Source: Bacteroidota bacterium (GTDB lineage Bacteria > Bacteroidota > Ignavibacteria > Ignavibacteriales > Ignavibacteriaceae). Taken from it: a DNA stretch of 64,000 bases. The stretch spans positions 62,001-126,000 of the forward strand of contig JAJYDC010000004.1 in the NCBI GenBank assembly GCA_021777835.1. The letters are read 5' to 3'. Both the position numbers and the translations under genes were made by a program. Shown here piece by piece: positions 1 through 64,000 of this stretch (position 1 is its first letter; each line of letters starts with the position of its first letter). The notes beneath the pieces are model-generated. The model did not search any database and had not been told where the DNA came from. It worked only from the letters and a program-made list of their open reading frames with translations.

Positions 1-1
1 T

Positions 2-283
2 GCACGAACGATAGCAGTGAATCCTGAAGTAATTTTAATGGATGAACCTGCTAGTGCACTTGATCCGCTTTCTACTACGAAAATAGAAGAGCTTATTTTT
101 GAATTGAAAAAAGATTATACAATAGTTATTGTTACTCATAATATGCAGCAAGCCGCAAGAGTAAGTGACTTCACAGCATTTTTTTATATGGGCGAGTTAA
201 TAGAATATTCAGAAACAAAAAAAATGTTTGTGGCGCCAGTTAAAAAACAAACAGAGGATTATATCACGGGAAGGTTTGGATAA
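2..283 (+). CDS. pstB: Phosphate ABC transporter ATPase PstB, C-terminal part
   Basis: This is the 3' end of an ATP-binding subunit that powers high-affinity phosphate uptake at the inner membrane; the reading frame is open to the left edge, so the listed GTG at base 17 is not the real start. The visible part begins [16 protein letters not shown], which contains the Walker B motif and the catalytic glutamate, followed by the ALDP D-loop and the H-loop in [13 protein letters not shown]. The ending, with the [10 protein letters not shown] tail, is typical of PstB. The next gene is phoU, the usual last gene of pst operons, which supports PstB over other polar-substrate ATPases. The ABC signature and Walker A lie outside the window. 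Confidence 0.93.
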
Positions 284-323
284 AATATATATAATACTCG
301 TGAACTTATAGGGGGAGTGATTC

Positions 324-381
324 TTTTAAGCGTAAGTTCAAGTTTAAGAATAAGACCAAGCCTAAGTTTAAGTTAAAGGAG
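324..381 (+). repeat. AAG-NNN hexanucleotide-periodic tract upstream of phoU
   Basis: Between pstB and phoU the triplet AAG recurs nine times at an exact 6-base spacing (first at base 328, last at 376), with variable bases between. The last unit merges into the phoU ribosome-binding site AAAGGAG. The frame that would read it as Lys-X repeats has a stop upstream and no start codon, so it is not seen as coding. Function unknown. Confidence 0.6.
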
Positions 382-391
382 ATCAGGAAAT

Positions 392-1069
392 ATGGAAAGA
401 CATTTTGAAAAAGAGCTTGAAGAATTAATAACAACCATCAACAAAATGGCGTCGATAGTTGATGATCAAGTTGAAAATAGCTTTAGAGACATGGAAGACC
501 CGGGAGTTAGGTTGTATAAAGAAATCAAGCAAAGAGATAGGGAAGTAGATGCTTACGATAATCTAATTATGGCACAATGCGAAAATTTACTTGCATTATA
601 TCAACCTGTAGCTACAGATCTCCGTTTTATATTGACTGCTATCAAGATTGACAGCCAACTCGAAAGATGCGGTGATATTGCCGTAAATATAGCACAGCGT
701 GTAAAAAAGACAGATAACTTTAGGGATATAATAGTTCAAACAGATCTCCCGGAAATGTCTAAAATTGCTCGTGAAATGGTTAAAGATGCTATTACCTCAT
801 TTATAAATCGTGATAGTGAACTAGCAAAAACTATCTGGAAGAAAGATGATATTGTTGATGATTTCAATAAGAAAATATTCAAACAGCTAGTGGAGAAAAT
901 TCAATCAAACCCTGAAATTACAGAAGCATGTGCCCATCTTATTGTTCTATCAAGGCAAATTGAACGTCTAGCAGATCATGCTACTAATATATCCGAAGAT
1001 GTTATATTCTTAGTTGAGGCAGAAATTATTGCTCATCAAAAAAAATTAAGCGGATATCAATTCCCCTAA
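392..1069 (+). CDS. phoU: Phosphate transport regulator PhoU
   Basis: A 225-residue protein of the usual PhoU length. PhoU links the Pst transporter to the PhoR/PhoB phosphate-sensing pathway and restrains the Pho response when phosphate is plentiful. The two tandem three-helix repeats are visible: the first carries YQPVATDLRFILTAIKI followed by LERCGDIAVNIA, the second SRQIERLADHATNISEDV. These E/D-rich stretches are the family's metal-binding faces. The ATG is preceded by AAAGGAGATCAGGAAAT, a plausible ribosome-binding site. It follows pstB by about 110 bases, as expected of a pst-phoU operon. Confidence 0.95.
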   Translation: MERHFEKELEELITTINKMASIVDDQVENSFRDMEDPGVRLYKEIKQRDREVDAYDNLIMAQCENLLALYQPVATDLRFILTAIKIDSQLERCGDIAVNIAQRVKKTDNFRDIIVQTDLPEMSKIAREMVKDAITSFINRDSELAKTIWKKDDIVDDFNKKIFKQLVEKIQSNPEITEACAHLIVLSRQIERLADHATNISEDVIFLVEAEIIAHQKKLSGYQFP

Positions 1070-1151
1070 ATAACTTATAATAAATTGACAGATTTTCTGT
1101 AAATCGAAAGCGGGAAGCTTAGGTAAGTCTTAACATAATTAAATCATTAAT

Positions 1152-2621
1152 TTAGTGATCATCTTTTTTAATTTTATGCAATGCGGTTTTAATTCTCTTT
1201 ATTGATTCATTCTTACCAAGAATAAATAATATATCAAATACGCCCGGACCCACACTAAGTCCCGATACTGCTAATCTAAGAGGGTGAATCAATTTTCCTT
1301 TTCCTATATTTAAAGTTTCAGCAGTTATAGTCAAAGCCTTTTCAAAATCTTCTTTTGCCGGATCCATTAAAGCTGCAAAAGCTTCGCATAATTTATTTAA
1401 CTCGTCAGGGGTTTCAGATTTCCAGTTCTTATCTATTGCAGCTTGTTCGTATGCATTAGGAGCTTCAAAGAAAAATTTACTTTTAGTAAAATATTCGTTA
1501 ATAAAAATAACTCTTTCTTTCATGACATTAATAATTTTCAATAAATAATCGTCAGAAAAGTCTTGAAAGTTTATGTTCAGTTTTTGAGCTTCCTTTTTAA
1601 GGAATTGAAGAAGTTCTAAATCTGGTTTTTGACGGAGATGTTCAGAATTAAGCCAATTTAATTTTTCTAAATCGAATACTGCGCCTGATTTATTTACTCT
1701 TTCTAATGAAAACTTTTCAACCAATTCATCCATATTATAGAATTCTTTGTCGTCTCCTGCATTCCAGCCAAGCAATGCAACGAAATTAACCAATGCGTCG
1801 GGTAAAAATCCCTTTTTGCGATAATCTTCAACCGCAACATCTCCTTGGCGTTTACTTAGTTTAGTCCTATCGGGGTTAAGGAGCAACGGCAGATGTGCAA
1901 AAATTGGTTTTTCCCATTCAAAGAAATCATAGAGTAAAACATGCTTAGGAGTAGAAGAAAGCCATTCTTCACCGCGAATTACATGGGTAATCTGCATTAA
2001 ATGGTCATCAACAACATTGGCGAGATGATACGTAGGATAGCCGTCTCCTTTTATAAGAACCTGATCATCAACATTATTACTGTTAAACTCAACCTGCCCG
2101 CGCACTATATCATTAAAAATTATCTTTTTATCAGCTTCAACATTTAACCTTATTACATGCGATAATCCTTTATGAAGATTTTCATCAATTTCATTCTTAC
2201 TCAAATGAAGGCAATGCTTGTCATATTTGGCTTGCGGAAGTTTCAGGCGTTGTTGCTCTTCTCGAAGTTTATCTAACCGCTCAGGTGTACAAAAGCAGTA
2301 ATACGCTTTACCCTTTTCAATGAGTTCATCAGCAAAAGTTTTATAATAATGGAGTCTTTGAGATTGTAAATAAGGACCGAATTTATCGCTAGAACCGGGT
2401 CCTTCGTCATATTCAAGGCCACACCATTTTAACGATTCAACGAGATTATCTATAGCTCCTTCTACAAAACGGTTTCTGTCTGTATCTTCAATTCTAAGGA
2501 TGAACTTTCCATTATTATGTTTGGCAAATAAATAATTGTATAATGCAGTTCGTAAACCGCCTACATGCAAATACCCAGTGGGGCTTGGTGCAAATCTAAC
2601 TCTAGGTTTTTCGCTGATCAT
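1152..2621 (-). CDS. gltX: Glutamyl-tRNA synthetase
   Basis: A cytoplasmic class I aminoacyl-tRNA synthetase that charges tRNA-Glu (and possibly tRNA-Gln, if the organism uses the transamidation route). The 489-residue length is normal. The protein starts MISEKPRVRFAPSPTGYLHVG, which holds the HIGH-type motif, and the KMSKS-type loop appears as DRTKLSKRQGDV near residue 255. The anticodon-binding helical domain follows to the C-terminus. A discriminating versus non-discriminating enzyme cannot be told from sequence reading alone. It converges with phoU and is followed upstream by the hybrid kinase gene about 80 bases away on the same strand. Confidence 0.97.
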   Translation of the reverse strand: MISEKPRVRFAPSPTGYLHVGGLRTALYNYLFAKHNNGKFILRIEDTDRNRFVEGAIDNLVESLKWCGLEYDEGPGSSDKFGPYLQSQRLHYYKTFADELIEKGKAYYCFCTPERLDKLREEQQRLKLPQAKYDKHCLHLSKNEIDENLHKGLSHVIRLNVEADKKIIFNDIVRGQVEFNSNNVDDQVLIKGDGYPTYHLANVVDDHLMQITHVIRGEEWLSSTPKHVLLYDFFEWEKPIFAHLPLLLNPDRTKLSKRQGDVAVEDYRKKGFLPDALVNFVALLGWNAGDDKEFYNMDELVEKFSLERVNKSGAVFDLEKLNWLNSEHLRQKPDLELLQFLKKEAQKLNINFQDFSDDYLLKIINVMKERVIFINEYFTKSKFFFEAPNAYEQAAIDKNWKSETPDELNKLCEAFAALMDPAKEDFEKALTITAETLNIGKGKLIHPLRLAVSGLSVGPGVFDILFILGKNESIKRIKTALHKIKKDDH

Positions 2622-2702
2622 AAGTAACTCGAATTGAGATTAAAAAATAACGGAATTTACAGGGCGTGATTTTTAATAAAAATAAAGCAAAGAATGAAAA
2701 GA

Positions 2703-5060
2703 TTAAACAGCATTAACTTTGTCATCAGTATAGTATTTAACTTTTTCAATAAATTCCTGACTATCGATTGGTTTAGGAATATAATCGGTTGCTCCGGCTT
2801 CTAGGCACTTTTCTCTATCGCCTTTCATAGCAAATGCAGTTAGGGCAATAATTGGCACTTCCTTATAATCTTTCATCTGTCTAATTTTCTCGGTTGCTTC
2901 AAATCCATTCATTACCGGCATTTGCATATCCATAAGTATTAGATCAAATTTTTGCTTTTGTACTGCCTCAACAGCCTCAGCTCCATTTTCAACAACTACT
3001 ATCGATTCAAAATTATTTTTCTTAAGAAGTCTAGTAACAATTATTTGAGAATGCTTATAATCCTCAACCAAAAGAATTTTAATAGAATCCTTTTTGATAG
3101 CAATTTCTTCCGGTGTCGGCGGTTCATCAAACCGGTTAATCATCTGAGTAATAGCGTCAGAAAGTTGTTCTATATTTGTACTACTTTTCTTAAGGAGGTC
3201 CGAAAACATTCCATCAATCTTTTTTATATCTTCCTGATAATTTTCTTTACCAGTATAGATTATTATAGGCAGATTCGAAAATTTAGGGTTTGATTTTATT
3301 TGTTTAATCAAATCGAATCCGCTAATCTCAGGCATATCAAGGTCTATGATTGCAAGATCAAGAGTCAATGCCTCTATCATATTTGCTACTCGAGAAGAAT
3401 GAGACTCTGCAATTGCATTAAACCCCGCTTGTTCAATTGCTTCTTTAATTAAGCTTAAGGTAGGAATATCATCGTCAACAATTAAAATATTTGAGTCTTT
3501 TTTAAGTCTATAACTCGTCAAGACTTCTATAAGAAATTTATACTGGATAGGTTTTACAAAATACTCAACAGCGCCCATTAAAAAGGCTTTTTGCTGTTCA
3601 GCTTCGACAGAGCAAACTATTACAGGTGTATTTTTAGCGTTTTTATGTTCCCTAATTCTTTTGAGTAACTCAAAACCGTTAGCATCAGGTAAAACAATGT
3701 CCATAAGCACGGCAAGGAAAACTTCTTTATCAATCATTTTTATAGCTTGCTCTGCTGAGTTAACTATAGTCGGCTCATATCCCCACTTATTAAGGTAATT
3801 GCTTAGTAGCTTTGAGGTTGCATAATCATCTTCTACGACCAAAACTTTGTTTTTCTTTCCCGGTTTAGGTAGGGCGCTTATTTGTTTCTCAATTGTTGAA
3901 ACATTTTCGGAACCAATATTAAAATTGTAGGTAGTGCCTTTGCCCAATGAACTAGTGACCTCTATTTCTCCTTTTAAAAGTTCGATATATTTCTTTGCAA
4001 GAAGGAGGCTCAAACCTGTAGTGCTTCCTATCTTTGGATTTCCGAGTTCAATAAGGGAAAACGGTTTAAAAATTTCTTTTAGTTTATTTACAGAAATACC
4101 GGAACTAGTGTCGCTGATTCTAAAGTTAATCTTGTCTGATGATCCTTCAGATACCGATATTGATATTTTCCCTTTTTCAGTTAATCTTAAAGAATAAGTT
4201 ATTATGTTAGTAAAAATAAATCGAAGTTTTTGTACGTCAAGTCTAATGAAATCGGGTAATGTCTTTTCTATGCTAACTATAAACTCGATCTTATTCTTAT
4301 TTATCTTATCATTGAATGTTTTTATAACATCATCTACAAATGATTTGATATTAGTGTTTGACAATGCAGGCTTGCAGGATCCGTTATCAATTTTAGCAAG
4401 ATCGATTAAATCATTTAGTTCTGCAAGTAAATTGAAAGCGCTCTCTTTAAGAGTTGTTACATATTCTTTTTGAGTCTGGGTCAAATTATCTTCATACAAA
4501 AGGGAAGCAAAACCCATTATACTATTGACCGGAGTTCTAAGTTCCTGGGCTATATCAGAAATAAGCTCTGCTGTAGAAGTGGATGAAGACTTATCATTAC
4601 TTATCCAAATATTTACAATACTTGAAAGAATTTCGCCAACTGCTTCTATATTTTCTTTATCAGCTAAAGTAAATGCTGATTTCTTTGCAAGTTTTAATAA
4701 AATTGCGTTCTTAAGTGATGATTTTATTATTAAGCAAGATTCATATATTACATACTCCGAAATCTGAATTTCACAATCGCTCTGAGTATTTAATGATATT
4801 GCTTTAGATTTTTCTTTAAGTAGGCTACACGACTTACACTCAAAAACAGAATTTACCGAATATGATTTTTTTACATCACTTGATTTGCCGGTTAAGATGA
4901 TCCTATTTTGTTCATCAAATTTGAATAAAGCAGCGGATTGTAATTCATACTCATCTACTAAGAATTTGCATATTTCATTCTGGAAATCATGAGGAGATTT
5001 GGCTGCAAGGTTTAGCAGGTTGCTAATTTTGTTAAGAAATTCGGTCTTAGAATTTTGCAT
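2703..5060 (-). CDS. Degenerate hybrid sensor kinase with three receiver domains
   Basis: A 785-residue cytoplasmic signalling protein with no membrane segment seen. Order: GAF-like N-terminus (about 1-155), HisKA-like helical pair (160-230), HATPase-like domain (235-385), then three receiver domains (about 403-520, 523-640, 658-780). Each receiver keeps its phospho-acceptor aspartate (D454, D573, D711). The kinase core is eroded: the H-box reads AQELRTP, with glutamine 172 where the phosphorylated histidine should be; the N-box reads NIITYSLRLT, with tyrosine at the position of the key asparagine; the G1 box is DTSSG and the G2 box STTGLSLL. It therefore probably does not autophosphorylate, and may act as a phosphate sink or scaffold. 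A receiver-cyclase gene lies divergently next to it. Confidence 0.88.
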   Translation of the reverse strand: MQNSKTEFLNKISNLLNLAAKSPHDFQNEICKFLVDEYELQSAALFKFDEQNRIILTGKSSDVKKSYSVNSVFECKSCSLLKEKSKAISLNTQSDCEIQISEYVIYESCLIIKSSLKNAILLKLAKKSAFTLADKENIEAVGEILSSIVNIWISNDKSSSTSTAELISDIAQELRTPVNSIMGFASLLYEDNLTQTQKEYVTTLKESAFNLLAELNDLIDLAKIDNGSCKPALSNTNIKSFVDDVIKTFNDKINKNKIEFIVSIEKTLPDFIRLDVQKLRFIFTNIITYSLRLTEKGKISISVSEGSSDKINFRISDTSSGISVNKLKEIFKPFSLIELGNPKIGSTTGLSLLLAKKYIELLKGEIEVTSSLGKGTTYNFNIGSENVSTIEKQISALPKPGKKNKVLVVEDDYATSKLLSNYLNKWGYEPTIVNSAEQAIKMIDKEVFLAVLMDIVLPDANGFELLKRIREHKNAKNTPVIVCSVEAEQQKAFLMGAVEYFVKPIQYKFLIEVLTSYRLKKDSNILIVDDDIPTLSLIKEAIEQAGFNAIAESHSSRVANMIEALTLDLAIIDLDMPEISGFDLIKQIKSNPKFSNLPIIIYTGKENYQEDIKKIDGMFSDLLKKSSTNIEQLSDAITQMINRFDEPPTPEEIAIKKDSIKILLVEDYKHSQIIVTRLLKKNNFESIVVVENGAEAVEAVQKQKFDLILMDMQMPVMNGFEATEKIRQMKDYKEVPIIALTAFAMKGDREKCLEAGATDYIPKPIDSQEFIEKVKYYTDDKVNAV

Positions 5061-5307
5061 TTGATTCCTAAAAATTCTTGAGTGATAACTTTTAATACTC
5101 TCAAAATTATATTATCTGTAAATATAAATATTTAGAACTGAAAATGACAACAATTCTTATTATTGAGAAAACATTAGAATTAAGGAAAATTTTCAATAAT
5201 TAGATTTATAATAATATTATTTATTTATAACTGCAAAGTAAATTGTGTCTAAAATATATAAATTTGTTGTGATATTTCTCTTAATTTATTTTGGACAAAG
5301 GGATTAA

Positions 5308-6357
5308 ATGGTAACAAAGGCAAAAATACTAATTGCTGAAGATGAAAATATTATTGCAATTGATATTAGTAGAACATTGCAGAAATTAGGATATATTGTC
5401 CTTGGCTCTTCAAGAACCGGTAAAGAAATAATAAAAAAGTCTGAAGCGCTAAAACCTGATTTGGTTTTAATGGATATCATTCTTCATGAGGAGATGACTG
5501 GAATAGAGGCAGCGGAAAGTATTATGAAAGGTCTTGATATTCCTGTCGTATATTTAACAGCACTTGCAGATGATGAAACACTTCATCACGCAAAAATTAC
5601 AGAGCCATTTGGATATGTGCTAAAGCCGTTTGACGAGAGGACCTTACATTCGGCAATCGAAATAGCCTTGTATAAACATAAAATTAGTCGTCAGCTAAAG
5701 GAGAGAACCCTAGAATTAGAAGAGGAGAGAAACAAATCAAATGAGCTTCTTCATAATATTTTCCCAGCCGAAATAGTTAAGGAATTAAGAGAAAATGGTT
5801 TTATAAAACCTCGTGAGTTTTCAAATGTCACTCTTCTTTTTACTGATTTCCAAGGTTTTACCTCAATGGCTTCTAAAATGCCGCCGCAAATTCTTGTAAA
5901 TGAACTTAATGATATTTTCAAAAGTTTTGATACAATTTTGGAAAGCCACCAACTGGAAAAATTAAAAACGATGGGTGATTCATATATGGTTGCAGGCGGT
6001 TTACCAAAAGAAAATTCAGACCATGCTAAAAGGATAATCGATGCTGCACTTGAAATGCAGTCGTTCCTTAGCAATAGGAATCTAACTTCAGAATATAAAT
6101 GGGAAATGCGTTCCGGAGCCCACTCCGGTAATGTTGTTGCAGGAGTTGTGGGGTTGAAAAAATTCACATATGATGTTTGGGGAAACACTGTTAATATTGC
6201 AAACTTAATGGAGCGCTATAGTATGCCGGGAATGCTTACTGTAACTGAAGCTACTTATAATCTTGTTAAAGAAAATTACCATTTTAAATTTAAAGAGAAA
6301 GTTGATGTTATAGGCAACGGAGAGATAAACACTTATTTTGTACTAGGAGCCAAGTAG
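5308..6357 (+). CDS. Response regulator fused to class III adenylate/guanylate cyclase
   Basis: A 349-residue soluble protein. Residues 1-120 are a receiver domain with acidic pocket EDEN, phospho-acceptor D56 (LVLMD) and conserved lysine in LKP. A short coiled coil (about 125-150) leads through HNIFPAEIVKEL, a common cyclase-transducing element, into a class III cyclase domain (about 170-349). Metal-binding aspartates are D180 (LFTDFQGFT) and D224 (MGDSYM). Base-selecting positions are K220 and D289, which suggests ATP as substrate. The transition-state arginine expected in the NxASRM segment is leucine 300 (NIANLME), so activity is uncertain. It is transcribed away from the degenerate receiver hub across about 250 bases and could be its partner. 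Confidence 0.9.
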   Translation: MVTKAKILIAEDENIIAIDISRTLQKLGYIVLGSSRTGKEIIKKSEALKPDLVLMDIILHEEMTGIEAAESIMKGLDIPVVYLTALADDETLHHAKITEPFGYVLKPFDERTLHSAIEIALYKHKISRQLKERTLELEEERNKSNELLHNIFPAEIVKELRENGFIKPREFSNVTLLFTDFQGFTSMASKMPPQILVNELNDIFKSFDTILESHQLEKLKTMGDSYMVAGGLPKENSDHAKRIIDAALEMQSFLSNRNLTSEYKWEMRSGAHSGNVVAGVVGLKKFTYDVWGNTVNIANLMERYSMPGMLTVTEATYNLVKENYHFKFKEKVDVIGNGEINTYFVLGAK

Positions 6358-6367
6358 AATTAGCTAA

Positions 6368-8383
6368 TTAGATCTTTACCTCAATCTGTAAACCAAGTCT
6401 ATTATCAAGATTTCCTTCAATAGTAGAATAACCGGTGCTAAGGCTTTTGACGTTTGGTTTTAATGTTTCTGAATATTTTAATGTAATATCTAAATAATTG
6501 GAAATATCATATTTGAATATAATATACCACCTTGAACCTTCGCCTAAATAAATGTTGCCTGAAAGGAATCCTGCCATATCATTTTCGTAATCATAAATTG
6601 CAGTATTTATGGATGCAGCACTAAAAAAAGACACGCGGGAAATTATATTTAGTTTCCCAAACATTGTATAATTAATCTCCTGGCTACTAAGAAAGCCGTC
6701 TTCGATCTTATTTGATTTCGGCTCATTGAAATTGCTATAAGTGAAAGACCCTCTTAATTGAAGTTGACTGGAAACCTTATATACAAGTTCAATTTTAGAT
6801 AAATATTTTATTCCAGTCATTATATAATACTGGCTAGCATTAGCCTCTGAATAGTCCTTCTTTTCTCTACGTATTCTGAGCTTAATTCTAATATTATTGG
6901 AGAGTTTAGAACTAATGCCGAAGAAGAATTCATCCCCTCTAGAAGGCAAGGGGTTATCGTATGATGCGTAAGGGAAGCTGAATTGATCGTAATAAAAATT
7001 TACTGTTCCCAATAATGTCCGCCATTTAAAGCCTGCATAAAAGCCGATTTCATTGTTAGTTGCCCCTGATCTTTCACCAAATCCGCTCCCGTGCAAATTG
7101 ACATAATTGTATGGATAATTCCGTATGGAAGACATAAAAATAAAGTCTCTGCTTGCAGCTATTTGTATAGTCGCAAAAGAAGAAATAGATCTACCGTTAA
7201 TTGCAGATTCTCCGGAAAGTGACATATTCTCAAAATATATGTTATAAAAAAAAGAATAGTAATCAAAATTATTTCCGGTTTTTTTATAAGTTGATGTTGG
7301 AGCAAATGGGTTTGAGAAATTTGAATGATAAAATAATATACCTCCGGTTATTGAATTATTGTAGCTATAACTTACGCTGCTCCCGAAGAGCATTTCGGAT
7401 GATTTATCGACCGCACTCAATTCAACTAAAGTTCTGTGCAATCCATCTAATGGGGTAGAAAGTATTGAACCACTAATCGAATCAATCTTAGCATCGAATT
7501 TATTTTTAGAAATAAAACCTGCAAAATTAAATCCATTAAATGAGATACTTCCTGTTATACCACGATAAAAGTTGTTTTCATTAGAGGATATATATGGTAC
7601 TGCTGTGTAGCATTTTTTTGCACCCGGAATAATTGCTTCAGAGCCTTTTGAAAATCCGTTACTCCCTCCGACTGCAATTCCGTACCCAAATTGAATTTGA
7701 TAATCTCCAATTATGAAATAATCTAATGGCTTTAAATTCTTTATATCAAAATAGAAAGAAGAAAAATCAGTGACTGAGGTTTCCCCGGCGTCCTTATCTA
7801 CAAGCGCTCCAGCTTGAAGGTTATTTCCGTATGATATTCCAAATTTATTGTAAAAATGATATGGTGAGCCTGTAAATTTATGCTCGCTGAACCCGCTCCT
7901 TGTTTGTAAATCTTCAGTCATTCTATTTTTCAAATAAAATCTTATATAATTCTTTTCCGGCAACGAAAAATATACATTCGCTTTAGTTTTATTACTTACA
8001 GAACTTTTTATTTCAACTTTGATAAATGGAAGAATTTTTTCAATTAACTCTGAAGGAATATTTTTAATGAAGAAAAGTTCAGCCTTTGAGAAAAAAGGGC
8101 CGAAAGAGTCGCGTTGCTTTATTATAGTCCGAGCGATTGATAAATCAACATAAGGGATTGCTTGAAGTTCTGCGATGCAGGCTTTATTTATATCGACTGG
8201 ATTGTTAATTAGGCTTTCAATCAAATCAATAGACGGATTTGGATCATTTTGATCGGCATTTTCCTTTACATAATCGTCAATAATATCTTCCATGTTATAA
8301 CTAACGGAATCACTTTGTCCATAAATATTAAGTGAAAACGAAAATAAAAGTAGAAATATTACCTTCAGTTTACTAACCCTCAT
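6368..8383 (-). CDS. Helix-hairpin-helix outer-membrane beta-barrel-like protein
   Basis: A 671-residue exported protein with signal peptide MRVSKLKVIFLLLFSFSLNIYGQ. Around residues 60-120 it has a ComEA-like helix-hairpin-helix pair (DINKACIAELQAIPYVD, then ARTIIKQRDSFGPF), and the remainder is rich in alternating beta strands ending in a polar-hydrophobic strand (RLGLQIEVKI), as in outer-membrane barrels. HHH-plus-barrel proteins of this build occur in the Bacteroidota/Ignavibacteriota, but I know of no assigned function; a DNA-uptake role is only a guess from the HHH motif. It lies 22 bases downstream of the PorV/PorQ-like gene, so the two are probably cotranscribed, and converges with the cyclase gene. 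Confidence 0.72.
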   Translation of the reverse strand: MRVSKLKVIFLLLFSFSLNIYGQSDSVSYNMEDIIDDYVKENADQNDPNPSIDLIESLINNPVDINKACIAELQAIPYVDLSIARTIIKQRDSFGPFFSKAELFFIKNIPSELIEKILPFIKVEIKSSVSNKTKANVYFSLPEKNYIRFYLKNRMTEDLQTRSGFSEHKFTGSPYHFYNKFGISYGNNLQAGALVDKDAGETSVTDFSSFYFDIKNLKPLDYFIIGDYQIQFGYGIAVGGSNGFSKGSEAIIPGAKKCYTAVPYISSNENNFYRGITGSISFNGFNFAGFISKNKFDAKIDSISGSILSTPLDGLHRTLVELSAVDKSSEMLFGSSVSYSYNNSITGGILFYHSNFSNPFAPTSTYKKTGNNFDYYSFFYNIYFENMSLSGESAINGRSISSFATIQIAASRDFIFMSSIRNYPYNYVNLHGSGFGERSGATNNEIGFYAGFKWRTLLGTVNFYYDQFSFPYASYDNPLPSRGDEFFFGISSKLSNNIRIKLRIRREKKDYSEANASQYYIMTGIKYLSKIELVYKVSSQLQLRGSFTYSNFNEPKSNKIEDGFLSSQEINYTMFGKLNIISRVSFFSAASINTAIYDYENDMAGFLSGNIYLGEGSRWYIIFKYDISNYLDITLKYSETLKPNVKSLSTGYSTIEGNLDNRLGLQIEVKI

Positions 8384-8405
8384 TAGTCTATAGATTTTTT
8401 AACGA

Positions 8406-9239
8406 TTATTCATATTTAAAATTTTGATTATTATTATCAAAACTTAATATAATACCAATCTGATGCGTTATCCCTAGTTCTTGATGAGTAAAGACCGCAT
8501 AATCAAACCTTAGGAAAGAATAATTAACACCAACACCCGCTGAATATTTAGAAGGCTCATTTGAAAAGCCAGTACGTATTGAAAAATATTTTACAAAATT
8601 GTACTCTATTCCGAATAATATAGAAGCATTCTGAATTATGTCTTTATTCATAGCCAGATGAATTGTTAATTTGTCAGTGACTATATAACTCAATCCCGTA
8701 TTGAGAATGATTGGGATTTGATTTGGTTCGCTTGTGAAGGAAGCACGGTTAACATTATGCAGGTAAAATCCCCAACGCAGTACATTAGTTAGAAAAGCAA
8801 TCCCGCCAATATTTATATATAAAGCTGAAGTTGAACCATAATTTCTTATTGATACGCCATGCAAATTTATTGCAGCGCCGCATAAGAATTTGTTTTGATA
8901 GTTGTATGAATAGCCAATTGACAATTTGTTCTCCTTATAGAGTTCAAAACCGTAGGTCATTCCGCCAACGGCAAATGAGCCAAACGAAAATGGTTCTTTG
9001 TAAGCAACATACCCATTTGCCATTTCGTATAACCCGAACGGAGCGGGGGAGTAATAAACACCAGCCTCACGCTTCATAAATTGTGATAAACCAGCTGGAT
9101 TATTAAACAAAGCAAAAACGTCGCCATTAGTCGAAGCGTCTGAATTGGAAAGAGAAACTTGTTTAGCCCCCGGACTTATTTGAGGAAAATTAATACTGCT
9201 GTAAAAAAGCATTATTAAAGTAATCAAGATGATGCGCAA
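8406..9239 (-). CDS. PorV/PorQ-like outer-membrane protein
   Basis: A 277-residue exported protein with an N-terminal hydrophobic signal (MRIILITLIMLFYSSINFPQ). It then shows the family pattern of a short helical plug that reads GAKQVSLSNSDASTNGD and FALFNNPAGLSQ, followed by about twelve predicted beta strands, as in FadL-like barrels of the PorV/PorQ type. PorV and PorQ are outer-membrane components of the type IX secretion system, but the family also has members outside it, so the specific role is inferred. First gene of a likely two-gene unit with the HHH barrel. It is divergent from the DUF4835 gene, with about 85 bases between the starts holding both promoters. Confidence 0.7.
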   Translation of the reverse strand: MRIILITLIMLFYSSINFPQISPGAKQVSLSNSDASTNGDVFALFNNPAGLSQFMKREAGVYYSPAPFGLYEMANGYVAYKEPFSFGSFAVGGMTYGFELYKENKLSIGYSYNYQNKFLCGAAINLHGVSIRNYGSTSALYINIGGIAFLTNVLRWGFYLHNVNRASFTSEPNQIPIILNTGLSYIVTDKLTIHLAMNKDIIQNASILFGIEYNFVKYFSIRTGFSNEPSKYSAGVGVNYSFLRFDYAVFTHQELGITHQIGIILSFDNNNQNFKYE

Positions 9240-9324
9240 TTCCCAGGTACCCCTAAATTTGTTGTTAGATTATAGTTAAATTTATATATTAAATCAATAT
9301 TTATTTTGACCTTTAGGAAAAGTG

Positions 9325-10209
9325 ATGAAAAAAATAATAGTTATCTTTTTTATATTAACGGCAGTTTCTTTTGCTCAGGAGCTTAATTGTAAAGTAACTG
9401 TAAATATGGATAATCTTACAAATGCTAGCCGAGATTTGCTTTCAGATTTTCAAAATACAATATCTGACTACTTAAATAAAACCAGGTTTACTTCACAAGA
9501 CTGGCAGGGCGATCGAATAAATTGCTCATTTACTATTTTATTTCTGACAGGTACAACAGATTTCAATTATACCGCTCAAGTGATAGTTACAAGCCAGCGC
9601 CCTGTTTACAGATCAGTTAAAAACACTTTGATGCTAAGCATAAACGATCCTATGTGGATATTTTCCTACCAAAAAGGTCAAGGGTTATTCTTAAATCAAA
9701 ATTCATTTAATCCGCTAACAAGTTTTCTTGATTACTATGCATATATGATAATAGGTTTCGATATGGAGTCAGACTATCAATTCGGAGGCACACCCTTTTT
9801 TAATAAGGCAATAAATATTGTTAACCTTGCTACAACATCTTCGTCATCAAAGGGGTGGATAAGAACGAGCGGTTCTTATAGCAGGCAAGCTTTGGTTGAG
9901 GATCTCTTGAATGACAAGTATAGACCTTTTCGTGAGGCATTCTATCAATATTACTATGGCATAGATATCTTTCCGATAAATCCCAAAATCGGTCAACAAA
10001 AAATTGTTTCTTTAATAAATACAATTTACTCGATGCGGGATAAAATTGATTTTTTAAGTATACTAATTAAAACTTTTTTTGATGCGCGAAGCGGAGAGAT
10101 TGTTGAGTATTTGAAAGGATATCCTGACAGTAATATTTATACTATTCTTAAGCGGATTGATCCGTCCCATACGTCAAGATATGATGCAGCAATAAATGCT
10201 ACCCCTTAA
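9325..10209 (+). CDS. DUF4835 family exported protein
   Basis: A 294-residue exported protein. I place the start at the ATG at 9325 rather than the GTG one codon earlier, because it gives the clean signal peptide MKKIIVIFFILTAVSFAQ and suits the AGGAAA upstream. The mature protein has ELNCKVTVN, then the YLNKTRFTSQDW stretch typical of DUF4835, with DYYAYMIIGFDMESD in the middle and a C-terminal helical part. DUF4835 proteins are widespread in the phylum and, to my knowledge, have been linked to T9SS under the name PorD; I could not check this. Its position opposite a PorV/PorQ-like gene fits that reading. Confidence 0.8.
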   Translation: MKKIIVIFFILTAVSFAQELNCKVTVNMDNLTNASRDLLSDFQNTISDYLNKTRFTSQDWQGDRINCSFTILFLTGTTDFNYTAQVIVTSQRPVYRSVKNTLMLSINDPMWIFSYQKGQGLFLNQNSFNPLTSFLDYYAYMIIGFDMESDYQFGGTPFFNKAINIVNLATTSSSSKGWIRTSGSYSRQALVEDLLNDKYRPFREAFYQYYYGIDIFPINPKIGQQKIVSLINTIYSMRDKIDFLSILIKTFFDARSGEIVEYLKGYPDSNIYTILKRIDPSHTSRYDAAINATP

Positions 10210-10279
10210 TGTTCTAATGAATTATAATAATTAAAGTTGTCGCTAATTTCTATTTGACTTTCCGTTTATTACAATTAAT

Positions 10280-10307
10280 AAAAAAAAGCCTCATAAGAGG
10301 CTTTTTT
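10280..10307. terminator. Bidirectional intrinsic terminator
   Basis: The hairpin AAGCCTC-ATAA-GAGGCTT is flanked by a run of A on the left and a run of T on the right, so it can end transcription from both converging genes: the DUF4835 gene (+) and the GNAT gene (-). Confidence 0.88.
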
Positions 10308-10314
10308 CAAAAGA

Positions 10315-11436
10315 TTAAATTTTCTTTTCATATATCCTGTATTTCTTGTAAAGCTCGCCATTCATTGCATGAGCACCGCGATTCATCATATCATTATCTT
10401 CAAGAATCCAGCTAGCTTCTCCAAGATCAATTCCTATATTATGTGCCCGGTTAACTATTTCCCAATAAAATACTGCATCAAGTCCCTTCTTTTGATATTC
10501 AGGAATTAAACCCAGAGTAATAATTCTACTCCATTTAATTTTTTTCTTCTCGGTAAATAATTTAATAAGTCCGAAGGGAAAAAGTCTTCCATTAATTTGC
10601 TTAAAAATATAATTATAGTCGGGCAGTACCAATGCAAATCCTACTAATTTATCGCCAATTTCTCCGAACAAAACAAGAGAAGGTTCAACAAGAGGTTTCA
10701 AATCCTTTGCCATTGCATCAAGCTCTTCATCTGTCATTGGTACAAATCCCCAATTCGGTGCCCATGCTTTATTGTATACTATTTTTACTTTCTCAACTTC
10801 GTTTTTGAAATCTTTTATGTTTAGCTGAGTAATTTTTATTCCCGACCGCTTTTTGGCAATCTCAGCAACACGTTTAATTTTGTCTGAGCCAACAACTTTT
10901 TTATTTTCAAGTTTGTAAGCATATAAGTCTTTTGCTTTAGCAAAACCATAATTGTCACAAAGCTTTAAATAATATTTAGGGTTGTATGTCATTAGTAATC
11001 GCGGCGGATCATCAAATCCTTCTAATAACATAGCATACTCGTCATTACTCGATGGATTTGCTGGTCCCCGCATTGAATTAAGCCCTTTACTCTTTAGCCA
11101 ATCTTTTGCCGTATCAAATAATTTATTTGCTACCTCCTGGTCATTAATGCATTCAAAGAAGCCAAAGAATCCTACTTTATCGTTGTGATATTTATTGTGT
11201 AAATCATTTTTAATAGCCGCTATTCTGCCGACCAATTCGCCGTCTCTTTCTGCAAGAAAATACTCTGCCTCAGCATGTTTGAAGAAGGGATTCTTTTCTT
11301 TACTTAATATTTTCTTTCTATCTATAATTAATGGAGGTACCCAATTAGCGTCCCCTTTATAAATTTTCCATTGAAATTTTATAAAGCGCATTAAATCTTG
11401 CTGTGTTTTTACGACCGAAATATTTATTGAACTCAT
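10315..11436 (-). CDS. GNAT-family N-acyltransferase, candidate ceramide synthase
   Basis: A 373-residue soluble or peripheral protein without a signal peptide. The N-terminal half carries acyltransferase-like features (KGDANWVPPLIIDRKKIL, AEYFLAERDGELVGRIAA), and the C-terminal half a second GNAT-like fold ending with ITLGLIPEYQKKGLDAVF and a final AHAMNGELYKKYRIYEK. Proteins of this size and type are common near serine palmitoyltransferase genes in this phylum. In the bacterial ceramide pathway, an N-acyltransferase attaches the second acyl chain to the sphingoid base; that role is an inference from the next gene. A strong hairpin terminator separates it from the upstream transferase gene, so it may be transcribed separately. 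Confidence 0.65.
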   Translation of the reverse strand: MSSINISVVKTQQDLMRFIKFQWKIYKGDANWVPPLIIDRKKILSKEKNPFFKHAEAEYFLAERDGELVGRIAAIKNDLHNKYHNDKVGFFGFFECINDQEVANKLFDTAKDWLKSKGLNSMRGPANPSSNDEYAMLLEGFDDPPRLLMTYNPKYYLKLCDNYGFAKAKDLYAYKLENKKVVGSDKIKRVAEIAKKRSGIKITQLNIKDFKNEVEKVKIVYNKAWAPNWGFVPMTDEELDAMAKDLKPLVEPSLVLFGEIGDKLVGFALVLPDYNYIFKQINGRLFPFGLIKLFTEKKKIKWSRIITLGLIPEYQKKGLDAVFYWEIVNRAHNIGIDLGEASWILEDNDMMNRGAHAMNGELYKKYRIYEKKI

Positions 11437-11467
11437 TTTATTCGACCCTTATATAGTTTAAAAATGA

Positions 11468-11496
11468 AAAAGCATATCTAAGATAGATATGCTTTT
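11468..11496 (-). terminator. Intrinsic terminator after the palmitoyltransferase gene
   Basis: A 13-bp perfect stem, AAAAGCATATCTA / TAGATATGCTTTT with a 3-base loop, is followed on the minus strand by T-rich sequence. It lies between the serine palmitoyltransferase stop and the GNAT start. Confidence 0.8.
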
Positions 11497-11517
11497 GTTG
11501 TTTACCAATGCTTAACA

Positions 11518-12711
11518 TCAAATTAACCCGAGCTTTTTGCCTGTATCAGTAAAAATCTCTAAAATCTCGTTTAGATGAGACTCTTCGTGGGTTGCCATGT
11601 AACTTGTTCGCATCATTTGTCTACCTGGAGGAACCCCGGGTGAAATAAACACATTTACGAATACCCCGGCATCATATAACATTTTCCACATTTTAAAAGC
11701 AATCTCATCATTACCAACAATAACCGGGACAATCGCTGTTCTACCTTCTAAGACTGTGAAGCCTGCTTTTTTTAAGCCCATTCTCATCTTATTTGCATTA
11801 CTGATTAGCTTAGTAACCCTTTCCGGTTCAGCTTCAAGAACCTCTAAAGCGGCAAGAGCAGCAGCTACAGAAGATGGAGTTGGAGATGCACTAAAGATTA
11901 ATGCAGGAGAATGATGTTTAATGTAATTAATAACCTTTGCTTCTCCGGATACAAATCCACCCAGGGATGCAAAAGTTTTACTAAATGTTCCCATCGTCAT
12001 ATCTATTTCAGATTCAAGTCCAAATTCGCTTGCACTGCCTCGTCCGCCTTTACCTATAACACCGACCGCATGAGCATCATCTATTAAAATTCTCGCACCG
12101 TACTTTTTAGCTATTGAATTCAGATGAATTAAATCCACTATCTCTCCACCAGTGCTAAAAACTCCGTCACTTACAACTAACTTTCCGGCATCAGCAGGAA
12201 GTTTTTTTATTACTCTTTCAAGGTCTTCCATATCGTTATGTTTGTAACGGACAAATTCGGCAGTAGCACCTTTAGCCATTAAGTTTCCCGCTATGATACA
12301 TGCATGATTATCCTTATCGGAAATTACATAATCACCCCTCTGAACTAATGTAGGTATAATCCCCTGTGCGGTTTGATAGCCAGTACTAAAAAGCAACACT
12401 GCTTCGCTTTTAAAGAACTTAGCTAATTTTTCTTCTAATTCAATATGAAGATCAAGGGTACCGGTTAGGTAACGTGAGCCGGAACAGCCAGTTCCATATT
12501 TCTCAACTGCCTTAATTGCGGCTTCCTTTACTTTTGGATGAGATGTAAGCCCTAAGTAATTATTAGAGCCTGCCATTATTACTTTTCTTCCTTCAATTTG
12601 TACAACCGGACCTTCGTTTGCTTCTATTGGTCTAAAATACGGATATAACCCTAATGCCTTTATTTCATCTGCCCTAGTAAAATCATAACATTTTCTAAAT
12701 AAATCCAACAC
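11518..12711 (-). CDS. spt: Serine palmitoyltransferase-like alpha-oxoamine synthase
   Basis: A 397-residue PLP enzyme of the alpha-oxoamine synthase family, which condenses an amino acid with an acyl-CoA. Family features: [30 protein letters not shown], the stacking histidine in DKDNHACI (H136), [10 protein letters not shown] (D211, H214), and the PLP lysine in [11 protein letters not shown] (K245). The main alternatives are 2-amino-3-ketobutyrate CoA ligase (Kbl) and BioF. I favour serine palmitoyltransferase because of the N-terminal YPYFRPIE region and because the neighbours are a GNAT acyltransferase and a divergent SDR reductase, the enzyme types of bacterial ceramide synthesis. Confidence in the family is high, in the exact substrate moderate. 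Confidence 0.82.
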
Positions 12712-12827
12712 TCCTCCTTGAAAGTTTTAAGTACTTTTCAAATTTTTAGTAAAAATATAGAATAATTTTCTTAAATTTAGCGATAAAATGTAAAATTAAA
12801 TACCCTTAAAATCAAATAAAGTATAAT

Positions 12828-13820
12828 ATGGAAAACAAATTGATAGCGTTAGTAACCGGCGCTTCAGGTTTCGTAGGAAGCCATTTAGTTGATTATCTTC
12901 TAAATAAAGGTTTTATCGTCAGATGTATTGTTAGAAAAACGAGCAGCTTAAAATGGCTGAATGGTAAGGAAGTAGAATTATTTTATTGCGGATTAAACGA
13001 CAAGGAAGGTTTAAAGAAAGCATTTGAAGGAGTTGACTATGTCTTTCACGTAGCCGGTGTTGTAAAATCAAAAAATCCTGAAGGCTATTTCTTAGGAAAC
13101 GTTGAAACCACAAGGAATCTTTTAGAAGTTGCAGTTGAATTTAGAGATAAAATAAAGAAATTTTTAGTCGTTAGTAGTCAAACAGTTTCAGGTCCGTCAT
13201 TAGATGGAAAACCGGTGGATGAGAATAAAGCCTGTAAGCCAATTACGACATACGGAAAGAGCAAACTTGCGGAAGAAGAATTAGCAAAGAAATATATGGC
13301 TCAACTACCGATTACTATATGCCGGGCTCCTGCTGTTTACGGTGAACGTGATACAGAAATATTAATTTTCTTTAAAACATTTAACAGCGGATTGATGACT
13401 ACCATTGGCTTTAGTAAAAAGTTAATCAGTTTAATCCATGTTCGTGACCTAGTAGAAGGATTTTACCTGGCTGCAATATCTGAAAAATCCGCAGGTCAAA
13501 TTTATTTTATTAGCTCAGAAAAATATTACACATGGCAGGAAATCGGGGAAATAACTTCTAAAGTTCTTAACAAGAAACCCTTTAGTGTAAAAGTCCCGCA
13601 TTCTATAGTTTTCGTTATTGCCGTCATTGCACAATTCTTTGCAATGTTCAGCAGCAAACCTGCTACATTAAATATTGAAAAGGCTAAGGACATAACACAG
13701 CAATTTTGGATTTGCAATACGGGCAAAGCGGTAAGAGATCTAGGCTATCATCAAAAAATATCAATACAGGAAGGGATTAAAAGAACCTGCGATTGGTACA
13801 AAAAAGAAGGTTGGATTTAA
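12828..13820 (+). CDS. Extended SDR NAD(P)-dependent reductase, CerR-like candidate
   Basis: A 330-residue extended short-chain dehydrogenase/reductase. The Rossmann glycine motif is at the N-terminus (VTGASGFVGSHL), the HVAG motif follows, and the catalytic YxxxK is in TTYGKSKLAEEELAK. Near residue 255 a hydrophobic stretch (HSIVFVIAVIAQFFAMF) suggests a membrane-associated enzyme acting on a lipid. In bacteria that make ceramide, an epimerase/dehydratase-like SDR (CerR in Caulobacter) reduces the 3-keto group; its divergent position 116 bases from the palmitoyltransferase gene suggests the same here. It could instead be a sugar-nucleotide or dihydroflavonol-reductase type enzyme. Confidence 0.75.
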   Translation: MENKLIALVTGASGFVGSHLVDYLLNKGFIVRCIVRKTSSLKWLNGKEVELFYCGLNDKEGLKKAFEGVDYVFHVAGVVKSKNPEGYFLGNVETTRNLLEVAVEFRDKIKKFLVVSSQTVSGPSLDGKPVDENKACKPITTYGKSKLAEEELAKKYMAQLPITICRAPAVYGERDTEILIFFKTFNSGLMTTIGFSKKLISLIHVRDLVEGFYLAAISEKSAGQIYFISSEKYYTWQEIGEITSKVLNKKPFSVKVPHSIVFVIAVIAQFFAMFSSKPATLNIEKAKDITQQFWICNTGKAVRDLGYHQKISIQEGIKRTCDWYKKEGWI

Positions 13821-14134
13821 GGACTTTGAAGGTATTGGAAGACGAAGGCATTTTATTTTCTTATTTTAATGGGAATAAGATTATAATAATAAAAATAGTG
13901 GTCCGTTACTAAGCAGTAGTATTTAAAAATTGTCCTGTTATAATTTCACTTACCTTTTAGGTAGCCAAAATGCAGAAAATTTTCTATTCTAGGTAGAGAC
14001 ATAGAATATGTTGGAAATATAATGTAAAACAGGCATAGCGCATTGGAAATGACTAAACAATTGTTAATCGCTCTGCATTGGCGAAACAGATAAATCTCCA
14101 ATTGATTTAATTAAAGTAGAATCAGAGCTAGATA
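13821..14134. other. Intergenic stretch, nothing recognised
   Basis: About 310 bases between the converging SDR and ABC transporter genes. No open frame, tRNA-like structure or strong terminator was recognised on either strand. Confidence 0.6.
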
Positions 14135-15925
14135 TTATACGGCTTTCGAAATTTCCTGGTCCTTATATTGAAGCTGATACAGTTTGTAATAAATTCCTTT
14201 TTTTGCAAGAAGCTGCTGATGATTTCCTGTCTCTCTAATTTCACCTTTGTGCATTACTATTATTTTATCTGCACTTTGGATTGTTGAAAGCCGGTGAGCT
14301 ATAACTATTGCAGTTCTTCCGACAAGGAGTTTTTCAATTGCTTTTTGAATTATAATTTCCGTTTCAGTATCGACACTTGAAGTTGCTTCATCCAGAATAA
14401 GAATATGGGGGTTGAATGCTAGTGCACGTGCAAATGAAATCAACTGTTTCTGTCCTACGCTCAAAGTTGAACCGCGTTCCTTTACAATTTCATCATACTT
14501 ATTCGGCAATTGTTCAATAAACCTATCAGCACCAACAAGACTGGCGGCTTCTTGTATCTTATCAATCGGTATGTCATTATTGTTCATACTTATGTTAGAT
14601 TTTATAGTGCCTGAAAAAAGATATACATCCTGAAGCACTATAGAAATATATTTTCTTAATTCCTTTTTATCCAAGGTTTTTATATCAATGCCATCTACAA
14701 AAATATTTCCTTTTTGAATATCATAAAACCTTGTAAGGATATTTATCAAGCTTGTCTTACCGGCTCCGGTATGTCCCACAATAGCAACAGTTTCGCCCGG
14801 ATTAATCTTAAATGAAATATCTTTCAGTATATATTCGTCATTATTATAAGCAAACCAGACATTTTTAAATTCTATTTCTCCATGAACGTCTTTTAAATCA
14901 TGCGGATGATCAGGGTTTTGCACAAAAGTCTTATTGTCAAGAAGCTTAAATATTCTCTCCGAAGAAGCCATAGCAGTTTGAAGAATATTGTACTTTTCAG
15001 AAAGATCTCTAATCGGTCTAAAAAACATTTCAGTGTATTGAACAAAGGCGACAAGAACACCTAGAGAAAGACTACTTCTTACAATCTCTCCGCCACCATA
15101 CCAAATAATAAGTGCTGTAGCTGTAGAGCTTAACAATTCCACGCTAGGATAAAATATTGAATAGTAAAGATTCGATTTAATGTTTGCTTCACGGTATTCT
15201 TTGTTTATATCGAGAAATTTATCTATTTCGTCTTTTTCTTTATGAAAAATCTGAACGACAGCCATCCCTGTGATATGTTCCTGCATATACGAATTTAGTC
15301 TTGCGAGATGAAGGCGTACATTACGATAAGAACTCCTTACTTTTCTTCGGAAAAGAAATGTTACATAGACTAAAATAGGAAGTACAGATAATGTAACAAG
15401 TGAAAGCTTGATATCCATAAAGAACATAAACACGAGGATCCAGATGACAATGAATACATCACTAAAGACCATAACGATTCCGGAAGAAAATAGATCATTC
15501 AACGACTCAATATCATTTGTAACCCTTGTAACAATCCTTCCTATAGGTGTTTTATCGAAGAATCTCAAAGCCAATTTTTGGGTGTGAGTGAAAATTTGTG
15601 TGCGCAAATCTAAAATAGTTTTTTGACCCAGATATTGAGTATAGTAGGTCAAGAAATATTGTATGAATGCCTGTAAAATCAAAGAGCCAAAGAGCATCAA
15701 ACTTATAAGAAAAAGTCCGTGGTAATTTGAATGAGCAATATATTTATCTATTGCTATTTTGGTTAAATAGGGTCTAAGAGGACCGAGTGCAGCAACAACA
15801 ACGTTTAGCAAAATTGCCGAGATAACGTATTTTCTGTATGGTTTTATGTAACCAAGCAGCCGCTGCATAAGTTTTGCATCATACGCTTTCCCTAAGATTT
15901 CATCTTCTATATTATCAGCTGCCAT
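14135..15925 (-). CDS. Heterodimeric ABC exporter half, degenerate signature motif
   Basis: A 596-residue type IV ABC exporter half: six membrane segments (about 35-320) then an ATPase domain. Walker A is GHTGAGKTS, Walker B ILILDEATSSVD with the catalytic glutamate present, and the H-loop AHRLSTI. The signature reads LSVGQKQ instead of LSGGQ. With the partner gene upstream, whose Walker B has aspartate for glutamate, this gives the one-degenerate-site arrangement of TM287/288, BmrCD and LmrCD. Such pumps export lipophilic compounds or lipids from the inner membrane. It is the last gene of a tight three-gene operon, 3 bases after the dehydrogenase gene. Confidence 0.9.
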   Translation of the reverse strand: MAADNIEDEILGKAYDAKLMQRLLGYIKPYRKYVISAILLNVVVAALGPLRPYLTKIAIDKYIAHSNYHGLFLISLMLFGSLILQAFIQYFLTYYTQYLGQKTILDLRTQIFTHTQKLALRFFDKTPIGRIVTRVTNDIESLNDLFSSGIVMVFSDVFIVIWILVFMFFMDIKLSLVTLSVLPILVYVTFLFRRKVRSSYRNVRLHLARLNSYMQEHITGMAVVQIFHKEKDEIDKFLDINKEYREANIKSNLYYSIFYPSVELLSSTATALIIWYGGGEIVRSSLSLGVLVAFVQYTEMFFRPIRDLSEKYNILQTAMASSERIFKLLDNKTFVQNPDHPHDLKDVHGEIEFKNVWFAYNNDEYILKDISFKINPGETVAIVGHTGAGKTSLINILTRFYDIQKGNIFVDGIDIKTLDKKELRKYISIVLQDVYLFSGTIKSNISMNNNDIPIDKIQEAASLVGADRFIEQLPNKYDEIVKERGSTLSVGQKQLISFARALAFNPHILILDEATSSVDTETEIIIQKAIEKLLVGRTAIVIAHRLSTIQSADKIIVMHKGEIRETGNHQQLLAKKGIYYKLYQLQYKDQEISKAV

Positions 15926-15928
15926 AAA

Positions 15929-16939
15929 CTAAATTACCTTATGATAATTCTTACCGGTTAAAAATGATTTTATGTTCTCAACTGTAGTATCCATAATTCT
16001 TTCTACTGCTTCAACTGAATCAAATGCCATGTGTGGTGTGATTATAACGTTTTCCCTACGTAACAGAATATTTCTTCTTAACAAAGCTTCAAGGTGTTCA
16101 ACGGCAACATTTTTTGTAAGCATTTGATTTTCTTCTTTAAGTAGTTCTTCGCCTTCAAATACATCAAGTCCAGCGCCGGCGAAAATATTATTATCAATTG
16201 CATAGTATAGTGCCTGAGGTTCAATTATTCCGCTTCTAGCAGTATTGATAAATAAAGTACCTTTCTTTATGAGTTGGATATTATTCATGTTAATCAGGTG
16301 GTGGGTGTGCTGATTGTACGGGCAGTGTATTGTTATTATATCCGAATTTGTCAGAAGTTCTTCTAGTGCGACATAACGAAAATCGAGTAGCTCAGTTAAG
16401 ATGTGATTTGGCTTTGGATCGTGAGTAATTACTTTCATTCCAAAACCTTTAGCAATTTTTATCACATGAACACCAATACTGCCAGCTCCAATTACGCCTA
16501 ATGTTTTACCTTTTAAATCAAATCCTTGCAAACCGGCTAATGCAAAGTCATTCCTAGTAGTTCTTACATAAGCCTTATGAATATTACGTGAGAGAGCTAA
16601 CATCAATGCAAAGGTATGCTCAGCTACTGTATTTTCGCCATAATAGGGAACAGTGGCAACCGAAATATTTCTTGACTGTGCTTTCTTAATATCAATGTGA
16701 TTGTACCCCGTACTGCGTGTTGCTATTAATTTAAGCTTCTTTGCTTTCTCCAAAACTTTAGAGTTTAAATTAGAATAAATAAAGGGAGACAAAATATTTA
16801 CTTTTGCAATTAAATTTGAATTAGTTTCATTTAATTCTTCAGGGTAAAAAAATAATTCGAAAGACTTATCAAATTTCTTCTTCAGATATTTTTTCTCTTT
16901 TTCAGTAGTTTCAAAAAAAGCAACGGATGTTTTTAGCAT
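15929..16939 (-). CDS. D-2-hydroxyacid dehydrogenase
   Basis: A 336-residue NAD-dependent enzyme of the D-isomer-specific 2-hydroxyacid dehydrogenase family, closest in build to D-lactate dehydrogenases. The cofactor motif is GVIGAGSIGVHV, followed by the acidic THDPKP; the substrate-binding arginine is in NTARSGIIEP, and the catalytic glutamate and histidine are in the DVFEGEEL and ITPHMAFDS regions. It sits between the two halves of an ABC exporter with gaps of only 9 and 3 bases, so all three are almost certainly cotranscribed. Whether the enzyme's product is the transported molecule is unknown. Confidence 0.88.
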   Translation of the reverse strand: MLKTSVAFFETTEKEKKYLKKKFDKSFELFFYPEELNETNSNLIAKVNILSPFIYSNLNSKVLEKAKKLKLIATRSTGYNHIDIKKAQSRNISVATVPYYGENTVAEHTFALMLALSRNIHKAYVRTTRNDFALAGLQGFDLKGKTLGVIGAGSIGVHVIKIAKGFGMKVITHDPKPNHILTELLDFRYVALEELLTNSDIITIHCPYNQHTHHLINMNNIQLIKKGTLFINTARSGIIEPQALYYAIDNNIFAGAGLDVFEGEELLKEENQMLTKNVAVEHLEALLRRNILLRRENVIITPHMAFDSVEAVERIMDTTVENIKSFLTGKNYHKVI

Positions 16940-16948
16940 TCTTTATCC

Positions 16949-18697
16949 TTAGTTTAATTCTTCCAGTTCTTTTTCAAGAAGCTGTTTATAATGAAGATCT
17001 GCATAGATTCCTCCGAGCGAGATTAGTTCGTCATGCGTCCCTTCCTCAAAGATAGCACCTTTGGAGAGAACGATAATTTTGTCTGCATTTTTAACTGTTG
17101 AAATTCTATGACTAATAATTATGCTTGTTCTATCTTTCATAAATTCTTTAAGGCTTTTTAATATTTCTTCTTCGGTGTTAGTATCAACGGCAGAGAAAGA
17201 ATCATCAAGTATCAGAATTTTAGGGTCAATAGCAATTGCACGGGCGAGACTTGCTCTCTGCTTTTGTCCGCCAGATAATGTTATTCCTCTTTCGCCCATT
17301 ACTGTTTCGTAGCCATTTGGAAAGGTTTCTACATCTTTATCAAAATGCGCTATCTTAGATGATTTCAAAACTTTTTCTTGGTCGTGTTTTCTTAACCCAT
17401 AGGTAATGTTATTAGAGATAGTATCCGAAAATAAAAACGATTCCTGTTGAACTATTCCAATTCTGGTTCTTAATAGTTCAAGCGGTATTGTCTTTACGTT
17501 TGCTCCATCAATTAGAACTTCTCCTTCTGTACAATCATAAAGACGAGGAATTAAATTAATTAAAGAAGTTTTACCCTCTCCTGTATATCCCATTATGGCA
17601 AGTGTAGAACCAGCCGGTATAGTAAGGTTAATGTTATTTAACACATTTGGAAGGTTTTCGTTATACTTAAATGAAACATTATTAAATTCAATCTTACCAG
17701 TTAAGTCTTTTATAGAATTATTTGTAGTATCATTGTCTTGAATTTCATAAGGCTCTGCAAAAATCTTATTTAGGCGTTTCATACTTGCCTCGGCTTGCTG
17801 AATCATGTTTATAACCCAGCCAAATGCAATCATAGGCCATGTTAGTATCCCAAGATAAGCAATGAATGCTGTTAGATCTCCGAGATTTAAGCTTCCGTTA
17901 ATGATCTTAACTCCACCAAGCCAGATTACTATAATTACCGAAAGTCCGGTCACTAAAAATAGTACAGGTTGGAGATATGCCTGGATTTTTATCATATCCA
18001 TATTGCGGTTTAAGAAATCTTTGCTGAGTTGTTTAAACTGGCTAATTTCATTTTCTTCGCGAACATATGATTTAATTACTCTAATGCCGGCAAAGTTTTC
18101 TTGAGCCTTGGTTGTTAATTCCGAGAATTTCTCTTGAATAAGGGTAAATTTCTCATGAATAAGTTTCCCGATTTTGTATACTAGTATAGAAAGAAGAGGC
18201 AAGGGGAGTAGAGAATAAAGAGTTAAGCTTGGATTAAGAGAGATCATTACGCCAATAACAATTACCAAACGAAACGCAGTATCAGTTGAATACATAACAG
18301 CCGGTCCAAGAAATGATCTTACTGCATTTATATCGTTTGTTGCATGGGCCATTACGTTGCCGGTAGAATTATTCTGAAAATATCTTAGCGGCAGTTTTTG
18401 GATATGTGACCAGAAATCTTCTCTTAAATCATATTCAATTTCCCTAGAGACGACAATTATCATTTGTCTAATTAGGTATCTAAAAAAGCCTGCAAACAAT
18501 GAAGCAAGTACAATTAAAATGGAATAATGGATTAGTTGTGCAACTGAAACTTTAACTGTTAACGCGTTGATTGCATTTTTAATAATTAATGGAATATAAA
18601 TAGAACCAACGTTTGATAATACTACAAACAAAGCTCCCAGAAGTAATTTCTTTTTATATCTAATAAAATATTTCTTAAGAGAAAATAGATTTTTCAT
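16949..18697 (-). CDS. Heterodimeric ABC exporter half, degenerate Walker B
   Basis: A 582-residue ABC exporter half with a six-helix membrane domain followed by an ATPase domain. Walker A is GYTGEGKTS, the signature is canonical (LSGGQKQRASLARAIA), but Walker B reads ILILDDSFSAVD, with aspartate in place of the catalytic glutamate, and the H-loop is SHRIST. This matches the inactive-site subunit of heterodimeric exporters (TM287, BmrC, LmrC type). Its complement, with a variant signature, is the third gene of the operon. First gene of the unit; a 7-bp stem hairpin (GTCCTGT/ACAGGAC at 18720-18739) lies just upstream, without a clear T tract. Confidence 0.9.
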   Translation of the reverse strand: MKNLFSLKKYFIRYKKKLLLGALFVVLSNVGSIYIPLIIKNAINALTVKVSVAQLIHYSILIVLASLFAGFFRYLIRQMIIVVSREIEYDLREDFWSHIQKLPLRYFQNNSTGNVMAHATNDINAVRSFLGPAVMYSTDTAFRLVIVIGVMISLNPSLTLYSLLPLPLLSILVYKIGKLIHEKFTLIQEKFSELTTKAQENFAGIRVIKSYVREENEISQFKQLSKDFLNRNMDMIKIQAYLQPVLFLVTGLSVIIVIWLGGVKIINGSLNLGDLTAFIAYLGILTWPMIAFGWVINMIQQAEASMKRLNKIFAEPYEIQDNDTTNNSIKDLTGKIEFNNVSFKYNENLPNVLNNINLTIPAGSTLAIMGYTGEGKTSLINLIPRLYDCTEGEVLIDGANVKTIPLELLRTRIGIVQQESFLFSDTISNNITYGLRKHDQEKVLKSSKIAHFDKDVETFPNGYETVMGERGITLSGGQKQRASLARAIAIDPKILILDDSFSAVDTNTEEEILKSLKEFMKDRTSIIISHRISTVKNADKIIVLSKGAIFEEGTHDELISLGGIYADLHYKQLLEKELEELN

Positions 18698-18781
18698 ATA
18701 TTTTTTTAATATTAAATAAGTCCTGTCCGCGTACAGGACAATTCAAAAATAAGGAAACAGAATGAAGCGTGCAATGGTGTC

Positions 18782-20059
18782 TTAGTCGACTACGTCAAAT
18801 CCGGTATATTTCTGCAGAACTTTCGGTACTATTATTTTTCCTTCCGGTGTCTGATAATTTTCGAGTATTGATACCATAAGTCTGCTGGTAGCTAAACCGG
18901 ATCCGTTTAAAGTATGTAAGAATTCCGGTTTCTTTGTGATCTCATTTCTATAACGAATATTGGCTCTGCGGGCCTGGAAATTCTCAAAGTTGCTGCATGA
19001 GGAGGCTTCCAACCAACGGTTTTCTGCTGGCGACCATGTCTCAATATCATAACACTTTGCCGCTGAGAAGCTTAGATCTCCGGTGCAAAGCAATAGAAGT
19101 CGGTATGGGATCTTCAATGCCTGCAATATATCTTCTGCATCCACCACTAACTTTTCCAGTTCGTCGTAGGAAGTCTCGGGTTTAACGAATTTTACCATTT
19201 CGACTTTATTGAATTGGTGTACGCGTAAGAATCCTTTTGATTCTTTGCCGTAGGATCCTGCTTCTCTTCTGAAGCAGGGAGAGTATCCTACGTATTTAAT
19301 AGGTAATTCTTTTTCAGTTAATATTTCTCCGCGATGAATATTAGTAATAGGAACTTCGGCCGTTGGAATCGGATATAATCCATCTTTTTCAATAAAGTAC
19401 ATATCCTCTTCCATTTTTGGGATTTGTCCAGTGCCTTCCATTGATTCTCGATTAACCAGAATAGGAGGAAGTACTTCTGAATATCCATGATGTTCCAAAT
19501 GGTAATCAAGCATAAAGTTCAATAATGCGCGTTCTAGTGTAGCGCCTTTTCCTATATAAAGAGGAAATCCGGAGCCTGATATTTTAGTCCCTCTTTCAAA
19601 GTCTAAAATTCTTAATTTCTTGCCTAGTTCAATGTGATCCAGAACTTTAAAGTCATACTTAAAGGAAAACTGTTCCGGAAGCCATTGCTTTGTCTCGACA
19701 TTATTGTCCGCTGACTTTCCCACAGGAACGGAGCTATGGGCTATGTTTGGTGTGTGGCGAAGTATTTTGTTTATATTTTCTTCAACTTTCCTCAGCTGTT
19801 CATCAAGCTGAGTAATTTGATCCGATACCAATTTCATTTCTGCCAGGATAGGAGTAGTATCTTCTTTCGCTTTTTTCATAATTGGTATTTGAGCGGAAAC
19901 CTGGTTCCGTTTAGATTTTAACTCGTCAGTCTGCATTATAAACTTTCGACGTTCTTCATCTAACGATATAACTTCGTCAACTACATCTTTAGAATTCTTA
20001 TTTATCAAGCCTTGTCTGACTAGTTCAGGGTTCTCACGAATATATTTTACATCTAACAT
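18782..20059 (-). CDS. serS: Seryl-tRNA synthetase
   Basis: A 425-residue class II aminoacyl-tRNA synthetase that charges tRNA-Ser. The N-terminal coiled-coil arm that holds the tRNA variable loop is visible at about 30-105 ([20 protein letters not shown]). The catalytic domain carries motif 2 around [21 protein letters not shown] and motif 3 near [20 protein letters not shown]. Length and start ([16 protein letters not shown]) are normal for the family. It lies just downstream of a decayed GxxExxY gene and leuS on the same strand. Confidence 0.97.
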
Positions 20060-20113
20060 TTGTACCTCTGGTTTTTATGGGACGCAGATTCTATATGATC
20101 CAGTTAAGATTTT

Positions 20114-20521
20114 TTAAGATCGAATTGATGCGTTTGATTTTTTAAATTCGTTTGTTAATACTTTTCTTTTGAATTGCAGCTGTTTACCAAAATTGAGTAG
20201 GATACCAACTTCAAGATCAGTTCCTCTTAAATAATTTACTAATTGGGCTTCATTCTCTGCAATTAAATTTTCAGCTGCTTTAAGTTCGATAATGACTGCA
20301 TCATTAACTAATATATCCGTATATTCTCCGACTAAAATCTCATCGTAATGTATATCAATCTTTCTTTGCCTGTGGCAATTTAGTTCAAGTCTTTAAAGTT
20401 CAATCATCAAAGCATTTTCATAAACCTTTTCTAAAAATCCACTTCCTAATTTATTATAAACGTTAAAAAATCCCTTTATAATTCGCTCAGTCAGATCAGA
20501 ATATTTAAAATTCTCATTCAT
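20114..20521 (-). pseudogene. GxxExxY family protein, broken by one in-frame stop
   Basis: Not in the ORF track. Reading the minus strand from the ATG at 20521 gives a continuous 136-codon frame: MNENFKYSDLTERIIKGFF, then NKLGSGFLEKVYENALMIEL, a TAA stop at codon 43 (20393-20395), and then HRQRKIDIHYDEILVGEY, AVIIELKAAENL and EAQLVNYLRGTDLEVGILLNFG to the terminal stop at 20114-20116. The GFLEKVY motif that names the family and the IELKA and NYL motifs are all present. The family is widespread and of unknown biochemical function. The only lesions I see are this stop codon and perhaps one missing residue after VGEY, so it is either a recent pseudogene or carries a sequencing error. Confidence 0.85.
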
Positions 20522-20560
20522 AATCAAAACCGATCATAAAATTTCTTCGTACAATTCCTT

Positions 20561-23032
20561 TTACCTTACAACTATGTTATAGATTTTATTCTTTACGAAG
20601 ATTTCTTTTACTATTTGCTTACCGTCGAGATTCTTAATTATCTTCTCATCCTGGAAGACTACTTCTTTGACCGAGCTTTGTTCGCTGTTTAGAGGTAATT
20701 CGATCGTGGTTCTTAGCTTACCATTGATTTGAACGGCAATATTTACGGAGTCTTTTATTAATGCTTCGGCATCAGGTTCAAACCAGACAGGATTCTTAAA
20801 GATAGATTCTTTCAGTCCGATAATCTCCATACACTCTTCTGCCAGGTGCGGTGCTATAGGACCAAGCATTACTCCAAATCTTACAAGTGCATAAGCTTGA
20901 ATATCAGCATTACATTTTTCTATATTCTTTGTGAGTTCATTCAAGAGCTCCATCATGGCAGCGATAGCAGTATTAAATCTGAAGTTATTTAATTCTTCAT
21001 CAAGTTTTTTAATTGTCTCATTTACTTTTCTGTAACAAGATTTCTCTTCTTCGAATAGCTGTGTTATTTCATACTTTGGTATTGGTGATACTCTTTCTAA
21101 GATTTTGGGGAAGCGATTGAACAGCTCATAGGTTCTTTGAACAAACCTATCTGATCCTGTTATTCCTTTGTCACTCCAGTCGCCGCCGAGTTCATAGGGA
21201 CCCATGAACATAAGGTAAAGCCGGAATACGTCTGAGCCATATTCTAACGTGAATTTATCAGGATTAACTACGTTTCCTTTAGACTTTGACATCTTAGCGC
21301 CCTGGTTTGTGATAGTTCCCTGATGTATCAAATTAGTAAAAGGTTCATCTGAATTTGCGTAACCAAGGTCTCTTAGAAATTTATGTATGAACCTTGCATA
21401 TAAAAGATGCATAGTTGCATGTTCAGCTCCGCCTACATACATATCTACAGGGGTCCATTTTTCAGCTAGATCAGTATCAAAGATGTTACTTGTAAAATCC
21501 GGGTTAAGATATCTGAAATAGTACCATGATGAGTCAACAAAGGTATCCATAGTATCCGGGTCACGCTTTGCTTCACTGCCACATTTAGGGCATTTAACAT
21601 TCATAAATGTTTTATTTGATGCAAGTGGGGATTCGCCCGAAGGATTAAACTCAACGTCATAAGGAAGCTCAAGCGGTAAATCCTTTTCATCAATAGGTAC
21701 TTCACCGCATTTAGGGCAATGAATAATTGGTATTGGGGTTCCCCAGTATCTCTGTCTAGAGATCAGCCAGTCCCTTAAACGGAAATTTGTTTTCCTTTTT
21801 CCAAGGTTATTTTGTTCAAGGAAATCACTTATGCTATCTATTCCATTGTTTGAAGCTAAACCATTGAAGCTGCCGGAGTTTATCATTGTGCCGCTTTCTG
21901 TATAGGCTGCGTCAAATTCATCTTCAGGTTTAGTGTTATCGCCACCTAATATGACTTTCCTAATCGGCAGATTGAATTTCTTTGCGAATACAAAGTCTCT
22001 TTCGTCATGGGCTGGTACTGCCATTACGCATCCTGTGCCATAGGTTAGCAGGGCATAATCAGCAATCCATATTGGTACCTTCTCTCCATTTACCGGGTTA
22101 ATTGCGTAAGAACCTATGGGCACGCCGGTTTTTTCCTTTACTGTTGAAGTTCTTTCGATTTCAGTTAAGGACTTTATTGAATCCTTATATGAAGCAACCT
22201 TCTCTTTGAATTCAGGTGTAGTCAGTTTGTCTACTAACGGATGTTCAGGGGCAATTACAACATAGGTAACGCCGAAAAGCGTATCAGGTCTTGTAGTGAA
22301 TACAGTAATAGTCTCATCGCTGTTATCTACCTTGAATTTTACTTCAGTACCAGTGCTTTTGCCGATCCAATTCCTCTGCATTGACTTTGTTTTATCAGGC
22401 CAATTGATTTCATTTAATCCTTTGAGGAGTTCTTCTGCATAGTCAGTTATTTTGAAGAACCACTGTGTTAGATTCTTTTGGATAACTAAGGTGCCGCATC
22501 TTTCGCAAGTCCCGTCAGATTGGACTTGTTCGTTTGCCAATACAGTTTGATCCTTCGGGCACCAATTGACAGGTGCATTTTTTCTGTAGGCTAAGCCTTT
22601 TTTATATAGCTGCAGGAATAGCCACTGATTCCACTTGTAATATTTTGGGACGCAAGTCATTAGTTCTGAGTCCCAATCATACATACATCCCATCTTCTTC
22701 AATTGTTCGCGTATGTCATTGATATTAGTTATTGTGCTATCGAAAGGATGAATGCCCGTTTTGATTGCATAGTTCTCAGCGGGCAGACCAAAGGCATCAT
22801 ATCCCATAGGTTCGAATACATTAAATCCTTTTAGCTTCTTATAGCGTGCCCAGGTATCTGTAGGACCGTAATTATACCAATGTCCGCAGTGAAGTTTAGC
22901 GCCTGAAGGATAAATGAACATAACCAAGGTATAAAGCTTTTTGTCAGTGTCTGAAAGATTGGTTCTATATATTTTATTATCTTCCCAATACTTTTGCCAT
23001 TTGGATTCTATTTCTGAGAAAGGGTAACGCAT
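20561..23032 (-). CDS. leuS: Leucyl-tRNA synthetase
   Basis: An 823-residue class I synthetase that charges tRNA-Leu, of normal bacterial length. The HIGH-type motif is in YPSGAKLHCGHW, the zinc-binding region has paired cysteines (CERCGTL), the CP1 editing domain has TTRPDTLFGVTYVV, and the KMSKS loop is GAKMSKSKGN at about residue 580. A second zinc-ribbon-like stretch (CPKCGEVP, CPKCGSEA) lies in the middle. Editing should remove mischarged isoleucine and methionine. It precedes the broken GxxExxY gene and serS on the same strand. Confidence 0.97.
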   Translation of the reverse strand: MRYPFSEIESKWQKYWEDNKIYRTNLSDTDKKLYTLVMFIYPSGAKLHCGHWYNYGPTDTWARYKKLKGFNVFEPMGYDAFGLPAENYAIKTGIHPFDSTITNINDIREQLKKMGCMYDWDSELMTCVPKYYKWNQWLFLQLYKKGLAYRKNAPVNWCPKDQTVLANEQVQSDGTCERCGTLVIQKNLTQWFFKITDYAEELLKGLNEINWPDKTKSMQRNWIGKSTGTEVKFKVDNSDETITVFTTRPDTLFGVTYVVIAPEHPLVDKLTTPEFKEKVASYKDSIKSLTEIERTSTVKEKTGVPIGSYAINPVNGEKVPIWIADYALLTYGTGCVMAVPAHDERDFVFAKKFNLPIRKVILGGDNTKPEDEFDAAYTESGTMINSGSFNGLASNNGIDSISDFLEQNNLGKRKTNFRLRDWLISRQRYWGTPIPIIHCPKCGEVPIDEKDLPLELPYDVEFNPSGESPLASNKTFMNVKCPKCGSEAKRDPDTMDTFVDSSWYYFRYLNPDFTSNIFDTDLAEKWTPVDMYVGGAEHATMHLLYARFIHKFLRDLGYANSDEPFTNLIHQGTITNQGAKMSKSKGNVVNPDKFTLEYGSDVFRLYLMFMGPYELGGDWSDKGITGSDRFVQRTYELFNRFPKILERVSPIPKYEITQLFEEEKSCYRKVNETIKKLDEELNNFRFNTAIAAMMELLNELTKNIEKCNADIQAYALVRFGVMLGPIAPHLAEECMEIIGLKESIFKNPVWFEPDAEALIKDSVNIAVQINGKLRTTIELPLNSEQSSVKEVVFQDEKIIKNLDGKQIVKEIFVKNKIYNIVVR

Positions 23033-23124
23033 TATATATTTTCTTCTTTTTAAATTAACTACAAATTTACCGAAAATGGAAGGGAATTCAAATCTGAAGT
23101 GTGTGCAAAAAGTTGAATTAAGAG

Positions 23125-23156
23125 AAAAAAAAGAGCCGTTAATTGTAACAGCTCTG
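23125..23156 (-). terminator. Intrinsic terminator for the exported-protein gene
   Basis: On the minus strand, AGAGCTGTTACAATTAACGGCT forms a stem (AGAGC/GCTCT plus GTTA/TAAC with one mismatch) followed by eight T. It lies just past the stop at 23187. Confidence 0.88.
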
Positions 23157-23186
23157 AGTTGGAAAACATTTAAGAAATTTTGTGCT

Positions 23187-24245
23187 CTATATCCTAAATC
23201 CTAAACCAGCGCTTAGAGTGTTAAAACTCGCAAGACTGTAGTCCACGTTTAAGTTAATTATTCCCAGTCCGAAAGATGCTCCAAGAGTAAACCTGGTTTT
23301 ATTTTCACCTTTAAGATCAAAAGAAATGTTTACTTGCTGGGGACCTGCAGGGGAATCAATGTTTTGAGTATAGTTTACTGATATCGTTGAACTCTCAAAA
23401 CCGATGCCTGCGTACGGTGTAACGTTAAGGAAACTAGTACCGAACATTTTACTTGCATTTATATTTACCATAGTTGCGTGGCTAGTGAAAACACTGCCGA
23501 CTTTCATATTCTGGACGAAGAAGCCTACTGAGAAGTCAACAGGCAGGGGGACGTCAAACCAGCCCGCTGGATTATGCTGTATTCCGAAGCCGAAGTAGCT
23601 GAATTTGCCTAAGTCGGAGTTTAACTGAATATCTGGAAGGTATCTAAGTGAGACCGAAGTGCCATAGACGGTTCCGACAGTTAATTGGGGGGCGGCTAAA
23701 GGTAATGCGGGTAAGTTGCCAAGGAGGCCATTTACTTGAGTGACGATATCTTGTGTCGGTACAGTATACTGTTGACCATAGGAAGTAAATGTATGTCCCG
23801 GAAAATTAACTGACACGAATTGGTTCTTATCTCCGACGATAGTCGGGCCCGAAAGACCAACTGTAAAATCCTGACTTATAATTTGATTTTCAATATCATT
23901 GCGCGCGATCGGATTAACAATAGACTGTGTCATTGTGGCTGCTTGATCGCGATTAAACCTGAATGCAGATGATGTAGAGAAGGTTTGATTTTGGGTGGAG
24001 AAGAAGGTACCCATTGCAACAATTTTAAATTGGATATTTAAACCAAGCATTGATGAACTTGTAACACGATCAACCCAGCCCGAGTTTAAATCTGCTCCAA
24101 ATGCAGATACTACCGGACCTACGTAAGCTTGTGCTGCTCCTGATGAAAGCCTTGATAACGTTGAGCTTAAATCGTTCTGAGCTTTAAGTGAAGAAAAAAT
24201 GGTAATTGAGAAAAGAAGAGCAAGATAAAGTGAGGTTTTTTTCAT
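23187..24245 (-). CDS. Exported beta-barrel-like protein, possibly DUF6588
   Basis: A 352-residue protein with signal peptide MKKTSLYLALLFSITIFSSLKAQ. The N-terminal part has the motif YVGPVVSAFGADLNSGW, which I associate, with limited certainty, with the DUF6588 family. The body shows repeated amphipathic strands and ends in a typical outer-membrane strand (LSAGLGFRI), so an outer-membrane barrel is likely. Mid-protein segments are rich in Gly, Thr and Val. It is monocistronic by context: its own terminator downstream and about 600 bases upstream to a divergent T9SS gene. Function is unknown. Confidence 0.65.
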   Translation of the reverse strand: MKKTSLYLALLFSITIFSSLKAQNDLSSTLSRLSSGAAQAYVGPVVSAFGADLNSGWVDRVTSSSMLGLNIQFKIVAMGTFFSTQNQTFSTSSAFRFNRDQAATMTQSIVNPIARNDIENQIISQDFTVGLSGPTIVGDKNQFVSVNFPGHTFTSYGQQYTVPTQDIVTQVNGLLGNLPALPLAAPQLTVGTVYGTSVSLRYLPDIQLNSDLGKFSYFGFGIQHNPAGWFDVPLPVDFSVGFFVQNMKVGSVFTSHATMVNINASKMFGTSFLNVTPYAGIGFESSTISVNYTQNIDSPAGPQQVNISFDLKGENKTRFTLGASFGLGIINLNVDYSLASFNTLSAGLGFRI

Positions 24246-24849
24246 GGCAATTTCCCTAAATAGTTATTAGATGAGAAAATTGATAGTTACAATTACAAAA
24301 TAATAGAAAATATTTGAAAATAGAAATAGTAAATTATTAAAATGTTAATATGCGGTGAGAGAATTTTGGGCGGAGAAATTGATACGGTATTAAGTTTAGG
24401 TTCAAGAATTAAGACAGTGTCATGTATATTGGCTGGTGGAAGGGTAGTTGAAGCATATAGGAACGTTTTCATAACGTAAACAGATATAGCTTTTAGGTTA
24501 CTACTTATATTAGGAGTGATACGAAGTTATCGCCAGGAACACAGAAGCAATTGAAAACAACAGTCGTTTTTTTAAAAATCATATTAAATTTTAATTATCG
24601 AAACAAGGAAGATAAAATTTAGTTTTAGGGCTATTGATGTGATGTTGATACATCGATACTATAAATTGATATTAAACATATTTTGTTTTATCAAAACAAT
24701 TGATATATTTCTTAAAGCGGATTTACAGGGTTTAAGTACGATTATGAGTGAACTGATTTGATATAGAATAAGCATGATAGTTGTCACTTGACACTTATAA
24801 GATAAAGCACATATTTTAAAATAAATAAATAATATAAAGGAAAGACTAT
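24246..24849. other. Long divergent intergenic region
   Basis: About 600 bases between two divergent genes for exported proteins, so promoters for both should lie here. I see no ORF, no RNA gene and no strong hairpin apart from a weak GATGT/ACATC stem near 24640. Confidence 0.5.
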
Positions 24850-25788
24850 ATGAAAAGAAGCATTTACATTTTTTTAATAATAGTAATTGCAAGTTTTGTA
24901 GGAGTAACAAAGGCTCAACATAAAATTGCGGTTGAATTTTGGGTACAAGCAAATGGTTATGGAGTAGCACAAATATATAATGATACATTAACTGAAGGTC
25001 AAGTTTACACAATTAAATCTGAGACCTTACCTACAGGATACTCAGCGGCTACGACTCTTTATGATGCGCTAGCCGGAAGCGAGTTTTATTTCCAGTCAGG
25101 TTCGCTTAACCATAACATTAAACTTCAGTTTGTAATTTCAAATATTGATTTAAGTGCGGGCAGTTATGGCATGACGAATGGTGCAAATCTATTCTTTAAT
25201 GTCAATTTTTTAGTTTATGATTCGACAGGGGCACTAGAGCCTGAACCATTTAATTTGAATCCTTCTACATATGCGGTAGTAAAGATCAATAAGTCAACGA
25301 TGTTTAATGCATTCCTTAGTGCATCAGGAATAAACCTTTCGGATGCATTAAAATTTGCCTATCAAGAAGTTACAGGTTCCGATACAAGTTTTGTATCATC
25401 GGGTATTACAACATATGATAGTACAAGCAGTGTGACTGCATACATTAGCCACTTTTCAAATGTTGTCGGTACAAAATCAACTGCAGTTACAGCAGTAAAA
25501 GAACAACCTGCTTCTAATATGCCGACACAATTTGTATTAAAGCAGAACTATCCAAATCCATTTAATCCAACAACAAACATAGTTTATGAATTGCCAAAGA
25601 CTGCTTTTGTACATTTAAATGTTTATAATATACTTGGTGAAAAGATTGCTACATTAGTTAACTCAGTGGTAGGGGCCGGGGTACACTCTGTAACATTTAA
25701 TCCGGGAAATATTTCTTCAGGATTATACATATATCAGTTGAAAACAGACGGCATTACATTGTCTCGTAAGATGCTACTCATGAAATAA
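24850..25788 (+). CDS. T9SS-secreted protein with type A sorting domain
   Basis: A 312-residue protein with signal peptide MKRSIYIFLIIVIASFVGVTKAQ, a unique beta-rich middle (about 24-215) that I do not recognise, and a C-terminal T9SS sorting domain beginning VLKQNYPNPFNPTTNIVY and ending SRKMLLMK. Proteins with this tail are carried across the outer membrane by the type IX system, after which the tail is normally cleaved and the cargo anchored or released. A good ribosome-binding site (AAAGGAAAG) precedes the ATG. A strong terminator follows the gene, so the next two genes may have their own promoter or be read through. Confidence 0.88.
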   Translation: MKRSIYIFLIIVIASFVGVTKAQHKIAVEFWVQANGYGVAQIYNDTLTEGQVYTIKSETLPTGYSAATTLYDALAGSEFYFQSGSLNHNIKLQFVISNIDLSAGSYGMTNGANLFFNVNFLVYDSTGALEPEPFNLNPSTYAVVKINKSTMFNAFLSASGINLSDALKFAYQEVTGSDTSFVSSGITTYDSTSSVTAYISHFSNVVGTKSTAVTAVKEQPASNMPTQFVLKQNYPNPFNPTTNIVYELPKTAFVHLNVYNILGEKIATLVNSVVGAGVHSVTFNPGNISSGLYIYQLKTDGITLSRKMLLMK

Positions 25789-25805
25789 TCAATTTTAATT
25801 TTTAG

Positions 25806-25835
25806 ATGCGGCTGAAATTCAGCCGCATTTTTTTA
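25806..25835 (+). terminator. Intrinsic terminator
   Basis: ATGCGGCTGA-AAT-TCAGCCGCAT is a 10-bp perfect GC-rich stem followed by a run of T, directly after the T9SS gene. Confidence 0.92.
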
Positions 25836-25869
25836 ACATGCACACATTCAAACTTAATTGGGAGGATTC

Positions 25870-27441
25870 ATGCGAAGACCATTTTCATATTTGTTTATTC
25901 CTCTATTGATAATCGCGGCGTTTTTCAAGATGGGTTGCGTAAATTTACCTACGAAGCCTATAGTACCGCAATGGGATGTTTCTCTAAATATCCCTATTGT
26001 TAATAGAAGCTACGAGCTAAGTGATATTATTAAGAAACAAAACTACATTTCTATACAGGATTCAGGAACGCCTTCGGATATATACCTAATACAATCGGAT
26101 AGTTACTCGATTTCAAAAGATGTATCTACATTCGTCCAAGCATTAGGAAGTCAAAGTACTAATGATAATGTAATAAGCGGAGCCGGTACTAAAGAATTAT
26201 TTGTACAATTTCCTAACAATGTGAAAATTTACAGTGCTGTTTTCAGCAGCGGAAATTTATCATATTCATTTAGTAATCCATCAGTACAGACGGTAACAGT
26301 GACGCTGGCTATCCCGGGTATTTCAATCAACGGAACGTCATTTTCAACGACTATCCCATTAGCTCCAGGAGCTTCGGTAACTAATAGTGTTGACTTTAGC
26401 GGTGCTACATATTCACTTCCGGCGGATCAAGTAAATAATCCATTTTTTGACGCAAAGTATTTAGAGGTACAAGTTGGAGCAACCTCCGGGACTCCTGCTG
26501 TTATTGGAATTAACCTAACGACCTCTAATTTTTATTTTAGCAGTGCGACGGGTTATTTGCCGGCTAAATCGCTGGGAGTAAAATCAAGCTCATTTAGTTT
26601 GAACATAAATAACGCAAAAGATTATAGAGACAAGGTTACACTTAAGAACGCAGATTTGAAATTAAATGCAGTATATGTTCCTGCTGCATCGAACAATAAT
26701 CCATTTCCCATTGAAGTTAACAATTTAACTATTACCGGTGTTAGAAGTGACGGAAAGACGCTTCAGTTGACGATACCCGATAGTGCAAAAACATTTATAT
26801 TCAGCGGGACGGATAAGCATTTTGATTTTGACGCATCGAATAGCAATATAACAAGTTTCATATCATTTCTGCCGGACAGCATATCTGTATCAGCGGAATA
26901 TATAATGAATCCGAACAATGCCAACGGTACAGTTGCTGCTGGCGATTCAGTAAAGTTTTCAGCTAATTTTTCGACAACCAGCTTTTTAGCAATAAGCAGT
27001 TCGTCAATAACAGATACATCAAGCATAGGGAAAATCAGCAGTAATGATAGGACTAAAATTAAGGCATCTCAGAGTGCTTATATATCGGTTGGTTTACAAA
27101 ACAGTATTCCTCTTGATGCTACAGTTAGGGTAAATATTGTAGACTCACTTTATAGACCGTTATTCACGCTAGTTGATAATACTACGGGAGCTGATTCATT
27201 CTCAGTAGCTCCAGCAAGTGTAGATCAAAACGGTAATGTATCTGCACCCGGCAGTACTAACTTCACGGTTCAGTTGGACTCAAGTCAAACAAATCTCCTG
27301 TCGCAAGCTCAATATGCTATATATACGGTGAGTGTACAGACGCCGGGTTCATCGCCTGTGGCAATTCGCCCGAGTGATGTAATACTGATACAAGTTTACG
27401 GTGACGTGAAGTTTAGAATTAACAACGATAATCTAAAGTAG
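25870..27441 (+). CDS. Putative exported lipoprotein, beta-sandwich-rich
   Basis: I take the ATG at 25870, preceded by GGGAGGATTC, rather than the TTG given in the track, leaving 523 residues. The N-terminus MRRPFSYLFIPLLIIAAFFK leads to MGC, so lipid modification at the cysteine is possible, though the lipobox (FKMGC) is not canonical. The rest is rich in Ser, Thr, Asn and Val with regular beta-strand alternation, and no known domain was recognised. It is followed after 14 bases by the DUF5723-like gene, so the two form an operon. Function unknown; envelope location inferred. Confidence 0.65.
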   Translation: MRRPFSYLFIPLLIIAAFFKMGCVNLPTKPIVPQWDVSLNIPIVNRSYELSDIIKKQNYISIQDSGTPSDIYLIQSDSYSISKDVSTFVQALGSQSTNDNVISGAGTKELFVQFPNNVKIYSAVFSSGNLSYSFSNPSVQTVTVTLAIPGISINGTSFSTTIPLAPGASVTNSVDFSGATYSLPADQVNNPFFDAKYLEVQVGATSGTPAVIGINLTTSNFYFSSATGYLPAKSLGVKSSSFSLNINNAKDYRDKVTLKNADLKLNAVYVPAASNNNPFPIEVNNLTITGVRSDGKTLQLTIPDSAKTFIFSGTDKHFDFDASNSNITSFISFLPDSISVSAEYIMNPNNANGTVAAGDSVKFSANFSTTSFLAISSSSITDTSSIGKISSNDRTKIKASQSAYISVGLQNSIPLDATVRVNIVDSLYRPLFTLVDNTTGADSFSVAPASVDQNGNVSAPGSTNFTVQLDSSQTNLLSQAQYAIYTVSVQTPGSSPVAIRPSDVILIQVYGDVKFRINNDNLK

Positions 27442-27455
27442 AAAGGAGGAACAAA

Positions 27456-28868
27456 ATGAAAAATTTAAAAGCTATAGTTATACTAGTAATTGTAACCTCT
27501 GCTACTTTATTCGCGCAATACGGTTCCAGCGGAGCAAGCGATGCTAGGAGAATGTCATTAGGAAATACTTCTAATGCAATTTCAAGAGGAATATATTCAA
27601 TCGGAATTAATCCGGCAAATCTCCTTAACACAGACCAGACGGTAAACTTCACAACCGTGATTCCAATACCGAATATATCTGTTACGGGAGGAACCAGTTT
27701 TATGACTCTAAATGATTTCAATTATTATTTCGGAGGAGTAAACGGTCAATCGCGGGTACTTACAGATAATGATGTACAAAATTTAAGCTCATTATTTTCA
27801 GGCGGGGGGCTGGTATTAGGAAATGCCAATGTTACTCTTTTCTCAATTGGGGTAAAGCTAGCTCCATCAATCGGAACATTTGGGTTTTCAATGAATGATG
27901 TTGTATCAACGAATGTTACAATTCCACAAGCGCTCTCTCAATTAATCGTTGACGGTAACACAACAAACTCAACTTTTAATTTTAACGACATGAGCGCAAG
28001 TGCATGGTGGTTGAGGGATTATTCTTTCACATATGCGAGAGAAATAACTGAAATACCTCAGAATATCTTTTCAAGAATTGCAGCGGGTATAACGTTTAAG
28101 ATGGTACAGGGCTTTGCATACGTTGGAACGCAGCAGGTTAACACATCACTTTCAACGGGTGCGCAAAATCAACTTACTGTAACTGCGAATAATAGTTTCT
28201 TATCTGCATTTTCAGATAATTTTCATGTAAAATATAGTTATAGTACAGACACCACCAAAGCTAATATGACCCCATTTCCGACGCCAGCAGGAACGGGACT
28301 TGGAATTGATTTCGGTTTGAGTGCTAGCATTGGTAGCAAATGGAATTTTGGTGTTTCAATAACAGATATCGGAAATATAAATTGGGATAAGAACGCGGCT
28401 ATTACGTCTTCGTCGGGACAATTTACTGCTACTGATTTACTTCAGCAGAGCCAGATGGATTCGCTGAAGAATAAATTTAAGGGAACAAGTGATAGTACTG
28501 GCAGTTTTTCAACAAGTTTACCTACCGCATTAAGGTTAGGAGCTGCTTATAAATTTGATTTTGGAGCAAACAGCTGGCCGGGTACATTGCTTGTTGCAAT
28601 GGATATTAACCAGGGCTTTAATGATGTACCAGGTAATTCTACAAAGACAAGAGTATCAATCGGAGCTGAATGGAAGCCAATGAATTGGATTCCTTATCTA
28701 AGAACCGGATTTTCATTTGGAGGATTAACGGGATTTCATTGGGGTTTAGGACTAGGAATTGAGGCAGGAGTACTGGAGTTCAACTTAAGTACGCTTGATA
28801 TGCAATCTCTAGTGAGCAACTCAGGGAAATATCTATCAGTTGCATTAAACTCGAGATGGCGATTCTGA
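27456..28868 (+). CDS. DUF5723-like outer-membrane protein
   Basis: A 470-residue protein with signal peptide MKNLKAIVILVIVTSATLFAQ. The mature N-terminus reads SGASDARRMSLGNTSNAISRGIYS followed by GINPANL, the small plug-like pattern also seen in PorV-like barrels, and the remainder is strand-rich, ending in a typical barrel strand (LSVALNSRWRF). It resembles the DUF5723 family; that name is from memory. A strong ribosome-binding site (AAAGGAGGAAC) precedes it, and it is the last gene before a terminator. Co-expression with the upstream lipoprotein-like gene suggests a joint outer-membrane role. Confidence 0.7.
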   Translation: MKNLKAIVILVIVTSATLFAQYGSSGASDARRMSLGNTSNAISRGIYSIGINPANLLNTDQTVNFTTVIPIPNISVTGGTSFMTLNDFNYYFGGVNGQSRVLTDNDVQNLSSLFSGGGLVLGNANVTLFSIGVKLAPSIGTFGFSMNDVVSTNVTIPQALSQLIVDGNTTNSTFNFNDMSASAWWLRDYSFTYAREITEIPQNIFSRIAAGITFKMVQGFAYVGTQQVNTSLSTGAQNQLTVTANNSFLSAFSDNFHVKYSYSTDTTKANMTPFPTPAGTGLGIDFGLSASIGSKWNFGVSITDIGNINWDKNAAITSSSGQFTATDLLQQSQMDSLKNKFKGTSDSTGSFSTSLPTALRLGAAYKFDFGANSWPGTLLVAMDINQGFNDVPGNSTKTRVSIGAEWKPMNWIPYLRTGFSFGGLTGFHWGLGLGIEAGVLEFNLSTLDMQSLVSNSGKYLSVALNSRWRF

Positions 28869-28900
28869 CAGGTAGAGTGTTCATGAAATAGATAATAAGG

Positions 28901-28927
28901 ACCCGGTTTCAGTGGAACCGGGTTTTT
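28901..28927 (+). terminator. Intrinsic terminator
   Basis: ACCCGGTT / AACCGGGT forms an 8-bp stem followed by TTTTTT on the plus strand, ending the preceding two-gene unit. Confidence 0.9.
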
Positions 28928-29118
28928 TATTTTTTAAAGGTGGTGATAATTATTTTTTTATATGATAGAATCAGTTGCTTTTAATATTACTTACCCGGCA
29001 TTAGTAGTAGACTAGATTTTTGAAAACTTGGTTACACACAACGTTTCAATAATTTTGTTAAGGGATTCAAATGGGAAAGAAAATGTATAAAGATTATGAA
29101 GTGTTCTATAATAAGTAT

Positions 29119-30369
29119 TTAGAAGAATAGCTGTCCTTCCAAATAATAGGATGAAGGATAATACCAGTATTCGCTTAAAGTAGCTCCGTAAGATTTTAGT
29201 CCTCCGATAGTAAGAGTTGCATTGTCGCTTAATGAATATACTCCGATAATATTTAAGTAGCCGCTCCCATCATTTAGGTTTTCGTTGTCTGAAACGGTTG
29301 CAGTAAATAGGGGAGTAATCTGATAACTTCCGCTTACGACTAAATAATTGCGGCTCAGATTTATTATGTTTCCATTGTATAACCCCAATATATCGTATTT
29401 AAGTTTATCGGCGCTACCCTGTCCGTTGAACTGGTATTCTAAAAGGGCATAAAGTTTTGAAGTAAATTGATTATCCAATCCGAATACTAATCTTATAAAA
29501 TTATTGTTGAAATTATTTTTATCCATTGAGATAATCCCTTCGCCGCGTATACCGGCTTCAAATAAGTTACCGGCAAAGTCTCCTCCGGCAAATACCCGTT
29601 GATCGAAATATCCGCCGACAACCGCGAAATCATACTTATCAAAGTTGGTTCTGAATCTAAAAGCCGCATTGCTTGTCTTTAATTTTCCCTGGGGGTTATA
29701 AACGACATTTAAATCTGTAAAGTTTCCGAAACTGTATGTTGCCGAGGCGGCGTCAACTCCGTCTTTTTCTATCTTACCGAAGTAAGCAGGATTGATGGGA
29801 TTAAACAAATCAGTCGGACTCCAAACCCTGCCGACACCCCAGGCAATTCTTTGTCTTCCAACAATAATATTTCCCCAGCCGAATCCCTGTCTTAAATAAA
29901 GACGATCAATGTAATGGGATACATCAATGTTATCCTTGTTAATTAAATCCCATTTCATATTTACAATCTGGCGGCGGCTGCTAGTCTGATTAATAAACAG
30001 AAACGGATTCTGTCTAGAGTATAACAAATCTGCTTCGTATTCGATATTCATTCTTGCTCCGCCCCAAAGATAGATTTCCGGTCTAAGTCTTAAGCGGGTT
30101 AAATTCAAAAATTGGTTTTGATCTATCGATAATAAATTTGAAAGCTCTTTGTTGCTTATGGAATAGACGGGAAGATCAACAACATAACCGGAAAAAGAAT
30201 AGTTCAACTGGGCAAAAGCAGTCCTTGAAAATGATAATATAACAAATATTAGCAGGAAAAGGCCAGCAGAATGCGACCAACGATGAGTCGACTGTTTCCG
30301 AGCATACCTATAGAAGTCCGGAGGGTTAACATTAAAAAGGTTATAATAAAATTTTCTCATAGTTTGCAT
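29119..30369 (-). CDS. Outer-membrane beta-barrel protein of the ABC export operon
   Basis: A 416-residue protein. The start gives an unusually long n-region (about 30 residues) before the hydrophobic core LFLLIFVILSFSRTAFAQ; an internal start at M4 is equally possible. The mature part is a series of amphipathic strands with RLYLRQGFGWGNIIVGRQR and IAWGVGRVWSPTDLFNP, a pattern seen in porin-like export barrels, and ends in an aromatic strand (EGQLFF). It is the last gene of an operon with a LolD-type ATPase (26 bases upstream), three FtsX-type permeases and a LolA-like protein, so it may be the outer-membrane end of that export route. Confidence 0.7.
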   Translation of the reverse strand: MQTMRKFYYNLFNVNPPDFYRYARKQSTHRWSHSAGLFLLIFVILSFSRTAFAQLNYSFSGYVVDLPVYSISNKELSNLLSIDQNQFLNLTRLRLRPEIYLWGGARMNIEYEADLLYSRQNPFLFINQTSSRRQIVNMKWDLINKDNIDVSHYIDRLYLRQGFGWGNIIVGRQRIAWGVGRVWSPTDLFNPINPAYFGKIEKDGVDAASATYSFGNFTDLNVVYNPQGKLKTSNAAFRFRTNFDKYDFAVVGGYFDQRVFAGGDFAGNLFEAGIRGEGIISMDKNNFNNNFIRLVFGLDNQFTSKLYALLEYQFNGQGSADKLKYDILGLYNGNIINLSRNYLVVSGSYQITPLFTATVSDNENLNDGSGYLNIIGVYSLSDNATLTIGGLKSYGATLSEYWYYPSSYYLEGQLFF

Positions 30370-30395
30370 ATTAAAATATTATTTGTAAACATCTA

Positions 30396-31067
30396 CTAAC
30401 TCTCGATCAATCCATCCTTCAAAATAATTAATCTTTTAGCTCTATCGATTACCTGTCTATCGTGCGAGGAAAAAATAAAAGTAATATTTTTTTCCGCATT
30501 CATTCTTTCCATTAAGTCCAATAGATGTCCGGCAGTTACGGAGTCAAGATTTGCAGTCGGTTCGTCGGCAAGAACGAGAGACGGGTTGTTCACAATAGCA
30601 CGGGTAACGGCGACTCTTTGCTGCTGTCCGCCGCTCATCTCATTTGGGCGTTTGTCAGCCAGTTCCTTTATTCCCAGCTCATCCATCAGGGAAAGTGCTT
30701 TTTCTTTTCTTTCTTTTTCGGGAATTCCAAGCAGCATCATGCTGAATTCGATATTCTCAATGGCAGAAAGTACCGGAATCAAGTTATATGCCTGGAAAAT
30801 AAAACCGAGTTTATGAAGTCGAATTTTTGCAAGGTCACTTTTCTCTTTCAATGTAATGTCTTCGCCTTCAAAATATATTTTTCCTTTAGTAGGTTTATCT
30901 AATGCTCCGAGAAGATTTAGAAGAGTTGTTTTACCTGAGCCGGAGGGGCCTGCAATAACCACATACTCGCCTTTGGAAACAGATAGGTTTATCATTTTTA
31001 AAGCCTCAACAGGAACGCCGTTGTCCTGATAAATTTTCACCAAATTTTCTGTTTTTACAATTTCCAT
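30396..31067 (-). CDS. LolD/MacB-type ABC transporter ATPase
   Basis: A 223-residue cytoplasmic ATPase of the MacB/LolD group. Walker A is GPSGSGKTTLLNLLGALDKPT, the signature MSGGQQQRVAVTRA, Walker B LVLADEPTANLD and the H-loop SSHDRQVID. These enzymes drive FtsX-like permeases that move lipids or lipoproteins or act mechanically across the periplasm. It is the only ATPase of the operon although three permease genes lie upstream, so it probably serves all of them as a homodimer under one pair at a time. Confidence 0.92.
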   Translation of the reverse strand: MEIVKTENLVKIYQDNGVPVEALKMINLSVSKGEYVVIAGPSGSGKTTLLNLLGALDKPTKGKIYFEGEDITLKEKSDLAKIRLHKLGFIFQAYNLIPVLSAIENIEFSMMLLGIPEKERKEKALSLMDELGIKELADKRPNEMSGGQQQRVAVTRAIVNNPSLVLADEPTANLDSVTAGHLLDLMERMNAEKNITFIFSSHDRQVIDRAKRLIILKDGLIES

Positions 31068-31127
31068 AATTTTTTCTTCTTTCTATTAAGCCTTTAATTA
31101 GATTTATATCTTTAATAAAGTAATTTC

Positions 31128-32342
31128 TTACACATAATTTATTGCGTAAATGGGTTCGAGTTTTATTGCCCTATACGCAGGATAAAGAGCGCCAAGCACG
31201 GCAACAATAGGCATAAACAAAACCGCATTTATAATATTGCCAACAGATAGAACCGGATATATTACTGCTCCAATTCCGAAAGATTCGAGACCAGTAGCAA
31301 AGATGCTGAGATTTATTCCCGAATGAGCCAGTGGAATATCAAGCAGCAACCCAAAGACCAATCCTGCCAATGTACCGATTACACCGAGTATAAAAGCTTC
31401 AAACACAATCATAAGGTATAGGCGATTATTCTTCATTCCGATGGCCATGAGTACGCCGAATTCCTGAATTCTCTCAAATACGGACATGAGCATTGTGTTT
31501 ATTATTCCGAAAATCAGCGCCAATCCGATAATAACATTTAGGATCATCATTGATTCTTTATATAAATCCATCTGATAAATAAGCATAGGTAAAAGATCGC
31601 GGTATGTATATACTTCGTATCCGGTGCCCAGGCTCTTCTCAAAATTGTTTTGTATTGATGCGACCTTGTTGTAGTCTTTTGTAATAACAGCAAACTCATG
31701 ATAATTATCTCCTATGCCGAGCATATCCTGCTCGGTTGCAGCCTGCACATAAACAGTCATCTTATCATATTCGGAATTTGATGTCTGAAAAATTCCGATA
31801 ATTTTAAAAGCATCCGAAGCAATATCTCCTTTTGAGCTATTTGCCATTGCAACTACTTTATCGCCGACTTCAACACCGAGTTTATCGGCGAGCTTTTTGC
31901 CGATTATAATTTCTCTTTTCCCACTGCCGAGATACTTGCCGTCAATGATAGAACTTTTAATTATCGATACCTTTGCTTCTTCGGAGGGAACTATGCCATA
32001 GATAGTCACGCCGGAAGAATTATTGGCGCTGCTTAAAATTCCCGTCGCAAATACTCTTTTGCTGTAAGCCTCAACGCCGGGATTTTTTTGAAGAACAAAT
32101 TCAACATTTTTATAATCGGGAATAAAATTCTTTACAATCTTGTTGTTGTTAAAACCAGATTTGTGGATTTGAATATGAGATATGTCCAAATTTATCTGAT
32201 TAAACAGCATTTGTCTCATCATGCCGTTAGATAAACCGTCGGTTAAAACAATAGCGGTTAAACCGACAACAAGGGAAATAAGAACGATCAGGGAGCGTCT
32301 CTTATTTCTCCAAATATTCCGCCAGGCAAGTTTTAATAACAT
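31128..32342 (-). CDS. FtsX/MacB-type ABC permease, third copy
   Basis: A 404-residue membrane protein with an N-terminal helix (LAWRNIWRNKRRSLIVLISLVV), a large periplasmic MacB-PCD-like domain (about 45-255) and three C-terminal helices of the FtsX fold (from about 265, with NTMLMSVFERIQEFGVLMAIGM, the coupling segment). It shares the first 17 residues almost exactly with the two upstream permeases but is clearly more divergent from them than they are from each other. This suggests a heteromeric permease core, as in LolCE, with this as one half. Confidence 0.88.
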   Translation of the reverse strand: MLLKLAWRNIWRNKRRSLIVLISLVVGLTAIVLTDGLSNGMMRQMLFNQINLDISHIQIHKSGFNNNKIVKNFIPDYKNVEFVLQKNPGVEAYSKRVFATGILSSANNSSGVTIYGIVPSEEAKVSIIKSSIIDGKYLGSGKREIIIGKKLADKLGVEVGDKVVAMANSSKGDIASDAFKIIGIFQTSNSEYDKMTVYVQAATEQDMLGIGDNYHEFAVITKDYNKVASIQNNFEKSLGTGYEVYTYRDLLPMLIYQMDLYKESMMILNVIIGLALIFGIINTMLMSVFERIQEFGVLMAIGMKNNRLYLMIVFEAFILGVIGTLAGLVFGLLLDIPLAHSGINLSIFATGLESFGIGAVIYPVLSVGNIINAVLFMPIVAVLGALYPAYRAIKLEPIYAINYV

Positions 32343-32516
32343 AATAAATTATCTTTCATTTTTTCAAAATTCACTTTTTATTTTGTAATTAATACTGCTT
32401 AATGATTTTCATACAGTCATTAAATAATAAATTCATTTATTTCATCATAGAATCTCAAAAAACATCCAATTTAATTTAATTAGCCTTGGGCTTTTCTGCT
32501 TTACGCAGAAATTGGT

Positions 32517-33740
32517 TTATGTATGTCTTATTCCTTTCAGAGCCTCTAGCTTATAAACTTTATATGCCGGATACAAACACGAAAGAACGGAAATAATTAA
32601 AATCAAAAAAGAAACACTTATAAATATTGACGGATTCAGCGTAGACTTAAGCTGAGGCAGGAAATGGTAAATTTCATAAAGCTTTTTAATTTCACCACCG
32701 AAGGTTATCGGATAAACAATTAAATAGTAGTTAGCAATGCACCCTAGAATATTTCCCACAATCAGTCCGATTACAGTAATGATAAAGGTTTCAATGTAAA
32801 CGAGGTAAGTAAGGCTCAACTGAGGCATGCCTATAGCAAGCACGACTCCGAACTCGCGGAATCTTTCAACGACGGACATTAGTACCGTATTCAAAATTCC
32901 GAAGGCAACGATGACGATTAATATTCCGAGGAATAATATTCCGCTAACATTATCCAGTTGAATTGCCTGTTCAAGCTCAGGATTTATTTTATTCCATGAT
33001 AAAACATTGAGATTAGCATTCTCGATTTTCGCGGACAATGACCTATTTATTTCCGCAAGATGAGTTAGTCCATTAGTTTTAACAGCGACAACGCTGACCC
33101 GGCTGCCCATAGACAGCAAAGACTGCGCGGACTTCAATCCCATAAATATTACAGAGGATTCAAGTTCCTGCACGCCCAGTTTAACAGTTCCCACAACCTT
33201 ATACTTTTGATTTCCCAATGTTCCGTCGTAACACTGTGCCAGCAGAACAATTTCGTCGCCTATGTTTGCATCAAGATTTTTAAGCAGCTGCTCACCAACG
33301 ACAATTTGATTTGATGAATCAGAAATAAAGAACCTGCCGGAATTAATATTTTTTATAAAAGTAGTAACGTCTTTTTCTCTTTCAGGCTCAACACCGAAGA
33401 TTGCGACGCCGCGCGAGTTGTCCTTAAAACTTATTAAGCCGTCAGCATAAATTCGCGGGGCGTAGGCAAGGGCTCCTTTTGTAGTTTTTAATGCGCCAGT
33501 AATATTTTTATCAACTACAAAACTGGAGGCAAGGGAAGGGTTATCCAGGAAACGCTTATCTTGTATTTGAAGATAACCGGAAAATAATTCAACTACTGAA
33601 CGTATATTAAGAGTATACGTCCCAAGCTGAATACCGCGCATTGCAATTGCCATTACAGTAGCAAATACAATTGCCGCAAGCGTAATAATCGAGCGTCGTT
33701 TGTTTCTCCATGTATTGCGCCATGCCAACTTTAACAACAT
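32517..33740 (-). CDS. FtsX/MacB-type ABC permease, second copy
   Basis: A 407-residue permease with the same layout: N-terminal helix (LAWRNTWRNKRRSIITLAAIV), periplasmic domain, and three C-terminal helices containing NTVLMSVVERFREFGVVLAIGM. It is a close paralogue of the next upstream permease along its full length (same length, shared AMRGIQLGTYTLNI and VVELFSGYLQIQ segments), which points to tandem duplication. About 120 bases separate the two copies and about 170 separate it from the third, larger gaps than elsewhere in the operon. Confidence 0.9.
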   Translation of the reverse strand: MLLKLAWRNTWRNKRRSIITLAAIVFATVMAIAMRGIQLGTYTLNIRSVVELFSGYLQIQDKRFLDNPSLASSFVVDKNITGALKTTKGALAYAPRIYADGLISFKDNSRGVAIFGVEPEREKDVTTFIKNINSGRFFISDSSNQIVVGEQLLKNLDANIGDEIVLLAQCYDGTLGNQKYKVVGTVKLGVQELESSVIFMGLKSAQSLLSMGSRVSVVAVKTNGLTHLAEINRSLSAKIENANLNVLSWNKINPELEQAIQLDNVSGILFLGILIVIVAFGILNTVLMSVVERFREFGVVLAIGMPQLSLTYLVYIETFIITVIGLIVGNILGCIANYYLIVYPITFGGEIKKLYEIYHFLPQLKSTLNPSIFISVSFLILIISVLSCLYPAYKVYKLEALKGIRHT

Positions 33741-33859
33741 AACTACACATTTATAATTTAAAATTAAAAGTATTCATGTACATATAACTATATTATAAAG
33801 AAAAATATAATACTAGTCCAACAAATTAAAGGCTAGCTATATTTTTGAATTAAATTGGC

Positions 33860-35083
33860 TCAAGTATGTCTAATTCCTTTTAAAGGTTCCAACTTATAAA
33901 CTTTATGCGCCGGGTAAATACAAGCAAACAGCGAAATAAGTATTATTGCAAGCGAGACATAAAGAAAAATCTTAAAATCGGTAGATGACTGCGCCTGAGG
34001 GAGGAAATGGTATGACTCATACATTTTTTTCATTTCACCGCCAAACATTATAGGATGATCAACTATATATGAATTTAATACAAAGCCCAATAAATTTCCC
34101 AGCAACAATCCGAATAATGTCAGCAATAAGGTTTCTATATATACAAGATACGTAAGTTTTATTTGCGGCATACCGATTGATAAAACCACACCGAATTCTC
34201 TGAATCTTTCCGTAACCGACATTAATACGGTATTCAATATTCCAAAGGCGACAATCACGAATAAAATGCCTAGAAAAATAATTCCTCTCACGCTGCTGAA
34301 TTCAAGCATTTGCTGCAGTCCTGGGTTAACATTATTCCATAATAAGACCGACAAATTGGGATCATGAATTACTTGAATCAGGGATTTTTTTACTTTTTTC
34401 AATTGATTAATGTTATGTACTTTAATAGCTATAGCATTAACGCGATTTCCCATACCCAAAAGGGACTGTGCGGACTTAATTCCCATAAACACAGTGGCGG
34501 CTTCCATTCCTTGAACGCCTAGTTTTACCGTCCCAACAATTTTATATTTTTGATTTCCTAGGGTGCCGTCGAATCCCTGAGCGAGAATAATGACATTATC
34601 ACCGATCTTAGCTTTTAGATTTTCGAGCAATTGAGAACCAAGCACAACTTCGTGGGAGGAGTCGGAAGTAAAGAACTTTCCTCTGTCGACGTTTTGCATA
34701 AAATTAGTTACAAGGCTTTCCTTATCGGGATCGATAGCAAAGATAGCAGTGCCTCTTGATTCATTTTTATAACTAATTAGTCCGTCCGCATACAGTCTAG
34801 GTGCAAATCCCAGAATGCCTTTTGTATTTTGTAAAGACGAAATCATTGATTGGTCAACAATAAAACTTTTATTCAAAGACGGGTTATCATGGTAGCCATT
34901 TTCCTGTATTTGCATATATCCCGAGAAAAGTTCGACTACGGTTTTTATATTCAACGCAAAAGTGCCAAGTTGAATGCCGCGCATAGCAATTGCCATAAGG
35001 GAGGCAAAGACGACAGCAGCCAAGGTTAAAAGGGAGCGTCTCTTATTTCTCCATATATTCCGCCAGGCTAGCTTCAGTAACAT
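33860..35083 (-). CDS. FtsX/MacB-type ABC permease, first copy
   Basis: A 407-residue FtsX-like permease, N-terminal helix LAWRNIWRNKRRSLLTLAAVV, periplasmic domain with VVELFSGYMQIQ, and C-terminal FtsX helices with NTVLMSVTERFREFGVVLSIGM. It pairs with the second copy as a near-duplicate. It begins about 50 bases after the LolA-like gene and is expected to be under the same TetR control. The likely task, by analogy with LolCDE, is taking lipid or lipoprotein cargo from the outer leaflet of the inner membrane; the substrate is not visible from the sequence. Confidence 0.9.
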   Translation of the reverse strand: MLLKLAWRNIWRNKRRSLLTLAAVVFASLMAIAMRGIQLGTFALNIKTVVELFSGYMQIQENGYHDNPSLNKSFIVDQSMISSLQNTKGILGFAPRLYADGLISYKNESRGTAIFAIDPDKESLVTNFMQNVDRGKFFTSDSSHEVVLGSQLLENLKAKIGDNVIILAQGFDGTLGNQKYKIVGTVKLGVQGMEAATVFMGIKSAQSLLGMGNRVNAIAIKVHNINQLKKVKKSLIQVIHDPNLSVLLWNNVNPGLQQMLEFSSVRGIIFLGILFVIVAFGILNTVLMSVTERFREFGVVLSIGMPQIKLTYLVYIETLLLTLFGLLLGNLLGFVLNSYIVDHPIMFGGEMKKMYESYHFLPQAQSSTDFKIFLYVSLAIILISLFACIYPAHKVYKLEPLKGIRHT

Positions 35084-35136
35084 ATATAAGCGATAAATAA
35101 TTTGTACATATACAATTAAATATTTCAGTAAAAAAA

Positions 35137-35892
35137 TTAGTTACCTTTTTCGAGCTCCTGGTATGAAAAAATACTGTTGGAGATTTTAGTATCGAAATGC
35201 ATATCATCAACAATTATTGATGTTGAATGACCTTTCTTAGCAACATTATACATAATCCATTTAGAGGGCATAATTCTTCCGTGAAAATCTTTTATATCAG
35301 AATAGGTCATATATCTTACCAATTTTCCTTTTTCATCAAGATATTGAACAACGGTCGGCAGATAATCGATTTTTCTAACCCAGTAATAAATTTTCCCCCA
35401 GACAACTGGCGCATCCGGTTTAGGAATCAACTGGATCTTCCAGCAGTCTACGTTATTAATTTTTTCTGTGGCTAAAATTCTCATGTCATAATCTTTAACA
35501 AGGTTTGACTCTCTTACGAGATCATCGTTTGTAAAATCGGAGCCATTCCATGACTGGAGCATCATTGACGGCGGGATCTTAATTGTTGTTTCGGTGTTTC
35601 TCAAGTAAGTCCAAACCTCCTCGCCGATTTTAAGAGTTTTATTGCCGGCTTCTTTGGCAGGTGCTTCGGTTACTATCAAAGCCTTTTCATTTCCGACCCA
35701 CCAAGATTTCATTGTGAGAGTACGTGTATAATCAGGCGTTGTAATAATCATCTCAATAGTGCCGTAAGATGATTTGCCCTTCACATCATTTTCGGCTTTA
35801 CTAACAATTTCTTCTGCTGTTTGGGAATAAGATTCAAAAGAAGTTAGTAATAACATCAACAGGGGAATAAGTATTTTTTTCATAATAATCAT
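35137..35892 (-). CDS. LolA-like outer-membrane lipoprotein-sorting protein
   Basis: A 251-residue exported protein. The annotated start gives MIIMKKILIPLLMLLLTSFES; M4 may be the true start. After the signal peptide it has the COG2834/LolA-like pattern: AEEIVSKAENDVKGKSSYGTI, a strand with TRTLTMKSWWVGNEKALIV, EEVWTYLRN, and WKIQLIPKPDAPVVWGK. LolA-fold proteins carry hydrophobic cargo through the periplasm in a half-barrel. It is the first gene of the operon and its promoter region holds a near-palindromic operator candidate shared with the divergent TetR gene. Confidence 0.88.
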   Translation of the reverse strand: MIIMKKILIPLLMLLLTSFESYSQTAEEIVSKAENDVKGKSSYGTIEMIITTPDYTRTLTMKSWWVGNEKALIVTEAPAKEAGNKTLKIGEEVWTYLRNTETTIKIPPSMMLQSWNGSDFTNDDLVRESNLVKDYDMRILATEKINNVDCWKIQLIPKPDAPVVWGKIYYWVRKIDYLPTVVQYLDEKGKLVRYMTYSDIKDFHGRIMPSKWIMYNVAKKGHSTSIIVDDMHFDTKISNSIFSYQELEKGN

Positions 35893-35905
35893 TGGTTATT
35901 TATAA

Positions 35906-35925
35906 TTGACTAAACGTTCAGTCAA
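35906..35925. promoter_or_regulatory. Candidate TetR operator, site 1
   Basis: TTGACTAAACGTTCAGTCAA is a 20-bp inverted repeat with only one mismatched pair, centred on ACGT, 13 bases upstream of the LolA-like start and facing the tetR gene. Length and symmetry fit a TetR-family operator; binding is inferred. Confidence 0.7.
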
Positions 35926-36030
35926 AAATAAATACTATAAGATAATTTGTCAAGACTGAAGATTAATTTATTATTTAAAAGTCAGTCAATTTCAAAATGC
36001 TTGATTTATAAAGTAATTACAAATATTTTA

Positions 36031-36050
36031 TGACTGAACATTTAATCAAT
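36031..36050. promoter_or_regulatory. Candidate TetR operator, site 2
   Basis: ATGACTGAACATTTAATCAA agrees at 17 of 20 positions with the reverse complement of site 1 and lies 20 bases before the tetR start. A further half-site-like TCAGTCAA occurs near 35983. Presence of two copies in one divergent promoter suggests autoregulation and joint control of the operon. Confidence 0.6.
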
Positions 36051-36070
36051 AAAAATATTTTTAACCGGAA

Positions 36071-36673
36071 ATGCCAAGATCAAAAGAACAATTTGAAGAG
36101 ATAAGAAAGAAAACCAAAGAGAACATACTTAATACGTCTCTTAAGCTTTTTGCAGAGAAGGGATTTCAAGGAACTTCGATAAGTGATATTGCGAAGGCTG
36201 CAAAAATATCAAAAGGATTAGCATACAATTATTTTGAAAGCAAGCAAAAAATAATTGAGGCGATATTTGAGCAATTATTCAAAGAGGGAGAAAAATTTAT
36301 AAAAATAATGGATACTGTTGACGATCCTTATGAAAAACTAAAGCTCATCATAGAATTCACTTTTAAGTATTATGAAGAAAACGAAGAACTATGGATGCTA
36401 TACGCTTCGTTTATGTTTCAGCCTGCAGTTATGGAAGAAGGGAAGAAGCTTTCAACCGAATTCAATCAAAAGTACCTTTATAAGATGGAAGCAATATTTG
36501 AGGACCTCGGATTTAAGAATCCGCAGATGGAGATTAGATTTTTTGGAGGACTGCTTGACGGAATTGGATTTGATTATTTCTTCGATAAGACTCACTTTCC
36601 CTTAAGTGACATGAAAGAATTTCTGCTTAAAAGATATAGCAGAAGTGGAATTAAGAAGCTGAAAAATTTATAA
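36071..36673 (+). CDS. TetR/AcrR-family transcriptional regulator
   Basis: A 200-residue regulator. The N-terminal helix-turn-helix is clear: ILNTSLKLFAEKGFQGTS, ISDIAKAAKISKGLAYNYF, ESKQKIIEAIFEQLF. The C-terminal helical ligand-binding domain (about 75-195) does not identify the ligand. The gene is divergent from the LolA/permease operon, and the 178-base gap contains two related inverted repeats, so it most likely represses that operon and itself until a lipophilic inducer binds. Confidence 0.93.
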   Translation: MPRSKEQFEEIRKKTKENILNTSLKLFAEKGFQGTSISDIAKAAKISKGLAYNYFESKQKIIEAIFEQLFKEGEKFIKIMDTVDDPYEKLKLIIEFTFKYYEENEELWMLYASFMFQPAVMEEGKKLSTEFNQKYLYKMEAIFEDLGFKNPQMEIRFFGGLLDGIGFDYFFDKTHFPLSDMKEFLLKRYSRSGIKKLKNL

Positions 36674-37089
36674 GCATGCCAGAGAATTCGTTGATATACT
36701 ATTTAGGACTTATTAAATATTGTTATTAGTATTTATAAATTGTCAATTCTCTATACACATAATTGAATTAAATTATTTTAATTATTTGGAGTTGAAAGTT
36801 TATCGAAACTTAGGAAAATCAGTTTAGAGGGAACTTTTTTAGAAAAAGGGTATAAATGGTCACCCAATTAGAAGAAAAGGGCTTATAAGCGAAAAAAAGG
36901 CTCGAAACCTACGCTATTTCGTATAGTTTTTGAGAGTCGAGGCTTTAAAAAGGAGTGCGAATTGCATAATGCATAATTTGTGAAAAAAAATAATTATAAA
37001 CTTCATCTATGAACAGATGACTTATTATTGACCTCTTTAGTTTTCGACTAATGTTATACTTATTGTGATTCTCTTTTAAGCTAACCTCT
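36674..37089. other. Convergent intergenic region
   Basis: About 415 bases between tetR and the SRPBCC gene. Apart from the imperfect terminator hairpin near 36892-36946 and a short GCTTATAAGC palindrome, I see nothing recognisable. Confidence 0.5.
36892..36946 (-). terminator. Possible terminator of the SRPBCC/VOC gene set
   Basis: AAAGGCTCGA and TCGAGGCTTT pair at 9 of 10 positions around an inner TACG/CGTA stem. On the minus strand the hairpin is followed by seven T, which fits termination of the gene set that ends at 37090. Confidence 0.45.
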
Positions 37090-37530
37090 TTAGCTTTTAT
37101 CGAGAATGCCCTTGCCGTTAGTTATTAGTCTTGGCAGACTTTTTCCTACATATTCATTCCATCCTGATTCACAATCCTTGTAACATTCTATATTCGGTAC
37201 CAATCCTTTATGGGTCATTTCAATTGTGGCAATATTATTTTTCTCTGAAATATTCCAGACTATACTTGTGTCTTTCCATTCGGTTTTATTTTGGAGCCAA
37301 TCCAGATAGCAATCGGTAACCTGCCAGACCAATTTTTTATAAGGAACCGATTTGATCACTTTGAAGTCAACTGTAGTTTTTCCAAATGTAACATTGAATT
37401 CATCATTTAAATTTATTGCGCTGCCTTTAAAGCTGGATGCCCACCAGTCGGCAACTTTAGTAATATATTCAAATGCTTCTTTAGCTGTCACGCCTGAGCT
37501 AAAGCTTTTTTGATAATCTTGATTTTTCAT
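37090..37530 (-). CDS. SRPBCC-fold protein, single domain
   Basis: A 146-residue cytoplasmic protein of the SRPBCC (START/Bet v1/AHSA1-like) superfamily, folds that enclose hydrophobic ligands. Visible pattern: KEAFEYITKVADWWASSF at the N-terminus, then VWQVTDCYLDWLQNKTEW, and MTHKGLVPNIECYKDCESGW before the C-terminal helix. The same motifs recur in the two-domain protein upstream, so the proteins are paralogues. The ECYxDCExGW segment with two cysteines is a recognisable mark of this subgroup. It is the last gene of a same-strand series SRPBCC/VOC; ligand and function are unknown. Confidence 0.82.
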   Translation of the reverse strand: MKNQDYQKSFSSGVTAKEAFEYITKVADWWASSFKGSAINLNDEFNVTFGKTTVDFKVIKSVPYKKLVWQVTDCYLDWLQNKTEWKDTSIVWNISEKNNIATIEMTHKGLVPNIECYKDCESGWNEYVGKSLPRLITNGKGILDKS

Positions 37531-37561
37531 TTTTACTCCTTTGCAATTTGGTTAATTAAAA

Positions 37562-38059
37562 TTATATCTTATGATGATGTTTTAATGCCGCTTCACTCAT
37601 CGCTTTCTCCTTTAAAGCCTCGGCTTCTTTTTCTTTAGCAGTATTGGAGCCTTCTTCGGTTCCCTTATAATATGATTGATTCTCGTTAATTGGGAGAAGC
37701 TGGAAAACTAGTCCTCCCGGCGCTTGAAAATAAAGATATGGAACTGATTGAGGCAGTCCGGAAGGTATATCAAGCTTCATAGCGCCGAAATCGAGAATCT
37801 TTTGCTTCATTTCTTCAACGTTGTCGGATTTGATTTGCAACCAGAGGGTTCTTGGTGATCTTAAGAATTCACTTTCATCAGAGACATTGCCATACCTAAA
37901 CAGAATGTAGAATTCTTCTTCCAGATGAAAGATGTCCTTTTCGTTATCCTCTTTCACAATTTTGCCACCGAGGATATCACAATAGAATTTACGAATGCTG
38001 TCCCGGTCTTTCCGCGGAACCATAATAGCTGAAGCGTTTCCAATAATTACCTTTGCCAT
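37562..38059 (-). CDS. VOC/glyoxalase-fold protein
   Basis: A 165-residue protein of the vicinal-oxygen-chelate superfamily: the first strand and helix are SAIMVPRKDRDSIRKFYCDILGG, the later half has LWLQIKSDNVEEMKQKILDFG and ends in the strand YLYFQAPGGLVFQLLPI. The positions that usually hold metal ligands (histidine in the first strand, glutamate in the last) are Ser/Ala and Gln here, so it may bind a ligand without metal. The charged C-terminal tail (about 135-165) is predicted helical. A paralogue lies two genes upstream; they alternate with SRPBCC genes. Confidence 0.82.
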   Translation of the reverse strand: MAKVIIGNASAIMVPRKDRDSIRKFYCDILGGKIVKEDNEKDIFHLEEEFYILFRYGNVSDESEFLRSPRTLWLQIKSDNVEEMKQKILDFGAMKLDIPSGLPQSVPYLYFQAPGGLVFQLLPINENQSYYKGTEEGSNTAKEKEAEALKEKAMSEAALKHHHKI

Positions 38060-38092
38060 AATTTATATCTATTAAAATAGTTGGAAATGAGT

Positions 38093-38965
38093 TTAATCAT
38101 CATTGATAAAGTTGAAAAGCCACTCTTTTAATACCATCTCCCAAAACAGAACAGAGTGGTCATAACATTCCTTATCGGGAACAAGACCTAGATGAGTAAA
38201 ATTAAGCACAGTCTTGGCGGCTTGGGAAGTTAATTCAAAAATCATTTTTGTGCCTGTCCATTCAGACTTATCTTTCTTAATCCAGTTGAGTTTACTTTCG
38301 GTTACAAACCAAACAGTCTTTTTATCAGGTATAACTTCAATCAACTTTTGTTTTGAATAATGATTTTCGCCATGTTTAAAGACAAATTCATCATTAAGTT
38401 TTGTGCTTTGTCCTTCAAATTCGGTTTGTTTTCCATCTGCAATCTGTGTCCACCATTTTGAAACATCGTTGATGTGTTTGAAAACATCTTTCTGAGATTT
38501 TGAAAACTCAATCGTTGCCCTATAACTTTTATCTTTCGTTTCACCTTTTCCCGTAGTAAAATAAGATAATAAGCTTTTTGTGATCCAGTGAGTCCAACCT
38601 GTTTCACAGTCCTTATAGCACTCAACGTTAGGTGTAAGACCTTCATGAATAAAATTCAGCGTGGTCACTCCATTATTTTCAGAGAGGTCAAAAATTAATT
38701 TTGTGTCTGCCCATTCTTTTTTATCGGTATACCAGGGCAAATAACAATCTGTGACTAACCAAACAATTCTTTTTCCGGGGATTAATTCAAATACGGTAAA
38801 GTTAAAGAAAGAATCGCCACCCATCTTTACGATGAACTTATCGTTTTGTTTTTCGGAATTTCCACTAAAGGAAATTCCCCACCACTCAGATACATTACTA
38901 ATCCTTTTTATAGCCTTTCTTATGCTAATATTTGCAGAAATATTACAGTTAAAATCTTTTCCCAT
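38093..38965 (-). CDS. Tandem two-domain SRPBCC-fold protein
   Basis: A 290-residue protein composed of two SRPBCC domains (about 1-140 and 145-290). The first has VWLVTDCYLPWYTDKKEW and IHEGLTPNVECYKDCETGW; the second has VWFVTESKLNWIKKDKSEW and THLGLVPDKECYDHSVLFW, so the second has lost the DCExGW ending. Both resemble the single-domain protein at the end of the series, which implies duplication and fusion. No signal peptide, so cytoplasmic. It lies between two VOC genes with gaps of 33 and 108 bases on the same strand. Ligand unknown. Confidence 0.83.
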   Translation of the reverse strand: MGKDFNCNISANISIRKAIKRISNVSEWWGISFSGNSEKQNDKFIVKMGGDSFFNFTVFELIPGKRIVWLVTDCYLPWYTDKKEWADTKLIFDLSENNGVTTLNFIHEGLTPNVECYKDCETGWTHWITKSLLSYFTTGKGETKDKSYRATIEFSKSQKDVFKHINDVSKWWTQIADGKQTEFEGQSTKLNDEFVFKHGENHYSKQKLIEVIPDKKTVWFVTESKLNWIKKDKSEWTGTKMIFELTSQAAKTVLNFTHLGLVPDKECYDHSVLFWEMVLKEWLFNFINDD

Positions 38966-39073
38966 TATTGTGTATCTCTTAATTGTTCATTTTTTGATGT
39001 GATAAATTAATCTCGCAAAGCATCTTTATATCCTTTCCTTAATTTTTTAAATTTCCAAGTATTGCAAATTAAT

Positions 39074-39502
39074 TCAAACGTTCCGCTCATGTTTGGAGAG
39101 GTCTTCATTAATTTCAACAAGCCTGAATACCTGTCCGCCCGGAGCTTGAAAATAGAGGTGGGGATCGGGTACATTGAGTACTTTCACGCCGTAGGAGACA
39201 ATTCTCTGTCTCATTTCGTTTACGTTGTCAGTCTTAAGCTCCAAAAAGATCGACTTCAAAAAGTCGTCCTTACTTAAGGTACTTTCGGGGGAGTAATTCA
39301 CACCCTTATCGGCTCCTTGCCCGTTGCCGTCGCCATAAAGGAATGCAATGTAAAAGTTATCTCCGATTTGAATGTCATCCTTATCGTTGAACTCTCTTGT
39401 GAGTTTACAATCCAGAACATAGCAATAGAATTTACGTATACTATCCCTTTCGGTTCTGGGGACTCTTACTGCCGAATGGTTTCCAAAAATTACTTTAGTC
39501 AT
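39074..39502 (-). CDS. VOC/glyoxalase-fold protein, paralogue
   Basis: A 142-residue VOC protein that begins MTKVIFGNHSAVRVPRTERD, the same N-terminal layout as the downstream VOC gene (GNxSAxxVPRxxRDSIRKFYC), and ends with LYFQAPGGQVFRLVEI. A histidine (GNHSA) is present near the first strand, but the last-strand glutamate is Arg/Leu, so classic metal binding is again doubtful. It opens the series VOC, SRPBCC-SRPBCC, VOC, SRPBCC, all on the minus strand, downstream of an AraC regulator on the same strand. Confidence 0.82.
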   Translation of the reverse strand: MTKVIFGNHSAVRVPRTERDSIRKFYCYVLDCKLTREFNDKDDIQIGDNFYIAFLYGDGNGQGADKGVNYSPESTLSKDDFLKSIFLELKTDNVNEMRQRIVSYGVKVLNVPDPHLYFQAPGGQVFRLVEINEDLSKHERNV

Positions 39503-39733
39503 TTCATTTCTCGTTGTTGTTAATTTAAATTTTATTGAGGACGGTTAGGTGTCGATTATAATATTTACCCGGTCATTAACATTAGTGAGTTGAGAATATT
39601 ATACAGAGGCGGTTAATAATATATAATAAATTTTGATTCTTGAACAAGTTGACATATACATCTCCTATAAAATTATTTTTCTAAGGCTAATCTAAAGTCT
39701 CCCCGAATTAAAATATTGTAAAAATGCGAAGTG

Positions 39734-40579
39734 TTATTGTAGTGACAATCGCCGTCCGAACTCGTTTGAAACGTTTTGGGAAAAACTAAGGGGAGAAAAC
39801 CCAGTCATTCTTTTAAAATCTTTTATATAATGTGCTTGATCATAATAATATTCATTCAGCTCGTTTTTAATTTCGCTATAGAGGCGACCTTGTGCCCAAT
39901 TCTTATAGAATTTTTGAAAGCGGAATATTCCTGCAAGAACCTTCGGAGAGAAGCCGATATGATTCTTGAATAAGATTTCAAGGTATCGTTTTGAGTATCC
40001 AGTTTTATTTACTAAGACTGAAATTGGTATTAACCCGTTTGTAGATTTTAAGGAGTTGACGCAATAGTTTACCAAAAGATTATTTGAAATGGGGCGTTTT
40101 TGTTTAAGTTGATTTTGCCGAAGAATTTCAATCATTTGACGCTGGATTAAATCTATTTTGTCTTTTGCGCTATTTAGGCTGCAGACAGTATCATTTATTT
40201 CTCTGCCCCATTTCCCTAATAAATCATCGAAGTTCAAAAGCTGGTTTGTAGTTTCAGCCATTGGAATTCCAAATACAGGATATGCGCCATGAGGATAAAA
40301 CTCAATACCGATGAACGCGGTCTTTTTGTTAGGAGTACTTAGCTTTACGGGGATATCTCTACTACCGGCAAAGTATACTGTGTGTTCCTTACTATTCTGA
40401 AGGATTCCCCTGACTTCGGAAATGATTGAATTTTCACAATTAATTATGAGTTTAGAACAGCCGTTAGGTACAGCTAAATTGGAATCCGAGGGCGGCATTC
40501 CCACAGGGCTTTCGAACACCCAAATGTAATGTATGAAAGGCTTCAATCCGACATAAGGTTCGAAAAACGACAGCTTCAT
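39734..40579 (-). CDS. AraC-family transcriptional regulator
   Basis: A 281-residue protein. The N-terminal domain (about 5-170) has the FEPYVGLKPFIHYIWVFES start and IGIEFYPHGAYPVFGIPMAE segment of the DUF6597-type sensing domain common in AraC regulators of this phylum. The C-terminal AraC DNA-binding domain includes KTGYSKRYLEILFKNHIGFSPKV and YYDQAHYIKDFKRMTGFSPLSF. It lies upstream of the VOC/SRPBCC series on the same strand, separated by about 230 bases, and may regulate it. An IS3-family element ends 105 bases upstream of its start codon and may have replaced its promoter. Confidence 0.9.
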   Translation of the reverse strand: MKLSFFEPYVGLKPFIHYIWVFESPVGMPPSDSNLAVPNGCSKLIINCENSIISEVRGILQNSKEHTVYFAGSRDIPVKLSTPNKKTAFIGIEFYPHGAYPVFGIPMAETTNQLLNFDDLLGKWGREINDTVCSLNSAKDKIDLIQRQMIEILRQNQLKQKRPISNNLLVNYCVNSLKSTNGLIPISVLVNKTGYSKRYLEILFKNHIGFSPKVLAGIFRFQKFYKNWAQGRLYSEIKNELNEYYYDQAHYIKDFKRMTGFSPLSFSQNVSNEFGRRLSLQ

Positions 40580-40684
40580 ATTAATAAAAAGTGTAATCCG
40601 TTACTAATGATGTGTTTGTTAGAAGCAACATCTAAAATATCTTTATAATTGTCAAGGGGAAATAGTGACGAGTGAAGCTTGTCT

Positions 40685-40704
40685 TGTCCTGAAATAGGTT
40701 GCCC
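40685..40704. repeat. IS inverted repeat, left end
   Basis: TGTCCTGAAATAGGTTGCCC, exact reverse complement of 42058-42077. Confidence 0.9.
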
Positions 40705-40718
40705 AAATTTATTAATCT

Positions 40719-41625
40719 TTAATCAAATAAACATAGTTGATTTACATTTATAAGATCTTTCTCTTCGTTATCAATGGTGTACATATGTAAACCTTTTCTT
40801 TGTTCAATAGGCAGTTTTTTTTTATAATTTTCAAAGCTAAGCGGAGTCATTTTTCCTAGATTCCAATGAGGCCGTTCATTATTGTAAAGATAAACGACTA
40901 GCTTAAGCTTCTGTTTTAAGGATGGGTAATCATTGATTGTCCAATGATTCAGATATTCATTTTTAATAATTCCGTTTACTCGTTCAACAAATGCATTTTC
41001 ATAGACAGAGCTGCACATGATGATTTTAATATTCCGGCTTTCTAAAACTTTTACATACTCATTGCTTGTGTATTGAATTCCTCTGTCAGAATTGTGAATA
41101 AGCGATTGGTAATTGCTAATGCCCCTTGTTTTTAAGGCATTATTAACGCGTATAAATTTGCCTTTGCTTGAAGTGTTGGATAAGCAATACTTCCAATAAT
41201 TCTACGTGAATAAACATCCTCTATAAATTGTAAATAATAAAAAGTATCTCCCAATTCAAAGTATGTAATATCGCTGACCCAAACATTGTTTATATCATAT
41301 ACAACAAGTCCGTTAATAAGATTTTGATATTTATAAATCCTTGATGAATGAGTTGTCTTTTGAAAATTTCTTATTCTTTGAACACCATAGCCATTGGCAA
41401 CAGCAAAAGTAATGAATTTATATCTGCCGATATTCTCAGGACGCAGCAATTCGTACATCTTCTTTGCACCCATTTGTGGGTGCAAAACTCTTAGCCCGGC
41501 TATAGCAGATAAGATTAACATATTGTCCTGATCTTCTTTACTATGGCGGTCAATAAAGGAAAGATGCCCTTGTTTGGATATATTAACCATTTCATAAAGT
41601 TGTTTCAATCTCCAGTTGTGTTTTT
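40719..41625 (-). pseudogene. IS3-family transposase OrfB, frameshifted
   Basis: The DDE transposase half. The first part (to a stop at 41132-41134) includes the IS3 N-terminal region and the first catalytic aspartate (VWVSDITYFELGDTFYYLQF). Reading then resumes in another frame from about 41145: NNALKTRGISNYQSLIHNSD with the second aspartate, then ENAFVERVNGIIKNEYLNHW with the catalytic glutamate, ending CLFD at 40719. A single indel near 41135-41150 restores a continuous protein, so it is either decayed or a sequence error. OrfB is entered from OrfA by a probable -1 slip on AAAAAC near 41621-41626. Confidence 0.87.
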
Positions 41626-42048
41626 CACGGTTGACTCTGAACCTTTCGAGTGTTTCGTGATAATATTTTTTTTAAAGTCTATACCTAACTTGTCACTGGC
41701 TAATTCTATTAGCTTGTTTAGATAGTCTATTTCAATCTGTTTTTGACCAACTATCTGTTCTAGTTCACAGACTTTCTTAAGGAGTCCTTCTGTCTTTTTT
41801 GATTCACTCTCAAGTTCCATGACTAACCTTGTTCCTTTTTTATAGCCCTTGGAATATTTATACAGCCACTTATATACTGTTGTTCTGGAAATACCGTACA
41901 AAGATACAAGTTTACCGATCGAGATTTGTTTCTCTTCGAGTTCCTTTACTTTACTTCGTTTAAAGTCTTCGCTAAAGCAACGATTATATTTACTCCTAGA
42001 ACTAAATTCATTGCTATTTTCTGTCATGTCCATCTCGTTTCCTTTCAT
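41605..42048 (-). CDS. IS3-family transposase OrfA
   Basis: A 147-residue DNA-binding half of the transposase. The helix-turn-helix reads SIGKLVSLYGISRTTVYKW, followed by a leucine-zipper-like coiled coil (GLLKKVCELEQIVGQKQIEIDYLNKLIEL) used for multimerisation. It overlaps the OrfB frame, and the sequence GTG AAA AAC near its end offers a -1 slip that would create the OrfAB fusion, the active transposase in this family. The start gives 20 residues before the first recognisable similarity (RSKYNRCFSEDFKRSKVKE); an internal start is possible. Confidence 0.9.
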   Translation of the reverse strand: MKGNEMDMTENSNEFSSRSKYNRCFSEDFKRSKVKELEEKQISIGKLVSLYGISRTTVYKWLYKYSKGYKKGTRLVMELESESKKTEGLLKKVCELEQIVGQKQIEIDYLNKLIELASDKLGIDFKKNIITKHSKGSESTVKNTTGD

Positions 42049-42057
42049 TGTTTTTCA

Positions 42058-42077
42058 GGGCAACCTATTTCAGGACA
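42058..42077. repeat. IS inverted repeat, right end
   Basis: GGGCAACCTATTTCAGGACA, exact reverse complement of 40685-40704. Confidence 0.9.
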
Positions 42078-42240
42078 GGACAAGAAGGAATTATAAATAT
42101 TCAATACCGGATGGTAAGTGTCGTGAGGGTTGATGATGGGGGGTAAGGGGGGGTAGAACAATTATATTCTTTCAATTAGGATATATGCTGCTGCATAATA
42201 GAATACATTTCATAAGTTATAGATTGAGCAAAGTCCAGGC

Positions 42241-42897
42241 TTACTGCGATAAAGTTATTTTACTTTTTAGTAAGTGACGATTTTTATTTGAAAAGATTAT
42301 TGAGTCAGAATGTGAAGCCGTTAATACAATTAAAATAGATTTAAGTATTATTTTAGCATCAAGGCGAAATGATTTTTGCTTTTCATAATTCTCATCAAGT
42401 CCGATTAAATTTTGAGAGCCTTTCGATCTGTCTCCATAGACTTGCCAGTAACCTGTTATACCGGGAAGTGATTCTATTTTTGTCCGTTTAATATAAAAGT
42501 CCGGCTCACATTTCTTCATTAAAAGAAGATCTCTTTCTAATAATGGGCGTGGACCAACTAGAGACATCTCACCTTTAATAACATTTATAAGCTGAAAGAT
42601 CTCATCCAGTCCTGTGCGCCTAAGCCATCTGCAAAACCGGGGAACATATTCAGCAAAGTCATTCTTGTAGTAGAAATTGTTTGAATTCGATTCTTGTCTA
42701 GAAAAATTTGTTGAGCTTTTTATTGTCCTTATTTTGTAGAGTTTAACCTTTTTCTTTTCCAGGGTTATAAATCTGTTTTGGACAATAAGGGGGAACTGTT
42801 TTGTCGCGTAGAAAGAAACAAACAGTATTATAAGAATAAATGGAGAAGACACAAGAATTATAATAAGAGATAAAATGATATCGGTAATTTTCTTCAA
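42241..42897 (-). CDS. Bacterial sugar transferase (lipid-linked glycan initiation)
   Basis: A 218-residue small polyprenyl-phosphate sugar-phosphotransferase. It has one N-terminal re-entrant hydrophobic segment (DIILSLIIILVSSPFILIILF) and the catalytic part with FCRWLRRTGLDEIFQLINVIKGEMSLVGPRP and LPGITGYWQVYGD; the conserved Asp-Glu pair is in LDEIFQL. Such enzymes load the first sugar-phosphate onto undecaprenyl phosphate for polysaccharide or glycoprotein glycans. Unusually, no other glycan genes lie nearby, so it may serve a locus elsewhere or be a remnant of one lost next to the IS element. Confidence 0.9.
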   Translation of the reverse strand: MKKITDIILSLIIILVSSPFILIILFVSFYATKQFPLIVQNRFITLEKKKVKLYKIRTIKSSTNFSRQESNSNNFYYKNDFAEYVPRFCRWLRRTGLDEIFQLINVIKGEMSLVGPRPLLERDLLLMKKCEPDFYIKRTKIESLPGITGYWQVYGDRSKGSQNLIGLDENYEKQKSFRLDAKIILKSILIVLTASHSDSIIFSNKNRHLLKSKITLSQ

Positions 42898-42976
42898 TAT
42901 TTTACTTTAATTTTAATGATAACACCCCAAGTAGAATTATCTTTACTTAAGGTGTCATCATTAGTATGAGGGATAA

Positions 42977-43081
42977 TTTCAATAGAATTAACTTCTTTTC
43001 TTCATTAAAGCTTCCTGCGCTTATCCTATAAAAATAAATTCCGCTGGCAAGATTAGAAGCATTGAATGTTACATTATAATG
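42977..43081 (-). pseudogene. Remnant of a T9SS sorting domain
   Basis: Not in the ORF track. The minus strand encodes 35 residues, [20 protein letters not shown] then [15 protein letters not shown], the end of a type A T9SS sorting domain (compare HYIVTFNGSSLASGIYYYRI in the 54.3 kb gene). The usual stop after the last lysine is absent, the frame runs on to a TAA 10 codons later, and upstream a stop precedes it. The conserved NPFNP core is missing and a palindromic repeat abuts its 5' side. It is a decayed gene end. Confidence 0.85.
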
Positions 43082-43082
43082 C

Positions 43083-43102
43083 GGGCTTCATAAATGAAGC
43101 CC
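43083..43102. repeat. Palindromic repeat, copy 1
   Basis: GGGCTTCAT-AA-ATGAAGCCC, a perfect 9-bp stem followed by CCTACA. A close copy with a similar flank (CTACAGT...AATATT) is at 54534-54551 inside a coding region. Confidence 0.7.
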
Positions 43103-43276
43103 CTACAATTTTGGAGTATTAGTTTGAGCCATAGTTATCTAACTGTTTTGAGCATCTGAATTTGCCGTCATTACTTTTGAGTACCCAAAGATTCCATCAT
43201 AATAGGGAGCAGTTTTGCCAAATTCAGCATGCATGAATAATACATTTTAGTGACAGTCTGAAATTTCAGGTATTAT
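43103..43276. other. Intergenic, further decayed sequence
   Basis: About 170 bases between the palindrome and the giant gene's stop codon. No frame was recognised; it may be further remains of the decayed T9SS gene. Confidence 0.4.
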
Positions 43277-46200
43277 TTATTTCAATAGAACAAATTTCTT
43301 TATAGCATTGTATTTACCAGCCTGTAGCCTGTATATATATACTCCGCTTGCAAGATGATATTTCTCTGAAGAAAGCTGAAAATTGTATATGCCAGCTTGC
43401 TGGTCAGTATTAAGAAGTGTAGCAACTTCCTGCCCTAGGACATCGTATAACTTTAGAACAACGCGGCTCTCTACAGGAAGATCGTATTTAATAGTTGTAG
43501 TCGGGTTAAACGGATTAGGGTAATTCTGATACAATTCAAACTGAGCTGGTATAAGTTTTAAGTCAACAACCTTTGAATATTTATATTGACCATTATTATC
43601 AATCTGCTTAATTCTATATTCAAAGTTATTTCCGCCTATAGGATTACTATCGATGAATGAATACTTCTTGGGAGAATTGCTGTTGCCGGAACCTTTTACA
43701 AATCCAATGTCATTCCAATTTTGAATTATTACTTTTGAATTTTGAATTGCTCTTTGAACTTCGAAGCCAAAATTATTCACTTCAGTTGCAGTATTCCAAC
43801 TAAGTTCTACTTTATCTCCAATGTTATTCGCGGTAAAAGTAACCATTTCTATAGGCAGAGCGCCGCTGCTAATATTATATTTGTTCGCTAGATATTGTTC
43901 AACTTTACTTCTATCTGAGGAGCTAAGTAATGAATCATAAATTATAATTTCAGCAATATCTCCATTAAAAGCATAAGTACTGTCCTGCCGTGTCCCAATA
44001 CTTATCGATACATCATTTGGATTTCTTAAATCTGTGGCTGAAGTTCCGCCATCCAAACCGTCTACACTTACAGCGCCTCCGGAGGATGATGCTCTAACTT
44101 CAAAAACATGTGCATTACCATCCGAATATTCACCGGCAGTACCTTCATCTATGTATGTAGTAGTAGTAAGCGGAATATATCTAACACCAACTCCGTTTAA
44201 CTGAATCTCATATTGCGCACCTGTTCCGCTGAAGAGAAACTCGGGTTGTGCTGTATAAGATGATTTTGCGACAATAAATATTTCATAATCTGAATTTTGA
44301 ATTCCGATTGCAGAAGATGACTGCAGATTAAGCCTGGAAGCAGAACCATTAAATACAAGAGCTGATTTACCATTTATTTGATTTGTCCGGTATAATGGCT
44401 TTGCTGCTGAATTGTACTCAGTAGCATTATCTAAATTTCCAGAGGCATCGTACCATGTACCTACATCGGTACTGTCTATAGTTCCCGTTACACCGTCATC
44501 AGCTCTCAGCCATAGCTTCAACGAAGTTTTTGTTATTGATGTATCAATGCCTACTTCTCCAACAGATGAGACAGAAGTTCCTCCGGTGTTAGTAGATTCC
44601 AGTTTATAATAATATATATTCCCGGTAATAAGCCCGGTCAATGTTGCACTAACATTAGCTGTAGTTGAGCCACTGCCCGCACTTAGAGAAGCTGTTGAGT
44701 CAATTAATGAATTTACATTTGTACCATAATAAAATTTATAGGTAGCTGCTGTGCCGCTTGGATTTACATCTCCGCGAAGAATAACCGATGTGCTGCTTAA
44801 TATTGAATCGGGTTGAAGTGTTACAACAGGGAAGGGAACAGTTGTTTGTTGACTTCCTGTTACCGGCGAAACTGTTAAATAATTCTGATCGGTGTTTGTT
44901 CCGTTGTACTCAAACACGCTGAAGTAATAAGTCGTAGAGCCGGATAAGCCTGAAATTGTAACAACGCTATCACTACCACTATAAACAACAAAATTCCCGG
45001 TACCTATTTGAGACCCCAATCCGAATATTGAATCGGCAGTATAGGCCTGCCCGTCTGTTGGTGCTGAATCTACCGCACTGCCACTTTTAGCTAAGATTAG
45101 CCGATAAGCGCCATTACCTTTATTTACTTTTACTGACATTGATACATCCTTCACATTGCTGAAGGAAACATTGCTTGCTTGAACTGTAGGTTCAGTTACT
45201 GTTGTAACCGGAATATTATATCTTTGAGATAGATATTGCGTAATAGACTGTCTTTGACTAAGGCTTAAGTTTGAATTATAAACAATTACTTCAGCAATAT
45301 CTCCATTGAAATATAAGGATGCATTTCCTCTTCGTCCTAAGTCTAATACACCTGCATCAGAGCTTTGAGTATTTGATAATACATATCCTCCTGCCGATCC
45401 GTCGACATGGATTACACCTTCTGATGAGGTTGCCTTTATATCAAAAATATGCGCCTGCCCATTCGTATAATCATTACTGTTTCCTTCATCTAAATAAATG
45501 CTTCCTGCAGGTATGAAGCGTGCTCCTTGGCCGCCATTAAGCTGTAATTCATAATTACCTGGAGTTCCGCCCGCAATAAACTGAGTATTTGTAGAGGATG
45601 ATTTGGCTACAATAAACATTTCGTAATCTGAGTTCTGAATACCCAGGCTTGTAGATATTGGAAGTGAAAGGTATGAACTAGAGCCGTCAAAACTTAGTGC
45701 CGGCTTAGAATCAATTCCGGAAGTCCTGTATAATGGTTCATCAGCTGGGGTAGACTGCTCAGCATTATTTAAATTTCCCGAGACATCATACCAGGTTGAA
45801 ACAGAAGTGCTGTCCTTTGTGCTTGATGTCGCTTCATCCGAGCGCAGCCATAACTTTAGATTTGTACTTGATAAGGAAGTATCAGTTATTGCCGCATATA
45901 CAGAAGAAGTAGATGTTCCTCCGGAATTAGTTGCAGTTAATTCTTCATAGTATACTGTGCCATATGCCAATCCCGTTATTTGCATTCTAACAGTATCCGC
46001 CGAGGAACCACTCCCCGCATTTTGAACTGATGTTGAATCAATTAATGAATCTGGGCTAGTTCCATAAGCAAATCTGTATGTCGAAGAAGCACCATTTGGA
46101 TTTACAATTCCACGAAAGTACATTGATGAGCCAGTGATTGCCGAATCCGATAAGATAGAATCAGTTGGTGGAGTATAATTTGTTGTAAAATTCCCGGTTG

Positions 46201-49200
46201 CTGGTGATGTGGTCAGATAATTCTGATCCGTGTTGGTTCCGTTAAATTCATATGCACTGAAGTAATAATCTGTATGGCTGCTAAGCCCGGTTACAGTAAC
46301 TACACTATCTGTTCCCTGGTAAACGACATAATTCCCAGTGCCGAGTTGGGAACCTGATCCGAATACTGAACTAGCTGTATACACCTGTCCGTTCGAAGGA
46401 GCCGTATCTACAGCACTCCCAGATTTCCCAATAATAATTCGCTGTGCACCGTTGCCTTTTGTTACCTGCAAGTTAATTGAATTATTTGTTACATTACTTA
46501 TCGTCATGTTGCTTGCTTGTATTGTTGGCGTACTTACTGTCGTGTATGTTATGTTATATTTTTGAGACAAATAATTTGCAACTGCCAGCCTTTGACTTGA
46601 AGTCAGATTTGCATTGTATATAATTATTTCTGCAATATCACCGTTAAAAAAGTAGCTGCCGTCTCCTCTTCTGCCAATAACAAGATTGCCTGCATCAGAG
46701 CTTTGAGTATTTGATAATACATATCCACCTGCTGATCCGTCAACGCGAATAATACCTTCCGATGAACTAGCTTTTAATTCGAAAATATGCGCTAGTCCAT
46801 TTGTATAATCGTTACTGTTTCCTTCATCTAAATAATTGCTTCCTGCAGGAATGAAGCGTGCTCCTGAACTTCCGTTTAACTGCAATTCGTAATTGCCTGC
46901 AGTACCTCCTTCTACAAACTGCAGACTACTAGAGGATGATTTAGCTACTATAAACATTTCATAATCCGAATTTTGTAATCCTAAACTAGCTGCTGATGGT
47001 AATGCAAGGTATGTACTCGTACCATCGAAGCTTAGTGCCGGCTTGGAGTTTATCACTGAGGCCTGGTATGAGGGTTCATCGGCTGATGTCGATTGCGTTG
47101 CATTATTACTATTTCCAGATTTATCAAACCATTCAGAAACCTTTCCTCCGGATGTGTCTACGCCACTATCAGATGCCAGCCATAATTTTAAGTTTGTACT
47201 GGAAATTGAAGTATCGTAGATAAATGAACCAAGTGAAGAGGTATCAGATCCATAAGAGTTTGATGTTAAAATCCTAAAATAATAAAATGTTCCGGCAGTA
47301 AGACTGGTTAGATTTGCACTCACATCTACAGTTCCGGAGCTTCCAGCACTTTGAGAGCCTAAAGTATCAGCTAATGCGGATGGATTAGTGCCGTAGATAA
47401 AACGATATGAAGTAGAAATATCATTAGTATTTACGCTACCATTGATAGTAGCCGAGCTTCCAGTTAGATTAGTTACAGGAAGAATTGAAGCGGTAGGCAA
47501 TACAATATTTCCTGAATAGATATAATAATCCGAGCTATTTGCAGAACTGTTTGCATTTGCACCTGTTCCGAAAGAATCATTACTAAAAAGATAACTGCCG
47601 GAATAGTTGAATACTGCACCGCCGTAGCTAGTTCCATTAGCAGATACACCCGTTCCACCAGCTGCAGTATCATTATTAAAGATACAGTTTTCTATAACCA
47701 TGGCGCCATTATTGTTAAAAATAGCTCCGCCTAATCCTGCACCACCACCTCCACCGCCGTAATTCGCGCCACCGTATCCTGCTCCAAACCCACCAGCACC
47801 CGCAAAGCCGCCTCCGCCCCAATCATTAGAGCCCGAACCTCCTCCACCTCCAAAACCTCCACTTCCGCCGTTTCCACCTCCGCCGTCAAAACCTTCACCA
47901 CCCCCGCCTCCAAATCCGCCAGGATAGCCATCAACATTATAAAGATCTCCACCATTTCCTCCTCCTATCCCTCCAAGAAGTCCACTGGATCCACCGCCTG
48001 ATACTATTGCGCTTCCGCCAAATCCGCCTCCGCCGCCCGTAACAGTTCCATAGTAGTTTCCACCGATTCCTCCAGCAGCTTTATTCCCGCTAAAAGTTAA
48101 ATTATTTACCAACACTGTTCCAGAGTTTATAAATAATGCTCCTCCCATTCCTGCAGCTCCGCCCCCACCGTTAATTCCGTTGCCTCCTACACCGTATCCG
48201 TTGCTTATTGTAAAATTCTGAAGTGTAACTTCCGGTGAGGCTGGAGCTGTAGAACTAAATGGGGAAACTCCGTCACCTATAAAGAATGGTCGATATAGAT
48301 TATTACCGTTGATTGTTAGACTACTTGGCCCCGGCCCGGTTAAAGTCGTATTGTAGTTAATTGCAGGAAGCGCACTAGTAAGGGTTATTGTTCCTGATAT
48401 TCCTGTCATATCGACATAAGCGGTATTTGATGATGCATTTGTGTTTATAGCATTAAGAACGTACCGGAGAGTACCGGTATTATAAGATCCGGTATCCGCA
48501 TCTGTGGTATTGGTTACAGCAAAATTAGAATAACTTATTCCATATTTCGATGCTAGATAAGACTCAACAAGTATCCTATCCGAAGCGGATAGTACTTTAT
48601 TATAAATAATTACTTCTGCAATGTCTCCGGTAAAAAAATAACTATTGACTGAAAGGCGCATTCCAAGAATAAGCGAACTATTAGAGGAACTTCTTACGTT
48701 AGTTAAAGTATTACCGCCATTGACACCGTCCACCCTAATTAAACCTTCAGTTGAAGAAGCCTGAGCATCGAAAATATGAGGTGAGTTATTTGCATATTCC
48801 CCGCTTGTGCCTTCATCAATGTAAGTTGAGCTTATAGGTATAAAGCGAGCTCCCGCAGCTCCGTTCAAATGCATTTCAAATTGTTCTAAATTTCCGGATA
48901 TTAAAAAACTTATATTGGTACTATCGGTTCTTGCCACAATAAACATCTCATAATCAGAATTTTGTATTCCCAGCGCCGAGTCCGTAGGCAATATTAGATA
49001 AGAATCATTAGCTGAAGTAAAATGAAGAGCCGGGTAACCGTTCAATGTGCTTGTAGTGTATGTAGGCTGGTTAGCTGCTGTAGGCTGCGTCGCGTTATTG
49101 CCGTTTCCTGACTGATCAGCCCAAGTAGACACAGATTGTCCGTTGGTAGTTGTCGAAGTTCCGGCATCGGCTTTAAGCCACAATTTTAAATTTGCTGAAG

Positions 49201-49270
49201 GTACCTGTGCATATAATTGTACGGCAATTAATATTAATAGGAAGCTAAAAATAATAGTAAATCTGTTCAC
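43277..49270 (-). CDS. Giant T9SS-secreted surface protein with four LamG-like repeats
   Basis: A 1997-residue exported protein with signal peptide [22 protein letters not shown]. Four repeats of roughly 210-230 residues follow the pattern [11 protein letters not shown], [10 protein letters not shown], [15 protein letters not shown], [16 protein letters not shown] and QYLSxKYNI, typical of LamG/concanavalin-A-like jellyrolls. They are linked by fibronectin-III-like modules ([20 protein letters not shown] type and LTVSPVTGS type). Between the first and second repeats is a beta-helix-like region with GGALFI and GGAIFN motifs and a glycine-rich insert. The tail is a type A sorting domain ([20 protein letters not shown]). 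Likely a cell-surface adhesin or glycan-binding protein; a propeller kinase and NarL regulator lie just upstream. Confidence 0.88.
   Translation of the reverse strand: [1997 protein letters not shown]
47720..48065 (-). repeat. Glycine-rich, GC-rich coding tract in the giant protein
   Basis: A stretch with dense GGN codons encoding runs such as [10 protein letters not shown] and GFGGGGGSG, in strong contrast to the AT-rich surroundings. It is flanked by GGAIF/GGALF motifs of the polymorphic-membrane-protein kind. Confidence 0.8.
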
Positions 49271-49506
49271 TAGAACTCCTTATAATTATTTTTCAATATA
49301 TTTATGAAATTTTTATGATCGTTATTTAATGCAAATGGATTATTTTATTTTCCTGCCGGCATTCCGCAATGCTTGTACAGGGAAAGAAGAAAAAATTTAG
49401 TTTTAAATTCGAGTCACTAAATGAATTAAGAAAGTCAATTTAAATTTGTAGATATCTAATTATTATCGCCACTACTTATTTAGGGAGGTAAGAGGTTCTG
49501 TGTGTT

Positions 49507-50160
49507 TTAGAGCAAATTATCTTTGATGGCTTTAGAGACGGCACCATGTTTTGAATGTACATGAAGCTTATCATAAATATTTTTAAAATGAAACCGGACT
49601 GTTTCATGAGATATTGATAGTATGCCTGCAATTTCCTTATCGACTTTATCTGCAGCTGCAAGAGTTAATATCCTTTTTTCCTGTTCTGTAAGAGTATTTA
49701 TTTCATTCTTGGGTTTTTGAAAAGCTTGGACGACTTTTTTAGCAATCTCCGGGCTCATAGATGCACCGCCGTAATATGTTTGGCGGATTCCGGCAAGTAA
49801 TTCCTCAGGTGAAATATCTTTAGTCAAATAACCGCTCGCACCAGCACTTAGAGATTGAAATATATAGTCGTTGAAATCTTTATGAACCGTTAACATCAAT
49901 ATTTCTGTTTTAGGAAGTTTTTCTTTAAGAATTTTTACTGCCTCAATACCGCTCATTTTTCCTGATCCCAGATCAATATCCATTAAAATAATATCAGGAT
50001 TATCTTCAGGCAGGTTTATTAGCGCGGATTCACAATCAGCATAAGCACTTATACATTTCATATCTTCAGCGCCATCGATTATGAATTTAAATATATCTCT
50101 GAATCGATCAATATCTTCAACAATAGAAACGTAGATACTATTTAATTTTGTATTAGGCAT
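49507..50160 (-). CDS. NarL/LuxR-type response regulator
   Basis: A 217-residue two-component regulator. The receiver domain (1-125) has the phospho-acceptor aspartate in IILMDIDLGSGKMSG and the conserved lysine in YLTKDISPEEL. The C-terminal LuxR-type helix-turn-helix reads LTEQEKRILTLAAADKVDKE followed by ISHETVRFHFKNIYDKLHVH. It follows the propeller kinase gene by about 180 bases on the same strand and is the evident partner. The giant T9SS surface protein gene lies directly downstream, about 235 bases on, and is a reasonable target. Confidence 0.93.
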   Translation of the reverse strand: MPNTKLNSIYVSIVEDIDRFRDIFKFIIDGAEDMKCISAYADCESALINLPEDNPDIILMDIDLGSGKMSGIEAVKILKEKLPKTEILMLTVHKDFNDYIFQSLSAGASGYLTKDISPEELLAGIRQTYYGGASMSPEIAKKVVQAFQKPKNEINTLTEQEKRILTLAAADKVDKEIAGILSISHETVRFHFKNIYDKLHVHSKHGAVSKAIKDNLL

Positions 50161-50343
50161 AATTCAAAATGAAGTTATTTCAATTTTAATTGATGAAAGT
50201 GAACTCATCCCGAAAGTTTTCGACTTAAGTAATATGTTAATATTTATATAAAAAGATGATTGAAAACTTAATGAATGATACAATCCGCTATATCCTTTTC
50301 TCAGTATACTAATATATTTTTTGTTATTTGCTTCCACAACTAC

Positions 50344-53300
50344 CTAATTAGGGAGGGTAGTATGAAAAATAATTCTTGTTCCTTTATTAGCTTCCGATTT
50401 GATAGAGAATTCACCTCCAATCTTTGAAGCTCTTCTCTTCATGTTTTTCAAGCCATTTCCTTCCGAAATCATTCCTTCATCAAATCCTATACCGTTATCG
50501 CAATAAGTTATCGTTAATAATGTTTTCTCAATTTCAAACTCAAGGCTAACATTTGAACAGTTACTATATTTTAAACTGTTATTCAGTGCCTCTTTGAAAA
50601 TAAAAAGAATATTTCTTTTCCAATCTAAAGAGAGCTTTATATCTTTGAAAGAGCTGTCTATACCCACGACACGAAAATCTACGTGTGTTTGGATCTTGCC
50701 AAAAAGATTGAAGCCCTGAGTTTTTAATTTTATACAAACGTCATAAAGAGAATTAACCTCAGAATCCAAAGTCCATAGAAAGTCTTCAGTCTCCGATTTT
50801 AATTTCTCAGATGCATCAACTATCCAGTTTACTGAGTTAGTAATTTCTTTAGATTGATCTCCAATATTGCTTTGTAAAAATTTGCTAAACATTAATATCT
50901 GTGCAAGTTTATCACCAGAACCGTCATGAAAATCTGCTGCCAACTCTTTGCGGATTACGTCTCTCTCTTCAAATTTTGCTTTCTCAATTCTTTTGGTATG
51001 GTAAATCTGATATTTAATAATGAAAGTAATCAGTCCAATAAAAATTATTATAAAAATAAGATAAGCCCACCAAGTTTTCCACCATGGAGGAACAATAATT
51101 ATACTAATTTGAACTCCATCTCTATTCCAAATCCCATCATTGTTCGAAGCAATAACGTGAAAAATATATGAACCCGGCGGTATATTTATGAAAGTAGCTG
51201 TTCGGTTTGAAGCTTCAGTATATAACCAATTTGCATTATAACCTTCTAATCTGTAGGCATATTTATTTGCTGAGGGATTTACAAAACTAAGAGATGCAAA
51301 TTTGAATGAGAATGTGTTATCATCATACTGTAGTTCGATTTTTGGCTGGCGGGATAATAAGCCTTTTGCAATTGAGGTGTCTGATAAATCCACAGGCTTA
51401 TTTAATATATTTAATCCGGTAATAAAGACATTTGGCTTAGTCTTATTGTATACAAAATTCTTTGGATTAAATAAGGTAATTCCATTAATTCCACCGAACA
51501 GAAGCTCACCCATACTATCCTTAAAATATGCATCTTCCGAAAATTCATTTTGTGCTAAACCATCACTTGTTGTATATACAACAGTTTTTTTTGACAGTGG
51601 ATTAAATTTTGTTATTCCATGATTTGTGCTTAGCCACAGATTACTTTTATTATCTTCAAGGATTCCATATACTTCATTACTTGACAGGCCGTTGAGCTCA
51701 GTATATTTTGTACAATTTCCTGTTTTACGATCAACTTTATATAAACCGGACCCGTACGTGCCTACCCAAAAATTCTTTCTGCTGTCAACAAACATTGAAA
51801 GTATTTCTTTATCAGACAGGCTATGTCCTTTCCCAATAGATTTTGCAAACTCAGAGAACTTTCCTGATTTCCTATCCATTTTATCCAAGCCTTGTTTGGT
51901 TGCTATCCAAAAGTTTCCTAGTTCATCCTCAAAAATTCCAGTTATAAAATTATTGATCAGGCTGTTTGGGTCTCGCGGATTATGTTTCCAGCTAATAAAT
52001 GTATTTGTTGCGCGATTAAATTTATTTAAGCCGCTGCCGTAAGTGCCAACCCATAAATCACCATTACTATCTTCATAAACGTCAGTAACAAAATTTCCTG
52101 AAATTGAACCTTTCGAACCGCTCTTGAATGTAGTAATATTTCCGGTTAACGGATCATATCGATCCAATCCATTATCACCCGTTGAAATCCAAATATATCT
52201 TTTTTTGCCTTTATAAAGGTGTGTGATAATATTACTGCTGATGTCATTTGAATTGTTAGATCTATAAAGAATTCTTTTGTTTAACTTCATATTATGATTA
52301 AATATATATATGCCGCCGCCAAATGTACCTACCCATAATTGTCGTTTTGAGTCTTCAAGAAAAGCATCAACATTTGTTCTGTCGCCAGTTATATTAGAAT
52401 TCAAATAATTTTCAAAATGATCCTGCGAAATATTTGTCTTATTCAATCCGCCGTTATGAGTTCCAACCCACAAAGATCCTTCGCGATCTTGATAAATAGT
52501 ATTCACAATATTGCTGCTAATGCTGAAAAAATTACTCGAATTATTTTTATATCTTACAAATTTCTTAGAAGAATAATCAAATTTATTTAAACCACTATAT
52601 GTTGCAATCCATAAAATATGCGAATTATCTTCAAAAATATCCATAATATTATTACCGCTTATAGAAGAATTATCACCAGGGATATTCTTATAATACGTAT
52701 AAGTATTTTTTTTAACATCATAGCATATTAATCCCTTATCGGAAGTTCCGATCCATAGAAGACCGCGCGAATCAACAAAAACTTTATGTACTTCTAGATG
52801 CTTTAGTAGAGGTGTATATATTCCAGTATTTGGATCAAATTGATATACGCCTCCCTTTTCAACTCCGATCCAATATTTGTTATTACCTGAGGGGCATACT
52901 GATGTAATATTATTCTGATTAGGATCATTATTCTTATAATAGGATATATTCTTAGTAGTTGTATTTATCAGATTTAATCCGTAATCGGTAGCCGCCCATA
53001 TTCCCCGTGAATCTTTTAATAGGGCATTAATATGCTGGTTGGATAATCTTTGCCTTAAGTTAGTGTCATTACCAAATCTTACGAACCGGTCTTTGATTCT
53101 GTTATAACGATATAATCCCCCGCCATCTGTCCCAACCCACAAACATCCTGAATTATCTTTCAGTAATGAAGTTATTTCGTTTGATTCCAATCCGCTTGAT
53201 GAAGGGATTTCATTTCCGTATACTTTGAAGTCATAACCATCAAATCTGTCTAAACCGGCATCCGTACCAATCCATAAGAATCCAAAATTATCCTGAAGTA

Positions 53301-53433
53301 TTGAATTTACGCTTTCGCTGGATAAGCCTTGATCATTACTATAATGTTCGAAATAAATTTGTTGGGAGAATGAAACCCCAGTATAAATTACTAAATATGA
53401 AGCTAAAAAAATGTAAGATAATAATTTATTCAA
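50344..53433 (-). CDS. Two-component propeller sensor histidine kinase
   Basis: A 1029-residue sensor. The signal segment is followed by about 14 ligand-binding propeller repeats (pattern LLKDSRGIWAATDYGLN, DLWVGTYGSGLNKFNR) forming a double beta-propeller in the periplasm, a Y_Y_Y domain (KYAYRLEGYNANWLYTEAS), one transmembrane helix (WWAYLIFIIIFIGLITFIIKY), and a cytoplasmic NarX-type kinase with the phospho-acceptor histidine in AADFHDGSGDKLAQ, the N-box in FKEALNNSLKYSN, G1 DNGIGFD and G2 GNGLKNM. All catalytic motifs are intact. Propeller kinases of this class usually sense polysaccharide fragments; no receiver is attached, so the adjacent NarL protein is the partner. Confidence 0.93.
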   Translation of the reverse strand: MNKLLSYIFLASYLVIYTGVSFSQQIYFEHYSNDQGLSSESVNSILQDNFGFLWIGTDAGLDRFDGYDFKVYGNEIPSSSGLESNEITSLLKDNSGCLWVGTDGGGLYRYNRIKDRFVRFGNDTNLRQRLSNQHINALLKDSRGIWAATDYGLNLINTTTKNISYYKNNDPNQNNITSVCPSGNNKYWIGVEKGGVYQFDPNTGIYTPLLKHLEVHKVFVDSRGLLWIGTSDKGLICYDVKKNTYTYYKNIPGDNSSISGNNIMDIFEDNSHILWIATYSGLNKFDYSSKKFVRYKNNSSNFFSISSNIVNTIYQDREGSLWVGTHNGGLNKTNISQDHFENYLNSNITGDRTNVDAFLEDSKRQLWVGTFGGGIYIFNHNMKLNKRILYRSNNSNDISSNIITHLYKGKKRYIWISTGDNGLDRYDPLTGNITTFKSGSKGSISGNFVTDVYEDSNGDLWVGTYGSGLNKFNRATNTFISWKHNPRDPNSLINNFITGIFEDELGNFWIATKQGLDKMDRKSGKFSEFAKSIGKGHSLSDKEILSMFVDSRKNFWVGTYGSGLYKVDRKTGNCTKYTELNGLSSNEVYGILEDNKSNLWLSTNHGITKFNPLSKKTVVYTTSDGLAQNEFSEDAYFKDSMGELLFGGINGITLFNPKNFVYNKTKPNVFITGLNILNKPVDLSDTSIAKGLLSRQPKIELQYDDNTFSFKFASLSFVNPSANKYAYRLEGYNANWLYTEASNRTATFINIPPGSYIFHVIASNNDGIWNRDGVQISIIIVPPWWKTWWAYLIFIIIFIGLITFIIKYQIYHTKRIEKAKFEERDVIRKELAADFHDGSGDKLAQILMFSKFLQSNIGDQSKEITNSVNWIVDASEKLKSETEDFLWTLDSEVNSLYDVCIKLKTQGFNLFGKIQTHVDFRVVGIDSSFKDIKLSLDWKRNILFIFKEALNNSLKYSNCSNVSLEFEIEKTLLTITYCDNGIGFDEGMISEGNGLKNMKRRASKIGGEFSIKSEANKGTRIIFHTTLPN

Positions 53434-53724
53434 TGATACTATTTAAATTTTCTTGTTTCAATAATCTAATTGTGATTTCTTAAAGAATTATAAATAAAAT
53501 AATGATGGCAGATATTTACTTCACACTCAGTACATTTCAGTCTAATAATTATCCGGAATGAATCAAATTTAGAATTAAATATCATTCATACAAAAATATT
53601 TTATCCACATAATTATTATAATATCTTTAAACGTTTTAATCAAATTCGATTTCAAAAAGTTTAGTTATCAAATTATAGAATGGATAACTCTACATAACAT
53701 AAGAATAAAGTCACTCAAAACTTA

Positions 53725-53932
53725 TTAAGTATTGAGTGTCTTGTCCATCATTTCAATAGTAGTAATTTTTTTCTTTATTAAAGCTGACCCGTCCGATACT
53801 AGCCCAATAAATTCACCCGGCGTACCTCCAAATACATCTACATCCAAGCTGCTGCATTGGACAATTATTGATGCTATCCTTGCCCATCCAGCAAAACTGC
53901 CAACGGGACTTGGAGCACTTCCACCCAAATTA
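53725..53932 (-). pseudogene. Fragment of the adjacent GLUG-type T9SS protein
   Basis: The minus frame gives GGSAPSPVGSFAGWARIASI and QCSSLDVDVFGGTPGEFIGL, which match AAFSPAGSLVGQSRLGSI and QCFSLNVDVLAGNSGEFIGA in the full-length protein at 54269-55852; the identity continues at DNA level into the GTTTGGGGTG region upstream. There is no signal peptide or sorting domain, and the frame has a stop just upstream, so this is a partial duplicate that has decayed. The plus-strand ORF at the same place is a shadow. Confidence 0.85.
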
Positions 53933-54031
53933 GATTAAAAGTAAGATTGCGATCAATACATAAGACTGATTCGTAACTTCACTAAATAATTATTTTGAAG
54001 AATCCGCATAGAGATATTATTAAAATAACTC

Positions 54032-54184
54032 GTTGTTCGAAATTAAAATTAAAACCGTTGAAACGGTTACAATGACGTTTTTTTACACCATTAACACCGG
54101 GATTAATCCCGGTGTTAATGGTACCAACATATACACTTCAAATGTTTCAACAGTTTATAAACTTTTTTATTCATTTCGAACAAC
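54032..54184. repeat. REP-like palindromic element with inverted-repeat ends
   Basis: Outer 12-bp inverted repeats GTTGTTCGAAAT (54032-54043) and ATTTCGAACAAC (54173-54184) enclose a hairpin AACCGTT-GA-AACGGTT (54053-54068) and a perfect 36-bp palindrome centred on GGGATTAATCCC (54087-54122). About 150 bp in all, with no ORF; it resembles MITE or REP/BIME elements. Confidence 0.8.
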
Positions 54185-54268
54185 AGGTTAAAATATTTTC
54201 TTTTACACAAACACTTAAGAAACGCTTCTTATTAAATCAGTAATATACTTTAGGAATTAAGTCATTCT

Positions 54269-55852
54269 TTATTTCAGCAGTTGAAGCTTTTTTACTTCGT
54301 CAAAATTTCCAGCAACAATTCTATAATAATAAATTCCGCTAGCAAGACTGCTGCCGTTAAAAGTTACAATGTAGTGTCCGGCTTCTTTATTCTCATTTAC
54401 AAGTGTTGTTATTTCTCTTCCTAATTCATCATATACCTTAATTGTAACATGTTCAGCATTCGGAATAGTATATTGTATTGTAGTAGTTGGATTAAACGGG
54501 TTAGGATAATTCTGGGCTAGTGCAAAATTATCCGGCTTCATAAATGAAGCCTCTACAGTGCTAGAATATTTAAAACTTCCATCGTTATCTATTTGCTTTA
54601 ATCTATACTCGACTGTGCCGACTGGCGGGTTATCATCTATAAATGAATAATTTTTTGGTGAGTTACTGTTGCCACAGCCTTTAACAAAGCCGATATCATT
54701 CCAATTTTGAATATTCAATTTTGAATTTTGGATTGTTCTCTGAATCTCAAATCCATAGTTATTCACTTCCGTCGCTGTTTGCCATTGCAGTTCAACTTTA
54801 TTACTGAGAATTTTGGCTGTGAATGTTGATAGTTCTACCGGCAGAGGAGTACCGCCCGAATTCTGCCAGGCTAAATATGGGTAACCGCTATTTATATTGT
54901 TATCCATATACCAAATGTTAGGGTCCCATCCTGCATTTATATAAGTTGAATCCGATTTCATCTGTGCGGTGGTTATGCCGGATGATTGAGATGTGTCATT
55001 AGCAGTTTGTTCATTGTAAAAGCAATTGGTTATAGTTCCACTATTTGAGTAATAAAATGGCCCAAACCCTCCGTTATCGCCGTATACGGTAAAGCAATTT
55101 TTAACGGTTCCCCAATTGTCACATACAAATCCTGGTGTATTTTCAACCTTTGTGGTGTCTATACAGTAACAATTTGAAACTATTGTTGTACTCGATGGGT
55201 TACTCCCATCCCCAACTGCCCCAATAAATTCTCCAGAATTACCTGCCAATACATCTACATTTAAGCTGAAGCATTGGTCAATTATAGATCCTAGTCTTGA
55301 CTGACCAACAAGACTGCCAGCGGGACTAAAAGCAGCTTCACCCCAAACTGTGCCCCCTATAACAGAGCAATTTGACATGCTGCCTTGCTGCAAATATCCC
55401 GCAACTCCGCCGCCGCAAAAATCAGTTTTAATGCTTACATTTATTAAATGAACATTTTTTATTGTAGCGCCTAAACATCTTCCGAATAATCCCTCGTAGT
55501 GGTCGCTCAAAAAAGAATATAAACCAGTAATAGTGTGTCCGCCGCCGTCGTATGTCCCCGAAAAATATGTTGTGTAAGAGTTCCCTATGGGAGGGAATCC
55601 CTTGTAATAGTAATTACTCCCGCCGGCATTGTAATAAAACCAGGTACTAGTTGGTGATGCATCTATGTCAGCCGTCTGCAAAAAATATGAACCCCAGGAA
55701 CTTGTATCTTGGGTTATCCAGTAAAGATTTGCAAGTGAGTCTATTTGATAAGGATCATTCGCAGTGCCGCTGCCTGAGGGCATTGTTTCCGTCTGTGCAA
55801 ATAGATTTATAGATATAATGATTAGCATTATCATGGAGAGTAAGTTTTTCAT
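54269..55852 (-). CDS. GLUG-motif T9SS-secreted protein
   Basis: A 527-residue exported protein with signal peptide MKNLLSMIMLIIISINLFAQ. The N-terminal half has GTANDPYQIDSLANLYWIT, ITGLYSFLSDHYEGLFGRCLG and GGGVAGYLQQGSMSNCSV, the pattern of GLUG-type beta-helix repeats seen in surface adhesins. A linker (LPVELSTFTAKILSNKVELQ) leads to a fibronectin-like region, then a type A sorting domain (LAQNYPNPFNPTTTIQYTIP to KKLQLLK). A palindromic repeat is embedded in frame between the two (VEASFMKPDNF). A decayed partial copy lies downstream. Likely a cell-surface or secreted adhesion-type protein. Confidence 0.88.
   Translation of the reverse strand: MKNLLSMIMLIIISINLFAQTETMPSGSGTANDPYQIDSLANLYWITQDTSSWGSYFLQTADIDASPTSTWFYYNAGGSNYYYKGFPPIGNSYTTYFSGTYDGGGHTITGLYSFLSDHYEGLFGRCLGATIKNVHLINVSIKTDFCGGGVAGYLQQGSMSNCSVIGGTVWGEAAFSPAGSLVGQSRLGSIIDQCFSLNVDVLAGNSGEFIGAVGDGSNPSSTTIVSNCYCIDTTKVENTPGFVCDNWGTVKNCFTVYGDNGGFGPFYYSNSGTITNCFYNEQTANDTSQSSGITTAQMKSDSTYINAGWDPNIWYMDNNINSGYPYLAWQNSGGTPLPVELSTFTAKILSNKVELQWQTATEVNNYGFEIQRTIQNSKLNIQNWNDIGFVKGCGNSNSPKNYSFIDDNPPVGTVEYRLKQIDNDGSFKYSSTVEASFMKPDNFALAQNYPNPFNPTTTIQYTIPNAEHVTIKVYDELGREITTLVNENKEAGHYIVTFNGSSLASGIYYYRIVAGNFDEVKKLQLLK
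54534..54551. repeat. Palindromic repeat, copy 2, inside a coding region
   Basis: GGCTTCAT-AA-ATGAAGCC, perfect 8-bp stem, followed by TCTACAGTGCTAGAATATT, which resembles the flank of copy 1 at 43083. Read on the minus strand it encodes EASFMKP just ahead of the sorting domain. Confidence 0.75.
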
Positions 55853-56488
55853 TTTTCTTTAACTCCACAATTGGTTTTTAAAAACATAATACATAAAAGA
55901 CGTGTCCGTTTTCGTGGTATGTTACAGAAAAGTATTGGGCGAGTGCTACAAAAAAAATATTATTATAAGTACATGTAGAATTATTCTCCAAACTAATTCT
56001 TTCTTCGAATAAAAATATACTTTGATCTTAGGTATTTAGATTAAGAATTCCGCGTTGAAATATTATAAAAGTTAAATCTTTTTCCAAGTTTGTTAAGTAA
56101 GTCGACTGACCTAAATCACATAATATCTTAAATCTGCTAAATTGTTTTCAGTAATAATTTCTTTAGTACTATTCTTTTTTAAAAATATTTAGTTATATGA
56201 CTATAACTGGATATGACATTCAGTTATATGGATTATGAGTGCTATTCTGCTTAGAATACGGTTGGACTTTACATGCTCTATTATTTTAATAACTCAATAG
56301 GATTAAAACTAGTTGGGGGAATAGAGATCTTTGTGAGGAATTGTTCTCTCTAAAATTTTTTAGACCATTTCTCAATGGAATGGTCGTCATTCTCTTAAAT
56401 AAGTCATAGCAAAAACTTATTTAGAAAACTCGCAATTACTAAGTTAATAAGCTGTCATAAATAGAGGTATTTAAGCAATGATGAACAA
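55853..56488. other. Intergenic stretch, nothing recognised
   Basis: About 635 bases between the GLUG-type gene and the uvrA stop codon. The promoter of the GLUG gene should lie in its first 200 bases; I see no ORF or RNA gene. Confidence 0.55.
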
Positions 56489-59341
56489 TTAATGGAATTC
56501 TTTTTTAAGAAATAATCCAGTCAAGCTTTTTTTATTTTGGATAATTTTCTCGGGTGTACCTTCAGCAATTATTTTACCGCCTTCGTCGCCGCCGCCAGGG
56601 CCAAGGTCAATAATCCAATCGGCAGTTTTTATAACATCGAGGTTATGCTCAACAACAACAACAGTGTTTCCCTTGTCAACAAGTTTATTCAATACATCCA
56701 ATAATATATTCACATCTTCAAAATGCAGCCCAGTTGTCGGCTCATCTAAAATGTAAAGAGTTTTACCTGTGCTTACTTTGCTTAGCTCTGTTGCAAGTTT
56801 TACTCGCTGAGCTTCGCCTCCTGAAAGTGTTGTTGCTTGCTGTCCAAGTTTAATATATCCTAAGCCGACGTCATTTATAGCTTTTATTTTTCGATTGATT
56901 CTAGGGAGGTCTTTAAAAAATTCAAGTGCATCGCTCACTCGCATTTCGAGAACATCGGCGATTGATTTTGTTTTGAACAAGACCTCAAGAGTTTCCCGGT
57001 TGTATCTTTTACCACGGCAGGACTCGCATTCGACATAAACATCGGGAAGGAAATTCATTTCTATTTTCTTTAAGCCGTCCCCTCCGCATTCTTCGCAGCG
57101 CCCGCCTTCTACATTAAAACTGAATCTGCCGGTGCTGTAACCCCGCATTTTGGATTCGGGAAGTTGTGCAAATAAATCTCTAATATGTGTAAATAATCCT
57201 GTGTAAGTAGCCGGATTAGAACGGGGTGTCCTACCGATAGGGGATTGGTCGATTTCAATTATCTTGTCAATATTTTCAAGTCCTTCTATTGAATCATAGG
57301 GAAGCGGAACTGTTTTTGATTTATAAATTTTATTCATCAAAATTTTAACTAGCGTTTCATTAACAAGTGATGATTTCCCTGAACCGCTTACTCCTGTAAT
57401 TAAAGTCAATGTACCTAAAGGAATTTTTAGCTCTACTTTTTTAAGATTATTTCCACGAGCGCCTTTTAGAATAATAAAATAACCATTACCATTTCGTCTT
57501 TCTTTTGGAACCGGTATTTCTTTTCTATTTGTAAGATATTGCAGCGTTAACGAATTTGAACCGTTTGGCGAATTTATTAACTCATACGTATTACCTGCAA
57601 GACAGACCTCGCCGCCATGTTCGCCCGCACCCGGACCAAGGTCTATCATGTAATCGGAGCTTTCCATCGTTTCTCTGTCATGTTCTACAACGATAACGGT
57701 ATTACCAATATCCCGTAAATGTTTTAAGGAGTTAATTAATTTAATATTATCGCTTTGATGAAGTCCGATGCTGGGTTCATCAAGGACATAAAGCACTCCG
57801 GCAAGCTGTGAACCGATCTGAGTTGCAAGTCGGATTCTTTGAGACTCGCCGCCGGAAAGCGTTCTTGCGGAGCGGTTTAAAGTTAAGTAGTCTAAGCCAA
57901 CATTTAAAAGGAATTTAAGTCTCTCAATAATTTCTTTCAAAATTGGTTTAGCAATAATTGAATTCTTACCCTGCATTTTCAGGTTTCCGAAAAATTCAGC
58001 AGAGCCTTTTATTGAAAGGGAAGTAACTTCACTAATATTCAAACCTTGAAATTTTACTGCAAGTGATTCTTTCTTTAGCCGCCCACCTCCGCAAGTTTGG
58101 CATAATACGGTATTCATATATGACTCAACCCAATCACGAATATTATTTGAGCTGGTTGTGGAATAATAATTTTTTAAATAATTAAATAAGCCTGAGAATC
58201 GATGTAAATAAGTGACGGGTTTTGTGTTACCGTATGAATACGAGAATGCAATTTTCTCTTGCGTTCCATTGAGCAAAACATCTTTTTGTGCTGGAGTTAA
58301 GTCTTTTAATTTTGTGTCGAAAGTGAAGTTGTACTTTTCCGCTATAGCAGTTAGTTGATTAAAAAACCATATCGAGCGCGGCTTACCGAGGGGGGCAAGG
58401 GCTTCTTCATTTATTGATTTATCCCAATTTGGAATCATTAAGTTTATATCCAGCTCTTTTTTTTCACCTAATCCTTCGCAATCAGGACAAGAACCGTAAG
58501 GAGAGTTGAACGAAAAGGAGTTAGGTGCTAATTCTCGGTAACTTATTCCGCAATCAAGGCAAGCAAGGTGGCGGCTATAAAGATGATCTTCGATAGAGTC
58601 GTTGACTATGACAATTCCGTTACCATAATTTAAACTTACATCTATAGATTCGGTTAATCTTGTCCTAGAAGTTTCATTAACAACTAAGCGGTCAATTACA
58701 ATTTCAATATTATGAATTTTATAACGGTCAAGATGGAAGCCTTTCGTAAGTTCAAAATATTCTCCATCTGCCCTTATGCGCAGGAAACCGTCAGAGGATA
58801 TTTCTTCAAATAATTCCCTATAATGTCCTTTCCTTCCACGTATTACCGGAGCTAAAACAGATATCCTTTTCCCTTTAAATGATGTTAAAACGGTATCTAT
58901 AATTTGAGACGAAGATTGTTTCACAACAGGTTTGCTGCAATTGTAGCAGTACGGGGTTCCGAGTCTTGCATATAGTAATCTTAAATAGTCGTAAATTTCG
59001 GTAACAGTTCCGACTGTAGATCGGGGATTACCTGAAGCAGCTTTTTGTTCGATTGAAATGGCAGGGCTAAGACCTTCGATCAAATCGACATCAGGTTTTT
59101 CAAGCATATCAAGAAATTGACGCGCGTAGGCAGAAAGAGATTCAATATAGCGTCTCTGACCTTCGGCATAAATTGTATCGAATGCTAAAGAAGACTTTCC
59201 TGAGCCTGAAAGGCCAGTTATTACGGTTAATGAATCACGTGGAATTTCGAGGTCAATATTTTTTAAGTTATGTTGCCTCGCACCTTTAATGATAATAGTT
59301 TCTTTTTCCAATGCTAACTTTAATATTAAATTTGTAAACAT
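56489..59341 (-). CDS. uvrA: Excinuclease ABC subunit A
   Basis: A 950-residue DNA-damage recognition ATPase of nucleotide excision repair, acting with UvrB in the cytoplasm. Two ABC modules are present: Walker A GLSGSGKSSLAFDTIYAEGQ and GVSGSGKSSLVNETL, signatures LSGGESQRIRLA and LSGGEAQRVKLA, with two zinc-finger regions (CLDCGISY...CPDCEGLG and CEECGGDGLKK...CESCRGKRY). The annotated start puts about 15 residues before the usual IIIKGARQHNLKNI beginning; a TTG ten codons in (LEKETIII) is an alternative start. Divergent from the yigZ gene with a 70-base promoter gap. Confidence 0.97.
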   Translation of the reverse strand: MFTNLILKLALEKETIIIKGARQHNLKNIDLEIPRDSLTVITGLSGSGKSSLAFDTIYAEGQRRYIESLSAYARQFLDMLEKPDVDLIEGLSPAISIEQKAASGNPRSTVGTVTEIYDYLRLLYARLGTPYCYNCSKPVVKQSSSQIIDTVLTSFKGKRISVLAPVIRGRKGHYRELFEEISSDGFLRIRADGEYFELTKGFHLDRYKIHNIEIVIDRLVVNETSRTRLTESIDVSLNYGNGIVIVNDSIEDHLYSRHLACLDCGISYRELAPNSFSFNSPYGSCPDCEGLGEKKELDINLMIPNWDKSINEEALAPLGKPRSIWFFNQLTAIAEKYNFTFDTKLKDLTPAQKDVLLNGTQEKIAFSYSYGNTKPVTYLHRFSGLFNYLKNYYSTTSSNNIRDWVESYMNTVLCQTCGGGRLKKESLAVKFQGLNISEVTSLSIKGSAEFFGNLKMQGKNSIIAKPILKEIIERLKFLLNVGLDYLTLNRSARTLSGGESQRIRLATQIGSQLAGVLYVLDEPSIGLHQSDNIKLINSLKHLRDIGNTVIVVEHDRETMESSDYMIDLGPGAGEHGGEVCLAGNTYELINSPNGSNSLTLQYLTNRKEIPVPKERRNGNGYFIILKGARGNNLKKVELKIPLGTLTLITGVSGSGKSSLVNETLVKILMNKIYKSKTVPLPYDSIEGLENIDKIIEIDQSPIGRTPRSNPATYTGLFTHIRDLFAQLPESKMRGYSTGRFSFNVEGGRCEECGGDGLKKIEMNFLPDVYVECESCRGKRYNRETLEVLFKTKSIADVLEMRVSDALEFFKDLPRINRKIKAINDVGLGYIKLGQQATTLSGGEAQRVKLATELSKVSTGKTLYILDEPTTGLHFEDVNILLDVLNKLVDKGNTVVVVEHNLDVIKTADWIIDLGPGGGDEGGKIIAEGTPEKIIQNKKSLTGLFLKKEFH

Positions 59342-59411
59342 TCATTTTAGTTATACCGTATTAGAAATGCAATTTAAATAGAAGTGCACTTATGAATTAA
59401 TCGAGAAAATC

Positions 59412-60035
59412 ATGAACGGCATTATTCAAATAAAGACTATACTTTCATATTCAGAAGTAAAATTTAAGGAAAAAAGTTCAATTTTCTTAGGATTTGCATA
59501 CCCAATTAAGTCAATTGAAGATGTTACAGTAAAATTAGCCTTACTTCGTAAGAAATACTTTGATGCAACTCATCATTGTTATGCTTATAAGTTAGCAAGC
59601 AATTTATTAAAATACTCAGATGACGGGGAACCCAGCGGCACAGCGGGTATTCGTATATTAAATGTAATAGAACATTTCGATTTAGTTAATGTACTCTTGG
59701 TCGTTGTCAGGTATTACGGGGGAACGAAACTTGGGGTAGGTCCACTCGGAAAAGCTTACTATAATTCAGCGTTACAAGTGATTGAGTCAGAGAACATTAT
59801 TATTCAAAAGCCTTACTATAAGATTACAATTGAGTCCAATTATTTGCTGATCAATCAAGTAAAGAAACTTTTATTAAAGTATGAAGCAATAAATGATGAG
59901 GTAAAATTCGGAGAGGGAGTTAAGTTTAGTTACTTTATTGATCCAGGGAAAGTGAAATTAGTTTCAGATGAATTATATGAATTATCGAGGGGGGAAATAG
60001 GTATTTCGATAGAGAATATAGTAGTTTATAAGTGA
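59412..60035 (+). CDS. yigZ: YigZ/IMPACT family protein
   Basis: A 207-residue cytoplasmic protein of the UPF0029/IMPACT family. The conserved core is DATHHCYAYKLASNLLKYSD, followed by GEPSGTAGIRILNVIE and VVRYYGGTKLGVGPLGKAYY. The C-terminal third corresponds to the DUF1949 domain. The bacterial role is not settled; family members are proposed to bind nucleic acid or ribosomal factors. It starts with ATG 70 bases from the divergent uvrA. Confidence 0.93.
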   Translation: MNGIIQIKTILSYSEVKFKEKSSIFLGFAYPIKSIEDVTVKLALLRKKYFDATHHCYAYKLASNLLKYSDDGEPSGTAGIRILNVIEHFDLVNVLLVVVRYYGGTKLGVGPLGKAYYNSALQVIESENIIIQKPYYKITIESNYLLINQVKKLLLKYEAINDEVKFGEGVKFSYFIDPGKVKLVSDELYELSRGEIGISIENIVVYK

Positions 60036-60122
60036 TAAATATCGGTTTTGAATGAATACCTTGACTAATTTGAAAACTTTGCACATATTTGCTTAAAGCA
60101 ATAATTATTAAAAGGAAGGTTT

Positions 60123-60575
60123 GTGAAAAACAATTATAATGTTACCGCAAATAGATTAGCCGAATTGACATTCACTCTGCTTGGAAGCTGTCAGGAAAAA
60201 GAGCTTCGGTTAGCTCAATCTTACGGATTAACTTCAGTAGAATTCCGCTGCTTAAGGTTATTTGGTTTGAATGAGCCTATGAATAATAAGAGCATTGCGG
60301 AGAAAATGAATTTAAGTCCGAGTCGTTTAACGCGTATAATTGACGGATTGGTCAATAAGGGATACGTAGTAAGGAATATCAATAAAATTGATCGACGCAA
60401 CATGCAGCTTGATTTATCTGAAAAGGGTAAGCAACTTGTCGGGCAATTAAACAAAGCTTATGTTGAGGTTCACAAGGAGATTTTGGAAAATATTGATGAG
60501 TCGCAACATCAGCCTCTGTTAAATGCAATGTCAGACATGATGGAAGCATTAGAGAAATGGATATCTAAAGGCTGA
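60123..60575 (+). CDS. MarR-family transcriptional regulator
   Basis: A 150-residue regulator that starts with GTG (AAAGGAAGGTTT just upstream). The winged helix-turn-helix is clear: EPMNNKSIAEKMNLSPSRLT, RIIDGLVNKGYVVRNINKID and RRNMQLDLSEKGKQL (wing). The ligand and targets are unknown. It is convergent with the next gene, with only two bases between the stop codons, so an overlapping terminator is expected. Confidence 0.93.
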   Translation: MKNNYNVTANRLAELTFTLLGSCQEKELRLAQSYGLTSVEFRCLRLFGLNEPMNNKSIAEKMNLSPSRLTRIIDGLVNKGYVVRNINKIDRRNMQLDLSEKGKQLVGQLNKAYVEVHKEILENIDESQHQPLLNAMSDMMEALEKWISKG

Positions 60576-60577
60576 TA

Positions 60578-61018
60578 TTATCCAGCTTGGCTTCTTTTGA
60601 AATCATTCAGATACATTTTTGTTAATTCCAGATCTGAAATAAGATCCGTTAGATTGGAAAAACTTTGCTGATTAAGTTGAAAGAAATTCTCCTCAAAGTG
60701 TTTCTTTAAGTCTGTGTCGGATTTCTGAATTATTTGGCCTAATTGCAAAGTTATTTTTTCCATTGTTGAAGAGAAATCTCTTCTTATATCTTCAAAGTTT
60801 TTAATTTCGGAATTTCCTGAGTGATTCTTAATTATACGCATTAAGCCCATTGCGTATTTTGCCGAGAATAATAAATCCTCAAATCCTCTTTGATTGGAAT
60901 TATCAACCGCAAGTTGGAAAATTCTTAAAACTTCAATTTTTCTTTTTAATTTTGATTTTGAAAATCTTTCTATTTCATTAACAAAATCTTCAGGCTTTAT
61001 TAAATAAACATCATTCAT
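60578..61018 (-). CDS. Hypothetical helical protein, unknown family
   Basis: A 146-residue protein I do not recognise. It is predicted mostly helical and charged, with no signal peptide or membrane segment (for example RFSKSKLKRKIEVLRIFQLA and LISDLELTKMYLNDFKRSQ). Codon use and a plausible frame free of stops, plus its position 25 bases after the O-methyltransferase gene on the same strand, support it as a real gene in an operon with that enzyme. Confidence 0.65.
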   Translation of the reverse strand: MNDVYLIKPEDFVNEIERFSKSKLKRKIEVLRIFQLAVDNSNQRGFEDLLFSAKYAMGLMRIIKNHSGNSEIKNFEDIRRDFSSTMEKITLQLGQIIQKSDTDLKKHFEENFFQLNQQSFSNLTDLISDLELTKMYLNDFKRSQAG

Positions 61019-61043
61019 ATCGTCTTTTAAATTTTCTGTAAAC

Positions 61044-61685
61044 TTATGATTTTACTCCAAGGCCAATACCGTCACCTATTGGAATTATAGTTGAGTTTAA
61101 GGTTTTTTGTGAAGTGAATAATTGGTTAAACTCACGAATATATTTTGTAGATGTTTTATACTCAGCAGGAACTTTTTGAGATGCAGTAAATCCTTTCCAC
61201 AGAAGATTATCTACAAAGATTATCCCATTCTTTTTCAAAAGGATTAAGCAATAATCAAACAACTGTTTATAGTCATTCTTGTCCGCATCAAGAAAGATGA
61301 AGTCGTATTTTTTTTTGAGTCCCGGCATAATATCAAATGCATTTCCCTCCATTATAACAATTTTATCATTAAGGCCGGCCTTGAGGATATTCTCTTTTGC
61401 TAATTTTATATTATCACTACTTTTTTCAATAGTATGCAGGATACTTTTTTTCTTTAGATTTCTAGCAATTCTAATAGAAGAATAAGCAATGGCAGTACCC
61501 AGTTCAAGAACTCGTTTAGGTGCAGCCATTGAGATCAGGATTTCTAAAAACTTAGCGGAGTCTTTTGATAAAATAGGCACATTATTATTTTTTGCAAACT
61601 CTTCAAGCTTAATAATAAGAGGGTCATTTTCCGATTGAAAACTTTGCAAATATTTTAACTGAGAAGGGAGAATAATATTATTCAT
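61044..61685 (-). CDS. O-methyltransferase (class I, SAM-dependent)
   Basis: A 213-residue cation-dependent methyltransferase of the catechol/caffeoyl-CoA type. SAM motif I is VLELGTAIAYSSIRIA, the aspartates for the metal are in YDFIFLDADKNDYKQLF and GIIFVDNLLWKG. It transfers methyl groups to hydroxyl groups of small phenolic-type substrates in family members; the substrate here is unknown. It precedes the small unknown gene and follows the subtilase gene with only a 22-base gap, so the three could be one transcription unit. Confidence 0.92.
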   Translation of the reverse strand: MNNIILPSQLKYLQSFQSENDPLIIKLEEFAKNNNVPILSKDSAKFLEILISMAAPKRVLELGTAIAYSSIRIARNLKKKSILHTIEKSSDNIKLAKENILKAGLNDKIVIMEGNAFDIMPGLKKKYDFIFLDADKNDYKQLFDYCLILLKKNGIIFVDNLLWKGFTASQKVPAEYKTSTKYIREFNQLFTSQKTLNSTIIPIGDGIGLGVKS

Positions 61686-61707
61686 ATTAAGACCTCTTAT
61701 ATAATAT

Positions 61708-63702
61708 TTATTTCAATAATAATAATTTATTGCTGTAGTTATGCCCTCCAATTGAAAGCATATAAAAATAGACACCACTTGAACAAGGCATCCCATTATC
61801 TGATTTCCCATTCCATGAAACTGTATTTGATCCTGATTGAGCCATACCGTTGAAGAGAGTTTTAACTTTTTGGCCTAATCCATTCATAATTATAATTCTT
61901 GCGCTTTGAGCATTTTGCGAATAAAATTCTATCGTCATTTTCTGGTGTATTGGATAGAAAGGATTGGGATAGCTATTACTTAATATATCTTGTGAAGAAG
62001 TTGGTAAAGTATCGCTTACCGAATTTACAATATTCGTTCCTCCACTAAAAGAGTAATAACCGGTCGCGGGTTCCTGCACCTGGCTTCCTAGACTATCGTT
62101 ATACGTGAAGTAAAACTTTACACTATCACCGGAAGGTACAAACGGAAGTACATAAGAATATTTTAGTGTGCCGTCATAACCAAGGTTTGCTGCAAGATAG
62201 TTTGATGAGTTAACCGAATAATGAAGGACTGCAGATGAGGGTTGAATTCCCTTACTGGGGAAGAATATTTTGTTAAGAGTATATTGATTTTGAGTTGAAT
62301 CATAATACAAATTTGGATAGCCGATAGCTTTTTCAGCAGAGACAAGACCGTAACCTCTATCATCATTTGGCTGTGAATAATTATCGGCTGTATGAATTAA
62401 AATTTGCCTGATCTGGACATTTGTTAATTTTGGATATGTAGAAAGCAACAAAGCCGCAACACCGGCAGCAATAGGAGTAGCAAAGGAAGTACCGCTGCCT
62501 ATTCCATAAGAACTAAATCCACTAGCCACGTCAGCGCCGTAATTATTTGCACCCAAAGCAACCAATTCAGGTTTTATTCTGCCATCGAAAGTAGGTCCCC
62601 AGGAACTGAAAGGTGTGACCTGGTTATTATCATTGACGGCGCCAATTGTAAGAGCGTTTATTCCGTCGCCGGGAGTATCGATATAATGCCAGGTATTATC
62701 GCCCTCATTACCGGCGGCAGTAACTGTTACAACGCCTCGTTGAAAAGCGAGGGCAATAGCTTTAGCGCAAATGGTAGTTTTACCATCCATGTCTTTGTAG
62801 GTATATGAATAAGTAGTATCATCAAAAATATTGTAACCAAGAGAACTTGTAGTAATATCAACGCCCATTCCTTCCATCCATTCAAGTGCGGCGGCATAAT
62901 TATCCTCTTCGATATGGCTTTCGCTTCTATCATCTTCAGTTTTAGCAAGAATAAAATGAGCACCATTAGCAACGCCGATTATGTTTCCGGGTTTATATCC
63001 ACCAATCAAAGAAAAGACGAAGGTTCCATGATCACCGGAACTTGGATCGTCACCGGGCTGCGGGGCTGTAGAGGTAACATGAAAAACATAATTATATTCT
63101 GCAATGACGCTATCGTTTACAAGAGATTCGTGCTGTTTCCATATAAAACCGTCGTCAAGAATTCCTATAATTACACCTTTACCTGTAATTCCTCTTGCGT
63201 AGACTTCAGGAATATCAGACAAATTAAATTCCTGGAAAGAAGGTCCATATAAGGTATCTGAAGCTGTGCCCATTATTTTTTGAGGAAATATTTTTTCAAT
63301 GGAATTTGAATTTTTAAATTTAAGGATCTTTACCGTATCAATTTTATTTACGAATGGTAATGCTGAAATTTGCTTTACTTGATCGTTTGTAAGATATGCC
63401 GAAACTGCATTAAACCAGTTTAATTTGTTTTCAATCTTAACGCCCAGATTTTCTAATGAAGTAACATAGCTTTGTTCAATTGGAAGGTCCTGATAGGTTA
63501 TTATATTTTTTCCCATTACTTTTTCGCGTCTTGCAATACTTCTAGCGGATAATAATTTTAAAGCACTTTGGTAAACGGCTTCCGTCTTATACAAAGCTTT
63601 TCCGGGTGCTATTCCTTTATCCTTAAAATAAATTAGATATTTAGTCTGTGAATAGGTTAGCGAAATTGTAACCAATAAAAAGAATAGTATTAGTTTTCTC
63701 AT
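61708..63702 (-). CDS. T9SS-secreted subtilisin-like serine protease
   Basis: A 664-residue exported protease with signal peptide MRKLILFFLLVTISLTYSQ. A propeptide-like part (about 20-150) includes ARSIARREKVMGKNIITYQD. The catalytic triad of family S8 is seen: Asp in IGILDDGFIWK, His in SGDHGTFVFSLIGG, Ser in IGSGTSFATPIAAGVAALLL, with the oxyanion asparagine in AAGNEGDN. A beta-sandwich and a T9SS sorting domain follow (SYPNPFYPIHQKMTIEF to SNKLLLLK). It is expected at the cell surface or outside the cell, degrading proteins. First gene of the unit with the methyltransferase. Confidence 0.94.
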   Translation of the reverse strand: MRKLILFFLLVTISLTYSQTKYLIYFKDKGIAPGKALYKTEAVYQSALKLLSARSIARREKVMGKNIITYQDLPIEQSYVTSLENLGVKIENKLNWFNAVSAYLTNDQVKQISALPFVNKIDTVKILKFKNSNSIEKIFPQKIMGTASDTLYGPSFQEFNLSDIPEVYARGITGKGVIIGILDDGFIWKQHESLVNDSVIAEYNYVFHVTSTAPQPGDDPSSGDHGTFVFSLIGGYKPGNIIGVANGAHFILAKTEDDRSESHIEEDNYAAALEWMEGMGVDITTSSLGYNIFDDTTYSYTYKDMDGKTTICAKAIALAFQRGVVTVTAAGNEGDNTWHYIDTPGDGINALTIGAVNDNNQVTPFSSWGPTFDGRIKPELVALGANNYGADVASGFSSYGIGSGTSFATPIAAGVAALLLSTYPKLTNVQIRQILIHTADNYSQPNDDRGYGLVSAEKAIGYPNLYYDSTQNQYTLNKIFFPSKGIQPSSAVLHYSVNSSNYLAANLGYDGTLKYSYVLPFVPSGDSVKFYFTYNDSLGSQVQEPATGYYSFSGGTNIVNSVSDTLPTSSQDILSNSYPNPFYPIHQKMTIEFYSQNAQSARIIIMNGLGQKVKTLFNGMAQSGSNTVSWNGKSDNGMPCSSGVYFYMLSIGGHNYSNKLLLLK

Positions 63703-63799
63703 CTTTAAATTTTCAAAGTTAATTTATTAAAGTTTATAATTCTTCATGATTGAAATATATCCCTCATACATTAAAGTAAAAAATCAAATAATTATATAC

Positions 63800-64000
63800 C
63801 TAATGAATAACAGAAAAGATTCGTTTTATTCTAATTGGATTAAGTAATTCACTTAACTTGGAAGATGACGCAGACTCATTCCAAGACCAATATATCATAA
63901 TAGCTTTCCCAACTATAAGATCCGAAGGTACAAATCCCCAAAACCGGCTATCCATGCTATCGTCTCGATTATCGCCTAATACAAAATAATAATTTTTTTT
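63800..64000 (-). CDS. lepB: Signal peptidase I, C-terminal end, partial
   Basis: Not in the ORF track because the start lies outside the window. Reading the minus strand from base 64000 gives [20 protein letters not shown], then [20 protein letters not shown] and a 26-residue tail to a TAG at 63800-63802. GDNRxxSxDSRxWG is the box E signature of type I signal peptidases, which cut Sec signal peptides at the outer face of the inner membrane. The catalytic serine and lysine lie beyond the edge. It is upstream of the subtilase gene by about 100 bases, on the same strand. Confidence 0.94.

Follow-up and report, generated by a model that had tools for sequence, protein, structure and literature searches.

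A recurrent VOC-SRPBCC gene cassette with an AraC regulator and a putative 16-bp operator: a candidate small-molecule binding or detoxification module

Introduction

SRPBCC and VOC proteins have been found together in the dynemicin and tiancimycin gene clusters (PMC6804068), as DynU16/DynE11 in the former and TnmB/TnmS1-3 in the latter, and the CalC/CalU16/CalU19 proteins of calicheamicin belong to the same enediyne set. DynU16, which has two SRPBCC domains, has been proposed to act in biosynthesis and not in resistance (PMC8488855). SRPBCC genes located beside a small regulator have also been noted in Frankia, as ArsR-AHSA1 pairs (PMC4531530). Among single proteins, the nearest described systems are the fosfomycin-inactivating VOC proteins FosA, FosB and FosX and the bacterial Aha1-domain (AHSA1) proteins, such as 2m89.

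The locus described here shares with the dynemicin and tiancimycin clusters the presence of both folds in one cluster, but it consists of a regulator and putative binding proteins alone, without a biosynthetic cluster within about 2.5 kb. Unlike the ArsR-AHSA1 pairs, it has VOC partners and a DUF6597-AraC protein with a conserved site of its own. The families of all components are known. The conserved linkage of SRPBCC and VOC genes and the operator appear undescribed in the literature searched, where no account of such a pairing was found.

Results

Gene organization

The cassette lies on the minus strand of the window (the whole 64,000-nucleotide stretch analysed), with the order araC, VOC1, SRP2, VOC2, SRP1 from 5' to 3' (Table 1). 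This order bears out an earlier note on this DNA, according to which two VOC and two SRPBCC genes alternate on one strand, and that note was also right that one SRPBCC gene carries two fused domains, since both domains of SRP2 belong to a single gene (38965-38093, 290 aa). Reading of the sequences alone, as in the same note, revealed no signal peptide in the cassette proteins. Pfam support for the VOC and SRPBCC assignments was weak because the proteins are divergent. NCBIfam yielded no useful family for them, PADLOC gave no match for any of the five proteins, which fit no known anti-phage defence model there, and a scan for consensus promoters and terminators stayed at or near the shuffled background.

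Table 1. Positions of the cassette features in the window and the basis of each assignment
Feature	Position	Strand	Description	Basis
araC	39734..40579	-	AraC-family regulator, N-terminal DUF6597 and C-terminal AraC-type HTH, 281 aa	Pfam
Putative operator	39715..39730	-	TTCGCATTTTTACAAT, 16 bp, just 3' of the araC stop codon, upstream of VOC1	
VOC1	39074..39502	-	Single-domain VOC-fold protein, 142 aa	Pfam sub-threshold; AF2 model and Foldseek
SRP2 domain 1	38540..38965	-	SRPBCC type A, motif ECYKDCETGW	AHSA1 26.6 bits; own subclade
SRP2 domain 2	38093..38539	-	SRPBCC type A, degenerate motif ECYDHSVLFW	Sequence comparison
VOC2	37562..38059	-	VOC protein, 165 aa, His-rich C-terminal tail	50% identical to VOC1
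SRP1	37090..37530	-	Single SRPBCC domain, 146 aa, motif ECYKDCESGW	AHSA1 20.7 bits; AF2 model

VOC proteins

Glyoxalase-type Pfam matches to VOC1 and VOC2 fell just under the cut-off, and membership of VOC1 in the superfamily is indicated by its AF2 model (pLDDT 80), which has the VOC fold and matches many VOC structures in Foldseek (best E 4.4e-7). FosA/FosB came top, above TnmS1, and TnmS3 and UcmS2, which like TnmS1 bind antibiotics, were also among the matches, although the fold agreement is limited (TM about 0.5-0.65, about 15% identity). A weak profile match to FosX was obtained, and sequence comparison with the Fos proteins gave no significant E-value.

The earlier note held that the VOC proteins have lost the usual metal ligands. 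The four GloA-type positions (H5, E56, H74, E122) were located by alignment with E. coli GloA for H5 and H74, and by eye on the VOC family alignment for E56 and E122. VOC2 has none of them, with Ala in place of the His, a replacement shared by its orthologues in loci L076 and L077; VOC1 has lost three (A53, F86 and R127 align there) but retains His9, aligned with GloA His5. Neither protein has the ligand set of a metal-dependent VOC enzyme such as glyoxalase I or FosA/FosB.

SRPBCC proteins

SRP2 exceeds the Pfam AHSA1 cut-off (22.1 bits) and SRP1 lies just under it. SRP1 was modelled with confidence as a helix-grip fold (pLDDT 93.9) and its profile matches 2m89, an Aha1-domain dimer and the best solved relative, at 2.1e-13, so both proteins can be placed in the AHSA1/SRPBCC superfamily. 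DynU16, which has two domains as SRP2 does, was the second-best PDB match to SRP1, and CalU16, human Aha1 and bacterial Aha1-domain structures were also among its fold matches. Matches of SRP1 to pentatricopeptide repeat proteins in the phmmer search of PDB were rejected as an artefact, in which one short match is repeated along the chain and no single repeat is significant.

SRP2 domains 1 and 2 are 42% and 31% identical to SRP1, respectively. Domain 1 is 75-76% identical to separate SRPBCC genes of L007 and L009; the homologues of domain 2 are separate genes in L007, and the corresponding gene of L076 has a single domain. The motif ECYxDCExGW, previously thought to be shared by the SRPBCC domains, is present in SRP1 and SRP2 domain 1, two of the three domains in the window, but not in SRP2 domain 2. 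Judged from the sequences, it marks one SRPBCC subclade and not the whole module, and it was discarded as a module signature, several loci pairing the VOC gene with SRPBCC types that do not have it.

Linkage across genomes

A same-strand SRPBCC gene was located within about 405 bp of the VOC gene in all 20 other loci of the VOC subfamily, which span at least five phyla. Ordinary glyoxalase-family matches from 51 genomes had an SRPBCC gene within 1 kb in 4/150 cases (Fisher p about 2e-22, or 5e-12 when only 9 lineages are counted). The pairing therefore does recur elsewhere, the failure of which the earlier note had named as grounds for abandoning its proposal. In every locus found, the sequences place one or more SRPBCC (AHSA1-like) genes next to this metal-ligand-poor VOC subfamily. 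The linkage stays constant while the partners change: the SRPBCC genes come from several distinct clades (A, B, C and others), and an AraC regulator of the same family is present in 9/21 loci, 12/21 being without it. An ArsR regulator, as in the ArsR-AHSA1 pairs, is found in 5/21. In L054 and L010 the order C-B-VOC is the same although the regulators differ.

The VOC tree mixes phyla, VOC1 sitting near Actinomycetota proteins (72-73% identical to Actinomadura and Nonomuraea proteins), and the cassette has apparently spread horizontally between phyla. Searches of plasmids, phages and viral contigs recovered no VOC1 relatives. Genes of the VOC1 type are sporadic (5/297 genomes of the phylum), and searches of 395 genomes (class of G616) and 297 genomes (phylum of G615) recovered only the genome already known, so the subfamily is rare. 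Comparison with a same-genus genome gave dN well under dS for VOC2, SRP2 domain 1 and SRP1.

Regulators apart, any given gene family adjoins the cassette in two loci at most. Within about 2.5 kb of the 21 cassettes, genes for antibiotic biosynthesis or export do not recur. A DoxX-like gene is present in L054, an RDD-domain gene in L076 and a PEP-mutase-type gene in L014 and L015. Looser clusters of SRPBCC and VOC genes with DoxX, YCII, RibD_C and DUF1801 genes also occur, and some of the linkage may thus be general to small stress genes.

AraC regulator and the 16-bp site

The araC product matches DUF6597 at 5.9e-15 (55.7 bits, cut-off 27), and its HTH matches are sub-threshold (HTH_18 1.3e-5, 25.8 against a cut-off of 33.6; HTH_AraC 24.4 against 26.6). 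Its orthologue in L055 passes the HTH_AraC cut-off, and the protein belongs to the AraC family with a DUF6597 sensor domain. In six other genomes of the class, the cassette is likewise headed by a close relative of this protein (phmmer about 1e-107).

The sequence TTCGCATTTTTACAAT precedes the cassette genes and is identical in six AraC-bearing loci: the window, L076 and L077 (two copies each, heading two transcription units), L078, L079 and L054. L055 has one mismatch, and a diverged form, TTCCGATTYGTACAAT, is found in L007 and L009. All eight exact matches in 15 whole genomes are at the cassette, with none elsewhere. The site could have been a mere conserved 3' end of araC; this reading was rejected because L076 and L077 each have a second copy, upstream of VOC genes and at a distance of ~0.7-1 kb. 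We regard TTCGCATTTTTACAAT as a putative operator specific to cassettes, and in the AraC-bearing branch the sequences place the genes after a dedicated DUF6597-AraC regulator and this site. The earlier suggestion that an AraC protein controls the set gains from these observations; together with the linkage, they give good support to the set being a genuine AraC-controlled module.

Discussion

Our results suggest that the cassette is probably, if by no means surely, a self-contained and horizontally mobile module that responds to a small molecule: under AraC control, its proteins would bind and neutralise a hydrophobic or reactive compound, or else process it. A function in binding or detoxification is suggested by the folds, the loss of metal ligands and analogy with the SRPBCC and VOC sets of anthraquinone-fused enediyne producers (DynU16/DynE11; TnmB/TnmS1-3). 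The likeness to enediyne-type sequestration is one of fold, with about 15-18% identity to DynU16 and TnmS1, and against the analogy, FosA/FosB, which rank over TnmS1, are metal enzymes. In the mechanism we envisage, the DUF6597 domain would sense the incoming compound and the AraC protein would then act at the 16-bp site to turn the cassette on; the SRPBCC cavities and the VOC cleft would bind the compound, which would be sequestered or its destruction promoted without metal.

It is also possible, though rather unlikely, that the proteins form an enzymatic pathway on one substrate, in which the SRPBCC proteins would work like cyclases or hydratases and the VOC proteins would be isomerases or hydrolases that need no metal. 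The VOC family has conserved polar residues (His9, Glu88, Asp113, His115, Gln119, Arg127), of which VOC1 keeps His9, Glu88, His115 and Arg127, so that metal-free catalysis is possible; cysteines are conserved in the SRPBCC clade, and DynU16, a proposed cyclase, has two clustered pocket cysteines (PMC8488855). However, the VOC proteins have lost the metal site common to most VOC enzymes, no other enzyme gene recurs across the 21 loci, and SRPBCC partners of very different clades replace one another, a pattern easier to reconcile with binding than with a single fixed reaction.

Lipids and polyketides are among the ligands of the helix-grip fold, and the cassette proteins could bind an endogenous metabolite of this kind instead of a foreign compound. 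The DynU16 cavity fits a polyene (PMC8488855), and the DoxX-like, RDD-domain and PEP-mutase-type genes of a few loci point in the same direction. Sporadic presence and inter-phylum spread are better explained by an accessory, environment-facing role, and we consider it improbable that the module serves to bind or metabolise an endogenous compound.

Hardly any credence can be given to ordinary AHSA1-like and glyoxalase paralogues standing side by side by chance, the null of the earlier note: each protein is a remote member of a widespread superfamily, tandem SRPBCC genes are frequent (61/150 have another within 1 kb) and ordinary VOC genes adjoin SRPBCC genes more often than chance predicts (4/150 vs about 0.2%), but this reading is contradicted by the cassette-specific site and by a 20/20 linkage that holds from phylum to phylum while partners and regulators change. 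A co-chaperone role, with the SRPBCC proteins as Aha1-like Hsp90 activators and the VOC proteins as accessory factors, would accord with the Pfam family name and the Aha1 fold matches, yet it is very improbable, as the AHSA1 name spans a very broad bacterial family, the cassette proteins are a divergent subclade with the ECYxDC motif, and no Hsp90 (HtpG) link was seen at the 21 loci, where only regulators recur beside the cassette in more than two.

Returning to binding and neutralisation, a bolder and more tentative proposal, which may hold but which we would not yet favour, is that the cassettes form a resistance or detoxification system, shared between phyla and so far unrecognised: with a dedicated AraC or ArsR protein as sensor, environmental bacteria that make no such compounds themselves would use metal-free VOC and interchangeable SRPBCC proteins together to neutralise a class of reactive natural products.

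With the cassette, a group of hypothetical small genes becomes a testable unit, comprising a VOC subfamily found only beside SRPBCC genes, a regulator of its own and a 16-bp site open to direct assay. The AraC protein and its site could serve as a sensor for finding the ligand. If the cassette neutralises a natural product, the two-fold sequestration strategy of antibiotic producers would have an environmental, mobile counterpart.

Organization of the cassette

An earlier note on this region had placed an AraC regulator and four small genes together, and the gene coordinates confirmed all five positions, on the minus strand.

Features of the cassette and its surroundings in the window
Feature	Position	Strand	Description
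araC	40579-39734	minus	Pfam DUF6597 and sub-threshold AraC HTH
16-mer	39715-39730	minus	putative regulator site
VOC1	39502-39074	minus	Pfam Glyoxalase-type, under cut-off
SRP2	38965-38093	minus	Pfam AHSA1, supported; two SRPBCC domains
VOC2	38059-37562	minus	Pfam Glyoxalase-type, under cut-off
SRP1	37530-37090	minus	Pfam AHSA1, just under cut-off
IS3-type element	40719-42048		broken; transposase in three pieces
Surface protein	43277-49270		1997 aa, predicted

The domains of SRP2 share 42% and 31% identity with SRP1. A tree of 50 domains places the three from the window in three separate subclades of one SRPBCC clade, each also holding members from other genomes; the three are therefore old, differentiated paralogues and not fresh duplicates. 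The ECYxDCExGW motif previously ascribed to all of them is carried by SRP1 and by SRP2 domain 1, but domain 2 reads ECYDHSVLFW. The broken IS3-type element lies directly upstream of araC and may have replaced its native promoter. The surface protein contains repeated similar domains, and its C-terminus has an NYPNPFNPTT-type sorting signal, recognised by eye, that is typical of type IX secretion cargo.

VOC matches were present in three of the four other genomes of the genus. In one of them the VOC1 orthologue is split over two frames (L078:7313-7733) and is probably a pseudogene, while the SRP1 orthologue downstream retains an open reading frame. Comparison with the same-genus locus L076 gave dN well below dS for VOC2, SRP2 domain 1 and SRP1, and saturated dS for VOC1 and AraC.

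VOC1 and VOC2 are 50% identical. Loss of their metal ligands, as claimed earlier, is complete for VOC2, in which Ala replaces the first ligand His of E. coli glyoxalase I (GloA), but only partial for VOC1, which retains this residue (His9) and has Ala53, Phe86 and Arg127 at the other three positions; His9 and the H74 position were taken from the GloA alignment and the remaining two were set by eye on the family alignment. His9, His115 and Arg127 are nearly invariant throughout the VOC subfamily, and metal-site loss is therefore a trait of the whole subfamily.

Recurrence of the VOC-SRPBCC pairing

Searches of 84,980 species genomes (12 loci) and of 297 genomes of the phylum with VOC1 as query, and of 391 genomes of the class with a two-row profile, yielded 20 loci outside the window, and in all 20 a co-directional SRPBCC domain lies within 405 bp of the VOC gene. 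The loci from the 84,980 genomes were seeded by patterns of VOC1 itself, and thus represent close VOC relatives, not more distant ones. The named hosts belong to Bacteroidota, Actinomycetota (Actinomadura, Nonomuraea), Acidobacteriota, Pseudomonadota and Verrucomicrobiota. For the control, two lists from 51 genomes of the class were compared, one of 150 glyoxalase-family matches and one of 150 AHSA1 matches; among the matches listed, AHSA1 was within 1 kb in at least 4/150 and within 3 kb in at least 7/150 (chance expectation, about 0.2% and 0.5%). The very large contrast between 20/20 and at least 4/150 gives a Fisher p of about 2e-22, or about 5e-12 with only nine lineages counted, for a rare subfamily whose 20 loci are not independent of one another and a control, itself a lower bound, that used Pfam thresholds where the survey used our own SRPBCC profile. 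Therefore, a pairing without recurrence elsewhere, the case that the earlier note had set against its proposal, does not occur. No description of this pairing was found in a library of open-access papers, against which alone its novelty was judged. AHSA1 genes also form tandems, with at least 61 of the 150 matches listed from the 51 genomes lying within 1 kb of another.

VOC-SRPBCC adjacency is the only constant feature among the loci. The VOC tree is not congruent with phyla: a four-member group with weak support unites VOC1, the L076 copy and two actinomycete proteins, and a VOC from Acidobacteriota is paired with one of the window's class. The SRPBCC partners fall into separate clades (A, B, C) or are of more divergent types; the types were assigned initially by eye and later checked as clades. 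Among 21 loci, the regulator is the same DUF6597-AraC in nine and an ArsR-type HTH in five, with none recognised in the rest; L054 and L010 have the order C-B-VOC in common, one with AraC and the other with ArsR. Some loci have additional genes: YCII in L056, in L076 and, judged by its similarity to L076, in L077, and a DoxX-like gene in L054.

Other arrangements were also observed. In the Mucilaginibacter cassettes, a 132-133 aa protein family with no Pfam match lies between SRPBCC and VOC (L014:1613-2014 and L015:4606-5004); next come another VOC and a gene of the PEP-mutase type. A Bacteroidetes genome has seven SRPBCC matches, one of them short, around a single VOC gene (L008:2907-6923). 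The window's own genome contains one more cluster of small genes, unrelated to the cassette (G000:C2:17126-20464; L087:5127-8465) coding for DoxX, AHSA1, DoxX_2, a PhnB/glyoxalase-type VOC outside the window's subfamily, RibD_C and DUF1801.

A putative operator beside araC

Comparison of the araC-VOC1 gap among loci revealed a shared 16-mer, TTCGCATTTTTACAAT, immediately past the stop codon of araC. L076, L077, L078, L079 and L054 have the identical sequence, L055 differs by one mismatch, and L007 and L009 have TTCCGATTYGTACAAT in its place; conservation does not extend to the flanking bases. In both L076 and L077 another exact copy precedes a VOC gene. All eight exact matches to TTCGCATTTTTACAAT in 15 whole genomes are at the cassette, and none occurs in those of the 15 that have no AraC cassette, with about 0.009 matches per genome expected from base composition. 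TTCCGATTYGTACAAT was found in the cassette genome only, among 178 genomes of that class. These sequences are most simply read as a putative operator of the adjacent AraC protein, and the previously proposed AraC control of the cassette thereby becomes probable. An operator-like site with three mismatches (L053:7255-7270, minus strand) precedes a VOC-SRPBCC pair with no AraC gene beside it, which suggests control by an AraC protein elsewhere in that genome.

Predicted folds and proposed function

AF2 modelled SRP1 with confidence (pLDDT 94) as a helix-grip fold. Among PDB structures, 2m89, an Aha1-domain dimer, matches it best, and DynU16, which has two domains and comes from the dynemicin cluster, ranks second; CalU16, a calicheamicin self-sacrifice protein, is matched as well. 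Matches of the VOC1 model (pLDDT 80) include FosA/FosB as well as TnmS1, TnmS3 and UcmS2, which bind antibiotics. Both kinds of protein are present in the dynemicin (DynE11, DynU16) and tiancimycin (TnmS1-3, TnmB) clusters (PMC6804068). DynU16 has been proposed as a biosynthetic cyclase (PMC8488855), and therefore the likeness between enediyne clusters and the cassette concerns the pairing of VOC with SRPBCC, not a proven pathway.

With three (VOC1) or four (VOC2) of the GloA-type metal ligands gone, we favour sequestration of a hydrophobic or reactive compound, or chemistry on it that needs no metal. Such a compound would induce the cassette and be bound by its proteins, which would in turn protect the cell against it.
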